Shown here: in pieces, positions 1 to 64,000 of the stretch
Layout: the number at the start of each line of letters is the position of its first letter
How positions within the stretch are numbered: position 1 is the stretch's first letter
Assembly: GCA_951828515.1 (NCBI GenBank)
Contig: OX639992.1
Location: 5,434,217-5,498,216, forward strand
Direction: 5' to 3'
Length of the DNA: 64,000 bases
Source of the DNA: an uncultured Poribacteria bacterium
Lineage (GTDB): Bacteria; Poribacteria; WGA-4E; WGA-3G
Position numbers and translations under genes: made by a program
The notes under the pieces: generated by a model
The model's input: only the letters and a program-made list of their open reading frames with translations
What the model was told of the DNA's origin: nothing
Database searches by the model: none

Positions 1-1
1 T

Positions 2-874
2 TTAGACAACCTATCTCTGCAAGTACAAGGTGGTGCTGTCGGGTTACTGGGACCGAATGGTGCGGGGAAAAGCACACTGATTAAGACTCTCCTCGGCTTT
101 GTTAAACCGAATCAAGGCACAGCGACTGTGTTTGGTTTAGATGTGCAGGCGAATCCATTAGAAATTCGGAAACAGGTTGGGTACATGCCGGAGGATGAAT
201 GTCTAATACTGGGTATGAACGCCGTCCAACTCGTCTCTTATGCCGGAGAACTCTGTGGCATGCCGAGACGAGATGCGTTGCAACGTGCACACGAGGTACT
301 CTATTACGTCGGTTTAGATGAAGAACGGTATCGACCCGTGGACGGATACTCTACCGGTATGAAACAGCGTGTAAAGTTAGCACAAGCACTGGCACATGAT
401 CCGAAACTGCTACTCCTTGACGAACCAACAAACGGGATGGATACAAGCGGTAGAGAAGAGATGCTCGAACTCGTCAAAGACATAGCAATCGACAAAAATA
501 TCAACGTCATTTTGTCCTCACATCTACTCCCCGATGTGGAGTTCGCATGTCAAGAAATTGTCGCCCTATCACATGGTAGTGTCGCTATTCAGGGACAGAT
601 ACAAGACCTCAAAGAGAACAGAGGACAATCTTTCGATCTCAAGATCGTCGGTGACAGTGAAACTTATATCACGGCATTGGAACGTCACAACTTTCAGGTC
701 GAACTGCATCCCGATAAACGTCTGAGGGTTACGTCTGCAAGTCCGGAACAGACAGAAACAACATTCTTCTTCAAACTCGCTCACGACACAGGTGTCCAGC
801 TTCGCCAACTCCGTGGGGTGAAACATACATTAGAGGATATTTTCGCTGAGGTGATGAGTGTGGATTCACAATAG
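2..874 (+). CDS. ABC transporter ATP-binding protein (5' end cut off by window)
   Basis: The reading frame is open from base 2, so the gene begins before the window. The visible part carries a Walker A box (GPNGAGKST, bases 50-76), an ABC signature reading YSTGMKQR and a Walker B followed by a D-loop (LLLLDEPTNGMD). This is the nucleotide-binding subunit of an ABC transporter of the CcmA/NatA/DrrA type, which normally energises export or a membrane assembly step with a separate permease. The C-terminal third (after the H-loop region SSHLLPD) is the accessory domain usual in this subfamily. The permease is not in view and is probably upstream. The last codons overlap the next gene by 17 bases, which suggests translational coupling. 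Substrate cannot be deduced. Confidence 0.93.
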   Translation, partial: LDNLSLQVQGGAVGLLGPNGAGKSTLIKTLLGFVKPNQGTATVFGLDVQANPLEIRKQVGYMPEDECLILGMNAVQLVSYAGELCGMPRRDALQRAHEVLYYVGLDEERYRPVDGYSTGMKQRVKLAQALAHDPKLLLLDEPTNGMDTSGREEMLELVKDIAIDKNINVILSSHLLPDVEFACQEIVALSHGSVAIQGQIQDLKENRGQSFDLKIVGDSETYITALERHNFQVELHPDKRLRVTSASPEQTETTFFFKLAHDTGVQLRQLRGVKHTLEDIFAEVMSVDSQ

Positions 875-2021
875 AACACGCAGGTACCACTTCAGTACTA
901 TCTTAGCACTTTGCATCTTAACCGCGGTGATACCACCACTGAGTATAGCAAATGAGATGCTCCGTATTGCTGGGATGGGCGGCACTCGTATCGCAACGTC
1001 GGCAGAGGACACAGGTATCTTTGGGAATCCGGCATCGCTGGTGCATGTAAAACACCACACCCTCGCGTTTGGGGCAACTGCTGAAAATATTCACTGGACA
1101 GAACTACCGAAACAGGGAACGACACAATTTGTCGCCGAAGCCAATATCGACATTTCGCCAGCACTCTACTATTCACAAGCGTTTGGTAAGTTTGGCGTGA
1201 GTGCTGGGTACACCGCAAGATTTACAAATTTTGCGAACTTCACACTTGAAAGCACACGTGCTGAATATCACCGAAACGCTCGTCAATTTTCTGCCACAAC
1301 GGATCTGTTTACACATTATGACTTACTTCAAGAGAGGAGTTGGGTAATAGGGCTCAGCCGTGAATTCGGTAAAGCGGCGGTGGGTACGCGTCTTAGATTC
1401 TTGAGGCAAGTTGTAAACCGAGGAACAGCGATCTCGACTTTAAATTTGGAAGCACGCCACGGACCCGAAGTAGATGTAGAGGCATCTGAGGAACTGATTG
1501 AGGCAATCGTTGAAGAGCTGCAATTCGGGGACAGAGTCCGGGATATCGACCATGAACGACAGCCGACGCTTGAAAGAAGAGTCAACCGATTAGAATTGGA
1601 CTTCGGGTTCCAACGTCCAGTATGGTTTGCCCCAAAGCAGACGAACCCGCCGTTGTTGGTAGGTATCCTTTTTGAAAATCTCCTGCGCGCCGACTTGGTG
1701 GAACCTCTCCCTTTCCGAGTCGGTATCGGGGTCGCTTATGAACCTAAGCAATGGGCGACAGTCGCAGCAGATCTTTGGCGCGACTTTGGGCAGAAAGGAG
1801 TGAGTTTTGCTGTTGGCAGCGAATTTCAGAAAACATGGAAAAACGGTTATGCTATTGCGTTCCGAATCGGGATCCGGCATACGACTGCTCACACGCATTT
1901 CACTACTGGTATCGCCTTGGCACTCGGCACACTATCTACAGAGTACACCTTGGTTCATCCGTTGACACGCCTAACTATAGGAGAAGCGCGTCACCTCTTG
2001 GCACTTACGCTGCGTTTGTGA
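858..2021 (+). CDS. outer-membrane beta-barrel protein, FadL/PorV-like
   Basis: Starts with GTG inside the end of the ABC ATPase gene. Residues 12-31 form a signal peptide (STILALCILTAVIPPLSIA). The mature protein opens with a glycine-rich segment (GMGGTRIATSAEDTGIFGNPASL) that is typical of long-chain fatty acid/PorV-type barrels, in which an N-terminal plug asks for an Asn-Pro-Ala motif. The rest alternates hydrophobic and polar residues and ends in Leu-Arg-Leu, as expected for strands of an outer-membrane barrel. Length (387 aa) fits. Role is inferred: an outer-membrane channel or a shuttle protein. The overlap with the ATPase hints that the two are expressed together, but the combination is not a known complex. 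Confidence 0.7.
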   Translation: MWIHNRTRRYHFSTILALCILTAVIPPLSIANEMLRIAGMGGTRIATSAEDTGIFGNPASLVHVKHHTLAFGATAENIHWTELPKQGTTQFVAEANIDISPALYYSQAFGKFGVSAGYTARFTNFANFTLESTRAEYHRNARQFSATTDLFTHYDLLQERSWVIGLSREFGKAAVGTRLRFLRQVVNRGTAISTLNLEARHGPEVDVEASEELIEAIVEELQFGDRVRDIDHERQPTLERRVNRLELDFGFQRPVWFAPKQTNPPLLVGILFENLLRADLVEPLPFRVGIGVAYEPKQWATVAADLWRDFGQKGVSFAVGSEFQKTWKNGYAIAFRIGIRHTTAHTHFTTGIALALGTLSTEYTLVHPLTRLTIGEARHLLALTLRL

Positions 2022-2100
2022 GGTAAGACATTCTCACTTTGTTGTCTGAACAATGCGGTTGTAAACAGCACCTGCAAAAGCATGGAATATGGAGGGATAA

Positions 2101-2604
2101 ATGAAGAAGAAACGCCGTCGAAAACGCCGTCAACCGCCCGATGCACATCTATCACGTATCATAGAAGCAACTGCGACTGCTTTCGATATGGCTGAACGAG
2201 GACTACGCCCGATGCCACTTGAAATGGAGGATCCGCTCGAAGAACAGACGTTTACGGGCGATACTTGGGAAACCTGTTGGTACTTCGCTGATCAGATGCT
2301 CCTGTTGTCAATTAGTGCTGATATGGGCGAAATTCAAGTTAAATTTGACATTCTTGTAAATGACTATGAATTCGCCACCACTCTCGCTGATATCCCGATT
2401 CTTGCGCATTTAGAACTGGAAGTAACCCGTATTGACACTCTACCAAGCAACGACACCAGATATAACGACATCCCAGAGGGAGTTCAGTTATGGCGAGTCC
2501 ATTCAGCCGACATCCAAAAACATCCCGAAGATATACTTCGGATGCTTTTCCTAACCGAAGAAATGGACACCGATAATGGAGAACATCATGACAAAGAAGA
2601 ATAG
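2101..2604 (+). CDS. hypothetical protein with basic N-terminus
   Basis: Preceded by a good ribosome-binding site (GGAGG, 2092-2096). The 167-aa product begins with a run of Lys/Arg (KKKRRRKRRQ), has no signal peptide or membrane segment, and continues as an acidic, soluble domain with a Trp-rich centre (DTWETCWYF). I do not recognise the family. Its stop codon lies 17 bases inside the following ceramidase-like gene, so the two are probably co-translated. The basic tail could bind nucleic acid or an acidic surface; this is only a guess from composition. Confidence 0.75.
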   Translation: MKKKRRRKRRQPPDAHLSRIIEATATAFDMAERGLRPMPLEMEDPLEEQTFTGDTWETCWYFADQMLLLSISADMGEIQVKFDILVNDYEFATTLADIPILAHLELEVTRIDTLPSNDTRYNDIPEGVQLWRVHSADIQKHPEDILRMLFLTEEMDTDNGEHHDKEE

Positions 2605-3901
2605 TATTATTCAGGTTGGCATCGCTGAAGTAGATATTACCCCAGATTATCCGATTCGATTGAGCGGCTACGGTAGTCGTCGCACAGAATCCGACGGTAT
2701 CATCCAGCGAATATGGGCGAAGGCACTCGCCATCGGCAGCGATGCTGATGAACCCGTTGTCTTGGTAACGGTCGAAAACTGCGGTTTACCGGACGAGTTG
2801 ACCGAGGAAGTGTCTGACCGAATTAAAGAGAAAACCGGTATCTCGCGTGCCCATTTCGTGGCGTGTTTTTCGCATACACACAGCGCACCGTGTCTCACAA
2901 ACGCTGCACCTTTCCTGTTTAGCTTGGATATACCCCCCGCGGAACAGGAGACGATAGATCGGTACACTGCTCAATTTAAGGACTGGATGGAAGCCGTTGC
3001 GCTGGAGGCACTCGCAAACCGAGAGCCATCACGTTTGAGTTGGAGCCTCGGAGAACTCGGTTTCGCAAAAAATCGACGCACTGAAGGCGGACCTGTAGAC
3101 CATTCCTTACCGTGTATGCAAATCACAAGCGAGGATGGCACACTCCGCGCCCTGTGGGCAAGTTACGCCTGCCATTGCACGACATTGGCAGGCACAGATA
3201 ATCATATCTGTGGAGACTGGGCGGGATTTGCACAAGAAGCGATCCAAGAGGCTCTACCCGGCGTAACGGCTTTAATCTCTATCGGATGTGGTGCGGATGC
3301 GAACCCCGAATCACGGATGATGCCGATGCCAGATGGAAAGGAAGAGGTTTTCAGTACCCGTCTTGCGTATGCGAAAGCACATGGAGAAGCACTCTCTGAG
3401 GAGGTCCAGCGCCTCCTAAAAGGAGAGGCTCAGTCCCTCACCAGTGTTCCTACTGGTGCGTTTGAGCGGGTTAACCTGCCCTTCGATACACTACCGACCC
3501 GTGAAGAGTGGGAGGCACGTGTGGCGGGAGGTGGTTCCGATGCCTATCACGCGCAGAAGCACCTCGAACGCTTGCAGAAAGGACTGCCGTTGCAGACGGA
3601 ACTCTCCTATCCGGTACAGGCGTGGAGATTCGGCAAGGAACTCGCCATTGTTTTCCTCGCAAGTGAGGTGGTCGTCGATTATTCGCTCCGTTTAAAAAAT
3701 GAGTTAGATGCAGAACGACTGTGGGTCGGTGCGTATTCAAACGCGTTTCCGTGCTATATTCCGTCGGAGCGGGTATTAGCCGAGGGAGGCTATGAAGGTG
3801 GCGGTGCGATGCTCTATTTCGGTCCGCCGACTCCATTTGCCCCTGGGGTTGAGCAATTGGTGATTGATACCGTACATCGGTTGTTGCCAGACGGATTTTA
3901 G
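2588..3901 (+). CDS. neutral/alkaline ceramidase-type hydrolase, N-terminal-domain family
   Basis: Begins with the family hallmark (VGIAEVDITPDYPIRLSGYG) and keeps the metal-ligand histidines of the zinc amidase fold (FSHTHSAP; ACHCTTLAG; IGCGADANP). Ceramidases of this family hydrolyse the amide bond of ceramide, but bacterial single-domain versions are often of unknown substrate and are frequent in marine heterotroph genomes. At 437 aa it lacks the C-terminal domain of classical neutral ceramidases. There is no signal peptide, so it looks cytoplasmic. I chose the ATG at 2588 because GGAG at 2578-2581 is spaced six bases from it; an in-frame ATG at 2576 has no such site. It overlaps the preceding gene. 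Confidence 0.82.
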   Translation: MTKKNSIIQVGIAEVDITPDYPIRLSGYGSRRTESDGIIQRIWAKALAIGSDADEPVVLVTVENCGLPDELTEEVSDRIKEKTGISRAHFVACFSHTHSAPCLTNAAPFLFSLDIPPAEQETIDRYTAQFKDWMEAVALEALANREPSRLSWSLGELGFAKNRRTEGGPVDHSLPCMQITSEDGTLRALWASYACHCTTLAGTDNHICGDWAGFAQEAIQEALPGVTALISIGCGADANPESRMMPMPDGKEEVFSTRLAYAKAHGEALSEEVQRLLKGEAQSLTSVPTGAFERVNLPFDTLPTREEWEARVAGGGSDAYHAQKHLERLQKGLPLQTELSYPVQAWRFGKELAIVFLASEVVVDYSLRLKNELDAERLWVGAYSNAFPCYIPSERVLAEGGYEGGGAMLYFGPPTPFAPGVEQLVIDTVHRLLPDGF

Positions 3902-3983
3902 CAGGATAGCAGTAAGCGGTATTTTCAGGGAGGTATGGATCTGCCCATCAGGGGTTATCAAATATCTCAAGTCCTTTTGAACT

Positions 3984-4024
3984 AAAAAAAGGTAGGTGCG
4001 GTTAGAACCACATCTACCTTTTTG
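3984..4024. terminator. bidirectional hairpin terminator between convergent genes
   Basis: An A-run, an imperfect inverted repeat (GGTAGGTGCGGTT / AACCACATCTACC) and a T-run lie between the convergent ceramidase-like gene and dapA. The arrangement would terminate transcription from both sides. The stem belongs to a dispersed palindrome family (GGTAGGTGCGGTT...AACCGCACCTACC) found again at 15212, 15258, 44452 and 45701. Confidence 0.7.
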
Positions 4025-4046
4025 GGTTATTGAGTATTCAGTCCAG

Positions 4047-4922
4047 TTAAATCAATCCCGTTTCCGAAAGCGTGTTGCGTAAGGACTCAAGGTTCGCAGG
4101 GACCATCGGTACGAGCGGCAACCGTAATTTCCCGTTGAGTTTCCCCATGAGTTGGAGTGCGGTTTTCGCAGGAATCGGATTCGTCTCAATAAAGAGATCG
4201 ACCGCCAACGGCAACGTTTTATAGTGGAGTTTGCGTGCGAGTTCAAGATTTCCGGCGTGGAAAGCGTTGCACATCTCGGCGACATCTGCCGGTGCGATGT
4301 TCGCCACGACCGAAATCACGCCCTTCCCACCGACAGCCATGATCGGGAGCGTGTTTACATCATCCCCAGAAAGCACAACGAAATCATCGGGACATAAGTC
4401 AACGACCTCACTGGCGCGTTTGAGTTCACCCGTCGCTTCCTTGAGCGCGACGATATTTGGATGTTCGGCAAGCCGGGCAATCGTGGGTGAAAGGATGTCG
4501 GTCCCGCAACGCCCCGGAACGTTATAGACGACAATCGGGATGTCCACGGTGTCAGCGATTTTCATATAGTGGGCATACAAACCCTCTTGGGTAGGCTTGT
4601 TATAATAGGGGGTAACAATCAGAGCGGCATCCGCACCGGCATCTTTGGCGTGTTGCGTCGCCCGCAAGGTGCGCGTTGTTGAGTTGGACCCCGTACCCGC
4701 GATAATAGGCACCTGTCCATTTACAGTTTCAACAGTGAGTTCTATCACCCTATCATGTTCAGCCTCAGACAGCGCGGGGGATTCACCTGTTGTGCCACAC
4801 GGGACGATGCCGTGTGTGCCGCCGTCAAGCTGAAATTGAATCAGTTCCTTGAGTTTCGCTTCGTCAAGCGATTCATCGTCCTTAAATGGTGTGACGAGTG
4901 CAACATAAGAGCCTTGAAACAT
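4047..4922 (-). CDS. dapA: 4-hydroxy-tetrahydrodipicolinate synthase
   Basis: Condenses pyruvate with aspartate semialdehyde, the first committed step to diaminopimelate and lysine. All catalytic residues are visible: the Schiff-base Lys161 (VALKEATG), Tyr133 and Arg138 (VVYNVPGRCGTD), and the Thr44-Thr45 pair (GTTGESP). Length, 291 aa, is standard. The start is set at 4922, where GGAGG stands six bases upstream; an in-frame ATG at 4949 would add nine non-conserved residues. It follows dapF by 48 bases on the same strand, so the two lysine/peptidoglycan genes likely form one unit. Confidence 0.97.
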   Translation of the reverse strand: MFQGSYVALVTPFKDDESLDEAKLKELIQFQLDGGTHGIVPCGTTGESPALSEAEHDRVIELTVETVNGQVPIIAGTGSNSTTRTLRATQHAKDAGADAALIVTPYYNKPTQEGLYAHYMKIADTVDIPIVVYNVPGRCGTDILSPTIARLAEHPNIVALKEATGELKRASEVVDLCPDDFVVLSGDDVNTLPIMAVGGKGVISVVANIAPADVAEMCNAFHAGNLELARKLHYKTLPLAVDLFIETNPIPAKTALQLMGKLNGKLRLPLVPMVPANLESLRNTLSETGLI

Positions 4923-4970
4923 GTAAACCCTCCTTGTTGGCAACGGCACAACGGCGTGTGCCTGCTACTT

Positions 4971-5795
4971 TTAATAATTCCATGCGTCTGTTGTGAGTTC
5001 ACCGACGAAGATAACACGAGCATCGCCTTCAAGATAAACGTTTCGTGCCTCACCGTTCTCCACATCGAAATGAATCTTCAATTCGACCCCACTCGCCGTT
5101 TTCACAGCAACGGGGGATACTACTTTTCCTAACGTCGCAGCAACAATAGCAGAAGCGATGGACCCGGTGCCACACGCAAGCGTTTCGTCTTCAACGCCGC
5201 GCTCATACGTCCGGATATCAATCAAACCTGGCGACTGAATGCGGATAAAATTGGCGTTCGTACCAGCGGGTTTGAAATCGCTATGATAACGCGTCTGCTG
5301 TCCTAAGTCAAAGACATCCGTTTCTTCCAAATCCTCTACGAAGAAAACAACGTGAGGCACACCGCTATTCGCGAATCCGACCGTGTGCATCCCATCCTCC
5401 AATTGGAGTGGAACATTGAGCCGGATATCCGTAGGATCGCTCATACGTACTTTAACGCTCTGACCGACTATTTCGGATTCATAAATTCCAGCGTTCGTCA
5501 GAAATCGCATCTGTTCAGACGCTATGCCGTTCAGATAGGCGAATTTGGAGATACATCGCGCGCCGTTTCCACAGGTTTCCACCTCACCGCCATCGGCATT
5601 GAAGTAGCGCATGCGGAAGTCGACACCATCCGCCTTTTCGACGAGGAGAACACCGTCAGCTCCGACCGACATACGGCGTTGGCAGAGTTTTTTCACAAAA
5701 TCTGTATCGGTACTATCAACGACTCCCGCCAAATTATTGATAATGACGAAGTCATTGCCTGCACCGCTGAGTTTCATAAAGGGTATTTTGTCCAT
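4971..5795 (-). CDS. dapF: diaminopimelate epimerase
   Basis: Interconverts LL- and meso-diaminopimelate using two cysteines as acid and base. Both are present: Cys75 in ETCGNGARC and Cys208 in LACGTGS. The N-terminus (FMKLSGAGNDFVIIN) and 274-aa length are typical. AAGGA lies upstream of the ATG. It sits between dusB and dapA on the minus strand, separated from dusB by about 190 bases that hold three copies of a hairpin repeat, so read-through from dusB is uncertain. Confidence 0.97.
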   Translation of the reverse strand: MDKIPFMKLSGAGNDFVIINNLAGVVDSTDTDFVKKLCQRRMSVGADGVLLVEKADGVDFRMRYFNADGGEVETCGNGARCISKFAYLNGIASEQMRFLTNAGIYESEIVGQSVKVRMSDPTDIRLNVPLQLEDGMHTVGFANSGVPHVVFFVEDLEETDVFDLGQQTRYHSDFKPAGTNANFIRIQSPGLIDIRTYERGVEDETLACGTGSIASAIVAATLGKVVSPVAVKTASGVELKIHFDVENGEARNVYLEGDARVIFVGELTTDAWNY

Positions 5796-5878
5796 TTCAG
5801 GTCCTTTACTGCGGAGATATTGTTTGGTTATATGATAATATTATTCGGCTTTCGAGTCAAGCGTTTTTTGGAAACTCT

Positions 5879-5984
5879 TGTAGGAGGGATCTCCGAATCC
5901 CGACTCCGTGCTTCTGTAGGAGGGATCTCCGAATCCCGACTCCGTGCTTCTGTAGGAGGGATCTCCGAATCCCGACTCCGTGCT
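5879..5984. repeat. three tandem copies of a 36-bp hairpin repeat (family D)
   Basis: Units begin at 5879, 5915 and 5951 with an exact 36-base period; the shared core is TGTAGGAGGGATCTCCGAAT followed by CCCGACTCCGTGCTTC. The core contains an inverted repeat (GGGAT / ATCCC). The third copy touches the stop codon of dusB. The same core in opposite orientation occurs four times at 27146-27310, and a variant occurs at 33211. There are no unique spacers, so it is not a CRISPR array. Confidence 0.9.
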
Positions 5985-6975
5985 ACGCGGCAGTTAGCAT
6001 CAAAGCATGTGCGCGGAGTTCCGCCACAATGTCCAGAACGCCGTCGTAACTATCGCATGTGACAAGACGATAGCGAAAAGGCTTAACGTGCGGGATGCCC
6101 TTAAAATAGTTGCTATAGTGTCGGCGCATTTCAAGGAGACCGAGTTTTAATCCTTTCCATTTGATGGAGAAATCAAGGTGCCTTCTAAAAACAGCAATCC
6201 GTTCATCTATTGAAGGCGGTGGGAGCAATTCACCGGTAGCGAAATAGTGTTTTACCTCGCTGAAAATCCATGGGTAACCGATCGCTGCTCGCCCAATCAT
6301 GATACCGTCAACACCGTATTGTCGCCGCATCCGTGCTGCCTTTTGCGGACTATCGACATCACCGTTGCCAAAGACAGGGATCGTCATGCGCGGATTGTCT
6401 TTGATTCTGCCAATGAGTGTCCAGTCGGCGTCCCCTTTATACATCTGTCGCCGAGTCCTGCCATGAATAGCAATCGCGCGGATACCCACATCCTGCAACC
6501 GCTCTGCGACTTCAACAACGTACTTCGTTTTATCATCCCATCCGAGACGCGTTTTGACGGTCACAGGTAGGTCGGTGGCTTTCACCATCTCGGCGGTCAT
6601 TTTCACCATTTTGGGGATGTCTTGCAGAATGCCTGCTCCCGCCCCTTTACAGGTAACCTTCTTAACAGGACAACCATAGTTGATGTCAATGATGTCGGGT
6701 TGAACCTTTTCAGTGATTTCGACAGAGGCGCGCATGGAATCGATGTTGTGCCCAAAAATTTGGATACCGATGGGTCTTTCCACTTCAAAAATGTCTAATT
6801 TCGCGACACTCGGGGCAGCGTCCCGGATGAGTGCTTCGGAGGAAATAAATTCGGTGTACATGAGATCCGCACCGTTCTCTTTGCAGACGGCGCGAAACGG
6901 TGGATCGCTCACATCTTCCATCGGTGCGAGCAATAGTGGGAAATTTGGGATGTTCAGGTTGCCGATTGTTATCAT
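5983..6975 (-). CDS. dusB: tRNA-dihydrouridine synthase, DusB type
   Basis: Reduces uridine to dihydrouridine in tRNA with FMN. The TIM-barrel start (NFPLLLAPMEDVSDPPFRAVC), the active-site cysteine Cys102 (NYGCPVKKV), the FMN-phosphate region (GNGDVDSP; GIMIGRAAIGYPW) and a helical C-terminal domain are all present; 330 aa is normal. The TAG stop is at the edge of a hairpin-repeat array. A toxin/antitoxin-like pair lies 38 bases upstream on the same strand. No strong ribosome-binding site is seen in front of the ATG. Confidence 0.95.
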   Translation of the reverse strand: MITIGNLNIPNFPLLLAPMEDVSDPPFRAVCKENGADLMYTEFISSEALIRDAAPSVAKLDIFEVERPIGIQIFGHNIDSMRASVEITEKVQPDIIDINYGCPVKKVTCKGAGAGILQDIPKMVKMTAEMVKATDLPVTVKTRLGWDDKTKYVVEVAERLQDVGIRAIAIHGRTRRQMYKGDADWTLIGRIKDNPRMTIPVFGNGDVDSPQKAARMRRQYGVDGIMIGRAAIGYPWIFSEVKHYFATGELLPPPSIDERIAVFRRHLDFSIKWKGLKLGLLEMRRHYSNYFKGIPHVKPFRYRLVTCDSYDGVLDIVAELRAHALMLTAA

Positions 6976-7013
6976 GGTATGTAATCTGTGAAATAATTTT
7001 ATAGAATATTTAG

Positions 7014-7340
7014 TTATTGGATTCGCCGCATGTATTCGTCGTGTTTACCGATCCAAAACCAGACAAGCGTGCCATTTTCTTCACGTGCCAATGCGCGATA
7101 ATTTCTGCTGATTCGCACAGACCACCGAGTTCTTCCTACCCTTTTAAAATTTAGGGATGGATGTTCAGGATCTTGTTTCAGTAAAGCAAAATTTTTATCT
7201 GCGCGCTGTTGAATGTCCCGCGGCAGACTGTGGTAACATGCCCAAAACGCTTGATTCGTTTTATAAATCTTTGCACCTACCTGCCCGCAAATCCTCAAGG
7301 ACGTTCCCCTCAAGTTTATCAAGTTTACCCGTTTTAGCAT
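7014..7340 (-). CDS. ParE/RelE-fold toxin-like protein
   Basis: The core (KNFALLKQDPEHPSLNFKRVG, then WSVRISRNYRALA and VWFWIGKHDEYMRRI) matches the compact RelE/ParE/HigB fold of type II toxins: an N-terminal helix pair followed by a beta sheet with Arg/His/Tyr residues. It overlaps the upstream gene by up to 80 bases. The ATG at 7340 lies well inside that gene; a TTG at about 7292, closer to a GAGGGG sequence, would give a protein starting near LRICGQVGAKIYKTNQ and is also possible. Target (ribosome-bound mRNA or gyrase) cannot be told. Confidence 0.75.
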   Translation of the reverse strand: MLKRVNLINLRGTSLRICGQVGAKIYKTNQAFWACYHSLPRDIQQRADKNFALLKQDPEHPSLNFKRVGRTRWSVRISRNYRALAREENGTLVWFWIGKHDEYMRRIQ

Positions 7341-7563
7341 CCTCTTCCAACTGTCTATCCCAGGCTTCCCAGTCGGCTTCTAACGTTTCATAAAGCGTGT
7401 TTTCAAGGGTTTCCAGCAATGCCTCTTGCGTGCTGTCCTCACACTTCACTTTCGGATGTTCTTGTATCCATCCTATCCATCCGTCGCCGTTTTTTTGAAT
7501 CTGGGCAGTATAGGTTGTCTCATATTCCGAATCATAGATTTCGACGGTCTGAATTTTTTCCAT
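7261..7563 (-). CDS. antitoxin-like partner of the ParE/RelE-like protein
   Basis: A 100-aa acidic protein with a perfect AGGAGG box. Its first half is a short beta-rich segment (EYETTYTAQIQKNGDGWIGW) resembling the HicB-type degraded RNase-H fold, and its second half is helical with many Glu and Leu residues. No DNA-binding helix-turn-helix is obvious. It precedes and overlaps the toxin-like gene, the usual order for a type II toxin-antitoxin operon. The antitoxin call rests on size, acidity and position, not on a recognised family. Confidence 0.6.
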   Translation of the reverse strand: MEKIQTVEIYDSEYETTYTAQIQKNGDGWIGWIQEHPKVKCEDSTQEALLETLENTLYETLEADWEAWDRQLEEDAKTGKLDKLEGNVLEDLRAGRCKDL

Positions 7564-7753
7564 GTGGACCTCCTGACATTAAAGTTTCTCAATTTACAGT
7601 TATTATACCCCGTAAATGCCCTATTGTCAAGGAGATTAGAAAGGGAAACGGAAATGGACGTTTGACATTTTTCTACTTTCATGATAGATATAAGGACAGA
7701 TAAACTGTGGGATGTTATTTATTCACACCAATTCCAATAGCGAGGTATTTTCT

Positions 7754-8470
7754 ATGAGATGTATTTTTGTGGGGATCGAATATGCCGGAAAATCGACATT
7801 GGTAGACCTGATGACCAACTATTACCAACACCGGAAATTGAGGGTCCACGTCGATGATCACTTTACTATCCCCGATTCATCGCTCAGTCCAGAATCGAGA
7901 GCGGCGTATGTACATTTTCCAGAGGATGTGAAGGAACGGATGCAGCGGATGCAGCTTCAGTATCACGTTGAAGTGATAAAAAACTATCCGAACACCCTCA
8001 TCGCGGGATGGCACATTGAGGAGCTTGTCTACTCGTCCTTCTATGGAGACGACCCAGAAAGCACATATTACTCGAAATATCATATCAACGCGCAGCGCGG
8101 CTATGAAACACAGGTGATTGAAGCACGATTGCCAGATGTGGTGATGATTCACGTCACTGCCAGCGATGATGCGATTAAGGAACGGATGGCAACAGACCCA
8201 CACGAATATCAGATTATCAAGGAAGCCGATATTCCAACGCTCAAACGTCTTTTTCAGGAGGAGATTGACAAATCTCTGTTTGCCCAGAGTGGACGTAAGA
8301 TTGTGCTGGATACAACGGACAAGACCCCGACTGAATCGCTTGATGAATTGCTTCTACTTTCAGAGCCATTGATTACGTTCGGCGAGCTTGCTGTCCGCGC
8401 AATGGACGTGCCAGATTCCGAGTATCAGGTGCAATATGAAAATGGGGTTCGGAAGATAACACCGGTATAG
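7754..8470 (+). CDS. P-loop kinase-like NTPase
   Basis: The product begins MRCIFVGIEYAGKSTLVDL, a Walker A box with the pattern of thymidylate and deoxynucleoside kinases. Later segments (IAGWHIEELVYSSFYG; DVVMIHVTASDDAIKERM) correspond to the DR(x)-type acceptor region and the LID arginine helix of that superfamily in position, although the sequences are divergent. The substrate is not evident. I place the start at 7754 behind GAGG; an earlier ATG at 7712 would add 14 residues with no ribosome-binding site. The gene stands alone, convergent with the next. Confidence 0.72.
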   Translation: MRCIFVGIEYAGKSTLVDLMTNYYQHRKLRVHVDDHFTIPDSSLSPESRAAYVHFPEDVKERMQRMQLQYHVEVIKNYPNTLIAGWHIEELVYSSFYGDDPESTYYSKYHINAQRGYETQVIEARLPDVVMIHVTASDDAIKERMATDPHEYQIIKEADIPTLKRLFQEEIDKSLFAQSGRKIVLDTTDKTPTESLDELLLLSEPLITFGELAVRAMDVPDSEYQVQYENGVRKITPV

Positions 8471-8479
8471 GAAGGTATT

Positions 8480-8501
8480 GGCGAGGCGTAGGAACCTCGC
8501 C
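8480..8501. terminator. hairpin between convergent genes
   Basis: GGCGAGG and CCTCGCC form a perfect 7-bp stem around an 8-base loop in the 48 bases between two convergent genes. The same GGCGAGG...CCTCGCC palindrome is the core of the element-B MITEs elsewhere in the window, so it is probably repeat-derived. No T-run follows. Confidence 0.5.
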
Positions 8502-8518
8502 AACGAAGGGTTGTGGAC

Positions 8519-9592
8519 TTACCTGTTCAAAGGATGTTCTCGGTTTGCGATTGGGAAGGGGACGCGTCCTCCTGAGAGTTGAGACTCGTAGGCACCAAGG
8601 ATCATTTCCAAGGCTGCAAGAGCGTCTTCTGCGGCGGAAATCGGTTTCCGGTCATTCTCAATCGCATCAATCAGATCGCGAATAGCGAGTTCATTGCCGC
8701 TGGAGAAAGGCGTTTGGTCTAAGTCGATTGCCTCCCACTCCTGATCCGGGTTTGAGGGGAGTAGTACTGGATACGGGTAGACCATGAGTCGGTTCGCAAC
8801 ATCACCGCGGAGCGAGAAAATACCTTCGCTACCGACGATTTCCATGCCGTATCTGCCGGAGCCAGCCTGATCTCTCCGGGATTCAAAAAAACCAGAGACA
8901 CCGTTTTTGAAAGAGAAGTAACTGTTGATGGAATCACCTGCGACGGGTCCAACAGGTTCTGTGGGTTCATGGTCGTCCCCGTATGCGATCTCTTTGCCAT
9001 TCGTTGTGACATGAGACTGCATCCAGGCAACATCGCCGACGAAGAAACGCATCATATTAAAAATGTGGGTGCCGAGGACAATCATATCCTCACCGCCACC
9101 GCGATGGTCCTGTTTACCGCTGGCATGGATGGCTTGGATCGTGCCGATCTTCCCATCATCGAGCATCTTTTTGATCGCATGTGTCGCGGGGAGATAGACC
9201 GCCTGATGTGCGACAGCAACCTTTAGTCCATTCGCTTTCGCCGTCTCAACGATTATATCACCATCTGCGAGCGTACTCGTCATCGGCTTCTCGCTATAGA
9301 CGCTGCATCCCGCCTCAAGGCATGCAGTTGTCATAGCAACGTGCTCCGATGTCCAACGGGGACAGACGCTCACAATATCAAGATCCTCTTTCTCAAGCAT
9401 ATCTTGATAATCGGCGTAACTCCGTAAGGCACCTGCCTCTGCGGCTGCTTTTTCCCTACCCTCTTCGTTCGGATCGGAAACAGCGATAAATTCGACGTTC
9501 TCTATATTTTTGTATGGCGTATGGAGTCCATGTCCGAAGTTGCCGGCACCTGTATGTCCGATTGCTGCAGCGCGATACGTTTTCTGACTCAT
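8519..9592 (-). CDS. Gfo/Idh/MocA family oxidoreductase
   Basis: N-terminal Rossmann domain with a modified glycine motif (AAIGHTGAGNFGHG), the EKP signature (VYSEKPMTS) whose Lys is catalytic, and the second-domain helix with GTHIFNMMRFF carrying the conserved His. Enzymes of this family oxidise or reduce sugars, inositols and related polyols with NAD(P). Start at 9592 is chosen for GGAGAG directly upstream; an ATG at 9640 adds 16 non-conserved residues. A dehydrogenase gene of the hydroxyacid family ends 25 bases upstream, so the two probably share a transcript and a catabolic route. Confidence 0.9.
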   Translation of the reverse strand: MSQKTYRAAAIGHTGAGNFGHGLHTPYKNIENVEFIAVSDPNEEGREKAAAEAGALRSYADYQDMLEKEDLDIVSVCPRWTSEHVAMTTACLEAGCSVYSEKPMTSTLADGDIIVETAKANGLKVAVAHQAVYLPATHAIKKMLDDGKIGTIQAIHASGKQDHRGGGEDMIVLGTHIFNMMRFFVGDVAWMQSHVTTNGKEIAYGDDHEPTEPVGPVAGDSINSYFSFKNGVSGFFESRRDQAGSGRYGMEIVGSEGIFSLRGDVANRLMVYPYPVLLPSNPDQEWEAIDLDQTPFSSGNELAIRDLIDAIENDRKPISAAEDALAALEMILGAYESQLSGGRVPFPIANREHPLNR

Positions 9593-9617
9593 TTTCTCTC
9601 CATTTCTATGTTGTGAT

Positions 9618-10565
9618 TTAGTATCCCTTCTGCTTGTCAACGACGTTGACTAAGGGTTCACCCTTTACGTAACGGTGTAGGTTATCTATAAAAAGTTGCA
9701 TGGCACGTCTCCGAATGTGCTGCGAGGAACCTGCGCTATGTGAGGTGAGAATTACATTCTGCTGTTCCCACAGCGGACTTTCGGGTGGACACGGTTCAGT
9801 GTACGTTACATCCAACCCTGCCCCCGCTAATTGCCCACTTTGAAGTGCGGTTACCAACGCCGTTTCGTCAATAACCTTGCCACGACTGACATTCACGACA
9901 TAACTCGCATTGGGCATCTGATTAAATTGCGCATCCGATAGGAGTTTATGTGTTTCAGGGGTACTCGGACAACACACCATAAGGATGTTGGATTTCGCCA
10001 AGAACGCCATCAACCCATCCAAACGGTAAAACTCTGAGACGGTATCGGGTTTGTCGATCGGCTCCACATCAGCGGCAATGACATTCAATTCAAACGTCTG
10101 TGCGCGTGCCGCAATCGCTCGTCCAATTCCACCTAATCCGAGGATGCCCATTGTCATACCCGCCAGTTCAACACACGGAACGCGTTCCCAATGCTTCGTC
10201 TTCATAAATTCTAACTGATCGGGTATCCGACGGGTGATGGATAAAAGGAGGGCAAAGGCGTGTTCCGCAATCTGTGTGCCGTACAAGCCGCGACAGTTGG
10301 TGAGTATAACATCACTCGCCTTGAAAGCGGGATACATAAACCCCTCAACCCCCGCATGTGGTTGGTGTACCCAACGCAACGCCGTTGCTGCTGGCATCAC
10401 ATCTTCACCAATGCCTCCAAACAATATATCAACATCGGCGATGTGGTCGCGCATAGATTCGCCGTGTGGCAAAAAACGCACCTCAATCCCTGGGGGCACA
10501 TCCGATAGCATCGCCTCAATTTCCGATGCTTGCCGACTGCCAATCAAGACCTTCGTAGTGTCCAT
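9618..10565 (-). CDS. D-isomer-specific 2-hydroxyacid dehydrogenase
   Basis: NAD-binding GLGGIG at residues 143-148 and the catalytic trio are visible: Arg in NVSRGKVID, Glu in VTYTEPCPP, His in LTSHSAG. The family interconverts 2-hydroxy and 2-keto acids. The catalytic domain is somewhat short at its N-terminus (315 aa overall) and the Ser before Ala-Gly replaces the commoner Ile. GGAGAG precedes the ATG. Same strand as, and just upstream of, a Gfo/Idh/MocA enzyme. Natural substrate unknown. Confidence 0.9.
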   Translation of the reverse strand: MDTTKVLIGSRQASEIEAMLSDVPPGIEVRFLPHGESMRDHIADVDILFGGIGEDVMPAATALRWVHQPHAGVEGFMYPAFKASDVILTNCRGLYGTQIAEHAFALLLSITRRIPDQLEFMKTKHWERVPCVELAGMTMGILGLGGIGRAIAARAQTFELNVIAADVEPIDKPDTVSEFYRLDGLMAFLAKSNILMVCCPSTPETHKLLSDAQFNQMPNASYVVNVSRGKVIDETALVTALQSGQLAGAGLDVTYTEPCPPESPLWEQQNVILTSHSAGSSQHIRRRAMQLFIDNLHRYVKGEPLVNVVDKQKGY

Positions 10566-10613
10566 GCGTCTCTCCAGTGCAGATTATGTTATTTTCACTT
10601 ACGGTGAACCTGC

Positions 10614-10901
10614 TTAACCGCTAATTGCGTCGGCGTGCTTTGCCCACTGAAAATCGAGGTCACTGATGCCATCGGCATCGTGGGTCATCAGGTCAATTGT
10701 CACGCGGTTATAAACGTTGAACCATTCGGGGTGGTGATTCATGGATTCGGCGATTAAAGCGAGTTGTGCCATGAAACCGAACGCCGTAACAAAGGTATCA
10801 AACTGGAATTCCTTGTGCAACTTACCGTCTTCCACAGTCCAACCGTCGAGTTGTCCCAAGTTTTCCTGAATTTCAGCGTCTGAGAGTTTTTTTGCTGCCA
10901 T
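10614..10901 (-). CDS. 4a-hydroxytetrahydrobiopterin dehydratase (pterin carbinolamine dehydratase)
   Basis: A 95-aa protein with the family's active-site histidines: His56-His57-Pro58 (NHHPEW) and His74 (LMTHDADG), as well as the signature start [14 protein letters not shown]. It dehydrates the 4a-carbinolamine formed by pterin-dependent aromatic hydroxylases, or in bacteria without such hydroxylases helps molybdopterin or folate-type chemistry. No hydroxylase gene is in this window. GAGGAG sits in front of the ATG. Confidence 0.95.
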
Positions 10902-11158
10902 TGAAACTTCTCCTCAAGATGTGATATGTATTGGAATCCTGAAAACCATTTCGCCATGTCCAAATCGTGTCCTTTTCAAAGCAGACAAATTTCCCGATAT
11001 AGGCACAAACCAAATGGCATTGACCGAAATTGTAGTGGAAAATTATAATAAATGCAAGTTAAAATAGTAACAGAGATTTTCACCATAGCACTCATAATTT
11101 TCCAGTGTGCTTTGCAACTTTATGTTATCACTCATTCGGCTTTATACAGGAGGAACCA

Positions 11159-12388
11159 ATGCCAGGCGCAACAACCCTTTATTTTCCAGAAGTGGGACCC
11201 GAATGGCAAGACTGGGTCCAGGTCACAAACGTGGGGACTGAAGATACCCGTGTGACCGGAATCGCGAGGCATGCCAACAACGGGCAACCCACGTGGTCTG
11301 CGGAAAAAACAATTAGTTCCTTCGAGTCCTGGATACCCCCCGTTGACGAGATTAAAACGAACTCCTCAATGCAGTTCACCGCCGACCAACCGATTGTAGC
11401 AGAACGACACATGCACAAGGACACGAATGTGCTTGATTTTATCGGTGCAGCCCCCGAATACGGGACAGTCGGACAGCGGCTCTTCTTTCCCGAATTGGTC
11501 TCCGGTGCTCACGACTGGTTTCGGGTTCTAAACGTGGGTGAGGCAGATGCGCACGTCAACATCACCGTCCGAAAAAGGAACGGAGATGTAATCAGACAGC
11601 GCCATCATGTCATCAAGCCACTCTGCTGTTGGGATCTCAACGAAGGTGTGATGGGGAACGTTACCGGCACAGTTGAGATGCAAAGTTCACAACCGATCGT
11701 TGGAGAACGACATCTCCACTACCAAGGCGGTAAAACAAGTGTCGGACAATTTGGGCAAGTGATTTCGGATGCACCTCGGACCCTCTTTTTGCCAGAAGTC
11801 GGACCCGCATGGCAAGATTGGGTTGTCATCGTCAACGTTGGAAGAGAAGATGCAGAAGTAACGATGATTGCCCGGAAAGATGACGACGCACGATCAACAT
11901 GGACAAAAAAACGCGATCGACTGAGACCTTTTGAGTGCTGGACACCACCCATAGACGATATTAAAGTAAACTCCTCCGTAGAAGTGCGCAGCAATCAGCC
12001 GGTTGTCGCCGAACGACACATGCATAGTGGAACAGCCATTATCGATTTACCCGGTGCCTCGGTGGAGGGTGGACAGATTGGTATTCGGCTTTTTTTCCCT
12101 GAAATCGCAGGGGGTGCTTGGGATTGGTTCCGATTCCTTAACGTCGGGGAAGCAGATGCCTTCGTCAATGTCATCGTCCGCAATCGGGAGGGACATATCC
12201 GTCGGCAAGTGCATCGCCAAATTAAGCCGCTCTGCTGTGTGGATATGGATGAGGAGGCAATGGGGAAAGTGCGCGGCACCGTCGAAGTGCAAAGCACACA
12301 ACCGATTGTCGGCGAGAGACACCTACACTACCAAACTGGACACAAAGGCGCGGTTGTCGGTGAATACGGGGTCGTGATAGGAGAGTAA
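11159..12388 (+). CDS. four-repeat protein of unknown function (ABAB arrangement)
   Basis: 409 aa built of four units of about 100 residues. Each opens with a [FL]FPE block followed by a conserved aromatic patch and Asn-Val-Gly (for example LYFPEVGPEWQDW and LFFPELVSGAHDWF), and each closes with QPIVAERHMH or QPIVGERHLHY. Units 1 and 3 resemble each other (GPxWQDW, PP[VI]D[ED]IK) and units 2 and 4 resemble each other (HDWF/WDWF, IKPLCC), so an ancestral pair was duplicated. There is no signal peptide or membrane segment with this start, which is fixed by AGGAGG eleven bases upstream. The repeated Glu-Arg-His-x-His could bind metal. Only three bases separate its stop from the predicted selenoprotein gene, so they form an operon. 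I do not recognise a family. Confidence 0.85.
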   Translation: MPGATTLYFPEVGPEWQDWVQVTNVGTEDTRVTGIARHANNGQPTWSAEKTISSFESWIPPVDEIKTNSSMQFTADQPIVAERHMHKDTNVLDFIGAAPEYGTVGQRLFFPELVSGAHDWFRVLNVGEADAHVNITVRKRNGDVIRQRHHVIKPLCCWDLNEGVMGNVTGTVEMQSSQPIVGERHLHYQGGKTSVGQFGQVISDAPRTLFLPEVGPAWQDWVVIVNVGREDAEVTMIARKDDDARSTWTKKRDRLRPFECWTPPIDDIKVNSSVEVRSNQPVVAERHMHSGTAIIDLPGASVEGGQIGIRLFFPEIAGGAWDWFRFLNVGEADAFVNVIVRNREGHIRRQVHRQIKPLCCVDMDEEAMGKVRGTVEVQSTQPIVGERHLHYQTGHKGAVVGEYGVVIGE

Positions 12389-12391
12389 AAT

Positions 12392-12961
12392 ATGGCATGG
12401 ATTCAAACTGTAGATGAGGCAGATGCCACTGGCATCGTGAAAGAGGAATATGACGCGGCAATCGCGCGGGCGGGACAACTTTACAATGTCGTCAAACTTT
12501 TCAGCGTCCGACCGAAAAGTATGCGCGCTTTTGTTGAACTCTACAAAATCGTGATGCACGACCCAGACTCCCCCTTAAGTCGGATGCAACGCGAAATGAT
12601 TGCCACCGTCGTCTCAAAATTGAACGAATGCCACTACTGAATAATAGCACACGCCGATGAGTTGCGGGAACAATTCACAAACGAACAAATTTCACAGATT
12701 GTGACGGATTTTCAGACGGCTGATATTGATGAAACCACGAAAGCGATTCTTGAATTTGCCGTCAAAGTAACGAATGCAGCACCTACCGTTACACCGGCAG
12801 ACTTGGAACGCCTTCGCGATTATGGACTCACCGATGAGGCACTCTTCGCTATTGTGGAGGTCGTCGGCTTTTTTTGTTACGTCAATAGGATAGCAGACGC
12901 TTTTGGAATAGAATTAGACGATTTTCTGGAAGGGAGAAATTTTAATGAATCTAACGGATAA
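12392..12961 (+). CDS. AhpD/CMD-family peroxidase-related protein, predicted selenoprotein (TGA at 12638 = Sec83)
   Basis: The frame is open from ATG 12392 (GGAGAG upstream) to 12961 except for one TGA at 12638. The residues around it read N-E-C80-H-Y-(TGA)-I-I-A-H87, the AhpD redox motif C-x-x-C with the second Cys replaced by TGA, followed by the conserved Ala-His. Homology to peroxidase-related AhpD proteins runs straight through the stop, and the downstream half has no start with a ribosome-binding site. A hairpin fitting bacterial SECIS rules lies 17 bases after the TGA. CxxU forms of this family are known. Expected product: 189 aa, a thiol/selenol peroxidase or disulfide reductase in the cytoplasm. 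If Sec were not inserted, a useless 82-aa product lacking the His would result. It overlaps the following SDR gene by 17 bases. Confidence 0.85.
12658..12677 (+). promoter_or_regulatory. candidate bacterial SECIS element
   Basis: TGAGTTG (12658-12664) pairs with CAATTCA (12671-12677) to make a 7-bp stem including one G-U pair, with the six-base loop CGGGAA. The stem begins 17 bases after the TGA codon. A G in one of the first two loop positions and a loop 16-37 bases from the UGA are the accepted criteria for SelB-binding SECIS elements in bacteria, and both are met. The hairpin is wholly within coding sequence, as required in bacteria. Confidence 0.75.
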
Positions 12962-13691
12962 AATTGCGATTGTGACAGGCGCGGGACAAGGTATCGGCAA
13001 AGCGATTGCTATCAGGCTCGCAAACGCTGGGGCAAATGTCGCCATCATGGATTTAAACATGGATGCGGCAGAAGCAGTAGCACAGGAAATTGAATCCATT
13101 GGTCGCAAAGCATTACCGGTGCAGGCAGATGTTTCACAGGCTACTGATGTCAATGCCGCTGTGGAAAAGGTAATTTCCACCTTCAGTCGTGTCGATATAC
13201 TCGTCAATAACGCTGGTATTACGGGACGGACATTGCCGCTAACCGATTTAGAAGATGCAGATTGGGATGCCGTGATGGGTGTAAACCTGACGGGTGTTTT
13301 CCTCTGTTGCAGGGCAGTGATTGGTCCAATGATCGCACAGGATTACGGTAGGATTGTGAACATCGCCTCAATTGCTGGCAAGGAAGGCAATCCGACGCTT
13401 ATCCCATATTCGGTGTCTAAGGCGGGTGTGATCTGTTTGACAAAAGCACTCGCAAAAGAGGTAACCGACTATAACATCCGTGTGAACGCCGTGTCGCCCG
13501 CGGTGATCCAAACATCGATATTGGACGGTATGGCACAATCGACCATCGACTATATGGTGGGCAAGATTCCGTTGGGACGTGTCGGGAAACCGGAGGAAGT
13601 TGCGGCTGTGGTGAATTTCTTGGCTTCGGATGAGACGAGTTTTGTGACAGGGCAGTGTTACGATGTCAGCGGCGGAAGAGCAACATATTAG
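12945..13691 (+). CDS. short-chain dehydrogenase/reductase, FabG-like
   Basis: Classical SDR: TGAGQGIG cofactor loop (residues 11-18), NNAG at 88-91, catalytic Ser142, Tyr155 and Lys159 (PYSVSKAG), and a C-terminal VTGQCYDVSGG. The Asp after the second strand (MDLN) suggests NAD(H) preference. 248 aa. It starts inside the end of the selenoprotein gene with GGGAG upstream. Being third in the cluster, it may act on the same metabolite as the first two, but FabG-like enzymes are too versatile to name a substrate. Confidence 0.93.
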   Translation: MNLTDKIAIVTGAGQGIGKAIAIRLANAGANVAIMDLNMDAAEAVAQEIESIGRKALPVQADVSQATDVNAAVEKVISTFSRVDILVNNAGITGRTLPLTDLEDADWDAVMGVNLTGVFLCCRAVIGPMIAQDYGRIVNIASIAGKEGNPTLIPYSVSKAGVICLTKALAKEVTDYNIRVNAVSPAVIQTSILDGMAQSTIDYMVGKIPLGRVGKPEEVAAVVNFLASDETSFVTGQCYDVSGGRATY

Positions 13692-13775
13692 AATAGCCGT
13701 CAGCCGTCAGCTATCAGCAGTCAGTATTCCGATAAGTCAAGGAAGAGTCGCGAGCGGGAGGTCGCTCCTACAAGA

Positions 13776-13801
13776 AGAGGCGGAGTTTTACCTCCGCCTC
13801 T
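13776..13801. terminator. strong hairpin between convergent genes
   Basis: AGAGGCGGAG and CTCCGCCTCT form a perfect 10-bp stem with a six-base loop between the SDR gene and the convergent PQQ-propeller gene. The preceding bases (13690-13726) hold a copy of the CAGCCGTCAGC-type repeat (family F). No long T-run follows, so the terminator call is structural only. Confidence 0.6.
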
Positions 13802-13832
13802 AACTTATAGTCTCTCAATTGGAAAACCGTTT

Positions 13833-15182
13833 CTATTCTGCGATACAGTAGAGGTACTGACCGCCGCGGAGGTATAACTCCGAACCGACAATTGCTGGCG
13901 ATGCATTGAAACTATCGTCCAGCGTGTTTTCCGCTAAGATTGTAAACTCAGGACCGTGCTGGATAACGTTAACCGTCCCACCACGTCCAGCGACATAAAC
14001 GCGATCCGATGCCCCAACAATGGACGCATAGACCCCAGAAACGCCTTGTAACCGCACAGGACCGTAGTGCGCCTCACCGGTTTTAACATTGAAGGCAGAA
14101 AGGATACCGTCGTTGCTTTTCAAAAAATAGAGTATATCGCCATAGAGGAGCGGCGACGGAACATAAGGTGTATTGCGACCGTGTTCCCATACAACTGCTC
14201 CTGAACTGCTAATATCACCCATCGCCTTTGCAAGGTGAACAGCCTTCAAGTCACTGCCTCGGAAACCACTCATCAGATAAACAAACCCGTCAGCTGCGAC
14301 AGGTGAAGGAATACTATTCGCAGTCAACCCATCGCCTTCCCACAAAAGTTTACCAGTTTCCAAATCGTAACTACGAACACGATTTGTGCCTGCAGTAATT
14401 GCTTGAGATTTCCCATCCTGTTCAACAATAATTGGTGAAAACCAAGTCGTCCTTTCGTTACGGTCGGTCTTCCATAGGACATCCCCTGTCCGCTTATCAA
14501 GTGCGGTGATAAAGGAATCGCCCTCGTGGTCCTGAACAATAACAAGTGTGTTACCGTGAAGGACAGGTGAACTTCCTTCCCCGAAGGTGTTGCTTTTATA
14601 CATCGTGCCGACATCTTTTTCCCACTTCACATTGCCCATCATATCGACGCAATAGAGTCCGCGCGACCCAAAATAGGCATAGATGAACTCACCATCGGTC
14701 ACTGGCGAATTTGAAGCGAAAGTAGCATCTTGATGTGTGCCTTCATGGGGATTTAACTTTCGCAGTGTCTTCTGCCAGAGAATACTGCCATCATTTCGAT
14801 TGATAGCGATAAGATCGAACTGGTAAGCGTTTTCAACTGCATCTCTTCCACGCCTCTGGTTAAAGAAACCGCCGAATGGATTGTCATCGTCTGATTCCTC
14901 GGTTTCCGCTTTAGATGCTTCACCCTTAATTGCAGTCTGGATGAATATTTTGTCTTCCCAAATAATAGGCGATGCGTGTCCCGTACCGGGAACAGCAATT
15001 TTCCAACGGATGTTTTCAGTTTCACTCCATGTCGTGGGCGGATTCGCATCAGCAGCGAGACCGGTTGCGTGGGGTCCGCGCCAGTGATGCCAGTTTTTCT
15101 CAAAACCAATAGGCTGCGATGCAATCGCTGCAATCACTGCGAAAGCAAAGATACACAGGGTTAAAATTGCGATTCTCTTCAT
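13833..15182 (-). CDS. exported PQQ-like beta-propeller protein
   Basis: Signal peptide at residues 1-22 (MKRIAILTLCIFAFAVIAAIA). The mature part has successive PQQ/WD-like blades recognisable by G-x-[IVL]-x-W and A-x-D-x-x-T-G-x-x-L-W patterns (RNDGSILWQKTL, DKRTGDVLWKTD, DLETGKLLWEG). Such proteins fold as eight-bladed propellers and serve as periplasmic scaffolds (BamB-like) or bind ligands; no PQQ dehydrogenase active site is apparent. The start at 15182 has AAGGA upstream; an ATG at 15233 would add 17 residues. A second family member is encoded at 18435-19745. The motif NWHHWRGPHATG near the mature N-terminus is shared with that protein (WHQWRGEDRKG). Confidence 0.88.
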   Translation of the reverse strand: MKRIAILTLCIFAFAVIAAIASQPIGFEKNWHHWRGPHATGLAADANPPTTWSETENIRWKIAVPGTGHASPIIWEDKIFIQTAIKGEASKAETEESDDDNPFGGFFNQRRGRDAVENAYQFDLIAINRNDGSILWQKTLRKLNPHEGTHQDATFASNSPVTDGEFIYAYFGSRGLYCVDMMGNVKWEKDVGTMYKSNTFGEGSSPVLHGNTLVIVQDHEGDSFITALDKRTGDVLWKTDRNERTTWFSPIIVEQDGKSQAITAGTNRVRSYDLETGKLLWEGDGLTANSIPSPVAADGFVYLMSGFRGSDLKAVHLAKAMGDISSSGAVVWEHGRNTPYVPSPLLYGDILYFLKSNDGILSAFNVKTGEAHYGPVRLQGVSGVYASIVGASDRVYVAGRGGTVNVIQHGPEFTILAENTLDDSFNASPAIVGSELYLRGGQYLYCIAE

Positions 15183-15211
15183 TTTTGATTCCTTTCTTTT
15201 TTCTTTTAAGA

Positions 15212-15285
15212 GCGGTGCGGTTAGAAACCGCACCTACCGAGGAAAATATACGTGCGTGGTGCGGTTTCAACCGCACCTACCGGCG
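15212..15285. repeat. two GGTGCGGTT/AACCGCACC palindromes (family E)
   Basis: Two adjacent inverted repeats, 15214-15239 and 15258-15283, each GGTGCGGTT, a short loop, then AACCGCACCTACCG. Further copies are at 3991, 44452, 45701 and (half copy) 48250. They lie just upstream of the PQQ-propeller gene and downstream of the M16 gene's stop, in the 127 bases between the two. Confidence 0.85.
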
Positions 15286-15309
15286 AAAGATATACAAGCC
15301 TAAATAGAT

Positions 15310-18303
15310 TTAGGCGACAATGTCCTCAATAGCAAGCGGTTGTGCTAATTCACGATTCGCAGCTTCCAGTTTTTCACGACTTGAAACGACACACACCGCG
15401 GCTCTATCTTGATTTTCCTCCAAGAGTTGGAGAAGTGCACGTTTTACCTCGGTAGGCGTTGCCTGCCGGAGTTGTGCGTAGCGTTCTTCCCGCATTTCGC
15501 GTGTCTGCCCTACAAGGTATTGACTCAGCGCGTCACTTGCGGCTTGACTCGGACGAATCGGTTTTTCAGCATTTTTCGCGGTTGCGATGATCGCCCGATC
15601 AATGTCTGTCTGCGTCCATTCCATCTGTTTAACGTAGTCGGCTGCCTGTTCAAAGACATTGAGCGTTCGCGCGACGTGCGGATCGCGATATGAGGCTTGA
15701 TACAGATGTGCATCAAATGGACTATAGGTGAAATATGCCCCGTAAGCGTTGCCTTTAAAGCGGATCTCGCTCATGATGTAATCCAGTCGCAAGATATGTG
15801 CGCCGATGCTGAGTAACGTTGAATCGGGGTGCGAATAATGCGGTGCCGGCATCACGTGCGCGCAGTATGCAATCTGAATGGGACCGGCTAACCCTTCCCT
15901 CGGCGGCGTATCAAACGGTTGAAACGCAATCGGTTCTGAAGGAATCGGTGCGTCTCGCATCACGCTGAGCCATTCACCGAGTCTGGTGCGTGTCTGCTCA
16001 AAAGTGGTGTCGGAACCCGTGAAACTCGCGGTTACCCGCCCACGGGTCAATAAGAAGTCACGAATCGCTTCTATATGACATATCAGATCGGTGTTAAGTT
16101 CGTCAAAATTGCTGAGCAACGTTTCACTGTTGTGGAGTTGCGGAAGACCAAAAACAATCTCCGAAAGATGCGCTTCTGGCGACAGACCGCGCGAAGCGTG
16201 ATGTATCGCCGTATTCAATCCGTCTTGAATCATCTCGGTCCGGTATTCGGCAACGGCTTGCACCAAAACATCGCGCAGGCGTTCGGTGTCGCGCGGGTTT
16301 ACATCAAAGATAAGATCATGGAGCACATCAAGTGCCGCGTCCATTTTACCATCAAGGGCTTTAAGGTGGAACCGCATATTCTGCAAGGAACGACTTGCGT
16401 CGAGCGCATGTGTGCTGAATCCTGGTGAGCATCCAATCCCGCCGGTGACTGCCGATGTTCGATGCGCTATTTCTGCGTAGTCCATATCGGCGGCACCGAG
16501 TTTACTAATAGCCTCGGTGTATCTGGGCAGATAGGTCCAAAGATGCTCCGGTAACCCTTGCAAATCGAAGTTCAACACGAGATAGTTAACACCATTGGCA
16601 AAAACATCATTGCGGAGCAGGGCGCGTCCACCAACGTCCTCGATTGTTGTGGGGATATGTTTCGGTTTTTCGGGCAGATCGCTGACCTGAAGTTGCGGCA
16701 GTTTCGCCAAAGCTTCGGGTGAATTGGGTTGCTCGTTGAGACGTTCGAGTTCAGCGGCATCAGCGGCAATTCGTTTCATCTGTTCATCAGTGAATTGTGC
16801 CCGTGTTTCCTTCATCCGTTCGACGAGGTCAGCGTCGGTTTTCGCCTGTTTGTCTCTATCTGGGGATAGCACACTTGTCAAGCGGTGTGGATTTTCAATG
16901 AGTCGTTCACGGATGAGTTCGTTGAAAATCGCTGGATTTCCCTGCCACTGCTGACGGACATCCGCGAGCGTTTTACCCATTTTCAGGAAAGTGTTTGAAT
17001 CTTTCTCATATATCCAACCCTCAATGACGCGTTGGAGCATACGGAGCGGGAACATCGACGCGACCTCTTGGTAGTGATAGGTTGCTTGCTGGAATGCCGC
17101 TTCCACCTTTTCACTATCAATCTCTGAATCCGCGACTTGTGTGAGCGTATCGGTGACGAGTTGGGTAAACGCATCAACGCGATCGGTTTCGCTCCCTTTG
17201 AGGAGAAGGTAAAAAGTGGCGGCTGCCCCGATAGAACCAGCACCCGAATAGACGAGATCCGCGCCGAGTTTGGACTCGATAATCGCTTTTCGGAGCGGTG
17301 CGGCTTCATTGCCCAACAGGATGAGACTTAAAATACGTCCCAAAACTACCTCTTCTGGATCTATCGCATCCCCGATGAACCAACTGAGCATCAGGTACGT
17401 TTTCTCTGTGAGCGGTTCATCTGCGCCAACGGGATAGGTATCGATCACGACTTGTGGCGATTTCCATTTCGGCTGATGCGTGACTTCTGGACTGAGGGGT
17501 CGCAAGGCGGCACTCGCCTCGTTTCTCGGGATCTTATCCAATTTATCCTCAAGAAAGGAAAGATAGTCGCTTGTCGGAATATCACCATAAAGAAAGAAGT
17601 AACTGTTACTGGGATGATAATAGGTTTCATGGAATTTTTTGAGTTGCTCGTACGTCAATTCTGGAATAGCATCAGGGTCGCCGCCAGACTCGCATGCATA
17701 GAGTGTATCTGGAAGGAGTCGGCTTGTCATTGCGCGATATAACAGCGATTCTGGATCCGAGAAAACACCTTTCATCTCATTATAGACGATGCCGGTTACC
17801 TTCAAATCGCCAGTCGGATCTTCGGGATCGGTAGGCGCGAGATGGTGTCCTTCGCGTTTGAAAGTCTCTTCCGTGAGTAGCGGATGGAAGACCGCATCAA
17901 AATAGACTTCCGCCAAGTTGAAGAGATCCTTCTTTACATTGCTTGCTACTGGATAATAGGTATGATCTGAACTCGTCATGGCGTTGATAAAGGTTGCCAT
18001 GCTCATCTTAATCATTTCAAAAAACGGCTCTTTAACCGGATACTTCTGTGAGCCTGCTAAAACGGCGTGCTCAAGAATGTGTGGGACACCTGTATCGTCT
18101 GAGGGTGGGGTCGGAAAATTGATGGAGAAGAGGTTCTCTGTGTCGTTCGTGTAGAGATGCAGCAAGCGGGCACCGCTCTGTTGATGTGCTAATTCAATCG
18201 TTACTGCTCGCAATTCGTCGATCGGTGTGACGGCTTTTACTTCAAAGCCGTGCAGTTGTTCGCCGGGATGTAAGTCTACCTCCAGCATTCGGGTCGTCTC
18301 CAT
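15310..18303 (-). CDS. M16C insulinase-family metallopeptidase (PreP-like)
   Basis: 997 aa, the length of presequence-protease type M16C enzymes. The inverted zinc motif is HILEH at 75-79 and the third ligand Glu176 is in GIVYNEMKG. A central linker (MKETRAQFTDEQMKRIAADAAELERLNEQ) joins the two halves, and the second half is the inactive partner with the R-Y pair used for substrate binding. No signal peptide, so cytoplasmic; the role would be degradation of short unstructured peptides. The ATG is preceded by an element-A repeat end that provides AAGGAATAATTAAAAT as the ribosome-binding region. Confidence 0.95.
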   Translation of the reverse strand: METTRMLEVDLHPGEQLHGFEVKAVTPIDELRAVTIELAHQQSGARLLHLYTNDTENLFSINFPTPPSDDTGVPHILEHAVLAGSQKYPVKEPFFEMIKMSMATFINAMTSSDHTYYPVASNVKKDLFNLAEVYFDAVFHPLLTEETFKREGHHLAPTDPEDPTGDLKVTGIVYNEMKGVFSDPESLLYRAMTSRLLPDTLYACESGGDPDAIPELTYEQLKKFHETYYHPSNSYFFLYGDIPTSDYLSFLEDKLDKIPRNEASAALRPLSPEVTHQPKWKSPQVVIDTYPVGADEPLTEKTYLMLSWFIGDAIDPEEVVLGRILSLILLGNEAAPLRKAIIESKLGADLVYSGAGSIGAAATFYLLLKGSETDRVDAFTQLVTDTLTQVADSEIDSEKVEAAFQQATYHYQEVASMFPLRMLQRVIEGWIYEKDSNTFLKMGKTLADVRQQWQGNPAIFNELIRERLIENPHRLTSVLSPDRDKQAKTDADLVERMKETRAQFTDEQMKRIAADAAELERLNEQPNSPEALAKLPQLQVSDLPEKPKHIPTTIEDVGGRALLRNDVFANGVNYLVLNFDLQGLPEHLWTYLPRYTEAISKLGAADMDYAEIAHRTSAVTGGIGCSPGFSTHALDASRSLQNMRFHLKALDGKMDAALDVLHDLIFDVNPRDTERLRDVLVQAVAEYRTEMIQDGLNTAIHHASRGLSPEAHLSEIVFGLPQLHNSETLLSNFDELNTDLICHIEAIRDFLLTRGRVTASFTGSDTTFEQTRTRLGEWLSVMRDAPIPSEPIAFQPFDTPPREGLAGPIQIAYCAHVMPAPHYSHPDSTLLSIGAHILRLDYIMSEIRFKGNAYGAYFTYSPFDAHLYQASYRDPHVARTLNVFEQAADYVKQMEWTQTDIDRAIIATAKNAEKPIRPSQAASDALSQYLVGQTREMREERYAQLRQATPTEVKRALLQLLEENQDRAAVCVVSSREKLEAANRELAQPLAIEDIVA

Positions 18304-18412
18304 ATTTTAATTATTCCTTTTTTAATTTTACCTTGCGGTTCGGTTAGCGTGCTATGGGAGTTGACGTTCTCTTCCGTAGAGTCGCCTTCCACTACGTTTC
18401 AGGCTCATGATC
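18304..18412. repeat. element A copy, AT-rich end against the M16 gene start
   Basis: Read on the plus strand, the copy begins with two AT-rich half motifs (TTTTAATTATTCC and TTTTTAATTTTACCTTGCGG) immediately beside the M16 start codon. It runs through a variable middle to CGCCTTCCACTACGTTTCAGGCT, the far end of the repeat seen at 30619, 33092, 36245, 39634, 40482 and 52877. Confidence 0.8.
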
Positions 18413-18434
18413 TTTGACTAAAAAGAAGAAGCGA

Positions 18435-19745
18435 CTATCTTTCTAAATTAGCACAAACGAGTTCTTTGTCGTTCCGAATGAAGACGTGCTTATAGGCAAA
18501 TGCGGGATGTGCCCATGTGACACCACCTCTTCGGTTCAACTGATCGCGTGTCGGTTCGATCAATTTGGCGCGACTGATAATATTCAGACCTTCAGGGGAG
18601 AGTTCTGTGATGAGAAGTTCGCCGTGTTCATTGAACATCCAGACCTTGTTATCCGATGATACAGGATGTTTAACGAGATGGATATTGCTCCAGCGCGCTT
18701 TCCTGACGGCGGAGAGGTCTTCCCAAATCCGATCCCCATTCCGTGCATCCAAACACCGGAGTTCACCGTAACTATCGACACCGTAGATGTAATCCCCAAA
18801 ACGCACAGGGGTCGCCATTGTCGTCTGCAGGGCATCGGTGTTCTGTTCGTTTTTGCCTTTACGATGCCAGCCGAGTTCTACTGCTAATTTATCCGGTGGC
18901 AACTTCAAGAGAAGAGAACCTTGCCGGAACTCAGTAACAAACAATTCATTCTGGTCGAAAATAGGCGTAGCAATAGCGATCTCAAAGCTTTCGGGTGGGA
19001 ACGGATAGAGCCAATATGCTTCGCCGGTCTGTGGATTGAGCCCCGCTATGTTCGCACCTGTCCAGCAGACGAGGACGCGTTCACCTGCTTGTGTAATAAC
19101 AATGGGTGCCGAATAAGAGGCGTTATCGTCCAACGCTTTCCATCGTTCATCACCGGTTTTTCGGTCAAAGGCAACGATACAGGCATCCGGTTTGCCACCG
19201 ATTTGAACGATTAGGTTCTCTGCTTCGACAATAGGCGCGCTCGCGATGCCCCAGATAGGCATATTAATATTATATTCGGCATTGAGATCTCGTTTCCATA
19301 CGATGTCACCCGTAGCAGCATCAAAACAGTGTAGATGTCCCATCGCGCCTAACGCGTAAGCGAGTCCGTCATGTACAGTCACAGTCGCACGGGGTCCCGC
19401 TGTATAGTCGATCTTATACGCGCACTCGTAGGTGTAAGACCAGATAGTTTCGCCTGTTTCCCAATCGAAGCAGTGAACGCGTTCAATCTGTTTCGGTTTT
19501 GTGAGCCTGTCTGTGACGTATACGCGCCCATCAGCAACACTCGGTCCGCTATACCCACTTCCGATAGGTACCCGCCACCGAAGTGGAATCTGCTCGCCTT
19601 CAAATTCTTCAAGAATACCGGTTTCATTCCAAACACCCTTGCGGTCTTCACCACGCCACTGGTGCCATTCATCGGCACTTGAGCGTTGCGTCTGCATCGC
19701 GACGAGCGCGAAGAGGGCAATGAATAGACACGTAAACTGTTTCAT
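18435..19745 (-). CDS. exported PQQ-like beta-propeller protein (second copy)
   Basis: Residues 1-24 form a signal peptide (MKQFTCLFIALFALVAMQTQRSSA). Blades with FDWETGETIWSY, FDAATGDIVWKRDL, FDRKTGDERWKAL and LDARNGDRIWED follow. 436 aa. Its ATG overlaps the stop codon of the MYG1-like gene upstream (ATGA), so it is translationally coupled to it. Similar in layout to the 13833-15182 gene but divergent in sequence. Confidence 0.88.
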   Translation of the reverse strand: MKQFTCLFIALFALVAMQTQRSSADEWHQWRGEDRKGVWNETGILEEFEGEQIPLRWRVPIGSGYSGPSVADGRVYVTDRLTKPKQIERVHCFDWETGETIWSYTYECAYKIDYTAGPRATVTVHDGLAYALGAMGHLHCFDAATGDIVWKRDLNAEYNINMPIWGIASAPIVEAENLIVQIGGKPDACIVAFDRKTGDERWKALDDNASYSAPIVITQAGERVLVCWTGANIAGLNPQTGEAYWLYPFPPESFEIAIATPIFDQNELFVTEFRQGSLLLKLPPDKLAVELGWHRKGKNEQNTDALQTTMATPVRFGDYIYGVDSYGELRCLDARNGDRIWEDLSAVRKARWSNIHLVKHPVSSDNKVWMFNEHGELLITELSPEGLNIISRAKLIEPTRDQLNRRGGVTWAHPAFAYKHVFIRNDKELVCANLER

Positions 19746-20218
19746 AGGTTTTTTGTATAACTCCTCAGATAGAGAACCATCTGCCGATAGACCTCTGTTA
19801 CCTCTTTATATTCTGATTTTAGTTTGGCTAATTTCGCATGCGGTCCATCGATTCGGCTCCGCTTGAGTGCGTCTGAGTTCCGATGTGTATCGCCTTGATA
19901 TGTGATCTGGATCAAAGGTTCAAGGTGTGCGACATCGACACTGGTGTCGCGTAAATATTCCCAGATGAGTCGGGTTGCACAGGTGCTGTTTCTGTTCTGA
20001 AATGCGGGAGGCTTGTGATCGAACCGGTATTTTTCAGGGATGTATGTGTTTCCGACATCCACTACACAATCGGCATGCAACATGAGTTTCTCTGGCACTT
20101 TTCGGCTGACAAACAGGACCTCTGATTCGTGGTCTTTGAAGAGAAAATCTTGGGCGATCCACGCGCTGACGATAGCATCAAGATCTGGATTTGCGTGTGT
20201 GATAATCTGTTTTTTAAT
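19742..20218 (-). CDS. MYG1/DHH-like metal-binding hydrolase (short form), probable ATT start
   Basis: The segment IITHANPDLDAIVSAWIAQ followed by VVDVGNTYIPEKYRFDHKPP and a helical region resembles the N-terminal domain of MYG1-type proteins of the DHH superfamily, which bind metal through His/Asp pairs. At about 158 aa it is half the usual length. The only upstream ATG (20269) lies inside the -35 box of a strong sigma-70 promoter and so cannot be in the transcript. The best start is ATT at 20218, seven bases after AAGG, giving (M)KKQIITHANPD. Stop overlaps the next gene's ATG. Function beyond the fold is unknown. Confidence 0.62.
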   Translation of the reverse strand: MKKQIITHANPDLDAIVSAWIAQDFLFKDHESEVLFVSRKVPEKLMLHADCVVDVGNTYIPEKYRFDHKPPAFQNRNSTCATRLIWEYLRDTSVDVAHLEPLIQITYQGDTHRNSDALKRSRIDGPHAKLAKLKSEYKEVTEVYRQMVLYLRSYTKNL

Positions 20219-20244
20219 AATTATACCTTGCCATCCACTATCAA

Positions 20245-20274
20245 AGTATAGCACAGTACAAGAGTACATGTCAA
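20245..20274 (-). promoter_or_regulatory. sigma-70 promoter for the MYG1-like / PQQ-propeller operon
   Basis: On the minus strand, TTGACA (20274-20269) and TATACT (20250-20245) are separated by 18 bases. Transcription would begin near 20238, leaving a leader of about 20 bases before the proposed ATT start. Confidence 0.65.
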
Positions 20275-20506
20275 ATTTGTGAATAATTAATCAAATCGTA
20301 AAGGGTATGTAAATCAAAAATAGAATCACGCGAATTTCACAGTTTTCACAGCAAAACCCAAAAACGATAGATTTAGAAAAGCGGTCTTCCCCACACTATG
20401 ACTGGGTTTAGAGGGGTTTTGACTGAAAGTTGCTATGAAGTTGCTATGAAATTTGACAAGAGGAACACAATACATACACGTCTGGTATTCTTATATCGAA
20501 CTCACG

Positions 20507-20653
20507 TTATAGTAAAGTTTAGAATTAATAGGACACCCTGTGCGGGTTCGGTTAGGGGATTTAGTCTACGAATAGACTAAATCCGTTCCTTGTATTACAT
20601 TCCGAACCTACCGGGGGAGGCAAGTGTCTCTTTATTTTTCGGTTTTACTATAA
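20507..20653. mobile_element. element B MITE, 147 bp, perfect 10-bp terminal inverted repeats
   Basis: Begins TTATAGTAAA and ends TTTACTATAA, exact reverse complements. The subterminal TTTAGAATTAAT is shared with the copy at 36113. The interior is a palindrome (GGATTTAGTCTA / TAGACTAAATCC). No coding capacity. Other copies are at 36113, 40571 (damaged left end), 48154 (left end only) and 54271. The 237 bases between it and the promoter upstream (20270-20506) are AT-rich and show nothing else. Confidence 0.88.
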
Positions 20654-20656
20654 ATA

Positions 20657-21556
20657 TCATTCTTCAGAGGGCGCGTCTATAACGCATCGAAACCCGCGCA
20701 AGAGGGAACCAGGTTCGCCACCAAGACGATTGGCGCATCGGGTGAAATCCAAATTCTCTGCCCAACCACCGCCTTTTAGAACATGTCCATCACCTGTGTC
20801 GGGTCCCTTTGGGTTGATATTGGGGGGTGAGGTCCGATAATAGTTTGGATCATACCAATCCGATACCCATTCCCAGAGGTTGCCCGCCATATCGTGTGCC
20901 CCGTAAGGGCTTGCACCTTGTGGAAACTGTCCAATGGGTGCAGTCTCCTTATATCCATCCTTAAGTCCCGTGCCGTCATTTCCGCTGAGTTTTGTTCCAT
21001 CCCACTCGTTTCCCCAGGGCCAAAAGCGTCCATCTGTTCCGCGAGCCGCCTTCTCCCATTCTGCTTCTGTTGGCAGTCTTTTACCCGCCCAATTTACGTA
21101 GGCGGTTGCATCCTCCCACGCCAAGACTGCAGCAGGGAAGTCAGGTGTGTTATGAGGTGGATAGTCCAAATAGTGCTTGGGTTCGTAACCGGTTTCGGCA
21201 AGGAATCGCTTGTATTGTTTGTTCGTTACTTCATACTTGTCGATGTAAAAGGCATCGACGAAAACGGTGCGTTGCGGACGCTCATTGTCGAATCGAGCGA
21301 TATCGCGGAGCGGAAAAATCTCCTTGAAACGTTCAATATCCGCGTCGCTGGTTCCCATCAGGAACTCACCAGCAGGGACATAGACCATTACGGCTTCATC
21401 TTTAGCGGTTGTGATCGTTTGAATGGGAAGGGGACCAACGAGGGGGGAATCTGCTCTCCCTCGGCAGGCAAACGCTAATAACGTGAGCATCAAGAGAAGA
21501 AGAGACGAGGTTAGGAAACCTCGCCAGCAGGGAATTGTGACGTCGTTAAATCTCAT
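20657..21556 (-). CDS. formylglycine-generating-enzyme-like (SUMF1) lipoprotein
   Basis: Domain with MVYVPAGEFLMGT, FYIDKYEVTNKQYKRF, RLPTEAEWEKAARG, YGAHDMAGNLWEWVSDWY and a C-terminal GGGWAENLDFTRCANR...GFRCV: the formylglycine-generating enzyme/sulfatase-modifying fold. The two active-site cysteines of true FGE are not both evident, so a non-catalytic or ligand-binding role is possible. The N-terminus TSSLLLLMLTLLAFAC is a signal peptide with a lipobox (AFAC), so the mature protein would be lipid-anchored. The start is set at 21556, because the longer frame to 21601 is translated from an inverted repeat. The bases encoding WRGFLTSS (21503-21530) are a GGCGAGG...CCTCGCC palindrome of the dispersed-repeat type. 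Confidence 0.85.
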   Translation of the reverse strand: MRFNDVTIPCWRGFLTSSLLLLMLTLLAFACRGRADSPLVGPLPIQTITTAKDEAVMVYVPAGEFLMGTSDADIERFKEIFPLRDIARFDNERPQRTVFVDAFYIDKYEVTNKQYKRFLAETGYEPKHYLDYPPHNTPDFPAAVLAWEDATAYVNWAGKRLPTEAEWEKAARGTDGRFWPWGNEWDGTKLSGNDGTGLKDGYKETAPIGQFPQGASPYGAHDMAGNLWEWVSDWYDPNYYRTSPPNINPKGPDTGDGHVLKGGGWAENLDFTRCANRLGGEPGSLLRGFRCVIDAPSEE

Positions 21557-21570
21557 CTCTAATAAAGATT

Positions 21571-21631
21571 GGAAGACGGGAAGGTTGGAAGATTGAAGCA
21601 TACTGCTATCCTTCCAACCTTCCGTCTTTTC
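21571..21631. repeat. long inverted repeat between genes (family H)
   Basis: GAAGACGGGAAGGTTGGAAG at the left and CTTCCAACCTTCCGTCTTTTC at the right are nearly perfect reverse complements with about 20 bases between. It could terminate transcription from the paralogue pair ending at 21639 only if read the other way, but it mainly separates two co-directional genes. A related GGAAGGCTGGAAGGCTGG stretch is found inside the DUF4175 gene at 56808-56876. Confidence 0.75.
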
Positions 21632-21638
21632 TTCTATC

Positions 21639-22442
21639 CTATCGAACTGCTTTCAGATTACCCCACGTCGTGGAGAGTTTACCAGCAGGTTCAACCGCTA
21701 CTGAGGACATCAGGTAGTCGATAATTTCAGCAGCGACAGCACCTTTCGGTTCATCGCCATTTGCCGTCTGTATCGCTGGAATTAACCTACCAAGGTTGCC
21801 ATCACGAACGATAATCGGATCGGCACGGGTACCATCATCGTTCTGTGCGAGTGAAACTTCGACTTCCCAATCACCAGCGAGTTGATCGGTGTGGAAGGGA
21901 CGGTCGGATGCAAAGTCGGTTAAACTTGGGGAAATGGCTGCACCTTCAGACGTGACGACCATAGGCGTATCATCGTCCCACATTACAATATCATCGATAT
22001 CCATCATGTTTTTCAGGCCACCCTCTTCATTTCTGCCAGACAAACCCCAGAACATATAATCGGCGTGGTTAATAAAAACATCGCCATCGGTGGTTTCAAT
22101 GAAGGTCTCAGCAATAGAGCCGTCTGTCTGTGTATTGCCTTCCGGATAAATTTCAGGTGGGAAATCACCATAGAGGACACAGATATCCAAACCGTCGTCG
22201 CCGGTGACACTTTCCATCCAATCGGCTAAATCACCTACGTCGCCATCGCTATCATACCATGTGACAGCAATACCCGCATCCTCGAGCATACCGACACAAA
22301 TCTCTGCCTGTTCATCAGCCGCCGCCTTACTAATCCATTGCGTGATTCCGGTATAGATAGCGACTTCATCGGCAGCAAACACGTGTGCCAAAGGCAGTGC
22401 CATCAACGCAATAAGGGTGAGTGCAAGAAAAATATTTCGCAT
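21639..22442 (-). CDS. secreted protein of unknown function, paralogue of the upstream gene
   Basis: 267 aa with a clear signal peptide (MRNIFLALTLIALMALPLAHVFA). The mature part aligns along its length with the product of 22449-23282: IYTGITQWISKA, VLYGDFPPEIYPEGN, DGSIAE, FINHADYMFWGLSGRNEEGGLKNMMDI, DRPFHTDQL, DWEVEVSLA. The alternating strand/helix pattern and the Gly-rich LYGDFPP turn recall class I amidotransferase-like (ThuA) folds, but no catalytic Cys is present and I do not claim the family. Its ribosome-binding site, AGGAGG, is made by the last two Arg codons of the upstream gene, six bases before its ATG. Confidence 0.82.
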   Translation of the reverse strand: MRNIFLALTLIALMALPLAHVFAADEVAIYTGITQWISKAAADEQAEICVGMLEDAGIAVTWYDSDGDVGDLADWMESVTGDDGLDICVLYGDFPPEIYPEGNTQTDGSIAETFIETTDGDVFINHADYMFWGLSGRNEEGGLKNMMDIDDIVMWDDDTPMVVTSEGAAISPSLTDFASDRPFHTDQLAGDWEVEVSLAQNDDGTRADPIIVRDGNLGRLIPAIQTANGDEPKGAVAAEIIDYLMSSVAVEPAGKLSTTWGNLKAVR

Positions 22443-22448
22443 TAAATT

Positions 22449-23282
22449 TTACCTCCTGGATTTGAGATCAGCCCACACAGTAGGCAGTTTATCTTGGGGA
22501 TCCACATCAAGTGCCCCAATAACCTCAAGATAGTAGTTAAGGATAATTTCCGAGAGGACTTTACCTTTCGGATCGTCTTGGCCTGCAGTCTGATAGACCT
22601 GGATGAGACGGGCATCTGTTTTCGTGTTCCGGATGATGCACGGGTCACACCGGTTCATACCGGTCGACTTCCCTGTTTCCGTAGCAAATGCAACTTCGAC
22701 TTCCCAATCGGTTTTTGCGAGTTGATCCACGTGGAACGGACGATCGGTGGCATAATCCTTCAGGGTCGGCGTGAGCTTTTTCCCTTCCTTTGTGACCTTC
22801 ATCGCTGTGTCATCATCCCATTGCAGCATACCGGGGATGTCCATCATGTTTTGGAGACCGCCTTCACGGTTTCTGCCTTGGAGTCCCCAGAAGAAATAGT
22901 CGGCACTGTTTGAAAAGGTATTACCGGCATCAAGGAATTCTTCGGCAACAGAACCATCCTCATCTTTATTGCCCTGCGCATAGATTTCAGGTGGAAAATC
23001 ACCGTAGAGGCTAATAAGGTGATAGCCTTTTTCCTCGGTGTGATCCTTCGTCCATTTTTCGATGGCTTTGGAGTTCTCATTGACAACCTTGCCAATACCT
23101 TTTTGGCCTTCAACTTCTTTTATGAATATATCGGCTTGTTCTTGTGCCTGCCCCTGGGCGATCCACTGCGTTATCTCCGTGTAGATAAAGATATCGACTT
23201 TCGGAACAGCATCCGCTGTGGGTGTCCAAAGTGCGAGGGTCGCGGCGCATAGCACGCCAGCAACAATCATAAAAAATCTCAT
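22449..23282 (-). CDS. secreted protein of unknown function, first of a tandem pair
   Basis: 277 aa with a signal peptide (MRFFMIVAGVLCAATLALWTPTADA). It shares with the downstream paralogue the blocks YTEITQWIA, LYGDFPPEIYAQGN, NSADYFFWGLQGRNREGGLQNMMDIPG, DRPFHVDQL and DWEVEVAFA. It is richer in lysine than its partner and has an additional Cys pair (RCDPCIIRN). The gene ends ...AGG AGG TAA, which doubles as the Shine-Dalgarno of the second gene. Two adjacent divergent copies of an exported protein suggest a heteromer or ligand diversification. Confidence 0.82.
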   Translation of the reverse strand: MRFFMIVAGVLCAATLALWTPTADAVPKVDIFIYTEITQWIAQGQAQEQADIFIKEVEGQKGIGKVVNENSKAIEKWTKDHTEEKGYHLISLYGDFPPEIYAQGNKDEDGSVAEEFLDAGNTFSNSADYFFWGLQGRNREGGLQNMMDIPGMLQWDDDTAMKVTKEGKKLTPTLKDYATDRPFHVDQLAKTDWEVEVAFATETGKSTGMNRCDPCIIRNTKTDARLIQVYQTAGQDDPKGKVLSEIILNYYLEVIGALDVDPQDKLPTVWADLKSRR

Positions 23283-23604
23283 TTAAAAAGATCCTCCTAT
23301 TACATAAGATCGTAGGTTAAGAGGCTTGCAGTGTCAAACCTCATCTGTGAAACGCGGACATTATGGAAGTGCTCCACAATTTTCATTTATCTTACATTTT
23401 TTCCAGAAATTTGTCAAACAAAAAATTGATATTTTGCGAATCAGCGTTTTCTTACGTTTTACGTTTGAAACGAAATGATTTGGATTAGACTTTATAAATT
23501 TCTGTTTTGGGAAAGGTCAAGGCAATTTTGACTTTTTTCACCAAATATGTTAGACTTCCCTTTTAAACAACATCAGGAAATGTTAAAGAAATCTAATTCA
23601 TTCC
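23283..23604. other. AT-rich intergenic region
   Basis: About 320 bases of AT-rich sequence between divergent units. It probably holds the promoter of the leftward paralogue pair, but no box pair is convincing. No hairpin or repeat family was recognised. Confidence 0.5.
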
Positions 23605-24009
23605 ATGTTGACGACATGGGAGGACTACCTGTATTTTTATTACGTTGAAGTCGATCCATCTCAAATGGATATAAAACAACTGGAGCAAAAATTGTTGGAT
23701 ACCTTTACCCCACCCTTCTCCCAAACAGGATATTCGGCAGAAGTAGGGGCAGCGGTCAGATTATCAAGAGTGTGAAAATTCAGGATGATTTCAAAATTGC
23801 CTACAGAGCTGACACAAACGCCTTATCATGGGGTCATCTGGCACCCTACACAAAAAAAAATGATAATAAAAGATAAAACGCTCGTTAAAAATTTGCTACT
23901 CTATATGCTAAATCATTTTGGGGGAGATGTAGATAAATTACGTAAGGATTATGCCAAGGCAATAGGTATTGAAATGGAAAAGGTTGAATTGCCGAAAAAA
24001 GTGTTGTAA
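23605..24009 (+). pseudogene. truncated gene with in-frame TGA (GIY-YIG-like N-terminal piece)
   Basis: Two short frames, 23605-23772 and 23785-24009, are in the same phase and separated only by a TGA at 23773. The first encodes 56 aa with YFYYVEVDPSQMDIKQLEQKLLDTF-TPPFS, a pattern (yyV...LE..Li..f.PPfN) like the end of GIY-YIG nuclease domains. The second encodes 74 aa beginning TPYHGVIWHPTQKKMIIKDK; not recognised. There is no ribosome-binding site at 23605 and the N-terminal half of a GIY-YIG domain is missing, so this is best read as the decayed 3' part of a larger gene. No SECIS-like hairpin follows the TGA. Confidence 0.55.
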
Positions 24010-24037
24010 CCTATATTGCCATAGTATTACTAAAAAC

Positions 24038-24426
24038 ATGTCCAGTAATGTCCTGATCAAATATGTGAATAAGTTTAAAAACTTGCGTGTAGACAAAGCA
24101 CACGGCGCAGCACCAAATAAACCTGTTCTTTTGTTAGCAATCCTCGAACTGATTGAGCAAGGACAAATTCGCGAAAATAAAATCCCCTCTTCTCCGAGTT
24201 TGTTTGAAATTTTTATGAAATATTGGTCAATAGTGACCGACCGCAGACCTAATCTCGCCTTACCGTTTTTCCATTTGAAAAGTGAAGGATTCTGGCATCA
24301 CCATGCGAACGCTGGATATGAAACGGCATTAAGGGTTACCACCCAAATCAAAACAGTTTCTCGTCTTCGAGAAATTATCGCGCACGCCAGTCTTGATGGC
24401 GAACTCTTCACTTTGCTCACCATTGT
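24038..24426 (+). pseudogene. N-terminal fragment of an HNH-type restriction endonuclease-like gene
   Basis: The frame from ATG 24038 encodes YVNKFKNLRVDKAHGAAPNKP, then LLLAILELIEQGQI, RRPNLALPFFHLKSEGFWHH and SRLREIIAHASLDGELFTLL. This is the N-terminal domain that precedes HNH nuclease modules in putative restriction endonucleases. After about 130 residues the homology stops abruptly and the frame runs into transposase-derived sequence, so the nuclease module is lost. It probably was truncated by the insertion whose remains follow. Confidence 0.65.
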
Positions 24427-24656
24427 GTCCGTTGTGCGACAGGTGTGCGACGTGCGCTGGAAGATTGAGCAATTTCACCTGTCGTCTGCCGCGTATTGTT
24501 CGCAATCACATCGCTGCTGCGTTTCTGGTGTGGATGCATCTGATGCGTAAGGCATACGAAACAGGTCAAACGCTTTATCAGGTTAAGCATGGATTGATCT
24601 CTGAGTATCTATGTCAGCAACTGAAATCGCCCACTCTAAAAATGCAGACTGCGTAA
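24427..24656 (+). mobile_element. remnant of a DDE transposase C-terminus
   Basis: In one frame the sequence gives CDVRWKIEQFH, the conserved DDE-transposase segment around the catalytic Glu. In the next frame it gives CRLPRIVRNHIAAAFLVWMH followed by TLYQVKHGLISEYLCQQLKSP and a stop at 24654. The usual residues between FH and CR (REIKQ-type) are missing, consistent with a small internal deletion and frameshift. No inverted repeats or 5' part of the element were found. Confidence 0.65.
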
Positions 24657-24761
24657 GTCCTAAATACATCAAAGTATCGAAAATCAATGAATGTTGCCTA
24701 AAAATCGTAGTCGTTTAGTTCGGAAGGAGAACGGAATCACCAATGACCCAATGGTAGGAGT

Positions 24762-25181
24762 CTAAATGGGGTACTGCCGCAAATCTATTCCCATCATGGA
24801 AAAATGTTGGTCGAAAGCAAACGCCTCAAGGATGTTATTCTCTCGACACACCACGAAACTTGTGCAATCGGTAAAGGATAATCGTGTCGAATCATACTGA
24901 CGAAAAAGGGCTTTCGCTTTTTCAAACAGGTCTTTATCAATTGCTAAAACAGTTAGACCGCCTGCCATTTCAGCGTTTCCAATAAACTCAAGGAACGCAA
25001 CGGCTACTGAATGGTTGGCATCATATCTGAGTCGAGTTACGGCTTCATCAATCACATAATCAGTGGTTAAAAGTTGGATTTCTCTGGCTCGCAAGTTGTT
25101 GTAAATTGCTACAGCTGCGCGATGGTGCCTGTCATTTCGCTTGTAAACAGCAATCCATGCACCGGTATCAACAAAAATCAT
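24762..25181 (-). CDS. PIN-domain ribonuclease (VapC-like)
   Basis: 139 aa with the four acidic PIN residues: Asp5 (FVDTGAW), Glu46 (VIDEAVTRL), Asp105 (LSFTDCTSF) and Asp124 (FAFDQHF). PIN domains cut single-stranded RNA with metal ions and usually act as toxins. The expected small antitoxin is absent; instead the ATG overlaps the stop codon (ATGA) of a 602-aa gene, so the two are co-translated. That partner may neutralise or direct it. All catalytic residues are intact, so the enzyme should be active. Confidence 0.9.
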   Translation of the reverse strand: MIFVDTGAWIAVYKRNDRHHRAAVAIYNNLRAREIQLLTTDYVIDEAVTRLRYDANHSVAVAFLEFIGNAEMAGGLTVLAIDKDLFEKAKALFRQYDSTRLSFTDCTSFVVCRENNILEAFAFDQHFSMMGIDLRQYPI

Positions 25182-26986
25182 GGTTTTGACTGCAATTCAT
25201 AGATAACTTCGTCGTGATTGACAGAAGCATCAGCTGTGCCGGAATCTACAGATCCAACCATTTCATCAAGGATAGTGTAAGCGTTCTTAATTTGATTTCT
25301 CTTGATGATTTCACGAATCCGTCCACTATTCACGAGAATAATAAAGTAATCCAGCGTATCCGAGGCACTATTTAGGATGTTGGCAAAAATGTGTCGTAGA
25401 CTTTGGTTTTCAACATTAAAATGTGCTGCTATTTTTAAATAGTTTTTCCCTTTCCGATGTGCGCTTCCGCTTGAGCGAAGGTTCTGAAGTTTCCGCAGAA
25501 AAGCGATGTGAGCATCAGCCCCCTCAAGATTGTTTATATCCAAGGCAACTTCAAGCAGGGAAATACCTCTTTTATTTTTAATCTCTTCCTGTTTCCCAGC
25601 AGGGACCAATTTTTTCAGTGATTCCTCATTCAGGGAATCAATTAGTATCTTGGCAAGGCTTAACACCAGACCATCAAAATCTCGCTGTTCATCGGTAGCA
25701 GGAATTCTTAAGGATTGTAAATGATGCGTATCGGCAGTACGCAACGGCAGTAACCACTGCCACCCAAGGTGTGTTTGACTTGCTTTTTGCAAATCCTGAT
25801 AACGTTGTTTAAATGTATGTTCTGGTCTGTCCGAATTTGCGAATTGCGCTTCAATCTGACGTGTAAAGTACGTTCTGCTCACACCGCCTGTTGGTGGAAT
25901 ATTGTACTGACGCCAATGTGCCTGTTCGCTGTACGGCAAATCGCGCCCGAGATCACCTAACCACGCACAAACTATCTCATCGTGATGATTATCAATATAC
26001 ACGCTCCATAAACTGCCGCAGCGCAGGATGGAATCTTCTACAGTGTATTTGCTTGGCTCGTAGTAGTATTTGTCTAAGACTTTCTTACGGAAGTGAACCG
26101 GTGTGAGATAACTCGGGGCCTCTTCATCAACACCACGAATATTCCCAGGATCCGCTGGCGTTTTCAGTTCATCCGGATTGGAGGTGTAGACGAGTTCATC
26201 TCCATTCTCGTTGACATCAATAATAAATGAGGTATATTCCTCCTCGGACACTTCAGCAAAGGGCCAGAAACCGCTCTTAGCCTTTGGTAAGGGTTTGACG
26301 ATTCGTTTTCCAACTAATCGACTAAATGCTCTACAATTATTAATGCCGTCAAGGTCTCCATAGCGTTGTATCCAACGCATCAGATCATCTTGCCTATCTT
26401 CGTCGCCCGCGGTAAATCCAAGTTTTTCTAACGTCTGCGTTGAGGTTTCACTAAAAATGAATTGAATGGCGAGATGCCTCTCCTTGATTGCCAAAAATTG
26501 CCGGATCTCTTTGAGCCGTATCTGGACATAGTTCGGTTTGACAACTGCAACAACTTCTTCATTTCCATCTTCATCAATTTTGATGTATTGATTCGTTTTT
26601 TTATCGTGATAGAGATCATGGAAAAGACGAAATTCCTCGGATACTTCCCTATAGTCATCGCGCAATCCCTGAAAACTTCTGTCAATGATTAAGGGTTCAA
26701 CACCGTTGTCAACTCCATAACGGAGATATTCACGTACCTCCTTGCCATCTTTGTTGAAGATCATACCACTGGGCATGCCCTGTGAGAATTCCATATCCCA
26801 CGTTGAAACAGAAAGTGCTTTTTCAATGTGAGCAGATGGAATCAGCACACAATAGATATAACGTTTACTGTATCCCTCCGTATATGTTTCATATACAGGA
26901 AGCATTTCGTTCAACTTCAGATCGCGCTGGATGTGCTGCAGGGTCTGCACTTGTAAGAGTCGTCTTTTGTCTACATCAATGCTCAT
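25178..26986 (-). CDS. 602-aa protein of unknown function, coupled to a PIN-domain gene; HEPN-like motif
   Basis: Large soluble protein with no signal peptide. The N-terminal 250 residues are mixed alpha/beta with many charged residues (QYIKIDEDGNEEVVAVVKP). A central part contains DEEAPSYLTPVHFRKKVLDKYY and ILRCGSLWSVYIDNHHDEIVCAWLGDLGRDLP. The C-terminal 180 residues are helical and contain N-L-R-S-S-G-S-A-H-R-K (around residue 502), which fits the R-x(4-6)-H motif of HEPN ribonucleases. I do not recognise the whole family. GGGGA lies upstream of the ATG. Position beside a nuclease graveyard and coupling to a PIN nuclease suggest a defence or toxin role; this is inference. Confidence 0.8.
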   Translation of the reverse strand: MSIDVDKRRLLQVQTLQHIQRDLKLNEMLPVYETYTEGYSKRYIYCVLIPSAHIEKALSVSTWDMEFSQGMPSGMIFNKDGKEVREYLRYGVDNGVEPLIIDRSFQGLRDDYREVSEEFRLFHDLYHDKKTNQYIKIDEDGNEEVVAVVKPNYVQIRLKEIRQFLAIKERHLAIQFIFSETSTQTLEKLGFTAGDEDRQDDLMRWIQRYGDLDGINNCRAFSRLVGKRIVKPLPKAKSGFWPFAEVSEEEYTSFIIDVNENGDELVYTSNPDELKTPADPGNIRGVDEEAPSYLTPVHFRKKVLDKYYYEPSKYTVEDSILRCGSLWSVYIDNHHDEIVCAWLGDLGRDLPYSEQAHWRQYNIPPTGGVSRTYFTRQIEAQFANSDRPEHTFKQRYQDLQKASQTHLGWQWLLPLRTADTHHLQSLRIPATDEQRDFDGLVLSLAKILIDSLNEESLKKLVPAGKQEEIKNKRGISLLEVALDINNLEGADAHIAFLRKLQNLRSSGSAHRKGKNYLKIAAHFNVENQSLRHIFANILNSASDTLDYFIILVNSGRIREIIKRNQIKNAYTILDEMVGSVDSGTADASVNHDEVIYELQSKP

Positions 26987-27342
26987 AAGGTCCCCTTTCT
27001 GTCACCATATAGAATATGTACCTTGAAGTATATCACATTTTTCGCTTGCATTGCAAACCGATTTCGTCTAAACTCATTTAGCAATTCAATTCTGCTTATG
27101 AGGAAAATAAGGCTATTTAGTTCTCGGTACCTTTATGACATTTTTAGGGAATGCGTCGGGATTCGGAGATCCCTCCTACAGGGGATTTAGGGAATGCGTC
27201 GGGATTCGGAGATCCCTCCTACAGGGGATTTAGGGAATGCGTCGGGATTCGGAGATCCCTCCTACAGGGGATTTAGGGAATGCGTCGGGATTCGGAGATC
27301 CCTCCTACAGAAGAACTGAACGACCTATGAGGAGAACAACAC
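26987..27342. other. intergenic region with repeat array
   Basis: The first 160 bases are AT-rich and would hold the promoter of the leftward 602-aa/PIN unit. The next 165 bases are the family-D array listed separately. The last 32 bases carry GAGGAG in front of the Gfo/Idh/MocA gene at 27343. Confidence 0.6.
27146..27310. repeat. four tandem copies of a 43-bp hairpin repeat (family D, opposite orientation)
   Basis: Copies start at 27146, 27189, 27232 and 27275 with an exact 43-base period; the core TCGGGATTCGGAGATCCCTC is the reverse complement of the array at 5879. GGGAT and ATCCC can pair. The copies are virtually identical, implying recent amplification. It ends 32 bases before a start codon. 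Confidence 0.92.
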
Positions 27343-28428
27343 ATGACTATCCGAGTCGGTATTGTTGGCACGGGCGGTATTTCACGGGCGCACCAGCGGG
27401 CTTACGCGAGGGTGGGCGGTTTCGAGATCGTTGCGGTGTGCGACATCATCAAAAGTAAGGCAAATGAAGCTGCTGAACAGTGGGGTGTCCCGAAAAAGAA
27501 CGTTTTTTCAAGCTATAACAAGATGCTTGAAATGGACGAAATCGATACGGTGAGTGTTTGTACTTACAACCAAGGACATCGACGTCCGACGGTCGCGGCA
27601 CTGAACGCCGGTAAACACGTTTTCTGTGAGAAGCCGATGGCGGCAACGCTTCCCGATGCGACCGCAATGACCCGGGCAGCGAAAGCGTCAGGCAAAATTT
27701 TGCAGATCGGTCTCCATAGCACATTCAATCCGAGACTCCAATTCGCGAAGAAGGTCATCGATGAAGGATTGCTTGGCGATATTTACTATTCCGAGTCCTC
27801 CGGGGGCAGACGACGCGGAAACCCTGCGCGCACGTTCATCTATAAAAAGACCGCAGGCGCCGGTGCGATTGTAGACATCGGGGTCTATAACATGCACAAT
27901 TCGCTGTATGCGATGGGGTATCCGAAACCGGTGCGGGTCTCCGCTATCACGGAGGATTACATCTCGCAGCAAGACCCACAATTCCGTGGTATCATGGATG
28001 TCGAAGAGTTCGGTGTGGCATGGGTGCGGTTTGAAGATGGCGGTGTGATGGTATTCAAAATCTCTTGGGCGATTCATCAGGATTCACTCGGTCCGAGTTT
28101 CTGTCTCGGTAAAGAGATGGGTATCTCGTTGGATGGACCGGTTGTCTATGCCGATGCGTATACCGATGATCTCAAGAAACTGGTGAAATCGGAAGGATTG
28201 ACAGCAGAACCGAACCCACCGGAAGGGATGACAACGATCCGTTTATCAGGATTTCCAGAGGTCGATGTCTGGGATGCGCAGATGACGGCGTTCCGAGAAG
28301 CCGTTTTAGCGGATGCGCCTTCTCCGATACCGCCAGAGGGTGTTTTGCTCACGAATGTAATTATGGACGGTATCTTCCGTTCACATGAATCGGGAAAAGA
28401 GGTTGCGGTCAGCGTTCCGGAGATTTAA
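27343..28428 (+). CDS. Gfo/Idh/MocA family oxidoreductase, tandem copy 1
   Basis: 361 aa. Rossmann motif GIVGTGGISRAH, catalytic Lys in EKPMAATLPDA and the DIGVYNMH segment with the conserved Asp and His are present. GAGGAG is upstream. NAD(P)-dependent polyol/sugar dehydrogenase by family. The next gene is a close copy of the same length; the two differ mainly in the 230-290 region and at scattered positions, so they come from a recent tandem duplication. Confidence 0.93.
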   Translation: MTIRVGIVGTGGISRAHQRAYARVGGFEIVAVCDIIKSKANEAAEQWGVPKKNVFSSYNKMLEMDEIDTVSVCTYNQGHRRPTVAALNAGKHVFCEKPMAATLPDATAMTRAAKASGKILQIGLHSTFNPRLQFAKKVIDEGLLGDIYYSESSGGRRRGNPARTFIYKKTAGAGAIVDIGVYNMHNSLYAMGYPKPVRVSAITEDYISQQDPQFRGIMDVEEFGVAWVRFEDGGVMVFKISWAIHQDSLGPSFCLGKEMGISLDGPVVYADAYTDDLKKLVKSEGLTAEPNPPEGMTTIRLSGFPEVDVWDAQMTAFREAVLADAPSPIPPEGVLLTNVIMDGIFRSHESGKEVAVSVPEI

Positions 28429-28465
28429 GTTTGATTTGGTGAATCTGTTATAAGGAGATCAGAAT

Positions 28466-29551
28466 ATGACTGTCCGAGTCGGTATTATTGGTACGGGTGG
28501 CATTTCTCGTGCGCACCAGAGCACTTATGAGAAAGTGGGCGGTTTTGAAATCGTTGCGGTGTGCGACATCATCAAAAGCAAGGCAAACGAAGCTGCCGAT
28601 CAGTGGGGTGTTCCGAGAAAACATGCATTTTCAAGTTACAACAAGATGCTTGAAATGGACGGACTTGATGCTGTAAGTGTTTGCACTTACAACCAAGGAC
28701 ATCGGCGTCCGACGGTTGCGGCATTGAACGCTGGTAAACACGTCCTGTGTGAAAAACCGATGGCGGCGACGCTCCCAGATGCGACCGCGATGGTGAGGGC
28801 AGCAAAGACGTCAGGCAAAATCTTGCAAATCGGTCTCAATCCGACGTTTAGTCCGAGACTCCAATTCCTAAGAAAGGCGTTCGATGCGGGATTGTTCGGT
28901 GACATCTACTACTCTGAATCTGCGGGATGCAGGCGACGCGGGAACCCTGGACATACGTTCATCTACAAAAAGACCGCGGGTGCTGGTGCAACCGTGGATA
29001 TCGGTGTCTACAATATGCATGCTTCGCTGTATGCGATGGGGTATCCGAAACCGGTGCGGGTCTCCGCAATCACCGAGGATTACATCTCACAGCAAGATCC
29101 GAGATTTCGGGGTATCATGGATGTCGAAGAGTTCGGTGCGGCGTGGGTGCGGTTTGAAAACGGCGGTGTCATGGTATTCAAAATCTCTTGGGCAGTGCAT
29201 CAGGATTCGCTCGGTGGCAACTTCCATCTTGGGACGAAAGCGGGATTCTCGTTGAGTGGACCGGTTATTTATGCTGATGCGTATGCCGGTGATCTCAAGA
29301 AGTTTGTCGAATCGGAGGGATTAACAGGGGAACCGGATCCACCGGAAGGTATGACGACAATCCAGTTTTCAGGATTTCCTGAGGAAGACAACTGGGCGGC
29401 ACAGATGATAGCATTCCGGGAAGCCGTCAAAGTAGATGCACCGTCGCCGATACCACCGGAGGGTGTTCTGATCACGAATGTGATTATGGACGGTATCTTC
29501 CGATCGCATGCGGCGGGGAAAGAGATTGCGGTGAGAGTGCCGGAGATTTAA
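28466..29551 (+). CDS. Gfo/Idh/MocA family oxidoreductase, tandem copy 2
   Basis: 361 aa, the same length as copy 1 and identical over long stretches, including the EKPMAATLPDA and ITEDYISQQDP segments. AAGGAG precedes the ATG, 37 bases after the first gene. All active-site features are kept. Differences such as GLHSTFNPRLQFAKK versus GLNPTFSPRLQFLRK line the expected substrate pocket, so the pair may have split specificity. Confidence 0.93.
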   Translation: MTVRVGIIGTGGISRAHQSTYEKVGGFEIVAVCDIIKSKANEAADQWGVPRKHAFSSYNKMLEMDGLDAVSVCTYNQGHRRPTVAALNAGKHVLCEKPMAATLPDATAMVRAAKTSGKILQIGLNPTFSPRLQFLRKAFDAGLFGDIYYSESAGCRRRGNPGHTFIYKKTAGAGATVDIGVYNMHASLYAMGYPKPVRVSAITEDYISQQDPRFRGIMDVEEFGAAWVRFENGGVMVFKISWAVHQDSLGGNFHLGTKAGFSLSGPVIYADAYAGDLKKFVESEGLTGEPDPPEGMTTIQFSGFPEEDNWAAQMIAFREAVKVDAPSPIPPEGVLITNVIMDGIFRSHAAGKEIAVRVPEI

Positions 29552-29559
29552 TACCGCGC

Positions 29560-30618
29560 TTAGCTTGTTTTCGGACGGATAACAGACATCCGTGCCCGCA
29601 TGCCGCGCACATCCACTGTCAATTTTTGGGTAACTCTGAGAGAACGCCGCTGTTTCAGTTCATCATCAAGCAGCGTGTCTTGAGAAGTAAGTAGCACCAT
29701 TCTTCCCCTCGGTCTCAGGACACGCTCGTATTCCGTAAGACACTGGCGATATAGGTTCGTAAGCTGAGGTACGTTTCCGATCGTCTCCCCGAACGGGAGA
29801 TTACAGACGATTTTATCAACAGTGTTCGATCCTAACGGTAAATTCCGTGCGTCCCAGTGAAAGAATTGGCGCGGCTGGTGTTTCCTTCCGAAATTTACCA
29901 CGGTTGCATCTAAAGCGTCTGTGGAGACATCTCCACCAATCAAATAGCGATACCGCTTGATAAAGGCACGTTCCAAGAGGAGAGTCCCGGCACCACACAT
30001 CGCGTCCAGAAAGACATCCTCTGGATGTGGTCGTGAGAGACGCACCATACTGTATGCGAGTGTCGGCTTGAGGGATGCGGGGATATGTGCCTGTTTATAC
30101 GGACGTTGTGCCATATCGTTTGCGGAAAGCTTGATGCTGATATAGCCGTCGTCTCCGTGTACCTCTGCCCAAATATCTAAAGCCGATTTTGACGACCCTG
30201 AATACCACCCTCGGTCCAACAAGGCGCGTTCAACCACGCGCTGGAGATCAACCCTGCGGAAATTGCGTTTTCCTGAGAGCCGACTTGTCACCCGAAACGG
30301 CATCCGTTTCCAAGTTCTGATCCCCACCTGCTGACAACACTTAAATGCCTCGTTGAAATTGAAGCGCGCAAGCGAACCGCTTAATACCGATAGCGAGCTG
30401 CGTGAGCGTGTCATCTTCGGCATCTGCTTTAGAATGAGGAAGAGATGTTCGGCTGTTCGCAACGATAGGAGTTCACGCGGGTTCCCAGTATATTGGAAGA
30501 GGATCCGCTGCGGTTTCCGCCCAAGGATTTTCAGATGTCCTGTGTCGGCGAAGCGTTCGGATAACTCCTCACGTGCGATGGTTTCGAGTCCTGCACTTAC
30601 AGTAATTGCATAAAGCAT
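29560..30618 (-). CDS. THUMP-domain RNA methyltransferase (Trm14/TrmN-like)
   Basis: An N-terminal ferredoxin-like/THUMP region (residues 1-170) is followed by an S-adenosylmethionine methyltransferase domain with DAMCGAGTLLLERA (motif I/X) and the catalytic CNLPFGE, the N-[LP]-P-[FY]-G form seen in guanine-N2 tRNA methyltransferases. 352 aa. Most likely makes m2G in tRNA or 23S rRNA. The ATG is directly preceded by two AT-rich ends of element A, which give AAGGTAAATTAAAAAT as ribosome-binding region. Confidence 0.88.
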   Translation of the reverse strand: MLYAITVSAGLETIAREELSERFADTGHLKILGRKPQRILFQYTGNPRELLSLRTAEHLFLILKQMPKMTRSRSSLSVLSGSLARFNFNEAFKCCQQVGIRTWKRMPFRVTSRLSGKRNFRRVDLQRVVERALLDRGWYSGSSKSALDIWAEVHGDDGYISIKLSANDMAQRPYKQAHIPASLKPTLAYSMVRLSRPHPEDVFLDAMCGAGTLLLERAFIKRYRYLIGGDVSTDALDATVVNFGRKHQPRQFFHWDARNLPLGSNTVDKIVCNLPFGETIGNVPQLTNLYRQCLTEYERVLRPRGRMVLLTSQDTLLDDELKQRRSLRVTQKLTVDVRGMRARMSVIRPKTS

Positions 30619-30725
30619 ATTTTTAATTTACCTTGCGGATTTTTTAATTTTACCTTGCGGAGGAACAACGCGGATTGGAACTTTGACGTGTCTCTCTCAA
30701 ATCCGCCTGCGCCGATGTTGCAGGC
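30619..30725. repeat. element A copy beside the THUMP methyltransferase start
   Basis: Two AT-rich motifs (TTTTTAATTTTACCTTGCGG type) abut the start codon. Then come GAGGAACAACG, a variable middle and CCGCCTGCGCCGATGTTGCAGGCTAC. A family-F stretch of direct and inverted GCTAACTGC/GCTGACC words follows to 30845. Together they fill the space to the next gene's end. Confidence 0.85.
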
Positions 30726-30853
30726 TACCTACTTGGGTTTAAGGAAGACCCCTTAACCAACTGCTAACTACTGACGATTTCCGATAACTATGTCTCCGAT
30801 TGCTAATTGCTAACCACTGATGGCTGACCGCTAACAACCAATAGAGACTACAT

Positions 30854-33091
30854 CTACTGGGATTCGGGCCAATTCAAGTGGCGATGTAGGAACTGGAACG
30901 TCTTATCGGAATTAATCTGATGTCCACCATCAAAGAATTCGATCTCCGTTCTATCAGCGATTCCCAACTGAACGTAAAGCCGACGCACGACAGCGAATTC
31001 GTGCGCCACCCATTCATCGGGTGCGACACCATCATCGTGTCCACGCTCCACCATAAATGGACGCGGCGCGATTAATCCCGCCATCTCACCGTAGTTAAAG
31101 GTGTTCCCCAAATCGAATTCTGGCATCTCATACTCGCCCGTGAACATATAGCTGTACCGAGAATGATAGGTCGCATTCTTGACGATCCATTCGTTGAAAT
31201 CCGCGGAACAGATTGAACAGGCATAACGTTCAAGCACGGCAGGGACTCGCATTGCAGTTTTGCCACCGTAAGATAACCCGTAAAACCCGATCCGATCCGC
31301 ATCGACAAAAGGCTGTTCGGCGAGCCAGTCAAGTGTACGCTCATGTTGGCGAATGATCAGCGAAAAGAGCGACCATTTTATCGGATTCGCCTTGCGTTGA
31401 AGGACGCGGAAGGCATCGACACCGATATAAGGATTCTGTGGGGCGTAGGTGATAAATCCTCTGTCCGCCAAGCTTGCTGCGTAAGCGTGATAAACCGATT
31501 CTATTCTCGGATCGGCTGTATCCTGTGGTCTTCCCTCTAAACCGTGCTGACAGACGACAACAGGACGCTGTTCACCGGGTTGAAGATCGTTTGGAAGGAG
31601 CAAGATACCATAGGCGAAAACACCGTCCCAAACATCGAGGACGACTTCATAACCTTTCCAGAGGGGTTCATCATAGATGAGCCGAGTCCTTGGATTAGCA
31701 GGGGCATCGGGTGGTGGACACCTACCGATAACTTCGTCCCAGAAATAGGTTTTGGCATCCGTACACGTCTCCTCCCACCGTGTCAACGAAGAGGTATCGG
31801 TTTTCTCCCAGAAGAACTGCTGCCGTCGCGTCGCCGCGTCCCTCAAAAAGCGTTGCGATAGATTCACCAACTGCATAAACTGTCGCTGTTGACGTGCGTC
31901 GTAATCAAAACCGTCAACTGTGGTTGAGGAGAGAAGATAATGGCTGTCAATCTGTGTATTTTCAACACCGAGTCCGGTAAGCAGCGCGGTGAGCGTTTCT
32001 TCAGAACCCGGTAATCCTTCTACAGGAGAAACGAGACGCAAGGCATCGGTCCTGTCAAGTTGCTGATAAAAACCACGGGCGCGTTCAAACTCCGGCTCTA
32101 CGGCGTGGATCGGTGGTGATACCAACTGTCCCGGGGCAGCACCGCCCCGTCCGTCGCGAACGGATGGGGGACCGGCGACCTCAGGTCCTCGGCTTGTTTC
32201 GATAATCAACGGACGCGGCGCAACAAGACTCGCAATTTCAGCATCGCCGAATTCGTGGAGCAGTCCCCACACATTTCGATAGATCGGTTCTCGCCAGACC
32301 TCTTGCCGAGATTGGAAATACCCACTAACAGCTGTTGCCTGAATCCGGGGATCGACTGCCGCACTGTAGAGTCCAATCAATCCACCTTCACCGTATCCAA
32401 TGACACCCACCGGGGCATCGGAAAGAGACATCCAATCCACCAACGCCAACACCTTCTGGACCTCATACCCGATGATATGTCTTCCGAGTTCAAATGCCAT
32501 TCGATAGATGAATTCACGATGCGGCTGATTCGTCATCGCGCCGATGGTGGGGTTTCCTGAATAGGTATCGTCACGGTTAATCAGAAGTGGTACAACGACA
32601 CGACATCCTGCCTTCGCCAAACGTCTCGCAAACTGGGCGTTCGCCGGCAAGTCATCTGTTATCCCGGCTATCATCTCCGGTGTCCAATCGGCATCGGGCA
32701 ATGCAACAATCTGTGCAGCAATTGGGACGTTGTGGTTCGGTTCCAACAAAAGCCCTTCGCCTTCTACTTCATCAAAAACCTGCCACCGAACGCGGGATAC
32801 AGTGTAATTCTCATCATCCGTGAGCTGCGCGTCGGTTTTTGTCGTGGCGATATAGGTGAGTTCTTCAATTGGGAGTCGTGGATCGAGGCAACCGATTCGC
32901 TTGCGAAACCGAGCGCGGTTTGGTTCGACAGATTCGGTATACGCATTGTGTGAACTATAATCGCGATTCCACAATCCTACCCGACCTTCGACAGAATCAG
33001 TTACCGCGCGGGAAACATAACCATCAAGCACCTCGACCATCTGTGCGGCAAGGTCGCCGTCCAACGTTAAAGGGGTTGTTCCATGTAACAT
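30854..33091 (-). CDS. two-domain alpha/beta hydrolase (acetyl-xylan-esterase/dienelactone-hydrolase-like)
   Basis: 745 aa with two hydrolase domains. In the second, the nucleophile elbow is GLSYGG (around residue 605), with the acid in HDDGVAPDEW and the base His in GGHQIN. In the first, the elbow reads GYGEGG (around residue 233): the Ser is replaced by Glu, so this half is probably inactive or structural. No signal peptide. Family members deacetylate or de-esterify carbohydrates, but the natural substrate here is unknown. The start codon follows an element-A end (AAGGAATAATTAAAA-ATG). Confidence 0.85.
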   Translation of the reverse strand: MLHGTTPLTLDGDLAAQMVEVLDGYVSRAVTDSVEGRVGLWNRDYSSHNAYTESVEPNRARFRKRIGCLDPRLPIEELTYIATTKTDAQLTDDENYTVSRVRWQVFDEVEGEGLLLEPNHNVPIAAQIVALPDADWTPEMIAGITDDLPANAQFARRLAKAGCRVVVPLLINRDDTYSGNPTIGAMTNQPHREFIYRMAFELGRHIIGYEVQKVLALVDWMSLSDAPVGVIGYGEGGLIGLYSAAVDPRIQATAVSGYFQSRQEVWREPIYRNVWGLLHEFGDAEIASLVAPRPLIIETSRGPEVAGPPSVRDGRGGAAPGQLVSPPIHAVEPEFERARGFYQQLDRTDALRLVSPVEGLPGSEETLTALLTGLGVENTQIDSHYLLSSTTVDGFDYDARQQRQFMQLVNLSQRFLRDAATRRQQFFWEKTDTSSLTRWEETCTDAKTYFWDEVIGRCPPPDAPANPRTRLIYDEPLWKGYEVVLDVWDGVFAYGILLLPNDLQPGEQRPVVVCQHGLEGRPQDTADPRIESVYHAYAASLADRGFITYAPQNPYIGVDAFRVLQRKANPIKWSLFSLIIRQHERTLDWLAEQPFVDADRIGFYGLSYGGKTAMRVPAVLERYACSICSADFNEWIVKNATYHSRYSYMFTGEYEMPEFDLGNTFNYGEMAGLIAPRPFMVERGHDDGVAPDEWVAHEFAVVRRLYVQLGIADRTEIEFFDGGHQINSDKTFQFLHRHLNWPESQ

Positions 33092-33190
33092 TTTTAATTA
33101 TTCCTTGCGGACTTTTTAATTATTCCTTGCGGAAAAACAACGTACGTTTTTAAACTCGCGTTCTTCCGTGTATATCCGCTTGCGCCGTTG
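33092..33190. repeat. element A copy beside the hydrolase start
   Basis: Doubled AT-rich ends (TTTTTAATTATTCCTTGCGG twice) touch the start codon; then come AAAAACAACG, a middle, and CCGCTTGCGCCGTTGTTGCAAGCTAC. It is followed at 33211-33237 by a variant of the family-D hairpin core (TGTAGGAGGGAACTCCGATT). Confidence 0.88.
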
Positions 33191-33281
33191 TTGCAAGCTA
33201 CGGCTTTGGTTGTAGGAGGGAACTCCGATTCCCGACTTCCACTCGTTCCTGCGAAATCCAGTCAGGAATGAATCGAAGAAA

Positions 33282-34469
33282 TTAAATAACGCCGTCTCGC
33301 CTCAACTGCTCCACTTCATCTGGACGCATTTTCAATAAACCCGTTAGGACTTCGGTCGTATGTTCTCCGAGACTCGGTGCGGGGGTATCTACGTTCCCAG
33401 GCGTTTCCGAAAGTTTAATCGGTACACCCGGCACTGCCACTTCACCTGTGATGTCATGAGCGATACGTGTAATCATCTCCCGTGCTTGCACCTGTGGATG
33501 GCTGACGACTTTATCCATCGCATTGATGGGACCACACGGCACACCAATGGCACCGAGTGCATTGATCCAGTCATCAGTCGGACGTTGAGACATGACCTCC
33601 GAGAGGATCGGAAATAATTCATCGTGGTTCTCCGTTCGGTCAGCGTTCGTTCGGAACCGTTCATCTGAGATGAGTTCCCGTCGACCGACATGTTCACAGA
33701 ACTTTGCCCAGAGCGTATCGTTCCCGAGTGCGATAATGACGTGTCCATCCGCGGAGGCAAACGCTTCAAACGGTGTAATTGCTGGGTGTCTCGCACCGAG
33801 CGGTTTCGGGGCTTCACCCGTAGCAAAATAGCGAACAACGGCGTTTTCCAAGACAGCCACAAGACTATCCAACATCGCGACATCCACAAATTGCCCATTC
33901 CCTGTCCGATTACGATGGTGCAGTGCGGAAAGAACACCAATTGTCGTGAAGAGTGCGGCAGTGATATCGCTAATAGAGGTACCGACGCGCACAGGGGGTC
34001 CGTCCGGTTCACCCGTGATGCTGATGATACCGCCCATGCCTTGGATGATCATGTCGTACGCGCCTTGCTGGGCGTAAGGACCGGTCTGTCCGAAACCTGA
34101 GCATGCGGCGTAGATCAGCGATGGCTGTTCGACTTTCAGTGTGTCGTAATCCAACCCTAATTTCTGCATTGTTCCCGGACGGAAATTCTCAACAAGGATA
34201 TCCGTCTGTTCCAATAACTGCTTGAATATTGCCTGCCCACGCTCAGTTTTAAGGTTAAGCGTCACGCTCCGCTTTCCGCGATTCACGCTCATGAAATAGA
34301 GGCTGAACCCGTTTTTAAAGGGACCGAAATTTCGAGATTCGTCTCCTGTACCGGGCTGCTCAATCTTGATTACCTCTGCCCCGAGATCACCGAGGAGCAT
34401 GGTCGCGTACGGACCTGCGAGCACCCGTGTCAAATCCAACACCTTTATTCCATCAAGGGGTCCTGGCAT
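33282..34469 (-). CDS. CaiB/BaiF-type (class III) CoA transferase
   Basis: 395 aa starting MPGPLDGIKVLDLTRVLAGP with GDLGAEVIKIEQPGTGDE and the catalytic Asp139 in QQGAYDMIIQ. Family members move CoA between carboxylic acids through a covalent aspartyl thioester. GGAGAGG precedes the ATG. The neighbours (purC upstream, an esterase downstream) do not reveal the acid used. Confidence 0.94.
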   Translation of the reverse strand: MPGPLDGIKVLDLTRVLAGPYATMLLGDLGAEVIKIEQPGTGDESRNFGPFKNGFSLYFMSVNRGKRSVTLNLKTERGQAIFKQLLEQTDILVENFRPGTMQKLGLDYDTLKVEQPSLIYAACSGFGQTGPYAQQGAYDMIIQGMGGIISITGEPDGPPVRVGTSISDITAALFTTIGVLSALHHRNRTGNGQFVDVAMLDSLVAVLENAVVRYFATGEAPKPLGARHPAITPFEAFASADGHVIIALGNDTLWAKFCEHVGRRELISDERFRTNADRTENHDELFPILSEVMSQRPTDDWINALGAIGVPCGPINAMDKVVSHPQVQAREMITRIAHDITGEVAVPGVPIKLSETPGNVDTPAPSLGEHTTEVLTGLLKMRPDEVEQLRRDGVI

Positions 34470-34488
34470 CTGCTACCTCTCCTGTCTG

Positions 34489-35382
34489 CTACAGTTCTTC
34501 GCCAACGATGAGGCGATATGCCTCACGGTATTTCTCACTTGTTTTGGAGATAACATTCTCCGGCAGTTCAGGCGCGGGAGGTTGTTTGTTCCAACCGATT
34601 TCGGAAAGGTAATCTCTCACAAACTGTTTGTCAAAACTTTGCTGTGGTTTACCGGGTTCATAGAGCTCTGCGGGCCAGAACCGAGAGGAATCCGGTGTGA
34701 ACACCTCATCAATAACAATGAGTTTTCCATCGCGCTGTCCGAATTCAAACTTGGTATCACAGAGGATAATTCCAGCACTTTCGGCGTGTTCACTGGCGGC
34801 TCTGAAAAGTGCGAAACTGGTCTCAATCAACTGATCTGTAAGTTCGCTGCCGACCTCGTTACGCATTTCCTCAATCGAGATCGGTTCGTCATGCTCACCC
34901 TGCTCGGCTTTGGTTGTTGGCGTGAACAGCAGTTCTGGAAGCAGGTCAGATTCCTGCAGTCCGTTCGGCAGTTTCTGTCCACAGATCTCTCCCGTCTTCT
35001 GATAGGAGGACCAACCGGAACCTGCGAGGTACCCACGCACGACACACTCAACATCAACCCGATCGGCTTTACGGACAAGCATAGAACGCCCTTGTAGGAG
35101 TTCTGCATCAGGTTGTAAAGCATCGGGATACTCTTCAACCTGCGTTGAAATGAGATGGTTGTCGGCGACGGATTCGGTGTAATCGAACCAGAATTTGGAC
35201 AAACCGGTTAAGACGTTACCTTTATCTGGAACGCCGTTCGGCAGAACAACATCAAAGGCAGAAATACGATCTGTGGAAATGATTAGAAGTTCGTCTCCGA
35301 GGTCATATAGATCTCGGACTTTTCCACGGTGGAGGGGTGTATAATTCGTTAAGTCTGTAGACGTAATAATGTTTTGAGACAT
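34489..35382 (-). CDS. purC: phosphoribosylaminoimidazole-succinocarboxamide synthase
   Basis: Joins CAIR and aspartate with ATP in purine synthesis. Conserved blocks: LHRGKVRDLYDLGDELLIISTDRISAFDVVLPNG (N-terminal, cut here into recognisable parts), VECVVRGYLAGSGW, GIILCDTKFEFG and VIDEVFTPDSSRFWP. The 297-aa length is that of the longer PurC type. AAGGAG precedes the ATG. No other pur genes are near. Confidence 0.97.
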   Translation of the reverse strand: MSQNIITSTDLTNYTPLHRGKVRDLYDLGDELLIISTDRISAFDVVLPNGVPDKGNVLTGLSKFWFDYTESVADNHLISTQVEEYPDALQPDAELLQGRSMLVRKADRVDVECVVRGYLAGSGWSSYQKTGEICGQKLPNGLQESDLLPELLFTPTTKAEQGEHDEPISIEEMRNEVGSELTDQLIETSFALFRAASEHAESAGIILCDTKFEFGQRDGKLIVIDEVFTPDSSRFWPAELYEPGKPQQSFDKQFVRDYLSEIGWNKQPPAPELPENVISKTSEKYREAYRLIVGEEL

Positions 35383-35407
35383 AGTTTGTTTCTCCTTATA
35401 TTGGTGT

Positions 35408-35466
35408 CGGTTAAGAGATTTTCGTTTAACATAACCCTTTTGTAACCGATCACCGTTAACCGAAAG
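35408..35466. repeat. family G repeat
   Basis: GGTTAAGAGATTTTCGTTTA, then ACATAACCCTTTTGTAACCG and a GGTTAACGG-type inverted tail. A clearly homologous copy is at 41217-41278. Located between purC's start and the TPR lipoprotein gene's end. Confidence 0.75.
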
Positions 35467-35494
35467 CCTGCACAGCAGGCGTACTGATAACCCT

Positions 35495-36097
35495 TTATTC
35501 TTTTAGTAGGTCTTGTAGCACAATAGCAGTCCTATTTGTGGCTTCAATTTGGAGTGATTTGTCAACTTCCTGTTTCGCAGGCGAATTTTCACCGAGATAG
35601 TAATAGCATGCCGCTTTAAGCGCATGGAGTTCGGCTTTGGAACGATAGTCGTGCCGAAAGAGATATTGGGCATCGCCCCGTAGCGCATTATCAATCGCTC
35701 GGATGGCAGATCGGAAATCGTTTGTATCTTTGTGACGCAAAAAAAGTAGGTTCGCAAGTCCGACCCATGCATCCGCATTCGATGGATCGAGTTGCACGGC
35801 GTTTTGGAAGGCTTCTTGTACCAGTGGCGGATTCAGTGATAAACTGAGATGACTCCACCCCACACCGTTATGCGCATCGGCAAGATTTTCATCGAAGTTG
35901 ATTGCGCGTTCAAAACTGAGTAATGCCTGTGCATAGTTCCCTGATTCGTAGGAATCCCATCCGCGTTCCATGTGATTCAACGCGCTTGACGTATTCGGAT
36001 CGGAATCACTGGAACAACCGCTTTGCGTCAGGAGGCAACTGGCAAGTAGGATTGCCAATACAATGTGAAGCATCGTTTTGAACTGAATAGGATGCAT
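35495..36097 (-). CDS. TPR-repeat lipoprotein
   Basis: 200 aa. Residues 9-27 form a signal peptide that ends in a lipobox (LLTQSGC), so the protein is anchored by a lipidated Cys. Two or three tetratricopeptide repeats follow (WDSYESGNYAQALLSFERAINFD; AWVGLANLLFLRH). TPRs bind partner proteins; no partner is indicated. AAGGG lies upstream of the ATG at 36097; a second in-frame ATG at 36073 is also possible. Confidence 0.85.
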   Translation of the reverse strand: MHPIQFKTMLHIVLAILLASCLLTQSGCSSDSDPNTSSALNHMERGWDSYESGNYAQALLSFERAINFDENLADAHNGVGWSHLSLSLNPPLVQEAFQNAVQLDPSNADAWVGLANLLFLRHKDTNDFRSAIRAIDNALRGDAQYLFRHDYRSKAELHALKAACYYYLGENSPAKQEVDKSLQIEATNRTAIVLQDLLKE

Positions 36098-36112
36098 CTT
36101 GTGTTTCCCTTT

Positions 36113-36231
36113 TTATAGCAAAGTTTAGAATTAATTAGACACTCTAAAGAGGCGAGGATACAATCCTCGCCAGCGGTAGGGAGGGTTGTTTCGCTAAGCA
36201 ACTGTCTACATATGTTTCGGCTTTACTATAA
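36113..36231. mobile_element. element B MITE, 119 bp
   Basis: Ends TTATAGCAAA and TTTACTATAA (one mismatch). The interior has GGCGAGGATACAATCCTCGCC. Same length as the 54271 copy. Non-coding. Directly followed by an element-A copy in reverse orientation. Confidence 0.88.
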
Positions 36232-36244
36232 AATATGAACCAAA

Positions 36245-36345
36245 GCATGTAGCCCGTAATGAAATGGAGGGCGACTCTAACACAGAAACCTTGAAAGCCC
36301 AAACACCGTTATTCCTCCGCAAGGTAAAATTAAAAATTAAAAATC
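36245..36345. repeat. element A copy providing the permease gene's stop codon
   Basis: Plus strand: GCATGTAGCCCGTAATGAAA with TGGAGGGCG, a middle, then TTCCTCCGCAAGGTAAAATT and AAAAATTAAAAATCAG. Seen from the minus-strand gene, the element begins exactly at its end: codons TCT GAT TTT TAA, where TTTTTAA is the AT-rich terminus of the repeat. Confidence 0.85.
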
Positions 36346-39300
36346 AGACTTAAGTGTTGTCAAAAGTGGGCTTCGAAGTGCCACAGCAACGGCAATAGCA
36401 TTTGCAATTATACCAAAACCGAAGATGCAAAGCAAGGTAATTGTGAGGGAAAACCACGGAAAAGCGGGGAGATGTCCCTGTGAAGCGAAAATCGCGGCGA
36501 GTCCGGCGACAATCCCGATAAGCATTCCAATAATAAGGAGGAAGCAACTTTCAAGGAAAAGCATCCGCGAGAGTAATCGCCGTCTGAAACCGAAAGCCCG
36601 TAGCGTCGCTAATTCGCCGCGACGTTCAATAATATTTCTAAACAACACCAGTGCCAACCCGAAAGTACCGAGCAACACTCCTAAACCACCGAGACTTTGG
36701 AAAGTGGAGATATAAGTATTTTCAACTGACCGATAACTCGCCAAACGCGCTGGTGCTGACGTGAGGTCAAAACCGTAATCTTCTAATGTTTTCTCTAAGA
36801 CCTGCGCCGTCTCCTCCCGCAAAGCAGGCGGCGTTTTGATGAGAAAAAATTGGTATCCGCTTTGACTCGGAAAGTATGTCGTGAAATTAGATTCGGAGAT
36901 AATCAACTGGCTTTGGAAAAGACTGTTCACAATCGTCTCAAGTTCGAGACGGAGTGGCTTTCCAAATTCATCCTGAACGATAAAATCGTCGTCCGGGTTG
37001 TGATGTAAAATCCAGCGAAGCGACTTTTCATCGCCGATAGCAGGCACTTTCCCGTTTTCAGTGGACATTAGATGTAGGTTGACCCAAGGGGCTTTGTTTA
37101 ACATCGTGTCAGAAGCACCCAAAATTTGTGGTTTTTGGGGCTGGTAGAGATTCAGACAACTGACATCTTCACCCGGCAATACACGAAACCGGATTACCTC
37201 AGAGGCACTGAGAAGCTCAGAAGCTTTATCGGAAAAACCGAGTTCAAACCTACCGTCCGACGTATTTAAGTTATGGTGTAAAGGGAGCGAGGATTCAGCA
37301 ACAAAGGCGTACTCTGTTTCTGGTGGCGCGTCGTGTCGATTCGCTCCCACCGCGACGATGATACAGCACGCTATACTGATTGTGGTAACACAGGTCTTGC
37401 TCCGTCCGGGTTGCCGTGCAGCGTTTCTGATGGCAAACCGCATTCTGTTCAACTGTTTCGGGACATTCTGAGATTTTAACCATTTATCGAACACCTCTGA
37501 CCCAATGCCGATAACTAACAGTGCCACGAACAATAAATTCACCACAGGTTGCTCTATCCACAAACCCACTCCGACTCCAATTGCGACTGCAAACCAGCGA
37601 AGGACTCTCAATCTCTTCGTTTTAGATTCGCCTGCTACAGTCGAATCAACAAAATCGGTTTTACCAGCAAGGAGCGAAACGGTAGAAGTGTTTCCTACTC
37701 TGTGAACAGTTAGTCGAATGGAGAGCATCACCACGGCAAGTGAAATCAGTGTGCCAATCAGCAAACTCCATACACCGACGTGAAGTTCCATAAACGGTGT
37801 CCCGATAGCAGGTAACCACCACGTTTGTAAACCGAATATCATCAATTGCGCATACCCGATCGCGAACAGACACCCCGATAAACTGCCTATGCCAGCGAGG
37901 ATGCCACCTTCATAAAGGAACCGGCGACGGATTTTCGTGAGCGGATAACCAACCGCTTGTAAGATACCAATTTCACGCGATCTTTGCTCTACACCGATAC
38001 GGAAAAGCATTCCTACCAACAAGGCGACAGCAATTATGATAAAGGCACTCAGACTGCTAAAGAGCATCCCGAAATCTGTCGCACCTGCGGAAGCTTGAAG
38101 TCCGTCAGATTGAAGAGCCAAGAATCGGAAGCCAACCTGTTCGGGTTGAATCTTTTTGAGGAATTCGGTTTCAAAAAGCGTGCGCGTTGCTTGAAGGTCT
38201 GCACCTGGCGCGATACCGAACCGAATCGCGGTAAGGTCGCCGAATCGGTTTTTCCAAAGTTGTTTACCGGTTTCGAGCGGAATAAACGCTTTTGGCGTCG
38301 CTCCGTATTCATCCCAATAGGCTTCATCTTTACTGCGAATCAGTGAATAATCAATCGGAAATGGGGATTCCCATTCCGACATATCAGCTGTGTCATGGAT
38401 ACCGGGAAAAGTAGGGATGAGATTTCTATCGGCGGCGATACCCTCAATCGGTAAAACCGCTTTCAGTTGGAACAACGTCGTTTCCGTGATGTATTCTTCC
38501 CCCGATCCAATGCGATAGTATGTGACACTGATCTCATCTCCAACTTCTACGCCAAAATCCGTCGCTGTCCATGTATTGAGAATTATTTTAAATTTTCCTT
38601 GCGGAGAAACAACAGCATTTGAAGGTTGAGAATCTTCCGCGTTCGAGTCGCTCTCCATTTCATTTTCGGCTTGCTTCTCGTTCTCGGTAGCGTTTTTGTT
38701 AAGGCGTTGAAAAAACTCTCCTTCATCAGTGGGAAGTGCGACGATTGTCGAATACGGAACGGTTTTTCCGTTGGCGGAAATCGTATTCGCGAGATAGGTG
38801 AGTGTCGGGAGCGTTGGAATCCGGTTTGCAGTGGCAACCGCTAACGCGGTCTCGGAGAGTATCGGCTTGAGAAGATATTGCTGACTTTGGAGATCAAAGT
38901 GCGTATCGTGTTCTTGAATGTCCAAATCGAGTGCGTCTATACGCAACGCGAGGTCGTCAGACAAAATTGGGACTGTTCCCGCCGTAAACAGAGCGTTTAC
39001 CCTATCCCCCTGCCTAAGCACTTTTTGTAAAACTGGAAGTGCGATGAAAGCATTCAACGGAAGGCTTTGATGGGCGCGAAGACTAAATCTCCCCGCATTC
39101 TCAGTCGGAACAACCTCACTCACAGTCAAACGTAGACTTCGGATCGCCTCAGATACGTCGCGCGCACCGAGAAGGAACTCTGGATGGATGTCAGCGGCTT
39201 GCGGTATATTTACGAGGAGCGTTTCACCTACTTGGACGTTCAGTTCGTTCTGTAGTGCCTCGTTGATGACGATGGCACCGAAAGGTTGTCCGTCTGTTTT

Positions 39301-39642
39301 CTCCAGACTTGGCGCGACACTTCCTTCCCAAAATGCGAAGAAATTTTCAGGGACACCGAGGATGTTTACCCTCGATGCTCGTGTCTGCGTTTGTGGCGCA
39401 ACGATTGTCCCGTTCAGCACGATTGCTGAGACGGTGCTCTGTCGGTCGAGTATGTCCGGCGGAAAGAAACGGTCAGCGAGGAGCGCGTGTTGGATTGTGC
39501 CGAGTCGTTCTTCTGTTAAGCTCCGTAGGCTGCCTCGCACAGAATCCCCTACAATCAATGCCCCGGCAAGTACCCCCGTCGCCACCGCTGTGCAAAGCGC
39601 GACGATGAGATGTATTTGCCAAAAGTATTTGAAATTTTTAAT
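36337..39642 (-). CDS. FtsX-family ABC transporter permease (large form), probable ATT start
   Basis: About 1,101 aa. N-terminal transmembrane segment, then a long extracytoplasmic domain, a central block of membrane segments (ALLVGMLFRIGVEQRSREIGILQAVGYPLTKIRR and following) and a second FtsX module at the C-terminus (LGTFGLALVLFRNIIERRGELATLRAFGFRRRLL). The family moves lipoproteins, lipids or peptides out of the inner membrane with a MacB/LolD-type ATPase, encoded just upstream. The conserved start KYFWQIHLIVALCTAVATGVLAGALIVGDSVRGSL has no ATG/GTG/TTG in front. GTG at 39585 would cut the first membrane segment in half, so ATT at 39642 after CAAGG is the best start. Bases 38583-38620 of the gene are an internal element-A piece. 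Confidence 0.88.
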   Translation of the reverse strand: MKNFKYFWQIHLIVALCTAVATGVLAGALIVGDSVRGSLRSLTEERLGTIQHALLADRFFPPDILDRQSTVSAIVLNGTIVAPQTQTRASRVNILGVPENFFAFWEGSVAPSLEKTDGQPFGAIVINEALQNELNVQVGETLLVNIPQAADIHPEFLLGARDVSEAIRSLRLTVSEVVPTENAGRFSLRAHQSLPLNAFIALPVLQKVLRQGDRVNALFTAGTVPILSDDLALRIDALDLDIQEHDTHFDLQSQQYLLKPILSETALAVATANRIPTLPTLTYLANTISANGKTVPYSTIVALPTDEGEFFQRLNKNATENEKQAENEMESDSNAEDSQPSNAVVSPQGKFKIILNTWTATDFGVEVGDEISVTYYRIGSGEEYITETTLFQLKAVLPIEGIAADRNLIPTFPGIHDTADMSEWESPFPIDYSLIRSKDEAYWDEYGATPKAFIPLETGKQLWKNRFGDLTAIRFGIAPGADLQATRTLFETEFLKKIQPEQVGFRFLALQSDGLQASAGATDFGMLFSSLSAFIIIAVALLVGMLFRIGVEQRSREIGILQAVGYPLTKIRRRFLYEGGILAGIGSLSGCLFAIGYAQLMIFGLQTWWLPAIGTPFMELHVGVWSLLIGTLISLAVVMLSIRLTVHRVGNTSTVSLLAGKTDFVDSTVAGESKTKRLRVLRWFAVAIGVGVGLWIEQPVVNLLFVALLVIGIGSEVFDKWLKSQNVPKQLNRMRFAIRNAARQPGRSKTCVTTISIACCIIVAVGANRHDAPPETEYAFVAESSLPLHHNLNTSDGRFELGFSDKASELLSASEVIRFRVLPGEDVSCLNLYQPQKPQILGASDTMLNKAPWVNLHLMSTENGKVPAIGDEKSLRWILHHNPDDDFIVQDEFGKPLRLELETIVNSLFQSQLIISESNFTTYFPSQSGYQFFLIKTPPALREETAQVLEKTLEDYGFDLTSAPARLASYRSVENTYISTFQSLGGLGVLLGTFGLALVLFRNIIERRGELATLRAFGFRRRLLSRMLFLESCFLLIIGMLIGIVAGLAAIFASQGHLPAFPWFSLTITLLCIFGFGIIANAIAVAVALRSPLLTTLKSDF

Positions 39643-39740
39643 TTTACCTTGTAGATTTTTAATTTTACCGTGCGGAGTAATGAAAGGAGTTTAAACTCTC
39701 AAGTGCGTTCCACCTATCCGCCCTCCATTTCATTACGGAC
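39634..39740. repeat. element A copy spanning the permease start and the ATPase stop
   Basis: AT-rich end doubled (TTTTTAATTTTACCTTG, TTTTTAATTTTACCGTGCGG) at the permease start. The far end CCGCCCTCCATTTCATTACG encodes the last residues (RNEMEGG) and stop of the neighbouring ATPase gene. The whole intergenic region between the two transport genes is the repeat. Confidence 0.82.
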
Positions 39741-40388
39741 TTTCGGTAAGGTTCCATCTAAAAGTTGCAGGTGTTGCTGAAAACGAGAAACGAGTGCGAG
39801 GTTGTGTGTGACGACAATAAGCATATTCTGTTCCACGCGATGCAGCTCAAAGAGCAGATCCGCAATAGTTTCGGAAGTTGCAGTATCCAAATTTCCGGTC
39901 GGCTCATCGCAGAGAAGAATCCTGGGTTGATTGATAAGGGCGCGAGCAATGGCGACGCGTTGTCGTTCACCACCTGAGAGTTCGCCGGGTCGATGCGATG
40001 TCCGATGCGTAAGCCCCACCCGTTTGAGTAGTTCATGTGCCCGTTGGGTCGCGTCAGGTTTCTGCTCAAAGGCGAATGTAGGCACAAGGACATTTTCAAG
40101 TACGGAATATTGTGGCAGTAGATGATGATCTTGAAATACGAACCCGATGACAGCGTTTCGATAGCGCGCAAGTTCAGGCTCAGAGAGCGTAAACGGATCG
40201 GTGTTGTTAATCTCAACCTGTCCACCAGAGGGGCTTTCTAAAGTGCCGATAATGTGGAGAAGTGTGCTTTTGCCGGAACCCGAAGGACCTGTAATGACAA
40301 CAGACGTTTCACCCGCGAAACTAAACGAAATATCCCGTAGGACCTCGACTGCCCCAAAATTTTTAGATACATTGGAGACTTTCAGCAT
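39714..40388 (-). CDS. ABC transporter ATP-binding protein, LolD/MacB type
   Basis: Complete ATPase domain: Walker A GPSGSGKST, Q-loop FVFQDHHLL, signature LSGGERQRVAIARAL, Walker B LLCDEPTGNLD, H-loop VVTHN. 224 aa from ATG 40388. An upstream in-frame ATG at 40421 would add 11 residues and overlaps the likely AAGGAG box, so the shorter start is preferred despite a long spacer. Partner of the FtsX-type permease 70 bases downstream. Its C-terminal RNEMEGG is translated from repeat sequence. Confidence 0.94.
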   Translation of the reverse strand: MLKVSNVSKNFGAVEVLRDISFSFAGETSVVITGPSGSGKSTLLHIIGTLESPSGGQVEINNTDPFTLSEPELARYRNAVIGFVFQDHHLLPQYSVLENVLVPTFAFEQKPDATQRAHELLKRVGLTHRTSHRPGELSGGERQRVAIARALINQPRILLCDEPTGNLDTATSETIADLLFELHRVEQNMLIVVTHNLALVSRFQQHLQLLDGTLPKVRNEMEGG

Positions 40389-40481
40389 TTTTTTATTTAT
40401 CACTCCTTGGTTGCACCCCATAAAACAGCGGAGTTACAACCCTCGCCAACGGCGAGTATTTCCGCCTTTACAACAAAAAGC

Positions 40482-40768
40482 ACGTAGTCCGTAACGAAGT
40501 GGAGGGGTTTTTGCGAATCAACGCTGAATGCGCGTGTGGCATTCAGCGGGGTGTTTCTTCAGATTTAAGAAACGCCCGAAAATACTTGCACACTCTCGAA
40601 AACACAAAACCCCACATTGCTGGCGAGGTGTTTTTGATAGGGCGTTTCCCCCTAACCTCGCCGCATTACAGAGTGTAAACTTAATTATGGGTTTTACTAT
40701 AAGAAACGCTCTTGATGGTTCAGACGCACATTGTTTCTCCGCAAGGAATAATTAAAAAATCTGATCCG
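40482..40768. repeat. element A copy split by an element B insertion
   Basis: The left part (40484-40512: GCACGTAGTCCGTAACGAAG and TGGAGGGG) is the far end of element A. The right part (40720-40768: CGCACATTGTTTCTCCGCAA, GGAATAATTAAAAAA) is its AT-rich end. Between them lie an inverted GAATGC repeat and the MITE at 40571-40702. Seen from the minus-strand thioesterase gene, the element supplies the stop (CAG ATT TTT TAA). Confidence 0.78.
40571..40702. mobile_element. element B MITE, left end damaged, inside element A
   Basis: Right end TTTACTATAA is intact (40693-40702). The interior in reverse orientation aligns with the 54271 copy (GAAAATACTTG, ACACAA[AG]ACCCCAC, TAACCTCGCC, AGAGTGTAAACTTAATT). 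The left TIR is replaced by GGTGTTTCTTCAGATTTAAG-type sequence. Nested in an element-A copy. Confidence 0.78.
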
Positions 40769-41159
40769 CAATGAAATCTGGGATAGGGATCGCGCGTAGT
40801 TTTTCACCCGGGTTCGTTATACAACAAACCGTCGTGACCTGTCCACGTGCAATGTCTTTTCCTTGATGCGTAAAATGAAATTCGTAGGTGAGGGACTTCG
40901 TCCCCTTTTTAGTAACTCGGAGGCGAATGTCTACTTCATCTTCAAATCGGAGCGGGTTTAAGTATTCACACGAAGCGGCGAGTCGGGGCCATCCGATCTT
41001 ATCCCCATTCCATTCGGTTGCAACACTTGTACCCAAACTACGGAGGAATTCGTGTTCCGCGGTCTCCATAAAGACAAAAAATCGTGTAAAATGGACGATG
41101 CCTGCCATGTCAGTATCAACAAACTCGATTTTACGTTTGGTTCGGTACTCGGTGTGCAT
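40752..41159 (-). CDS. hotdog-fold acyl-CoA thioesterase (4-hydroxybenzoyl-CoA thioesterase family)
   Basis: About 135 aa: RKIEFVDTDMAGIVHFTRFFVFMETAEHEFL is the family signature with the catalytic Asp in DTDMAGIVHF. Family members hydrolyse acyl-CoA or aryl-CoA esters; substrate unknown. The frame is open to 41324, but the extra 55 residues are translated from family-G and related repeats (VVEWLSVVGCRLQ...), so the ATG at 41159 is chosen even though no Shine-Dalgarno is visible. The C-terminal QIF and stop are contributed by element A. Confidence 0.83.
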   Translation of the reverse strand: MHTEYRTKRKIEFVDTDMAGIVHFTRFFVFMETAEHEFLRSLGTSVATEWNGDKIGWPRLAASCEYLNPLRFEDEVDIRLRVTKKGTKSLTYEFHFTHQGKDIARGQVTTVCCITNPGEKLRAIPIPDFIADQIF

Positions 41160-41216
41160 GGTGGGGATATATGGCTGTTGGCAGTCAGTGGAATGGTGGT
41201 CGGTCATCGGATTTTG

Positions 41217-41278
41217 GTTAAGAAGTTCTCGTTTAACAAAGCACTCCTGTAACCGACAACCGACAACCGACAGCCACT
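41217..41278. repeat. family G repeat, second copy
   Basis: GGTTAAGAAGTTCTCGTTTA, then ACAAAGCACTCCTGTAACCG and CCGACAACCGAC. Matches 35408-35466. Lies upstream of the thioesterase start and ends four bases from the next gene's stop codon. Confidence 0.75.
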
Positions 41279-41281
41279 CAA

Positions 41282-42685
41282 CTACATTTTTGGAAAATCC
41301 GGTACATCCTTGTATCGACTCCACGTTTCCGCGTAAATGCGCCAGTGTCCATCGGTCGGATCTACCATGAGATTGAGTTTTTTGGTGCCGTAATCGGAGT
41401 AAGCGGGTCGGCTACCGCTCGCCGGCGTGCCAGTAAACTTTTGTAGAAACTTCACATCTGCGACGGCTCGATCTCCATTAACCTGTAAATTAGAGATAGA
41501 GACCTGGATATCCGCATACATAGTGTTGAGTTTCTTCATCTTGGTGCGGAGTTGTCCCTTTGTAAGATAAACCGAACTTTCACGTCCATCTCGGACACTC
41601 ACACGCGTAATTTGCGCTTCATCCGAATAGATAGATATGTAGGTATTCAGGTCTTTTTCTTCCCACGCCGCTTGCCATTTCCCCAGCACTTGTCTCACTT
41701 TGAGGTGCGTATCCAATGGTGCATTTCCATCAAAAGCACCCCCGGACTCTTCGCCAGAGACAGTGTCGATACCAGGAACATCTGGTGCGAGAGCGATCGC
41801 ATCAGACACTACATTGATTTGATCGTTTACAAGTTTCCAGCGCCGTCTGAAAAACCCCTTTTTCTCAATCGTAAGTGTGCGGGTGTGTGTCTCAATGGTA
41901 TCGCCACCACTTTGCAAAGTTACCTGAATGTTGTCAACTACATGCCGATTTTTGTGTCGAGGAACAACAGTATAAGTGGCTCCAGCGAGATCTACGATAT
42001 GGGTTTGCGACATCAGGTCCCTAACACGCGCAAAACTTGAGGCGCGTCTTTTCCTCGCAGATTTATCCCATAGGTCGGTATACGTCTTTAAATCTTGGAT
42101 CTCTAAGGCAGCCTTCCAAGCCATCACAAGTGGAACCACAGGACTATTGGGCTGTTGTGTAACCCCGGTTTGTGGCATAGGAGGGGTTGACACTGTAGGA
42201 GCGAATTCACTACCGACTATCTCCTCCTGAACAATTTTCCACCGCTGCTGGATAATACCTTTCTTTTCAATCACAAGATTTCGTAACTGCTGCTGCGCTT
42301 CACCCGGGTAATAAGCCGTGAGAGGAATCCCTTCAATTCGGAAGCGATTCGTGTAGCGAGGAACTCGATACGGTTGACTGGAACCTCGAAGGTCGACCTC
42401 AAAATCTACGTTATCCCTAAGGAGTTTCGCAGCAGTCTGATAGCCCGTATCAGGACGTTGGCGCGCACTTTTCACCCAGAGTGCTTCATACCTTTTCAGA
42501 TCGCCAGATTCGAGTGCACTTTTCCATTTCACCAGAAAGGCTGTAGGGGTCTCACTGGAACTCATGAAGACCACAAGGAATAATACAAAAGCGATGACGA
42601 TTGCAGCAATCGCACCCCCCCACAGCAGGTTCCGGGGTATAGTGAATTTTTTTTGGCTGTTTTGCCGGTTCTGTGTGTCGTTCAC
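41282..42685 (-). CDS. membrane-anchored protein with three NTF2-like domains
   Basis: GTG start with GGAGG eight bases upstream. A short cytoplasmic tail is followed by one transmembrane helix (LLWGGAIAAIVIAFVLFLVVFM, residues 20-41). The outside part has three similar modules of about 130 residues, each starting with a helix such as FLVKWKSALESGDLKRYEALW, MAWKAALEIQDLKTYTDLW or KWQAAWEEKDLNTYISIY: SnoaL/NTF2-like domains (DUF4440-type). The final module ends ETWSRYKDVPDF, like the end of the neighbouring lipoprotein. Role unknown; probably a periplasmic ligand-binding or scaffold protein. Confidence 0.8.
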   Translation of the reverse strand: MNDTQNRQNSQKKFTIPRNLLWGGAIAAIVIAFVLFLVVFMSSSETPTAFLVKWKSALESGDLKRYEALWVKSARQRPDTGYQTAAKLLRDNVDFEVDLRGSSQPYRVPRYTNRFRIEGIPLTAYYPGEAQQQLRNLVIEKKGIIQQRWKIVQEEIVGSEFAPTVSTPPMPQTGVTQQPNSPVVPLVMAWKAALEIQDLKTYTDLWDKSARKRRASSFARVRDLMSQTHIVDLAGATYTVVPRHKNRHVVDNIQVTLQSGGDTIETHTRTLTIEKKGFFRRRWKLVNDQINVVSDAIALAPDVPGIDTVSGEESGGAFDGNAPLDTHLKVRQVLGKWQAAWEEKDLNTYISIYSDEAQITRVSVRDGRESSVYLTKGQLRTKMKKLNTMYADIQVSISNLQVNGDRAVADVKFLQKFTGTPASGSRPAYSDYGTKKLNLMVDPTDGHWRIYAETWSRYKDVPDFPKM

Positions 42686-42850
42686 AATTTAACCTCCGCT
42701 TCTACAGACACTTTGCTCCGCTGGAGCAAGGCTGGCATTGTATCTTCTGCCGTCATGCAGAACCTACAGACATTTTCTCTGCTGCGTATTTTCTGTCCTG
42801 AGGCAGAGCCTGTCTGTAGTCGTGTAGCCTAAGAGTCCATAATTTATAAA

Positions 42851-44179
42851 TTAGAAATTTGGTACGTTCTCATAGATTTGCCAACTCTCGTGATGGATTC
42901 TCCAGTCGTTCCCAACTTGATGCATCCAGATTTCGCGAATCCAAATATTGTAGAGTGCCGTAGCGTTTTCGTCCGCCGCTGGCATCGCCAACCGTGTGAG
43001 TCGATGGATACCAATCACGCTCTCTCCTTCGACCTCGGTATCGGCTTTGGCTTTGTTCCACGCGTGGGTGCTCATTTGGTGGAGATCTGCTTCAAGTTGC
43101 TGGAGATCGACTTTACTGCGATGCTCCTTACTTTCGCGAATCACGACTCTATCGGCAATAATATTAGGTTCATAGTAGGCAAGATGTCCATTGAGGTTGT
43201 TCGCATACCATGCGCGCTCCCAATTACTGAGTGCCATCTTACCAGCTGTAATCTGCTCTGCGGAGAGAGAAATTCGTCCTGTCTTTGCAGGATGGAGTGG
43301 CGGTTGACTGGCAACATACGCCCGCGCTTCTTGTGCTTTCTGTTTGAGATATTCTGCGTGCTTTGCGCCTGCATTTTGTTGGTTCGCCTCTGTGAGTTTC
43401 TCGGTATAGATTTGTGCCTGTTCGCGGAGTTGCCTCTTAAGAGAATCTATCTCAGCAATAACCGCCCGCTTCTGATACCCTTCCTCTTTCACCATTCTGT
43501 CAGCAACTTCAAGTTTCCGGCGGAGTTCTGCGACTTCTCTACCGTAACTACGGATCTCGGTTTCCGCTTTTCGAGCACGTCCCTGAATTTCTCCTAAAGT
43601 TTCAGAGAGCTGCGCGACCTGATCTCCGTAGGCTGCCCGTGTATCACCCAATTCATGATTCTCTTTCTGGAGGTTGCGAACGGTCTTTCTCAGTTGCTCT
43701 CCATCCTTCTGAATGTCTTGAATCTCGGATCGAAGCCCTGCGAGTTCTTCCTTTTTACTGTTAACAGTCTCGCGGAGCGATTCTGCCTCAGCAGCCTTCT
43801 GGAGGACAGATGCATTCAATTCCGAGTTTTTAGTGATGTTGATAGAATTCGTACGAGCAAGTGTAGCATCAGCCGTTGCTTGATATGCGAGCCGGAGCGC
43901 ATCGCTCCCTTTTTTATTATCGACCGCTGTTTTTGCGGACTCAAGGTTGACTTTCGCGGATTCAAACAAATCAGATGCGAGTGTGGGGGCATCAGCAACC
44001 TCTGCTGCTGTAATCGCTGACTCAGCGTCCGCGATCGCCGTGTCAACTGCCGATGTTTCTATTTTTCCGAGTTTTCCGCCACATCCTACTAAACCGAACG
44101 AAACGAGAAGCATCCCAATGAATAAAACCCCACTGGGTGCGACGTTACCCTTCCATGACAAAGCGATGAACCGTTTCAT
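42851..44179 (-). CDS. lipoprotein with coiled coil and C-terminal NTF2-like domain
   Basis: 442 aa. Signal peptide with lipobox LVGC (around residue 33). Residues 40-110 are an alanine-rich helical hairpin of the DUF4398 type. Residues 115-290 are a long coiled coil (EAESLRETVNSKKEELAGLRSE and onward). The C-terminal 130 residues are an NTF2-like domain (WERAWYANNLNGHLAYYEPNII...HESWQIYENVPNF) homologous to the last module of the next gene. GGAG precedes the ATG. The two genes, 165 bases apart, likely make interacting envelope proteins. Confidence 0.82.
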   Translation of the reverse strand: MKRFIALSWKGNVAPSGVLFIGMLLVSFGLVGCGGKLGKIETSAVDTAIADAESAITAAEVADAPTLASDLFESAKVNLESAKTAVDNKKGSDALRLAYQATADATLARTNSINITKNSELNASVLQKAAEAESLRETVNSKKEELAGLRSEIQDIQKDGEQLRKTVRNLQKENHELGDTRAAYGDQVAQLSETLGEIQGRARKAETEIRSYGREVAELRRKLEVADRMVKEEGYQKRAVIAEIDSLKRQLREQAQIYTEKLTEANQQNAGAKHAEYLKQKAQEARAYVASQPPLHPAKTGRISLSAEQITAGKMALSNWERAWYANNLNGHLAYYEPNIIADRVVIRESKEHRSKVDLQQLEADLHQMSTHAWNKAKADTEVEGESVIGIHRLTRLAMPAADENATALYNIWIREIWMHQVGNDWRIHHESWQIYENVPNF

Positions 44180-44497
44180 TTTCTAACTCCTTTACTTATT
44201 TTTATGTACGTGGCTGGTTCAATTGCCATTTTTCTTTTACTCACATAGCATCGCTGTAATACAGGGAAGAAGAAAGGTCCGATTCCCTCTCTTCTAAGAT
44301 TTCTAAACGGAAGCATTGCGATACGCAAACGTTAAGGTGTACGATGTGCTTCCTGTTCACTATTAGTTTCTATAGGACTTACGCAAAATGACCAAATTTC
44401 ACCTATTTTCACAGGATTCGGTGTCCCTTCCCAGTAACGGGTGGGAACCCTGGTTAGAAACCGCACCTACCGGGGCAGTGCGTCAGTCCTATTCTCA
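44180..44497. other. intergenic region with a family E palindrome
   Basis: About 320 bases between the lipoprotein gene's start and the end of disA. It contains GGTTAGAAACCGCACCTACC (44452-44471), half of the family-E palindrome. No promoter pair stood out, although the lipoprotein must be expressed from here. Confidence 0.5.
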
Positions 44498-45598
44498 TTA
44501 TTCAAATCCAGACAAAGCCAGAACTTCAGGTTGGACAGATGTTGACTTCATGTGCGCGAGCGTGTTCTTGATTGCCACTGCCCGTGTCTTACCAACCCCA
44601 TCAACCGCCTCGAGTTCATTAACAGTGGCTGTGTTCACCCGATCCAATGTTTTGAATTTACGGACGATATTTTCAACAATACTGAAGGGAATACGAGGTA
44701 CTTGGCTAAGCATTCGATATCCGCGTGGTTCAAGTACCTCGAAAGTATTACGCACATCACGCGAATACCCTAAAGCTTCACTAATGTTACTCTGGTCAGC
44801 AAGACTGTGTACATCAAGATCCGAAACTGCTTTAAACGCTTCAGATGCGTCCCGTAGACGCTTGTGATAATAATCTTTTATAATCAGAAGTCCACTCTCA
44901 ATTTCAGGTGTAAGTTCAGGGATAACATACTGTAGGGATTGCGCTTGTGTGCCTAACTCAATCCTGTAAAGGTCCAATTCCTGCTCAGCGCGTCGAACTC
45001 GCTCACATAATTGGATAGCCGAGATGACATTCGCTAAAGTAACATTCCCACTTAATTCAGCCCAATTCAGAAGGGTAACGGCATTTTGGAGGGCTTTGAG
45101 GTACTGCGTCAGCACGAGCATCGTTTGATTCGCGCCGGAAAGCAATGTAGGCCCTTCTCGGAAAATATAGTGCTGATCTTTGAGATACAGGGTGAGTGTA
45201 TTCCGACTTCGTGATACTGCGAGGACAATATGCTCAGTTTGTTTCGCGAATTTATCCGCCGAGCGGTGGCGAAGTCCTGTTTCATTAGAGGGAATCGTCG
45301 GGCTTGTTCTCAACGTTACATTCGCACGGACTATGTGTTTCATATCTTCAGACAGAATAATCGCGCCATCCATCTTCGCCAACTCATATAAGCGTGTCGG
45401 TGTATATGGGCAATTAATCTGGAAGCCGCCTTCTGTCGAATCCAGAATCTCTGGCGTATCCCCCAAGATGATAAGACCACCGGTTTTACTTTGGATGATA
45501 TAATCAATACCTTCCCTCAGATAAGTTCCCGGCGACAGCAGCTTCAGTGCCGCAAATAGTTCACATGCTTTATGATTTTCTGTTGAGATGCTTTGCAC
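44498..45598 (-). CDS. disA: DNA integrity scanning protein / diadenylate cyclase
   Basis: N-terminal diadenylate cyclase domain (DGAIILSEDM; GLRHRSADKFAKQT in place of the usual DGA and RHR motifs, both kept), a helical middle domain, and a C-terminal helix-hairpin-helix region (VNELEAVDGVGKTRA). It makes cyclic di-AMP from ATP and stops at branched DNA. The start is taken as the GTG at 45598, eight bases after AGGAGG; a GTG at 45607 lies within that box. radA, the usual neighbour in Firmicutes and Actinobacteria, is not here. Confidence 0.95.
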   Translation of the reverse strand: MQSISTENHKACELFAALKLLSPGTYLREGIDYIIQSKTGGLIILGDTPEILDSTEGGFQINCPYTPTRLYELAKMDGAIILSEDMKHIVRANVTLRTSPTIPSNETGLRHRSADKFAKQTEHIVLAVSRSRNTLTLYLKDQHYIFREGPTLLSGANQTMLVLTQYLKALQNAVTLLNWAELSGNVTLANVISAIQLCERVRRAEQELDLYRIELGTQAQSLQYVIPELTPEIESGLLIIKDYYHKRLRDASEAFKAVSDLDVHSLADQSNISEALGYSRDVRNTFEVLEPRGYRMLSQVPRIPFSIVENIVRKFKTLDRVNTATVNELEAVDGVGKTRAVAIKNTLAHMKSTSVQPEVLALSGFE

Positions 45599-45650
45599 TG
45601 CAACCACCTCCTATATTAACACAAATTGCCACCTTTGTAGCAGAATCTTT

Positions 45651-45766
45651 ATGAAGTTTCAGAATTTAATTCGGTAATTTGATATTTTCCCCAGGCCCGG
45701 TAGGTGCGGTTTGCAACCGCACCGGATATGGCTATGGCATTACCGAATTAATAAATTAATCTTCAT
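45651..45766. mobile_element. element C MITE-like repeat, 116 bp
   Basis: Left ATGAAGTTTCAGAATTTAAT + TCGGTAAT and right ATTACCGAATTAATAAATTA + ATCTTCAT are inverted repeats of 28 bp with few mismatches. The centre is a family-E palindrome (GGTAGGTGCGGTTTGCAACC). Partial copies are at 48202, 48265 and 62498. The remaining 340 bases to the promoter at 46109 show no gene. Confidence 0.8.
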
Positions 45767-46108
45767 TTAGATTGTGCATATTAGGTGTACATAAGGGTAG
45801 ACACAAGACCTGGGGAAACACCCAAGCAAAAACCCTTTACAAAGTTTACGCTACAAAACGCTACGGATCATCAACCCCTTTGATAAAAAAAGGGGGGTTG
45901 CCGACCTGAAATTTTGTAAGTAGCAAATTGGGTTACTTTAATAGAGTACCATGTCTAACGGGCAGTGTCAAGGTAATCTCCAGCAGTTAGAAGTTCTCTA
46001 TTTTCCCTACGAGAAATAGATTCCTATGCGAGCCCGTTGCAAACTGTTCCGTTTTTCGGCAAAAAAAAACACAAAGTCTACAGAAACCGAACACCTTCAA
46101 AATTCTGC

Positions 46109-46137
46109 TTGACTTCACGCGCAAATCAGTGTATAAT
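46109..46137 (+). promoter_or_regulatory. sigma-70 promoter upstream of cyclophilin gene
   Basis: TTGACT (46109-46114), 17 bases, TATAAT (46132-46137). Start of transcription near 46144 leaves a leader of about 125 bases before the cyclophilin ATG. No riboswitch was recognised in the leader. Confidence 0.75.
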
Positions 46138-46270
46138 GTATACCAACTTTTCATCTCCAACGAGCGCGTAGTTTACGCCCTATCTCTTTTTTAAACGGAC
46201 ACTCGTCGGAAATTTTTGATAAAATTTAAAAAGGAATTCGTGAAGATACCCGAATTTTCACATTAAAATT

Positions 46271-46804
46271 ATGCGATTTAGCTTATTAGGCGCGTTTTGC
46301 GCGGCAATTATTTCATGCAACAACAATCAATTGCCCTATGTAACGATTGAAACTGAAAAAGGAAACATCATTATTGAACTTTACCCAGATGCAGCGCCAA
46401 CCACAGTAGAGAATTTCGCGAGACTGATCGAAGCTGGATATTATGATAATGTGATCTTCCACCGGTTTGTCCCTGACTTCGTTATCCAAGGAGGCGATCC
46501 GGAGGGAACAGGTAGAGGTGGACCTGGGTGGACAATCCCGGGTGAGTTCCAAGACCCAGAACTCCGTGATAAAATGCCGGTACACGAAAAGGGTGTCGTT
46601 GCGATGGCTCGGACGCAAAATCCCGACTCAGCGGGAAGTCAGTTTTATATCTGTGTCGGCACCGACCCAACAACTTACGCACATCTAAACGGCAGTTATA
46701 CCACGTTTGGCAAAGTTATTGAAGGGTTAGATGTGGTAGACGCGCTCCGTGAACGTGATGTCATGACGAAAGTGACGATCGAAAATTACGAGGTAGCACC
46801 GTAG
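46271..46804 (+). CDS. cyclophilin-type peptidyl-prolyl isomerase, lipoprotein
   Basis: Signal peptide with lipobox (GAFCAAIISC) and then a cyclophilin domain: FHRFVPDFVIQGGDP (with the catalytic Arg), AMARTQNPDSAGSQFYI and TTFGKVIEGLDVVD. 177 aa. It would speed prolyl bond isomerisation during folding of exported proteins on the periplasmic or outer side. A KamA gene follows 130 bases downstream on the same strand. Confidence 0.92.
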   Translation: MRFSLLGAFCAAIISCNNNQLPYVTIETEKGNIIIELYPDAAPTTVENFARLIEAGYYDNVIFHRFVPDFVIQGGDPEGTGRGGPGWTIPGEFQDPELRDKMPVHEKGVVAMARTQNPDSAGSQFYICVGTDPTTYAHLNGSYTTFGKVIEGLDVVDALRERDVMTKVTIENYEVAP

Positions 46805-46932
46805 CATCTCTAATCAATTCCACACCCCAGGGTCCGTAATGTAGGACATTGGTAGCGAATTTTTACACAAGGCATAGCACCGATGGTGCAACACATATTC
46901 GCGCGGAAATTTGGAAAGGATGGACATAATAT

Positions 46933-47988
46933 ATGGAAGAATGGAAACGTCTCGTCAGAGACACTGTCAATACCCCAGAAAAACTTGCCGCCGCATTTGA
47001 TGTTGACTTAGAGGAGATGCGGCGAATTCACAAAGAATTCCCGATCCGTATCAACCCTTATTATCTCAGCCTCATAGAAGAACCCGGTGATCCGATTTGG
47101 AAACAGGTCGTTCCCGATCCGAGGGAACTGATGAGTACCGGCGTAGAGGACCCATTGCACGAAGAAGACGATAGTGAAGTGCCAAATGTAACGCATCGAT
47201 ACCCTGACCGGGCACTCTTTTATGTCAATTACATGTGTCCAATCTATTGCCGTTTCTGTACCCGGAAACGGAAAGTCGGGGATCCACACTCCATTTCTGA
47301 AGATAATATTGAGACAGGACTTGCCTACATCCAAGCGCATCCAGAGATCCGGGACGTAATCATCTCCGGTGGTGATCCGCTCATGTTGACGGATAAAAAA
47401 ATTGATATGATCGTCGGGGGCTTACGAGCGATTAAACATCTGGAAATCATTCGGATCGGTTCGCGCGTCCCCGTAACGTTGCCGCAACGCATCACGCCAG
47501 AGTTGTGCGCGATTTTGAAGCGACACCACCCTTTCTATATCAACACGCATTTCAACCATCCACGCGAGATTACACCCGAAACAGAGAAGGCATGTAGCAT
47601 GTTAGCCGATGCAGGTATCCCGCTCGGTAACCAAGCCGTGCTCCTGAAAGGTGTAAATGACGATCCCGATGTGATGGTGGAACTGATGAAAGGGCTCTTG
47701 CGCATCCGGGTCAAGCCGTACTATATCTATCAAGCGGATCTTATCGTTGGCACTGACCATTTCCGGACAGCCGTCCAGACGGGTTTAGACATTGTTGCCG
47801 CGTTGCGTGGACACATCTCTGGGCTGGGTGTGCCGCATTATGTCGTGGATGCCCCCGGTGGCGGCGGAAAAATTGCGCTGATCCCTGACCCAATTGTCGC
47901 CTTCGATGACGACGAAGTTCAACTCCGCAACTACGAAGGCAACGTCTATAGCTACCCAAGCACACCATTCTTTGATGAGGATTGGTAG
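46933..47988 (+). CDS. KamA-family radical SAM enzyme (lysine 2,3-aminomutase-like)
   Basis: 351 aa with the radical SAM motif Cys102-x3-Cys106-x2-Cys109 (MCPIYCRFC), GGDPL, RIGSRVPVTLP for SAM/PLP contacts and the PLP lysine region (DAPGGGGKI). Converts alpha-lysine to beta-lysine, used in osmolyte, antibiotic or lysine fermentation routes; the EF-P modifying homologue EpmB is similar in length, but no efp gene is visible. The C-terminus ends NYEGNVYSYPSTPFFDEDW, as in YodO-type proteins. GGAAAGGA lies upstream. Confidence 0.92.
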   Translation: MEEWKRLVRDTVNTPEKLAAAFDVDLEEMRRIHKEFPIRINPYYLSLIEEPGDPIWKQVVPDPRELMSTGVEDPLHEEDDSEVPNVTHRYPDRALFYVNYMCPIYCRFCTRKRKVGDPHSISEDNIETGLAYIQAHPEIRDVIISGGDPLMLTDKKIDMIVGGLRAIKHLEIIRIGSRVPVTLPQRITPELCAILKRHHPFYINTHFNHPREITPETEKACSMLADAGIPLGNQAVLLKGVNDDPDVMVELMKGLLRIRVKPYYIYQADLIVGTDHFRTAVQTGLDIVAALRGHISGLGVPHYVVDAPGGGGKIALIPDPIVAFDDDEVQLRNYEGNVYSYPSTPFFDEDW

Positions 47989-48014
47989 ACTCAAAAACAT
48001 CTATATTTATTTGT

Positions 48015-48051
48015 AGGGGCGGGTCTCAGTACCCGCCCTCTTTCTTTTTTT
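48015..48051 (+). terminator. hairpin terminator after the KamA gene
   Basis: GGGCGGGT, a six-base loop and ACCCGCCC are followed by CTTTCTTTTTTTCT, a classic intrinsic terminator 27 bases after the stop codon. A similar GGGGCAGG...CCTGCCCC hairpin is at 62547. Confidence 0.85.
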
Positions 48052-48153
48052 CTACCTATTTTTATCTTGGCAATCCATTCATCTCCGGTTATTCCCTTCC
48101 TATCGGAATCGTCATCTCGCTCACGAAAGCGAGGTAACTATCGCGAATGGATT

Positions 48154-48292
48154 TTATAGTAAAGTCCACAATTAATTGGACATCACGGATGGGCGAGGTT
48201 AATGAAGTTTCAATAAATATTTCGGTAATTTGATATGTTCTCCAAACCCGGTAGGTGCGGTTTGATGAGTTTTAATAAAATATTTCAGTAAT
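48154..48292. repeat. truncated element B and two element C ends
   Basis: A solo left end of element B (TTATAGTAAAGTCCACAATT, 48154) runs into GGGCGAGGTTA and then two tandem left ends of element C (48202-48229 and 48265-48292), with half of a family-E palindrome between (GGTAGGTGCGGTT). It looks like a hot spot where repeats inserted into repeats. The rest of the 700-base gap up to the promoter at 48401 shows no gene. Confidence 0.75.
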
Positions 48293-48400
48293 TCCATCTG
48301 TCGCAGTGGACGTTGTTTCCAAATTATCCGTCTGTTTTTGAAAAAAATCGCTGAAATCCATGGAATTGTGCTTTCTTCGGGCAAATTATACAGATTTAAT

Positions 48401-48429
48401 TTGACTCGTATGTCGGATTCGAGTATAAT
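48401..48429 (+). promoter_or_regulatory. sigma-70 promoter for the Ig/LRR surface protein
   Basis: TTGACT (48401-48406), 17 bases, TATAAT (48424-48429). Transcription would start near 48436, giving a leader of about 280 bases. The leader contains CAGAGACAG...GTGTGAGAGACACG...GTGTCTCTG sequences that can pair, but no known riboregulator was recognised. Confidence 0.72.
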
Positions 48430-48717
48430 TTTGTCTCAATAAGTCAAAATAGGGTAATTTTGTATAATTCAAAATTAGACCTAAAAGGATAGTAATATTT
48501 TCGCAGAGACAGAGCCCTTTGCACGTCTGCTATATTTCACAAGAAAATTTGTGTGAGAGACACGTTTGAGTGTCTCTGTTCACAAGCCGATTCTTATGTT
48601 GAAACATCATCTCTACTGTTGTCCGCCTTTTCAGACGCAACTCACGGAATCAAATATAGGTTGGGTTGAACCACAAGCGAAGCCCAACGTTACCCTAAAA
48701 TGGAAGGAACTGAAACT

Positions 48718-51669
48718 ATGAAACGGTTTTCCACATTTTTATTTATTTTTTTTGCGGTGAGTGTATTCATTCCTATTGGATATGGGCAATTTCAGCCCGA
48801 AGATCCGCCCGAAGATCCGCCGGGAGTTCCGGATCGGTCGTTCCTGGATGTGACTATCAAGGTTCCCTCGGATGTCCAGAACGGTGCGTTTAACGCGAGA
48901 ATCAGATTCATAGAAGAGGTCTTAGATTTTGTGCAAAGCGATGTCGTACTGGCTGGGACGGCAACGGCATCGATCACGGGATGGGTGTCTACAGAGGATG
49001 TCATCTTTATCGCCACGATCACGCCGGTAACAAGCGGCACAGTGATCATTAGCGTGCCTGCGGATGTTGCGACCGATGGCGGAGGGAATCAGAATAACGC
49101 CGCGACCCCCCAGACGGTCACGGTTGATGTGGATGCTCCATCGGTAGGTATTACCGTTCCGTCGGTAGCGCAGTCAGGAGCATTTGAAGCGACGATCACC
49201 TTCACGGAGTCGGTCTCCGACTTTGAGCAAGCAGACCTGACGCTTTCCGGGACAGCCACGGCGACTGTCACGGCGTGGGATACAACAGATAACACCGTCT
49301 TTACCGCCACAATCACACCGACGACGGAAGGCGAGGTGGTGCTCAGCGTTGCTGCAGACGTTGCCACGGATGCGGCGAGTAACAACAATACGGCTTCCGA
49401 GACACAGACGGTCACCGTAGATATGACACCACCGGGTGTTAGCCTTTCGGTGCCAGAAGGTGCCCAGAATGGTGCGTTTGATGTAACCATCACCTTCACA
49501 GAAGCCGTCTCCGGCTTTGAGCAGGCAGACCTGTCGGTCTCTGGGACAGCCACGACATCTATCACGGCATGGACTACAACAGATAATACGGTCTTTACCG
49601 CTACAATCACACCGACGACGAGTGGCACAGTGATCTTGAATATCGCCGCTGAAGTCGCTACCGATGCGGCAAACAATAATAATACTGCCTCCGAGACACA
49701 GACTGTCACCATAGATGTTGACGCGCCGGGCGTTAGTATTTCTGTGCCAACAGATGCTCAGAGTGACGCGTTTGAAGCGACGATCACCTTCACAGAGGTA
49801 GTGTCCGGTTTTGAGCAAGCAGACCTGACGCTTTCCGGGACAGCCACGGCGAGCATCACGGCATGGACAACGACAGACGACACAACTTACACCACCACAA
49901 TCACACCGACGGTGAGTGGGACACTGACGCTGAGTATTGCCGAAGGTGCGGTAACCGATACTGCGGGGAACACAAACGTTCTTAGCACCGCAGAGGTGAA
50001 TATCACTCTGAATGTAGCTGACGCCTTCGTATCGGTCTGTGATCGCACGCCTCAGGTCCGAGATGCGATCGTTGCTGCCTTACCAAACGTAAGCGATTGC
50101 GCCAATGTAACTGCGGCAGACCTCGCGACAATTACGTCCCTTAACATTCCAAACCAGAACATCACCGCCCTAAAAGAGGGCGACTTCAACGGACTCACCG
50201 TCTTGGAGCAGCTCTACCTGTACGAAAACGCATTGAGTAGTTTACCAGCGGGTATTTTTGATGACCTCACCGCCCTGACGCGTCTCTCGCTGAGCAATAA
50301 CGCATTGAGCAGTTTACCAGCAGGTATTTTTGATGACCTCACCGCCCTGGAGGAACTCTACCTGTACAAGAACGCATTGAGCAGTTTACCAGCGCGTATC
50401 TTTGATGACCTCACCGCCCTGGAGGAACTCTACCTGTACAAGAACGCATTGAGCAGTTTACCAGCAGGTATTTTTGATGACCTCACCGCCCTGGAGCATC
50501 TCTGGCTGAGCAATAACGAATTGAGTTTACCAGCGGGTATTTTTGATGACCTCACCGCCCTGGAGTATCTCTCGCTGAGCAATAACAAATTGAGCAGTTT
50601 ACCAGTGGGTATTTTTGATGACCTCACCGCCCTGACGCAGCTCTACCTGCACGACAACGATTTGAGCAGTTTACCAGTGGGTATTTTTGATGACCTCACC
50701 GCCCTGACGCAGCTCTACCTGTACGACAACGATTTGAGCAGTTTACCAGTGGGTATTTTTGAGGGGCTCACCACCCTGACGCGTCTCTGGCTGAGCAAAA
50801 ACGAATTGAGCAGTTTACCAGCGGGTACTTTTGAGGGGCTCACCGCCCTGACGCAGCTCTACCTGTACGAAAACGATTTGAGTAGTTTACCAGCGGGTAT
50901 TTTTAAGGGGCTCACCGCCCTGACGCAGCTCTACCTGTACGAAAACGATTTGAGTAGTTTACCAGCGGGTATTTTTGAGGGGCTCACCGCCCTGGAGAAG
51001 CTCTACCTGCCTGACAATACTGTTGACCCGCTATCGCTGACGGTGTCACTAAAACAGATTGAGGCAGGTCAGTTCAAGGCAACAGTACATACCGGTGCGC
51101 TGCCTAATATGACAGTGACGGTCAGCGTTGTCAACGGGAGCATCGATGGTGGAAGCAATAGCATCCCGATACCCAGGGGCAAGATCGAAAGCGAGACCTT
51201 CACTGTGACACGCACGACCGGCACGACGGATGCCGTCTCGGTCGATATCGAAACGGTACCGCAGGTCTCTCGTTTTGCAGGGTATGAATACGTCAAATCC
51301 ACGGATTTACCGCTCACGGTCATAGATGCGTTGGGAAATGCGGCACCGAGAAGGATCCCTGTCGACGCAGTCCCCAGCGAAACGGCACTTTCGGCGAACT
51401 ATCCTAACCCTTTCAACCCAGAGACGTGGATCCCCTATCAGTTATCAAATACGAGTGATGTCAAAATTACGATCTATGATGTGCAGGGTCGGGTCGTCCG
51501 AGAGTTGGATCTCGGTCATCAACGTGCGGGTTACTACACGAGTCGTAGCCGTGCGGCGTATTGGGACGGCAGAAATAATAGAGGTGAACGTGTGGCGAGT
51601 GGTATCTATTTCTATCAACTGCAGGCGGATAATATCTCCCTCCTGCGCAAAATGGTCATCTTGCAGTAA
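48718..51669 (+). CDS. large exported surface protein: four Ig-like domains, leucine-rich repeats, C-terminal sorting domain
   Basis: Signal peptide MKRFSTFLFIFFAVSVFIPIGYG. Four Ig-like modules of about 91 residues follow, each with [IV]TFTE.VS.FEQADL.[LV]SGTAT..[IV]TAW and a VTVDVDAP linker. Then come about 12 leucine-rich repeats of 24 residues (TALTQLYLYDNDLSSLPVGIF type; one unit near 50521 has lost a Ser codon and is 23 long), a beta-rich spacer, and a C-terminal domain with LSANYPNPFNPETWIPYQL and GIYFYQL, the FlgD-Ig/type IX-like sorting tail. It would be exported and displayed, probably for adhesion or host contact. The ATG at 48718 is preferred over 48700, as it gives an uninterrupted signal peptide and has GGAAGGA upstream. 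Confidence 0.9.
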   Translation: MKRFSTFLFIFFAVSVFIPIGYGQFQPEDPPEDPPGVPDRSFLDVTIKVPSDVQNGAFNARIRFIEEVLDFVQSDVVLAGTATASITGWVSTEDVIFIATITPVTSGTVIISVPADVATDGGGNQNNAATPQTVTVDVDAPSVGITVPSVAQSGAFEATITFTESVSDFEQADLTLSGTATATVTAWDTTDNTVFTATITPTTEGEVVLSVAADVATDAASNNNTASETQTVTVDMTPPGVSLSVPEGAQNGAFDVTITFTEAVSGFEQADLSVSGTATTSITAWTTTDNTVFTATITPTTSGTVILNIAAEVATDAANNNNTASETQTVTIDVDAPGVSISVPTDAQSDAFEATITFTEVVSGFEQADLTLSGTATASITAWTTTDDTTYTTTITPTVSGTLTLSIAEGAVTDTAGNTNVLSTAEVNITLNVADAFVSVCDRTPQVRDAIVAALPNVSDCANVTAADLATITSLNIPNQNITALKEGDFNGLTVLEQLYLYENALSSLPAGIFDDLTALTRLSLSNNALSSLPAGIFDDLTALEELYLYKNALSSLPARIFDDLTALEELYLYKNALSSLPAGIFDDLTALEHLWLSNNELSLPAGIFDDLTALEYLSLSNNKLSSLPVGIFDDLTALTQLYLHDNDLSSLPVGIFDDLTALTQLYLYDNDLSSLPVGIFEGLTTLTRLWLSKNELSSLPAGTFEGLTALTQLYLYENDLSSLPAGIFKGLTALTQLYLYENDLSSLPAGIFEGLTALEKLYLPDNTVDPLSLTVSLKQIEAGQFKATVHTGALPNMTVTVSVVNGSIDGGSNSIPIPRGKIESETFTVTRTTGTTDAVSVDIETVPQVSRFAGYEYVKSTDLPLTVIDALGNAAPRRIPVDAVPSETALSANYPNPFNPETWIPYQLSNTSDVKITIYDVQGRVVRELDLGHQRAGYYTSRSRAAYWDGRNNRGERVASGIYFYQLQADNISLLRKMVILQ
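50210..51010 (+). repeat. 72-bp tandem DNA repeats encoding the leucine-rich repeats
   Basis: The DNA words GAGCAGTTTACCAG[CT]GGGTA and GACCTCACCGCCCTG recur every 72 bases with very few silent differences. Near identity at third codon positions shows recent unequal crossing-over rather than long independent evolution. The unit count probably varies among strains. Confidence 0.88.
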
Positions 51670-51701
51670 CGCTGTAGGAGCGATCTTCTAATAGCGATTT
51701 C

Positions 51702-51842
51702 TCAGTGATGGAAATCGATAGCTTCAGCAATCAATCTCCGCACTTCCTCCATTGTTTCACCTACAACAGCACACCCGGGGAGATCAGGAGCGTACGCCCC
51801 ATAGTTATTTTCGCCTTTTTCAAAAAGAACGACATATTCCAT
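51702..51842 (-). CDS. HicB-like antitoxin domain, 46 aa
   Basis: MEYVVLFEKGENNYGAYAPD followed by LPGCAVVGETMEEVRRLIAEAIDFH is the HicB N-terminal domain, a degenerate RNase-H fold. GGGAGAA precedes the ATG. It stops straight after FHH, without the C-terminal extension or DNA-binding domain of full HicB, so it may be a minimal form or a truncated one. A decayed hicA lies 12 bases upstream, which is the normal hicAB order. Confidence 0.72.
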   Translation of the reverse strand: MEYVVLFEKGENNYGAYAPDLPGCAVVGETMEEVRRLIAEAIDFHH

Positions 51843-51854
51843 AAGGTTCTCCCT

Positions 51855-51953
51855 TCAATTCTGGAGATCGGCTTGCTTTAGACTGTTATTGAGTGTGCCT
51901 TTGGAGACATCCTCATTGGGTTTTCCAGCGATTGTTACGACTCCGGGTTTGGT
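51855..51953 (-). pseudogene. hicA: hicA toxin remnant (C-terminal half)
   Basis: On the minus strand the bases encode KPGVVTIAGKPNEDVSKGTL followed by NNSLKQADLQN and a stop: the second half of HicA (normally ...KHPTKPGxVTIPG...GTLxSILKQAGL). The first half with the catalytic His (GSHxxF) is missing. Upstream, an ATG at 52000 (MRVVELKEIRDILINQP) is in another phase and ends quickly. The toxin is therefore dead. Confidence 0.72.
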
Positions 51954-52105
51954 TGATTGATCAATATATCACGAATTTCCTTTAATTCTACAACGCGCAT
52001 TTTTTAATAAAGAAGGTTTATGATCCTGTGAATCCTAATTCAGACCATCAATAGACACAGGACCAAACCAAATCCTTAATTCCACGAAGCCTTGCCCATA
52101 AACGC

Positions 52106-52876
52106 CTACCTGTTCTCTCCTTTAATTTTTTCAAGGAACGGACTGAGCAGATCAATCGGAATCGGGAAAACGACGGTCGAATTCTTCTCAGCACTGACTT
52201 CTACCAAAGCCTGTAGGAATCGGAGCTGCACTGCGGTCGGGGTTCTGCTGAGAATTTCAGCGGCGTTGGTTAACACCTCGGCAGACTCAAATTCACCTTC
52301 AGCGTGTGTAACTTTGGCACGCCGTTCCCGTTCCGCTTCCGCCTGTTTCGCCATCGCGCGTTGCATCTCAACGGGAAGATCCACGTGCTTAATCTCCATC
52401 GCTAGTACCTCAACGCCCCACGGTTCACAATGTTTCTTGATGATCTCCTCCAAGTCCTGATTCAGCTTCTCGCGTTCTGAGAGCAGATCGTCCAGTTCAG
52501 CACGCCCCAGCACACTCCGGAGCGTCGTTTGTGCGACCTGTGCAATCGCAAATCCGAAATCTTCAACTTCGATTACGGCTCTATCCGCTTCGGTCACTCT
52601 GAAGGTAAGCACGGCGTTAACGCTCACAGAGACGTTGTCTTTCGTAATCACATCTTGTGGGGTGACATCGTTGACGATAACCCGGAGACTGATGCGTTGC
52701 ATCCGCTCAATCCAAAACGGTATCATAAACACGAGTCCAGGCCCGCGGGTACCCGTTAATCGTCCGAGACGGAAAATAACGGCGCGCTCGTATTCTTTGA
52801 GAATTCGGACGCTTGTCCCAAGCATAATAACAACAGCAACAACAATGGCAAAATAGATAGGGTCAACTTGTGGCAT
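52106..52876 (-). CDS. stomatin/slipin-like SPFH (band 7) protein
   Basis: 256 aa. One N-terminal membrane segment ([21 protein letters not shown]), then the SPFH domain ([27 protein letters not shown]...[22 protein letters not shown]) and a C-terminal coiled coil ([22 protein letters not shown]). Forms oligomeric membrane scaffolds. The usual NfeD-type membrane protease neighbour is absent. The ATG follows two AT-rich ends of element A (AAGGAAAATTAAAAT-ATG). Confidence 0.93.
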
Positions 52877-52990
52877 ATTTTAATTTTCCTTTTTTTAATT
52901 TTTCCTTGCGGAGTAACAACGTGCATTTAGACATTGACAGGCGTTCCCGAAATCCGCCCTCCATTACATTACAGGCTACATTCCTGATAC
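52877..52990. repeat. element A copy beside the slipin start
   Basis: TTTTAATTTTCC and TTTTTAATTTTTCCTTGCGG at the gene start, then AGTAACAACG, a middle, and CCGCCCTCCATTACATTACA + GGCTAC. This is the best-preserved full copy. A further AT-rich end (TTTTTAATTTTTCCTTGCGG) lies at 53009-53028 without a gene next to it. Confidence 0.88.
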
Positions 52991-53097
52991 TATGAAGATA
53001 AACACCTTTTTAATTTTTCCTTGCGGTTCGTTCAGGTGGGTTTGGGACCTTATAGATGAGGTCATCCTGAAAATCTTTGAATCCTGAAAATCCTGAT

Positions 53098-54249
53098 TCA
53101 GATGTTTCCCGTGATGTCGCGAGCCTTCTGAAAAAAGGCACGTTTACGCGGTGTATTGATTTGCCATTGCACTGGCACCGACTGGTAACCGTTACAATAG
53201 TCATTTTCACCGGGGTCGAAGTAGCCCCATGAGGCGTATTGACTTACAGCGGCAACGAAATTATTGAGTGGTTTATCGAAATCAAAATGGTCGTCTTCAT
53301 TGAAAAGGATCGGCATTGGACGGTAGCCCGGGACCTCGCGGGTCTGTTGCACCATCTCAATGATGCGGTTCGGATCGCTTACACCATTTCCGTGGACGAG
53401 CAGAAAATCAGAGACACGGACGACATTTTCAAATGGCACTCTACCACCACCGTAGCTTGTCCCGACGAGGAATCTATTGCCATTATGTGTCGTCGCTTTC
53501 ACCCGTTCGATCAATTCATGCACCCGCTGAGGTTGCAGAATTTCATGTGAGTATCTCACGTTGCACTCGTTGTTAACTTCAACGATAACATTTGTGTATC
53601 CCTTGTCAAAAAGCCAGCCCGTTGCGTTATCGACGGCTTGTTTGACAGCGTTTTCGTCGGTCAGCCGATGGTCCTGCCCAAAGTAGAAATAACCGAGGAT
53701 TACTACCATACCGAGTTCGTCAGCAAAGTCGATGATGCGTTCAAGACGTGATAGGTAATCGGAATTCAGACTACCATCGGTTTCTATGCCTGAGTTGTGC
53801 CACGGTTGCGCTTTGGAGTACCCTTCGGGACTCCCACCTTGGAGGTTAATGGTGAACGCCAAGACCCCGTGTGCGCGCCACGTCGGCATCGCGGATAGAA
53901 ATTCACGCGTATTGCGTTCTGGATCCCATTCACCTGTATCCGGGTATTCCCAGAGATGTATCGTTTCGGGGTTCCGATCATCAAAGATACCTTGCACCAT
54001 ACGGGTGTTAATAAGCAATCCTTCAATTTTATTCCCGTGATAGGAACGTCCCGGATAGGTAATCTCTCCATTGATGTAGAACGCATCATCAACAATACTA
54101 ACTCCTGTTTTCATTGCTTTTCCCCTTTCGTTTATACGTCTATCAGTATAGATTTCATGGTGAGCCGGATGTGGTCGAGCGGGACCGTTAACGAGAAATA
54201 GTCCCGCCAATGCAGTGCTTCCGTTAATTAAGAAGTTCCTGCGGTTCAT
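53098..54249 (-). CDS. Tat-exported glycoside-hydrolase-like (GH-A clan) protein
   Basis: The N-terminus MNRRNFLINGSTALAGLFLV is a twin-arginine signal. The body is TIM-barrel-like with LERIIDFADELGMVVILGYF, a VIVEVNNECN segment in the position of the Asn-Glu acid/base of clan A glycosidases, and PILFNEDDHFD as a candidate nucleophile strand. Exact sugar unknown. AGGGG precedes the ATG. A second strong start exists inside the gene: AAGGGGAAAAGCA before ATG 54114 (MKTGVSIVDD), exactly at the end of the signal and linker, so a cytoplasmic form is possible. Confidence 0.78.
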   Translation of the reverse strand: MNRRNFLINGSTALAGLFLVNGPARPHPAHHEIYTDRRINERGKAMKTGVSIVDDAFYINGEITYPGRSYHGNKIEGLLINTRMVQGIFDDRNPETIHLWEYPDTGEWDPERNTREFLSAMPTWRAHGVLAFTINLQGGSPEGYSKAQPWHNSGIETDGSLNSDYLSRLERIIDFADELGMVVILGYFYFGQDHRLTDENAVKQAVDNATGWLFDKGYTNVIVEVNNECNVRYSHEILQPQRVHELIERVKATTHNGNRFLVGTSYGGGRVPFENVVRVSDFLLVHGNGVSDPNRIIEMVQQTREVPGYRPMPILFNEDDHFDFDKPLNNFVAAVSQYASWGYFDPGENDYCNGYQSVPVQWQINTPRKRAFFQKARDITGNI

Positions 54250-54270
54250 GAATTCCCCTACTGTGCAGTT

Positions 54271-54389
54271 TTATAGTAAAGTCCACAATTAAGTTTACAC
54301 TCTCTAATGTGGCGAGGTTAGGAAACCTCGCCAGCGAGTGGGGTCTTGTGTTTTCTAAAGTGTCCAAGTATTTTCAGGTTTTACTATAA
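54271..54389. mobile_element. element B MITE, 119 bp, intact
   Basis: TTATAGTAAA and TTTACTATAA are perfect inverted ends; the interior contains GGCGAGGTTAGGAAACCTCG + CC. No target-site duplication longer than two bases is obvious. Between the Tat protein's start and the DUF4175 gene's end. Confidence 0.9.
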
Positions 54390-54424
54390 TTACATTCCAA
54401 CAAAACCCAATCTTGTAATCCCGC

Positions 54425-57400
54425 TCACTGTGTTTTCTGTGAAAGTGCTTTGAAATATTGCAGAAGCTGCTTCCGATACTGGAATGGAATATCTTCAAAT
54501 TCCTTCGCATAAGGTGTGGTCTCTAACTTCCGAACAATTTCAAGGAGTTCAGGATTCAACGGCGGTACTTCCTGTGCGGGAGTTTCAGGCTTTTCCGCGA
54601 CCTCCGCTTTGCGCTGTTTACCGACATCCCGTTTCTGTAACGATTTTAAACTGTCAAGCATCCGCGTCAATATTTGTGCCTGTCTATCAAGGACATCCTC
54701 ATCGAGTTCACCTTGGCGGAGCGACTTCTCAACCTCAACCATTTCTTCAGCGACATCTTCAAGACTACCAAGCATCTGTGCCATCTGCTCTGCCCGCTCA
54801 GCAATCCGTTCAGTTGCTTCTCGGATCATCTGCTGTTGTGCGGCGAGTTGACGCATCATCTGCTCAAGCCCTGGGGTGCGTCCCTGTTCTCGCATCTGTT
54901 GATTCAGGTTCTGCGCCATCTCGTTCAACTGCTCCTGACTCTCGGCGAGTTGCTGCAACTGATCCATCATGTTTTCAAATCCGCTGGCACCCATCTGTTG
55001 GTTCATCTGTCCCATCGCCTCAAGGAGTTCAAAGATCGCCTGATTAAGATCCGCGAGTGCCGCCCTTTGAATAGGCATAGCGAGGTTTGGCTGCCGATCC
55101 TCTAAGGCACGGGCGGCACGGGAGAGCGCATTGTTTGAGGCGTTAAGATGGAATATCGCTTCAGGTGGTACCTCTATCTGTCGGTTCCCTAACTCCCAAA
55201 GTTTACTGGAAAGCTGTGTGATACTCTCTGCCGTACTGAGTTCATCAGCAGCAAGTTGTTGAAATCGCACAATCTCACTTGAAATGTAAGCATTAGACCG
55301 CCCAGTAGTGAGGATATCGTTCGTTTGTGTGAGGACCTTCTCATGAAGATGTGAGAGGTGGAGCCCGCTTTCAACGGCTTCCTGTAGTGCGGTCAAGGTT
55401 TCATTGGCATTTGCCCCCTCCATGAACGCCAAAGCGTTATCCAAGCCCTGTGCGAGTTCCGTGAGTGTCTGTTCTGCGTCTCGCCCGGATTCGAGTGCCT
55501 CACTATTCTGCCCCTCTCGGAGATTCTCACTGGTCGCTGCCAGCATTTCAGGGAGTTTATGCTCGTGCGCAAACTGGTTGAGTCGTATGATTTCATCAGC
55601 GAGTCGTTCTATTTGCGGCGGAGCGTTCTCCTGATTCTGCGCCAGTTCCGCCATTTTTGTGCCGAGTTCCTCCAACTTTCCGCTGAGTTGATCGAATTCA
55701 TCCGCCACTCGGTCCTCTTTTTGTGCGAGGTCACTTGTAGGCGTAGATTGCTCCGACGACTCCAATGTATCCATCAATTGCTTTTGCTGTTCAGCGAGTG
55801 CCTTCGCTTGTTTCGCGGCAGCTTCGAGTTCCTGTTCAAGGAGAATCTGTTCATAGAGCGATTTGGCACGTTCCAATTGTTGTAAAAACTGCTCCTGACT
55901 GAGATTCGCTTCCGCCATCGACCGTTCCTGCTCGTTCATTTCCTGTTTCGCGAGTGCCTCTGACAACTTTCGCAAAAGTTCCTTATGTTCCTCAGAAAGT
56001 GCTTTCTCCATCAGATCTTGTAGTTCTTGATACTTCTCGATAGTCTCAGCATCAAAGAGTTGATTCTGCTCCATATCTTCTGCTGTCTCTTTCATGTCTT
56101 CGATGAGTTGCTTCGCCGTTTCCTCAATCTGTTTCTGATTCTCAAGAACCTGTTGCATCAGGTTTTCGTCATTGAGCGTGAGTTCTTGGCTCTTCCTAAT
56201 TTTATCGAGGAGCGTATCAACCAGACCGGTCGCGTCTGCCTGCTCGTCAACGAGTTCCTCAAGCCCTCGTTGTTCGGTTTCCTGCTCCGTAGCGAGTGCG
56301 TCGTATAATTCGGAGAGGGATGGAAAGCGGAGTGTGTAGGTATGAGATTTACCGATATTCGGGCCTGAGACATCGTCGATATCCAAGGCTTGAACGTAAT
56401 ACGCGAGCGTTTCACCGGGGAACATGCCAATCCGATCGACATCCCACGTGTATGCCACAAAAACCGATCTGCGCGAGCGCGCGTCCGTAGACTCCCAACG
56501 TTTTAGAGGCACGTTTACCTCTTCAGCACCTTCACTCTCAACCCGGTATACCAATTGGAGTTCCTGTATACCGTAGTCATCTGTCGCCTCCACTTTAAGT
56601 GCAATCAACATCGCATCGTCTAAAACAGTGTCCCGTGCGGGTGCGACAATGGCGACATCGGGTGCGGCATCCTCAATAACGGTAATTGTCCAGTTAACAG
56701 GGGCTCGGTTCGTGAATCCGTCAACGTCGGTAATGTAGATGCGATAATTTTCACTCTGCCGAACAACAAAAGACCCGTGTATTATTTGCGATGTGGCGGT
56801 CAGAGGGTTAGAAGACTGGAAGGCTGGAAGGCTGGGGGCATCCGCCCTTCCATTCTTCCCTTCTTCCATTTCTCTATCTTGTGGAATAGCCCCTTGTACC
56901 TGCCGTTCCGTAATCTCTAAAGGGACATCACCTGACGCATCAAAAGCGATGTGCGCCTTCTGAAGTAGTTTATTACTCTCCCCGGTGAACACAACCTCTG
57001 TTCCAAAAAGCACTTGGAGGTCCCCGACGTTTGCTGGGAGGGTCTGGGATTGCAGTTGCGTGTATGCGGGGTAATCAAGTCGGTATTGGAACTGCGTGAC
57101 AATAGGTTCATTGCTGATTGTTATTTGATATTGCTCCGATGGCACCTCTTTGACCGAAATATAGTATTGAAGCGGACGTGTCACATTTTCAAGCGTCGCC
57201 CCGTAGGACATCGAAATCTCGGAAACCCGTAAGCCGTGTCCGGTATCCATGGATTTACTGTGCATCGGTAGCGACTGCCATTCTGCTTGTGGGAGAGGTT
57301 TGGAATCCCGAATTCCGATATCACCAACGCGATAATAGAGGACAACTGGCGCGCCAAGGTGTCCACCTACTTCAGCAGTTACATTAACATCGGTCCCTCG

Positions 57401-58090
57401 TTCGATTTGGATATGACCGGGCTGGATTTTTGTAATCTGAATGGACTGCCTTAGATATTCCTGATCGTCTTGGAGCGTTTTTGGTAAGGTCTGAAAAGCC
57501 TGTGCGAAGCCTGTAAACGCGGCGGGTAAAAAAAAGTGTGTAACGAGGAGTAGGACGACACCCGCGACGGCGATCCCTGCACTTCGCCGAATCTTCCGAA
57601 ATTCGGGCTGAAATATCCGCTTATGTTGCACCTGCTCCATATCATGGCTGGCTTGTATAATCAGATGTTCAACGAATTCTGGGGCATATCCAAGTCTATT
57701 GTCCTTCAAAGTTTGCCAAAGCTGAACAGCACTAAGAACCCGGTTTTCAGCGGCGAAGTCCTCCTCTGCCTGCGTCGATTCAAGACGCGATGCGACAGCA
57801 GCGTCCGTCACCTTATTGCGGAATGGCAAAACGAAGGATCGAATGACCGCATAGACGGCACCACCTATTGATAATAGGACAATCGCAATGCGTATCCAGC
57901 GCGAGAAAGGGGACTGCCATAACTGGAAACTCACCGCTAAAATGATAACTGTCCCTGTTATTACAAGTGCAAGAATACCGATGCACTTCAGGAATCCTTC
58001 AGAGAAAGTGAGCCATCGCCACTGTCGCCGAATCGCACGCAGTCGATCAATAAGGTTTCCGTAAGCCTCGTTCACATTTTGTCTATCCAT
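54425..58090 (-). CDS. DUF4175-type large membrane protein with extended coiled coil
   Basis: 1,221 aa. Three membrane segments in the first 195 residues (about 35-55, 65-88, 172-192), then beta-rich extracytoplasmic Ig-like modules, then a glutamine/glutamate-rich coiled coil from about residue 600 to 1190 (EQMLEQ-type heptads, QQMGASGF-like breaks). It matches DUF4175 proteins, which occur with VWA and DUF4159 proteins. Residues about 403-430 (MEEGKNGRADAPSLPAFQSS) are translated from a repeat like that at 21571, an in-frame insertion. It is the third gene of the unit, 13 bases after DUF4159. Confidence 0.85.
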   Translation of the reverse strand: MDRQNVNEAYGNLIDRLRAIRRQWRWLTFSEGFLKCIGILALVITGTVIILAVSFQLWQSPFSRWIRIAIVLLSIGGAVYAVIRSFVLPFRNKVTDAAVASRLESTQAEEDFAAENRVLSAVQLWQTLKDNRLGYAPEFVEHLIIQASHDMEQVQHKRIFQPEFRKIRRSAGIAVAGVVLLLVTHFFLPAAFTGFAQAFQTLPKTLQDDQEYLRQSIQITKIQPGHIQIERGTDVNVTAEVGGHLGAPVVLYYRVGDIGIRDSKPLPQAEWQSLPMHSKSMDTGHGLRVSEISMSYGATLENVTRPLQYYISVKEVPSEQYQITISNEPIVTQFQYRLDYPAYTQLQSQTLPANVGDLQVLFGTEVVFTGESNKLLQKAHIAFDASGDVPLEITERQVQGAIPQDREMEEGKNGRADAPSLPAFQSSNPLTATSQIIHGSFVVRQSENYRIYITDVDGFTNRAPVNWTITVIEDAAPDVAIVAPARDTVLDDAMLIALKVEATDDYGIQELQLVYRVESEGAEEVNVPLKRWESTDARSRRSVFVAYTWDVDRIGMFPGETLAYYVQALDIDDVSGPNIGKSHTYTLRFPSLSELYDALATEQETEQRGLEELVDEQADATGLVDTLLDKIRKSQELTLNDENLMQQVLENQKQIEETAKQLIEDMKETAEDMEQNQLFDAETIEKYQELQDLMEKALSEEHKELLRKLSEALAKQEMNEQERSMAEANLSQEQFLQQLERAKSLYEQILLEQELEAAAKQAKALAEQQKQLMDTLESSEQSTPTSDLAQKEDRVADEFDQLSGKLEELGTKMAELAQNQENAPPQIERLADEIIRLNQFAHEHKLPEMLAATSENLREGQNSEALESGRDAEQTLTELAQGLDNALAFMEGANANETLTALQEAVESGLHLSHLHEKVLTQTNDILTTGRSNAYISSEIVRFQQLAADELSTAESITQLSSKLWELGNRQIEVPPEAIFHLNASNNALSRAARALEDRQPNLAMPIQRAALADLNQAIFELLEAMGQMNQQMGASGFENMMDQLQQLAESQEQLNEMAQNLNQQMREQGRTPGLEQMMRQLAAQQQMIREATERIAERAEQMAQMLGSLEDVAEEMVEVEKSLRQGELDEDVLDRQAQILTRMLDSLKSLQKRDVGKQRKAEVAEKPETPAQEVPPLNPELLEIVRKLETTPYAKEFEDIPFQYRKQLLQYFKALSQKTQ

Positions 58091-58103
58091 TTCATTTCGT
58101 CCT

Positions 58104-58793
58104 TTAGTGAGTCAGCACATATACAGCAATATTTACTGCCATTTTCGCTGCGAGTTCGCGAACCTGCGGTGTATCGTCTGGATGTACATCGGCATCCTCA
58201 AGCCCATCACCGATGTCAGCACTGTAGACATAGTAGACAACCATACGCCCATCATGGAAAAGTCCGAACCCTTGTGCGGGTTCAGCGTCATGCTCATGAA
58301 TCTTGGGGAGTCCTGGCAGTTCGTAGAAACAGCGATAAATCAGATGCGTGTTCGGTATAGGCTGTAATTCCTGCTCAGGAAAGACTCTCCGCATTTCACG
58401 CCGAAAACTTTTGTCAAGCCCATAATCATCGTTCGCGAACAGAAAACCACCGTTCTTGAGGTAATCCCGTAATGCCTCTACCTCACTTTCAGTCAATCGG
58501 ATATTTCCGTGTCCTACCAGATAGAGTATTGGATATTGGTAAAGGGTATGGTCAGTCAACTTAACAACTACCCTATCCTCAGCGGTCTCAATATCCGTTC
58601 GGTTTCGGAGAAACCGGAGCCAGTTCTTGATAGTTGTCGCGTCCCCATACCAATCACCGCCGCCACCATAATGAATTTGGGCGATAGTTACCGGGACATC
58701 GGAAGCCTGTACACCCCATTTCAGCTGTACACCCATCACGGCGCAGAAGAGAAAACAACAGATCCAAAAAGAGTTTCGTTTGATTGATAACAT
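58104..58793 (-). CDS. DUF4159 exported protein
   Basis: 229 aa with a signal peptide (FWICCFLFCAVMGVQLKWGVQA). TIAQIHYGGGGDWYGDATTIKNWL, YPILYLVGHGNIRLTESEVEALRDYLKNGGFL and FANDDYGLDKSF are DUF4159 hallmarks, a ThuA/amidotransferase-like fold of unknown activity. Middle gene between the VWA protein and DUF4175. The ATG is preceded by TTAAAATATC, an AT-rich sequence without a good Shine-Dalgarno. Confidence 0.88.
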   Translation of the reverse strand: MLSIKRNSFWICCFLFCAVMGVQLKWGVQASDVPVTIAQIHYGGGGDWYGDATTIKNWLRFLRNRTDIETAEDRVVVKLTDHTLYQYPILYLVGHGNIRLTESEVEALRDYLKNGGFLFANDDYGLDKSFRREMRRVFPEQELQPIPNTHLIYRCFYELPGLPKIHEHDAEPAQGFGLFHDGRMVVYYVYSADIGDGLEDADVHPDDTPQVRELAAKMAVNIAVYVLTH

Positions 58794-58802
58794 GATATTT
58801 TA

Positions 58803-58878
58803 ATGGCTTTCAGCCGTCGGCGATCAGCCATCAGCAAGAAACCCTCTTTGCTGACGGCTGACGGTTTCCGATAGCCAT
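58803..58878. repeat. family F repeat (CAGCCGTCAGC words)
   Basis: GGCTTTCAGCCGTCGGCGAT, CAGCCATCAGC and their inverted partner GCTGACGGCTGACGG form a hairpin. It fills the space between the VWA gene's stop and the DUF4159 start. Related sequence is at 13690, 30760 and inside the VWA gene at about 59262-59400. Confidence 0.75.
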
Positions 58879-61353
58879 TTAAGTCAGTCCAACGCGTTTA
58901 CGCAAAAACCACTCCGTTCCCAACAATCCGACGACTGTGATGAGAATTAAAGGATGTGCCCAGAGTTCGCGTTCTGCATCAACGAATACTGAGTTTTGGA
59001 CATTGGCAATGTTTTCAGGGACCGATTCCGCCTCAGCCATCGTAAAATAGGCACCATCGGTTTGCCCTGCGAGTTGCTTCAGCAAGTCCTCATTGAGCTG
59101 CGGATTCTCCAATTCGGCAAGCTGCGGATGGGCATAAATATCGATTTGATCCTCCCCTAATTTCAGATTACCGTTTCTGCCTGTTGCGCGAATCTGGTAC
59201 TTCCCCTTCTGCAGTAGCACGAATTGGGCAGTATAGAGGTTGTTCATATCGGAGTTAATGGCTTTCGGCTCTCGGCTTTCAGTAAAGAGGTTTCCTGATA
59301 AAGTAGAGGGTTCTTGCCTAGATGTTTCCTGCTGATTGCTGACGGTTGATGGCTGATTGCCGTTCTCCTGACCGCTAACCGCTGACTGCTGACGGCTATT
59401 AACTTGGAAGGGTACCCCATCAGGAGGCACCACTTCGATCTGAACTGTTGCTCCCGCTTGCGGTTGATAGGTTTCAGAATAGAGATACGCTGTAGTCGTC
59501 ACCGTATCCCCTATCGCATAAATCGAGGCATCTGTAGTAAGATATACGTTCTTATCATCGGTATTTGTTGCCATCCACCGCAGCACCTGTGCCCAAAAAC
59601 GAGGATAGATTGCGTGATAACGCGTATCCTTAAAGGTTTTGACCCCAAAACTCCAATTCCAAAAGCCTTCTGCCGCAATCATCAGACTTTTACCTAAACC
59701 TGCTCTTTGGAGAATCAGAACAGGCATGCCTTTTCCATTTTCCATCAACGCGGTTGCGCCACCCCTGAGACGGAATCCACTGAAGGATCGCGACAACGCT
59801 GGCATGTTCCGCCACAAACTCAAATTATTTCCGTCGAGTCCTGCGGTTTGACCTGTTTGTGTGACCTGAGGGTCATCAATCTGCAACATTGGGTGAAACA
59901 TCCCAGATTGGGTGAGCCGCACAGCGAATTCTGTATCGTCTACACGACATCCATTCTCTGGGATGTCAATTGGCAAAAGCTCCGCTAAGTCTGTATTTCC
60001 GAATCCATTCACGCCGAGCGTGTTCCTCGAAGGTAGAAAGATAACGGGTTTTCCTTGCCTCTCAACGAAATCAACAATTGCGCGTTGTTGCGTTTTGGTG
60101 AGATGCTCAGCCCCCAAATCGCCTAAAATCAATATATCGTATTTAGAGAGATCAGCAAGTGTTTCAGGAAACCGTGGGGTTTCAGTTGCCGGAGTCGCTT
60201 GCGGATAATATCCATCTAAACGATCAAGCACACTCTCTACAGACAGACGCTTTCCGCTATTACGTGATAAGATTGCACAGGTAGCCTCAATATCCGGGTC
60301 TCGTTCCAATGTTCGTTTCAAAAAGGTATAGTCCCATCTCGGTCTACCCTCGAGATAGAAAACGTTCAACTTCGCCTTCACAACCTTCATGGAAAATGTC
60401 TTTTGATTGTTCTCCTCCGTGAGTTCGCCATCGAGCGTTGGGAGCGTAACACTGTATTGAAAGTTACCTTCCGATTGCGGTGTCAACTTTAATTCAATTA
60501 CCTGTTTTGTGCGGGCACCCGCAGAGTTTACTGTCTGATCGGCGTTGAAGGTTAGCGTCACAGTATCTACGAGGCGTTTACTCTCTACTTCCCGTAAAGA
60601 CAACTGGGTCGTTTTACCGGTGTAGCCCGTTTGTGCAACGCTCACACGAATGACACTCTCATGGTTGGTGTAAGCGATTGGCGTGTAATCGACACGCTGA
60701 ATCTGAATATCTTTTGGTGGCTCCACAGAACCGACACCTATCGGGTAGATCGGCACCCCCAATGCGGTGATCATCTCCAGAGGGAACTGCCCAGAATTAT
60801 GCGCGCCATCTGTAATAAGGACAATACCAGCGGTTTGTTGTCCCTTCCACGCCGCTGCTGCTTCCCGTATAGCACCCCCAATATCAGTAAGTGCGCCTTC
60901 CGCCTCTAAGTGTGGCGTTGGAGAATCACCCTCTTGCACTAACAGCACACTTTGTTGCAGTCGTGTATTGAAAGGATAGAGATGGACCTCAAACCTATCT
61001 CGTAAGGTTTGCAGGAATCGCCCTGGCGCATTGAAAAGCAGTTGATTCACCTGATTCAGTCTCGATATAGGTATCTCACTCATGGGAGCATCAACGAGGT
61101 GCATACTTTGCGAAGTATCCACTAAAATGGAGAGATGCGTCGGTGGTGTGATGTCTTTCTTTTCGATGACAACGGGGGCTAAAAGGCAACCGAGTAAGAT
61201 CGATGCTGCAGCAATCCGCAGCAGAATGAGCAACAATCTATACCTCGGATGCAATGGACGCGCTATCCGTAAATAAATAAATACGGTTATACCGATAACA
61301 ATGCCGATACCGAGCACAACCATCCACCCTGGCAAAAAATAGGTGAATCGCAT
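58879..61353 (-). CDS. VWA-domain membrane protein with class I amidotransferase-like domain
   Basis: 824 aa. Two N-terminal membrane helices (GWMVVLGIGIVIGITVFIYL; LLILLRIAAASILLGCLL) are followed by a von Willebrand A domain whose MIDAS is complete (Asp79-Thr-Ser81-Gln-Ser83 and ITDGAH). A flavodoxin/amidotransferase-like domain (YDILILGDLGAEHLT... FVERQGKPVIFLPS) and a C-terminal helix follow. Residues about 650-697 are a Ser/Gln-rich linker (QQSAVSGQENGNQPSTVS and onward) translated from a family-F repeat. First gene of a VWA-DUF4159-DUF4175 unit. The family is thought to act in envelope or metal-dependent complexes with MoxR ATPases; no MoxR gene is in view. Confidence 0.88.
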   Translation of the reverse strand: MRFTYFLPGWMVVLGIGIVIGITVFIYLRIARPLHPRYRLLLILLRIAAASILLGCLLAPVVIEKKDITPPTHLSILVDTSQSMHLVDAPMSEIPISRLNQVNQLLFNAPGRFLQTLRDRFEVHLYPFNTRLQQSVLLVQEGDSPTPHLEAEGALTDIGGAIREAAAAWKGQQTAGIVLITDGAHNSGQFPLEMITALGVPIYPIGVGSVEPPKDIQIQRVDYTPIAYTNHESVIRVSVAQTGYTGKTTQLSLREVESKRLVDTVTLTFNADQTVNSAGARTKQVIELKLTPQSEGNFQYSVTLPTLDGELTEENNQKTFSMKVVKAKLNVFYLEGRPRWDYTFLKRTLERDPDIEATCAILSRNSGKRLSVESVLDRLDGYYPQATPATETPRFPETLADLSKYDILILGDLGAEHLTKTQQRAIVDFVERQGKPVIFLPSRNTLGVNGFGNTDLAELLPIDIPENGCRVDDTEFAVRLTQSGMFHPMLQIDDPQVTQTGQTAGLDGNNLSLWRNMPALSRSFSGFRLRGGATALMENGKGMPVLILQRAGLGKSLMIAAEGFWNWSFGVKTFKDTRYHAIYPRFWAQVLRWMATNTDDKNVYLTTDASIYAIGDTVTTTAYLYSETYQPQAGATVQIEVVPPDGVPFQVNSRQQSAVSGQENGNQPSTVSNQQETSRQEPSTLSGNLFTESREPKAINSDMNNLYTAQFVLLQKGKYQIRATGRNGNLKLGEDQIDIYAHPQLAELENPQLNEDLLKQLAGQTDGAYFTMAEAESVPENIANVQNSVFVDAERELWAHPLILITVVGLLGTEWFLRKRVGLT

Positions 61354-61452
61354 ATCTGGCTAATTCCTTTTACAACATATTATAGTCCAATTCGGGGATC
61401 ACTGTCAACCGGATTTTCCGCTTCTGCATGATATGGTCGATAAAAAATACTT

Positions 61453-61482
61453 TTGACAACAGAGGATTCTCTATGTTAGAAT
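61453..61482 (+). promoter_or_regulatory. sigma-70 promoter for the 61519 gene
   Basis: TTGACA (61453-61458), 18 bases, TAGAAT (61477-61482). Transcription would start near 61489. That excludes an in-frame ATG at 61483 as start and supports 61519. Confidence 0.65.
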
Positions 61483-61518
61483 ATGCTCAATTCAAACTTT
61501 GTAGAGGTGAAGTACAAC

Positions 61519-61899
61519 ATGGCTGAACAAAACAATAACGAGAGCACCGTCGAAGCCCAAGAGCAAACACAGGCGGAAAGCGGTGTCATCGTCAACGCTG
61601 CGCAGATGCAGTCGCTTGATATTAGTGATCGGTTCACCCGGACGAAAACGCCAACTGGCTGGCAGATTAAATTGGAGGCATCCGCGCGAGTCACTATCAA
61701 CTTCATAACCAGTATGCGAAAGTTTGAAATAACCTTAATGCAGAACGATATTATTGAACGTGACGGGGACGATCTGATTCTGATTCGGAACCAGCCAACC
61801 GATGCTTACCGTTCTCAAAGAGGTGTATCCTCATCACCACTTGCGCGGGGTAACGAACGGACATCGGCTTCTGAACCAACCGAAGGTAGGACAGTATAG
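61519..61899 (+). CDS. small protein of unknown function
   Basis: 126 aa, beginning MAEQNNNESTVEAQEQTQAE, with an acidic, disordered head. A short folded core follows (DISDRFTRTKTPTGWQIKLEASARVTINFITSMRKFEITLMQNDII), then a polar tail (GVSSSPLARGNERTSASEPTEG). GAGGTG is upstream of ATG 61519. Not recognised. It is followed by a zinc-ribbon gene 12 bases downstream and shares its promoter. Confidence 0.7.
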   Translation: MAEQNNNESTVEAQEQTQAESGVIVNAAQMQSLDISDRFTRTKTPTGWQIKLEASARVTINFITSMRKFEITLMQNDIIERDGDDLILIRNQPTDAYRSQRGVSSSPLARGNERTSASEPTEGRTV

Positions 61900-61911
61900 T
61901 TCTCTGCTGTT

Positions 61912-62445
61912 ATGCAGGATAGGGGGTGGCAGTCCATTTTAGAACGCATTTATCAGCTTCTCTCCAGTTTGAAGGGCGGAACGATGATTCCGACAGAAGT
62001 GTTACTGAGCCCACAAAGTTATGCGAAACTTGTTGCGGAACTCGCCGAAAAACTTGGGTGTCAAGGTGTATCACATTTGCAACTCGCGCATCACCTTGCC
62101 TTGCCGGTCTCTATCCAACAAGAAAATACGGACTTGGTCGTCCTGAAGGAATTGACCCCGAATTCTTGTCCGATCTGCCACCGTCGATTGACGTTCCTTC
62201 GAGAAACAATGGAACGTTTCGAGAATGATAGTTCCGATCTAATCCGTTGCCCGATGGGACACCGTTATGAGGGTGTGCTAAAGGTGTATTATTTGAATAT
62301 CCTTCAACACAGTGAACGGGATGAAACCGAAAAGCCGATCAAAATGTGTCCGGAGTGTGATGGCAAAAACATCCAGTACTTGGCACCGAAGGTAATGTTT
62401 TGTCTCGATTGTGACTGGGATAGCGGGATGGAAGCACGGTATTAG
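61912..62445 (+). CDS. protein with two zinc-ribbon-like Cys clusters
   Basis: 177 aa. A helical N-terminal half is followed by four metal-binding knuckles: CPICH, CPMGH, CPECD and CLDCD (residues about 87-170). Such pairs form zinc ribbons that bind nucleic acid or proteins. The family is unknown. The ATG at 61912 has no clear Shine-Dalgarno; an ATG at 61984 has GAAGGGCGG upstream and would give 153 aa, keeping all Cys. It lies in one unit with the 61519 gene. Confidence 0.72.
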   Translation: MQDRGWQSILERIYQLLSSLKGGTMIPTEVLLSPQSYAKLVAELAEKLGCQGVSHLQLAHHLALPVSIQQENTDLVVLKELTPNSCPICHRRLTFLRETMERFENDSSDLIRCPMGHRYEGVLKVYYLNILQHSERDETEKPIKMCPECDGKNIQYLAPKVMFCLDCDWDSGMEARY

Positions 62446-62497
62446 ACAGTAGAACGGATAGAATAAAGTCGTGTATTTGTGTAGGTAGGCGCGCCTT

Positions 62498-62590
62498 CTG
62501 AAGTTTGAATAAATATTTCGGTAATACGATCGAAAAAACGGTTGTAGGGGCAGGTCTTGTGCCTGCCCACATTACTTAATCTTTATAAAA
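62498..62590. repeat. element C copy with GGGGCAGG hairpin
   Basis: Left end CTGAAGTTTGAATAAATATT + TCGGTAAT as in the 45651 and 48202 copies; the centre is GGGGCAGG...CCTGCCC (62547-62570) and the right end ATTACTTAATCTTTATAA. It can serve as a terminator between the zinc-ribbon gene and convergent groEL. Confidence 0.72.
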
Positions 62591-62612
62591 GCGCGCCCAA
62601 CGATGAATGAAC

Positions 62613-63998
62613 CTAATGGAAGTGTCCGGCGTGTGGATCGGGTGCGGCAGCATCCGGTGGCTCTTCAATCTCTGTAATGAGCGTTTCTGTCGTCAACAGC
62701 AAACCCGCGATACTGGAAGCGTTCTGCAGTGCGGATCGGACAACTTTAGTTGGATCAACAATGCCTTCTTCGAGCATGTCGCCATATTCAGTTGTTGCGG
62801 CGTTGAAACCGTAATTCCCTTCACCTTCCTGGACGTTGGCAACAACGACTGACCCCTCCATCCCTGCATTCTCTGCAATCGCACGTACGGGTGAGAGTAA
62901 ACTGCGGCGGATAATATTGAGTCCTGTCTCTTGGTCTCCGACCAGTTCCAAACCACTCAAGGACGCTGAAGCCCGTAAGAGTGCCGTGCCACCACCGGGC
63001 ACGATACCTTCTTCCACTGCGGCACGCGTTGCGGCGAGGGCATCTTCAAACCGAGCCTTCTTCTCTTTCATCTCGACTTCCGTCGCGGCACCAACATTGA
63101 CAACAGCAACGCCACCTGCGAGTTTCGCGAGGCGTTCTTCCAATTTCTCTCGGTCATACTCAGAAGTCGTTTCTTCTATTTGGGTCCGAATCTGCGCGAC
63201 TCTCCCTTCAACACTCTCTTTGGCACCACTACCACCCACGATTGTGGTATTATCCTTGTCAACAATGACACGTCGAGCGGTTCCGAGCATACCAACAACA
63301 ATGTTTTCCAAACGGATGCCCGTCTCTTCAGAGATGACTTGACCACCCGTCAGGATTGCGATGTCTTCCAACATCTCTTTACGTCGATCACCGAAACCGG
63401 GGGCTTTAACGGCGGCAACTTGAAGATTGCCACGAAGTTTATTCACCACCAATGTAGAGAGCGCTTCCCCTTCAATATCCTCAGCGATAATGAACAAGGG
63501 TCTGCCGAGTTGCATCGTCTTTTCCATAATCGGTACGAGATCGGTTACCGTGGAGATTTTCTCGGTATTGATGAGAACAAAAGGATTCTCAAATTCGACT
63601 ACCTGTGCCTGAGCGTCAGTCACAAAATTCGGTGAAAGGAAACCGCGATCGAACTGCATACCTTCCACAATATCAACGGTGGTCTCTGAGGTTTTGCCTT
63701 CCTCAATCGTGATAGCCCCGTCGTTTCCCACTCTTTCAAGAGCTTCAGCGACGGTGGAACCGATATTACTGTCGTTTGCAGGATCATTGGCTGCGATTGA
63801 GGCTACCTGTAAAATTTCCTCGTGCGTATCAACAGCACGACTCTGTGTGGTGATTGCATCAACGGCAGCGACAACGGCTTTGTCTATACCGATTTTCAAC
63901 TGCATCGGGTCGGCACCGGCAGTGACATTCTTGAGCCCTTCATGAAGAATTTCTTGACCCAGCAAGGTAGCAGTGGTCGTTCCGTCGCCTGCGACATC
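62613..63998 (-). CDS. groEL: 60-kDa chaperonin GroEL (5' end cut off by window)
   Basis: The frame is open to the right edge of the window ([18 protein letters not shown] at the very end), so about 85 N-terminal residues are missing. The remainder has the ATP-site Asp of DGTTTAT, IITGG-like [32 protein letters not shown] and [24 protein letters not shown]. It refolds proteins with GroES in the cytoplasm. The C-terminus ends [13 protein letters not shown], His-rich instead of the usual Gly-Gly-Met repeats. groES would be expected beyond the window. Confidence 0.97.
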
Positions 63999-64000
63999 GT

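Follow-up and report, generated by a model that had tools for sequence, protein, structure and literature searches.

A gene of an uncultured, sponge-associated poribacterium that appears to be broken is almost certainly whole, with its in-frame TGA decoded as selenocysteine (Sec) in the redox motif of an AhpD-like protein. The gene lies within the 64,000-nucleotide stretch of DNA that we analysed (the window; all coordinates are given in Table 1). Its frame, read through, comprises 189 codons with a TGA at residue 83 as the sole interruption, in the context NECHY-U-IIAHADELR (motif C80-H-Y-U83). An earlier note on this DNA had placed the TGA at the second Cys of a CxxC site followed by a conserved His, which translation and alignment show to be exact; it had also anticipated that ordinary annotation would report two broken genes, and a standard ORF caller does split the frame into pieces of 82 and 99 amino acids. 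Judged from sequence, the product is very probably a full-length AhpD-like selenoprotein that acquires Sec by way of SelB and a downstream hairpin, and would most likely act as a soluble thiol/selenol redox enzyme.

Table 1. Features of the selenoprotein locus, in window coordinates
Feature	Position	Strand	Description and evidence
Upstream repeat-protein gene	11159..12388	+	Ends 3 nt before selenoprotein ATG; same place in family-f1 relatives
GGAG ribosome-binding site	12380..12383	+	8 nt before selenoprotein ATG, within end of upstream gene; sequence
Predicted AhpD-like selenoprotein CDS	12392..12961	+	189 aa, Sec = residue 83, stop TAA 12959-12961; TIGR01926 score; 43 close single-TGA copies
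Glu68 codon, proton-relay Glu position	12593..12595	+	Invariant in 34-sequence alignment; spacing E-12-C-3-U-4-H
Cys80 codon, first Cys of CxxU	12629..12631	+	Invariant in 34-sequence alignment
Tyr82 codon, proton-relay Tyr position	12635..12637	+	Invariant; by spacing, Tyr88 of 2PRR and Tyr127 of Sestrin2 (PMC4674687)
TGA codon, predicted to be read as Sec (U83)	12638..12640	+	TGA in 47/47 Poribacteria homologues, 80/80 named loci
His87 codon, proton-relay His	12650..12652	+	Invariant in 34-sequence alignment
Putative bacterial SECIS hairpin	12658..12677	+	Stem UGAGUUG/CAAUUCA, 7 bp, loop CGGGAA; covariation
Short-chain dehydrogenase/reductase (SDR)	12945..13691	+	PF13561 5.9e-68; conserved order

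The genome from which the window is taken (a Poribacterium, 5.85 Mb in a single contig) contains selA, selB, selC and selD, all four of which the earlier note had inferred for the organism. The tRNA-Sec (selC, 78.1 bits; ARAGORN also finds it, with anticodon tca) begins 183 nt downstream of the SelB match (347.5 bits), and SelA and SelD match at 594 and 359 bits, respectively. The selD gene has one in-frame TGA of its own, at a KCAGU site that we take to be the position expected for the SelD catalytic Cys/Sec. This second TGA is followed by a hairpin, GCUC-CGGGU-GAGC (L020:1531-1558, at about 4977761 of genome contig C1), whose loop starts with CGGG as in the AhpD-like SECIS but which lies 8 nt nearer its TGA. 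Across the phylum SelB exceeded the cut-off in 76 of 85 genomes (55 of the 56 of good quality), and the genomes with a close TGA copy of the AhpD-like gene were all SelB-positive except five, which are 73-83% complete; in other phyla, 12 of the 15 genomes behind the TGA loci described below had SelB over the cut-off. Co-occurrence of SelA and SelB has been reported for most sponge-symbiont bins (PMC5649159).

We compared the gene with its homologues within and beyond the phylum. A protein search found that 42 of the 85 phylum genomes have at least one close copy of full length; there are 43 such copies, each with exactly one TGA, in addition to a copy bearing extra stops (in G023) and five more distant TGA copies. 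The TGA occupies the same column of a codon-level alignment in 47 of 47 Poribacteria homologues, and 49 of the 52 matches to the TIGR01926 profile over the phylum contain it, the other three being CxxC paralogues. In a named genome collection the best 80 of 544 relatives all have TGA at the Sec codon: 20 are from Poribacteria and 60 (TGA in 60 of 60) from Planctomycetota, Chloroflexota, Acidobacteriota, Armatimonadota, Actinomycetota, Gemmatimonadota and Latescibacterota; the near relatives that bear names are without exception Candidatus Poribacteria. The peptide search patterns left out the Sec position, so that a Cys form could match as well as a Sec form; the 80 are a sample of the best matches, and more distant Cys forms certainly exist, given that the GOS survey counted 299 Sec forms and 902 Cys forms of AhpD-like 1 (PMC2398784). 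The ratio dN/dS between the window gene and its relatives (pairs with unsaturated dS) is 0.085-0.176 after the TGA and 0.035-0.25 before it, the low values past the TGA indicating that the downstream part is translated and useful.

These comparisons bear directly on the possibility that a Cys codon was mutated to TGA, or misread in sequencing, leaving two pieces of a pseudogene. The output of the standard ORF caller is what this reading predicts, and true decay does occur among relatives (an extra TAG in the G023 copy, and deleted copies in four genomes); the same TGA in 42 phylum genomes and at 60 named loci of other phyla, purifying selection past the TGA and covariation of the hairpin nevertheless argue against it, and on this comparative evidence we regard it as refuted, with a negligible chance of being correct. 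The earlier note had named two findings that would tell against Sec, a genome lacking the machinery and relatives with a random codon or a frameshift at the position; the machinery is present, and the relatives have TGA. Two relatives are noted separately. The G023 homologue (L066, G023:C1:3747719-3748219, a single-contig genome) has the Sec TGA, an in-frame TAG and an early stop, and is probably decaying or else affected by sequence errors. Genome G018 has two copies (L083 / L030, G018:C8), of 61% and 89% identity; the latter carries the full gene order of the window genus and probably reflects contamination of the bin by a foreign contig, or else a transfer.

The hairpin itself was described correctly in the earlier note (a 7-bp stem with loop CGGGAA, 17 bases past the TGA). 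Its stem halves occupy 12658-12664 and 12671-12677, with one G-U pair, and its loop begins 24 nt after the TGA. The bSECIS model specifies a loop of 3-9 nt, a stem of 4-16 bp, a G in loop position 1 or 2, a spacing of 16-37 nt and a folding energy of at most -7.5 kcal/mol (PMC13188914). The window copy agrees with the loop, stem and spacing rules (6 nt with G second, 7 bp, 24 nt) and misses the energy limit, at -5.7 kcal/mol, although that limit is a prediction filter rather than a defining feature of a bacterial selenoprotein; many relatives pass it (for example, L024 at -9.1 and L041 at -16.3). The energy of the window hairpin taken alone (53 nt) corresponds to a z of -0.5, with 60 of 200 shuffles as good, and we dropped single-sequence folding as evidence. 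The description of a good SECIS hairpin matching bacterial rules thus holds for loop, stem and spacing, and for the covariation described next; it does not hold for folding energy, in which the window copy is weak. An Rfam scan of the window found nothing, which is no evidence against a SECIS.

Because the energy of the window hairpin is unremarkable, the evidence for a SECIS is covariation and not stability. Among 38 distinct Poribacteria sequences, 96.2% of the cells are paired and 22 changes are two-sided, where shuffles average 5.1 (0 of 500 shuffles match), and among 91 sequences from eight phyla 93.0% are paired, with 102 two-sided cells (0 of 500 shuffles), but both of these cell-counting shuffle measures are inflated by the relatedness of the sequences. 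The argument is therefore carried by the slid-partner control, in which pairing across the 38 Poribacteria sequences falls to 25-40%, and by an independent switch of the stem, which is mostly GAGUUG/CAACUC in Poribacteria and GACCUC/GAGGUC elsewhere, with a loop of CGGG or CGUG common to both. As judged from these alignments, the hairpin is under structural selection. About 10 of the 91 sequences, mostly from Acidobacteria, keep the TGA and have no canonical stem at this register (L105, L116, L126, L135, L136, L139, L141, L142, L154 and L162); their SECIS may be shifted or different.

Reading of the TGA by a suppressor tRNA, or through a general reassignment of TGA, would also yield a full-length product. 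We found no evidence supporting such a mechanism, and the presence of selC, selB and a conserved SECIS, together with the lack of any other convincing TGA read-through in the window, makes it extremely improbable. That last point comes from a script scan of the window for further TGA read-through genes, in which no convincing one was found; at 23605-24009, two short in-frame ORFs are parted by a TGA, and we rejected them as a selenoprotein (no Pfam match, no Cys context).

The assignment to AhpD/CMD peroxidase-related proteins proposed in the earlier note is upheld by profiles, by solved structures and by fold. The protein matches Pfam CMD and scores 146.8 bits against the NCBIfam model TIGR01926 'peroxidase-related enzyme' (cut-off 81.8). 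An AlphaFold2 model built from 34 sequences (pLDDT 89.1) has the all-helical peroxidase-related fold; its best solved matches are 2PRR, 3C1L, 2PFX and 6K40 (TM 0.81-0.85, about 30% identity). Next come 2GMY, S. pneumoniae AhpD and the debrominase Bmp8, with Sestrin2 as a weaker match. In the alignment with Cys-containing homologues that had been suggested as a check, the TGA corresponds to the second Cys of 2PFX, 3C1L and 2PRR, and of paralogues L072 and L077. Glu68, Cys80, Tyr82, Sec83 and His87 do not vary among the 34 aligned sequences and reproduce the AhpD proton relay with Sec for the second Cys. The corresponding residues are Glu118/Cys130/His132/Cys133/His137 in M. tuberculosis AhpD and Glu36/Cys48/Tyr50/Cys51/His55 in PA0269 (PMC3141380), and Glu74/Cys86/Tyr88/Cys89/His93 in 2PRR (PMC4674687).

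Comparison with known systems places the protein more narrowly. The Cys-form peroxidase-related AhpD structures (2PRR, 3C1L, 2PFX, 2OYO and 6K40) share its fold over the whole length and its pattern of Glu followed by Cys-x-Tyr-(Cys or Sec)-x3-His; they have CxxC, whereas the window protein has Sec at the second Cys position. M. tuberculosis AhpD matches in the spacing of its Glu/Cys/Cys/His relay but differs in chain topology, has very low identity (1KNC and 1LW1 are weak Foldseek matches) and has His132 where the window protein has Tyr82. Sestrin (PF04636, Sesn-A) has the Cys-x-Tyr-x4-His pattern in common with it; the fold match is weak, the PF04636 score is 22.2 bits against a gathering threshold of 29.4, and the second position, Leu128 in Sestrin2 (which lacks a second Cys), is Sec in the window protein. 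Similarity to NCBIfam NF041238 CFYUT, NF053654 YciW-related and TIGR04169 is detectable, with scores so far below the cut-offs that membership in these families was excluded.

From this gene, recoded codon, RNA hairpin, Sec machinery and active-site pattern, as found in the sequence data, a catalytic cycle can be proposed. A SelB-Sec-tRNA complex on the in-frame downstream hairpin would decode the TGA as Sec, placing it where the AhpD CxxC has its second Cys; the Glu68/Tyr82/His87 relay would activate the U83 selenol for attack on an organic hydroperoxide, Cys80 would resolve the resulting selenenic acid by forming a Se-S bond, and this bond would be reduced by a cellular thiol system. We think it reasonably likely that the enzyme performs selenol/thiol hydroperoxide reductase chemistry with Cys80 as the partner, and we infer the substrate, the first-attacking residue and the reductant as in this cycle. 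The role assigned to U83 is uncertain, because in Sestrin2 the first Cys alone is the peroxidatic residue (PMC4674687).

Two other functions were weighed against hydroperoxide reduction. In the first, the Sec-containing protein would chiefly be an adaptor of the disulfide/selenenylsulfide type, returning a peroxiredoxin to its reduced state in the way that AhpD serves AhpC, and would not itself act as a peroxidase. We consider this possible but rather unlikely: Sec is expected, from established chemistry, to increase peroxidatic reactivity, and no peroxiredoxin or ahpC gene adjoins the gene, either within the window or in the flanking genes that were tested. A dithiol-like CxxU site would fit the role; AhpD is described as both an essential adaptor and a peroxidase, and PA0269 as a weak peroxidase (PMC3141380). 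The second alternative is a selenol-dependent reductive dehalogenase acting on halogenated metabolites, by a mechanism akin to that of Bmp8, a CMD-family dehalogenase (PMC7918430). The fold match to the Bmp8 structures 6OHI and 6OHJ is significant (TM about 0.73, E about 1e-5), and marine sponges, in which Poribacteria live, produce halogenated compounds. Identity to Bmp8 is nevertheless 18-19% versus about 30% to the peroxidase-related group, the TIGR01926 assignment speaks for the latter, and the subfamily also occurs in groundwater and soil lineages; we therefore consider dehalogenation highly improbable.

The selenoprotein gene is closely flanked on both sides. The SDR start overlaps its last 17 nt, with a GGGAG ribosome-binding site (12932-12936) inside the selenoprotein frame; this overlap, together with the 3-nt gap upstream, indicates that the repeat gene, the selenoprotein and the SDR are probably one transcription unit. 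This order is kept in nearly all family-f1 relatives and is absent in more distant Poribacteria (L061-L066) and in other phyla. Outside Poribacteria no conserved neighbour indicating a pathway was found among the flanking genes tested, which show no common theme (YkuD, ankyrin repeats, amino-acid permease, abhydrolase, GHMP kinase, methyltransferases). The upstream protein consists of repeated FFPE-G--W-DW--V-NVG units and has no Pfam match; its ORF can open at 11105, and one relative starts at the ATG equivalent to 11159.

The best-matching relatives apparently form a Sec-only subfamily spanning at least eight phyla. When 107 Sec and 3 Cys sequences are placed in one tree, all Sec forms fall on one side of a branch with support of 86/87, and the Cys branches are long. 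The CxxC TIGR01926 paralogues (L072, G062:C127; L077, G017:C556; L078, G010:C154) lie on short contigs and are about 31-34% identical. In four genomes (L073 in G053, L074 in G083, L075 in G073 and L076 in G070) both neighbours are kept and the selenoprotein core is deleted, with distinct end points (window equivalents 12408-12850, 12412-12864, 12404-12845 and 12388-12890); every deletion spares the gene end bearing the SDR ribosome-binding site. In the Poribacteria sample the gene is either kept with Sec or lost, with no conversion to Cys. It is conceivable, though we consider it doubtful, that across this subfamily of at least eight phyla the selenol is not replaceable by a thiol, so that lineages discard the gene instead of changing it to a Cys form.

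AhpD-like selenoproteins with CxxU were first reported in Sargasso Sea data in 2005 (PMC1088965) and appear as 'AhpD-like 1' in the GOS survey (PMC2398784) and as 'AhpD-like protein, TIGR01926, CxxU' among the known selenoproteins of a review (PMC13188914), in line with the earlier note's statement that such proteins exist in bacteria. The window protein shares the profile (TIGR01926 / COG2128), the CxxU and the in-frame SECIS-like hairpin with this family, with no known difference in kind; in the literature searched, no mention of selenoproteins from Poribacteria was found. By sequence criteria it is a well-supported new Poribacteria member of a known family, a result that is solid and ordinary in kind. 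What is added is the apparent Sec-only subfamily of best matches, the Poribacteria gene order and loss by separate in-place deletions rather than by change to Cys. The analysis also supplies a covariation-supported SECIS whose window copy would have been lost under an energy threshold. It repairs a gene that would be annotated automatically as two pieces in dozens of Poribacteria genomes, and gives the Sec machinery noted in sponge symbionts a concrete protein product. The lack of a Cys form among the 107 relatives, together with repeated deletion, makes the Sec dependence of the subfamily testable; a selenol that no thiol can replace, if real, would point to a selenium-requiring reaction, such as reducing one specific lipid hydroperoxide, or a dehalogenation.
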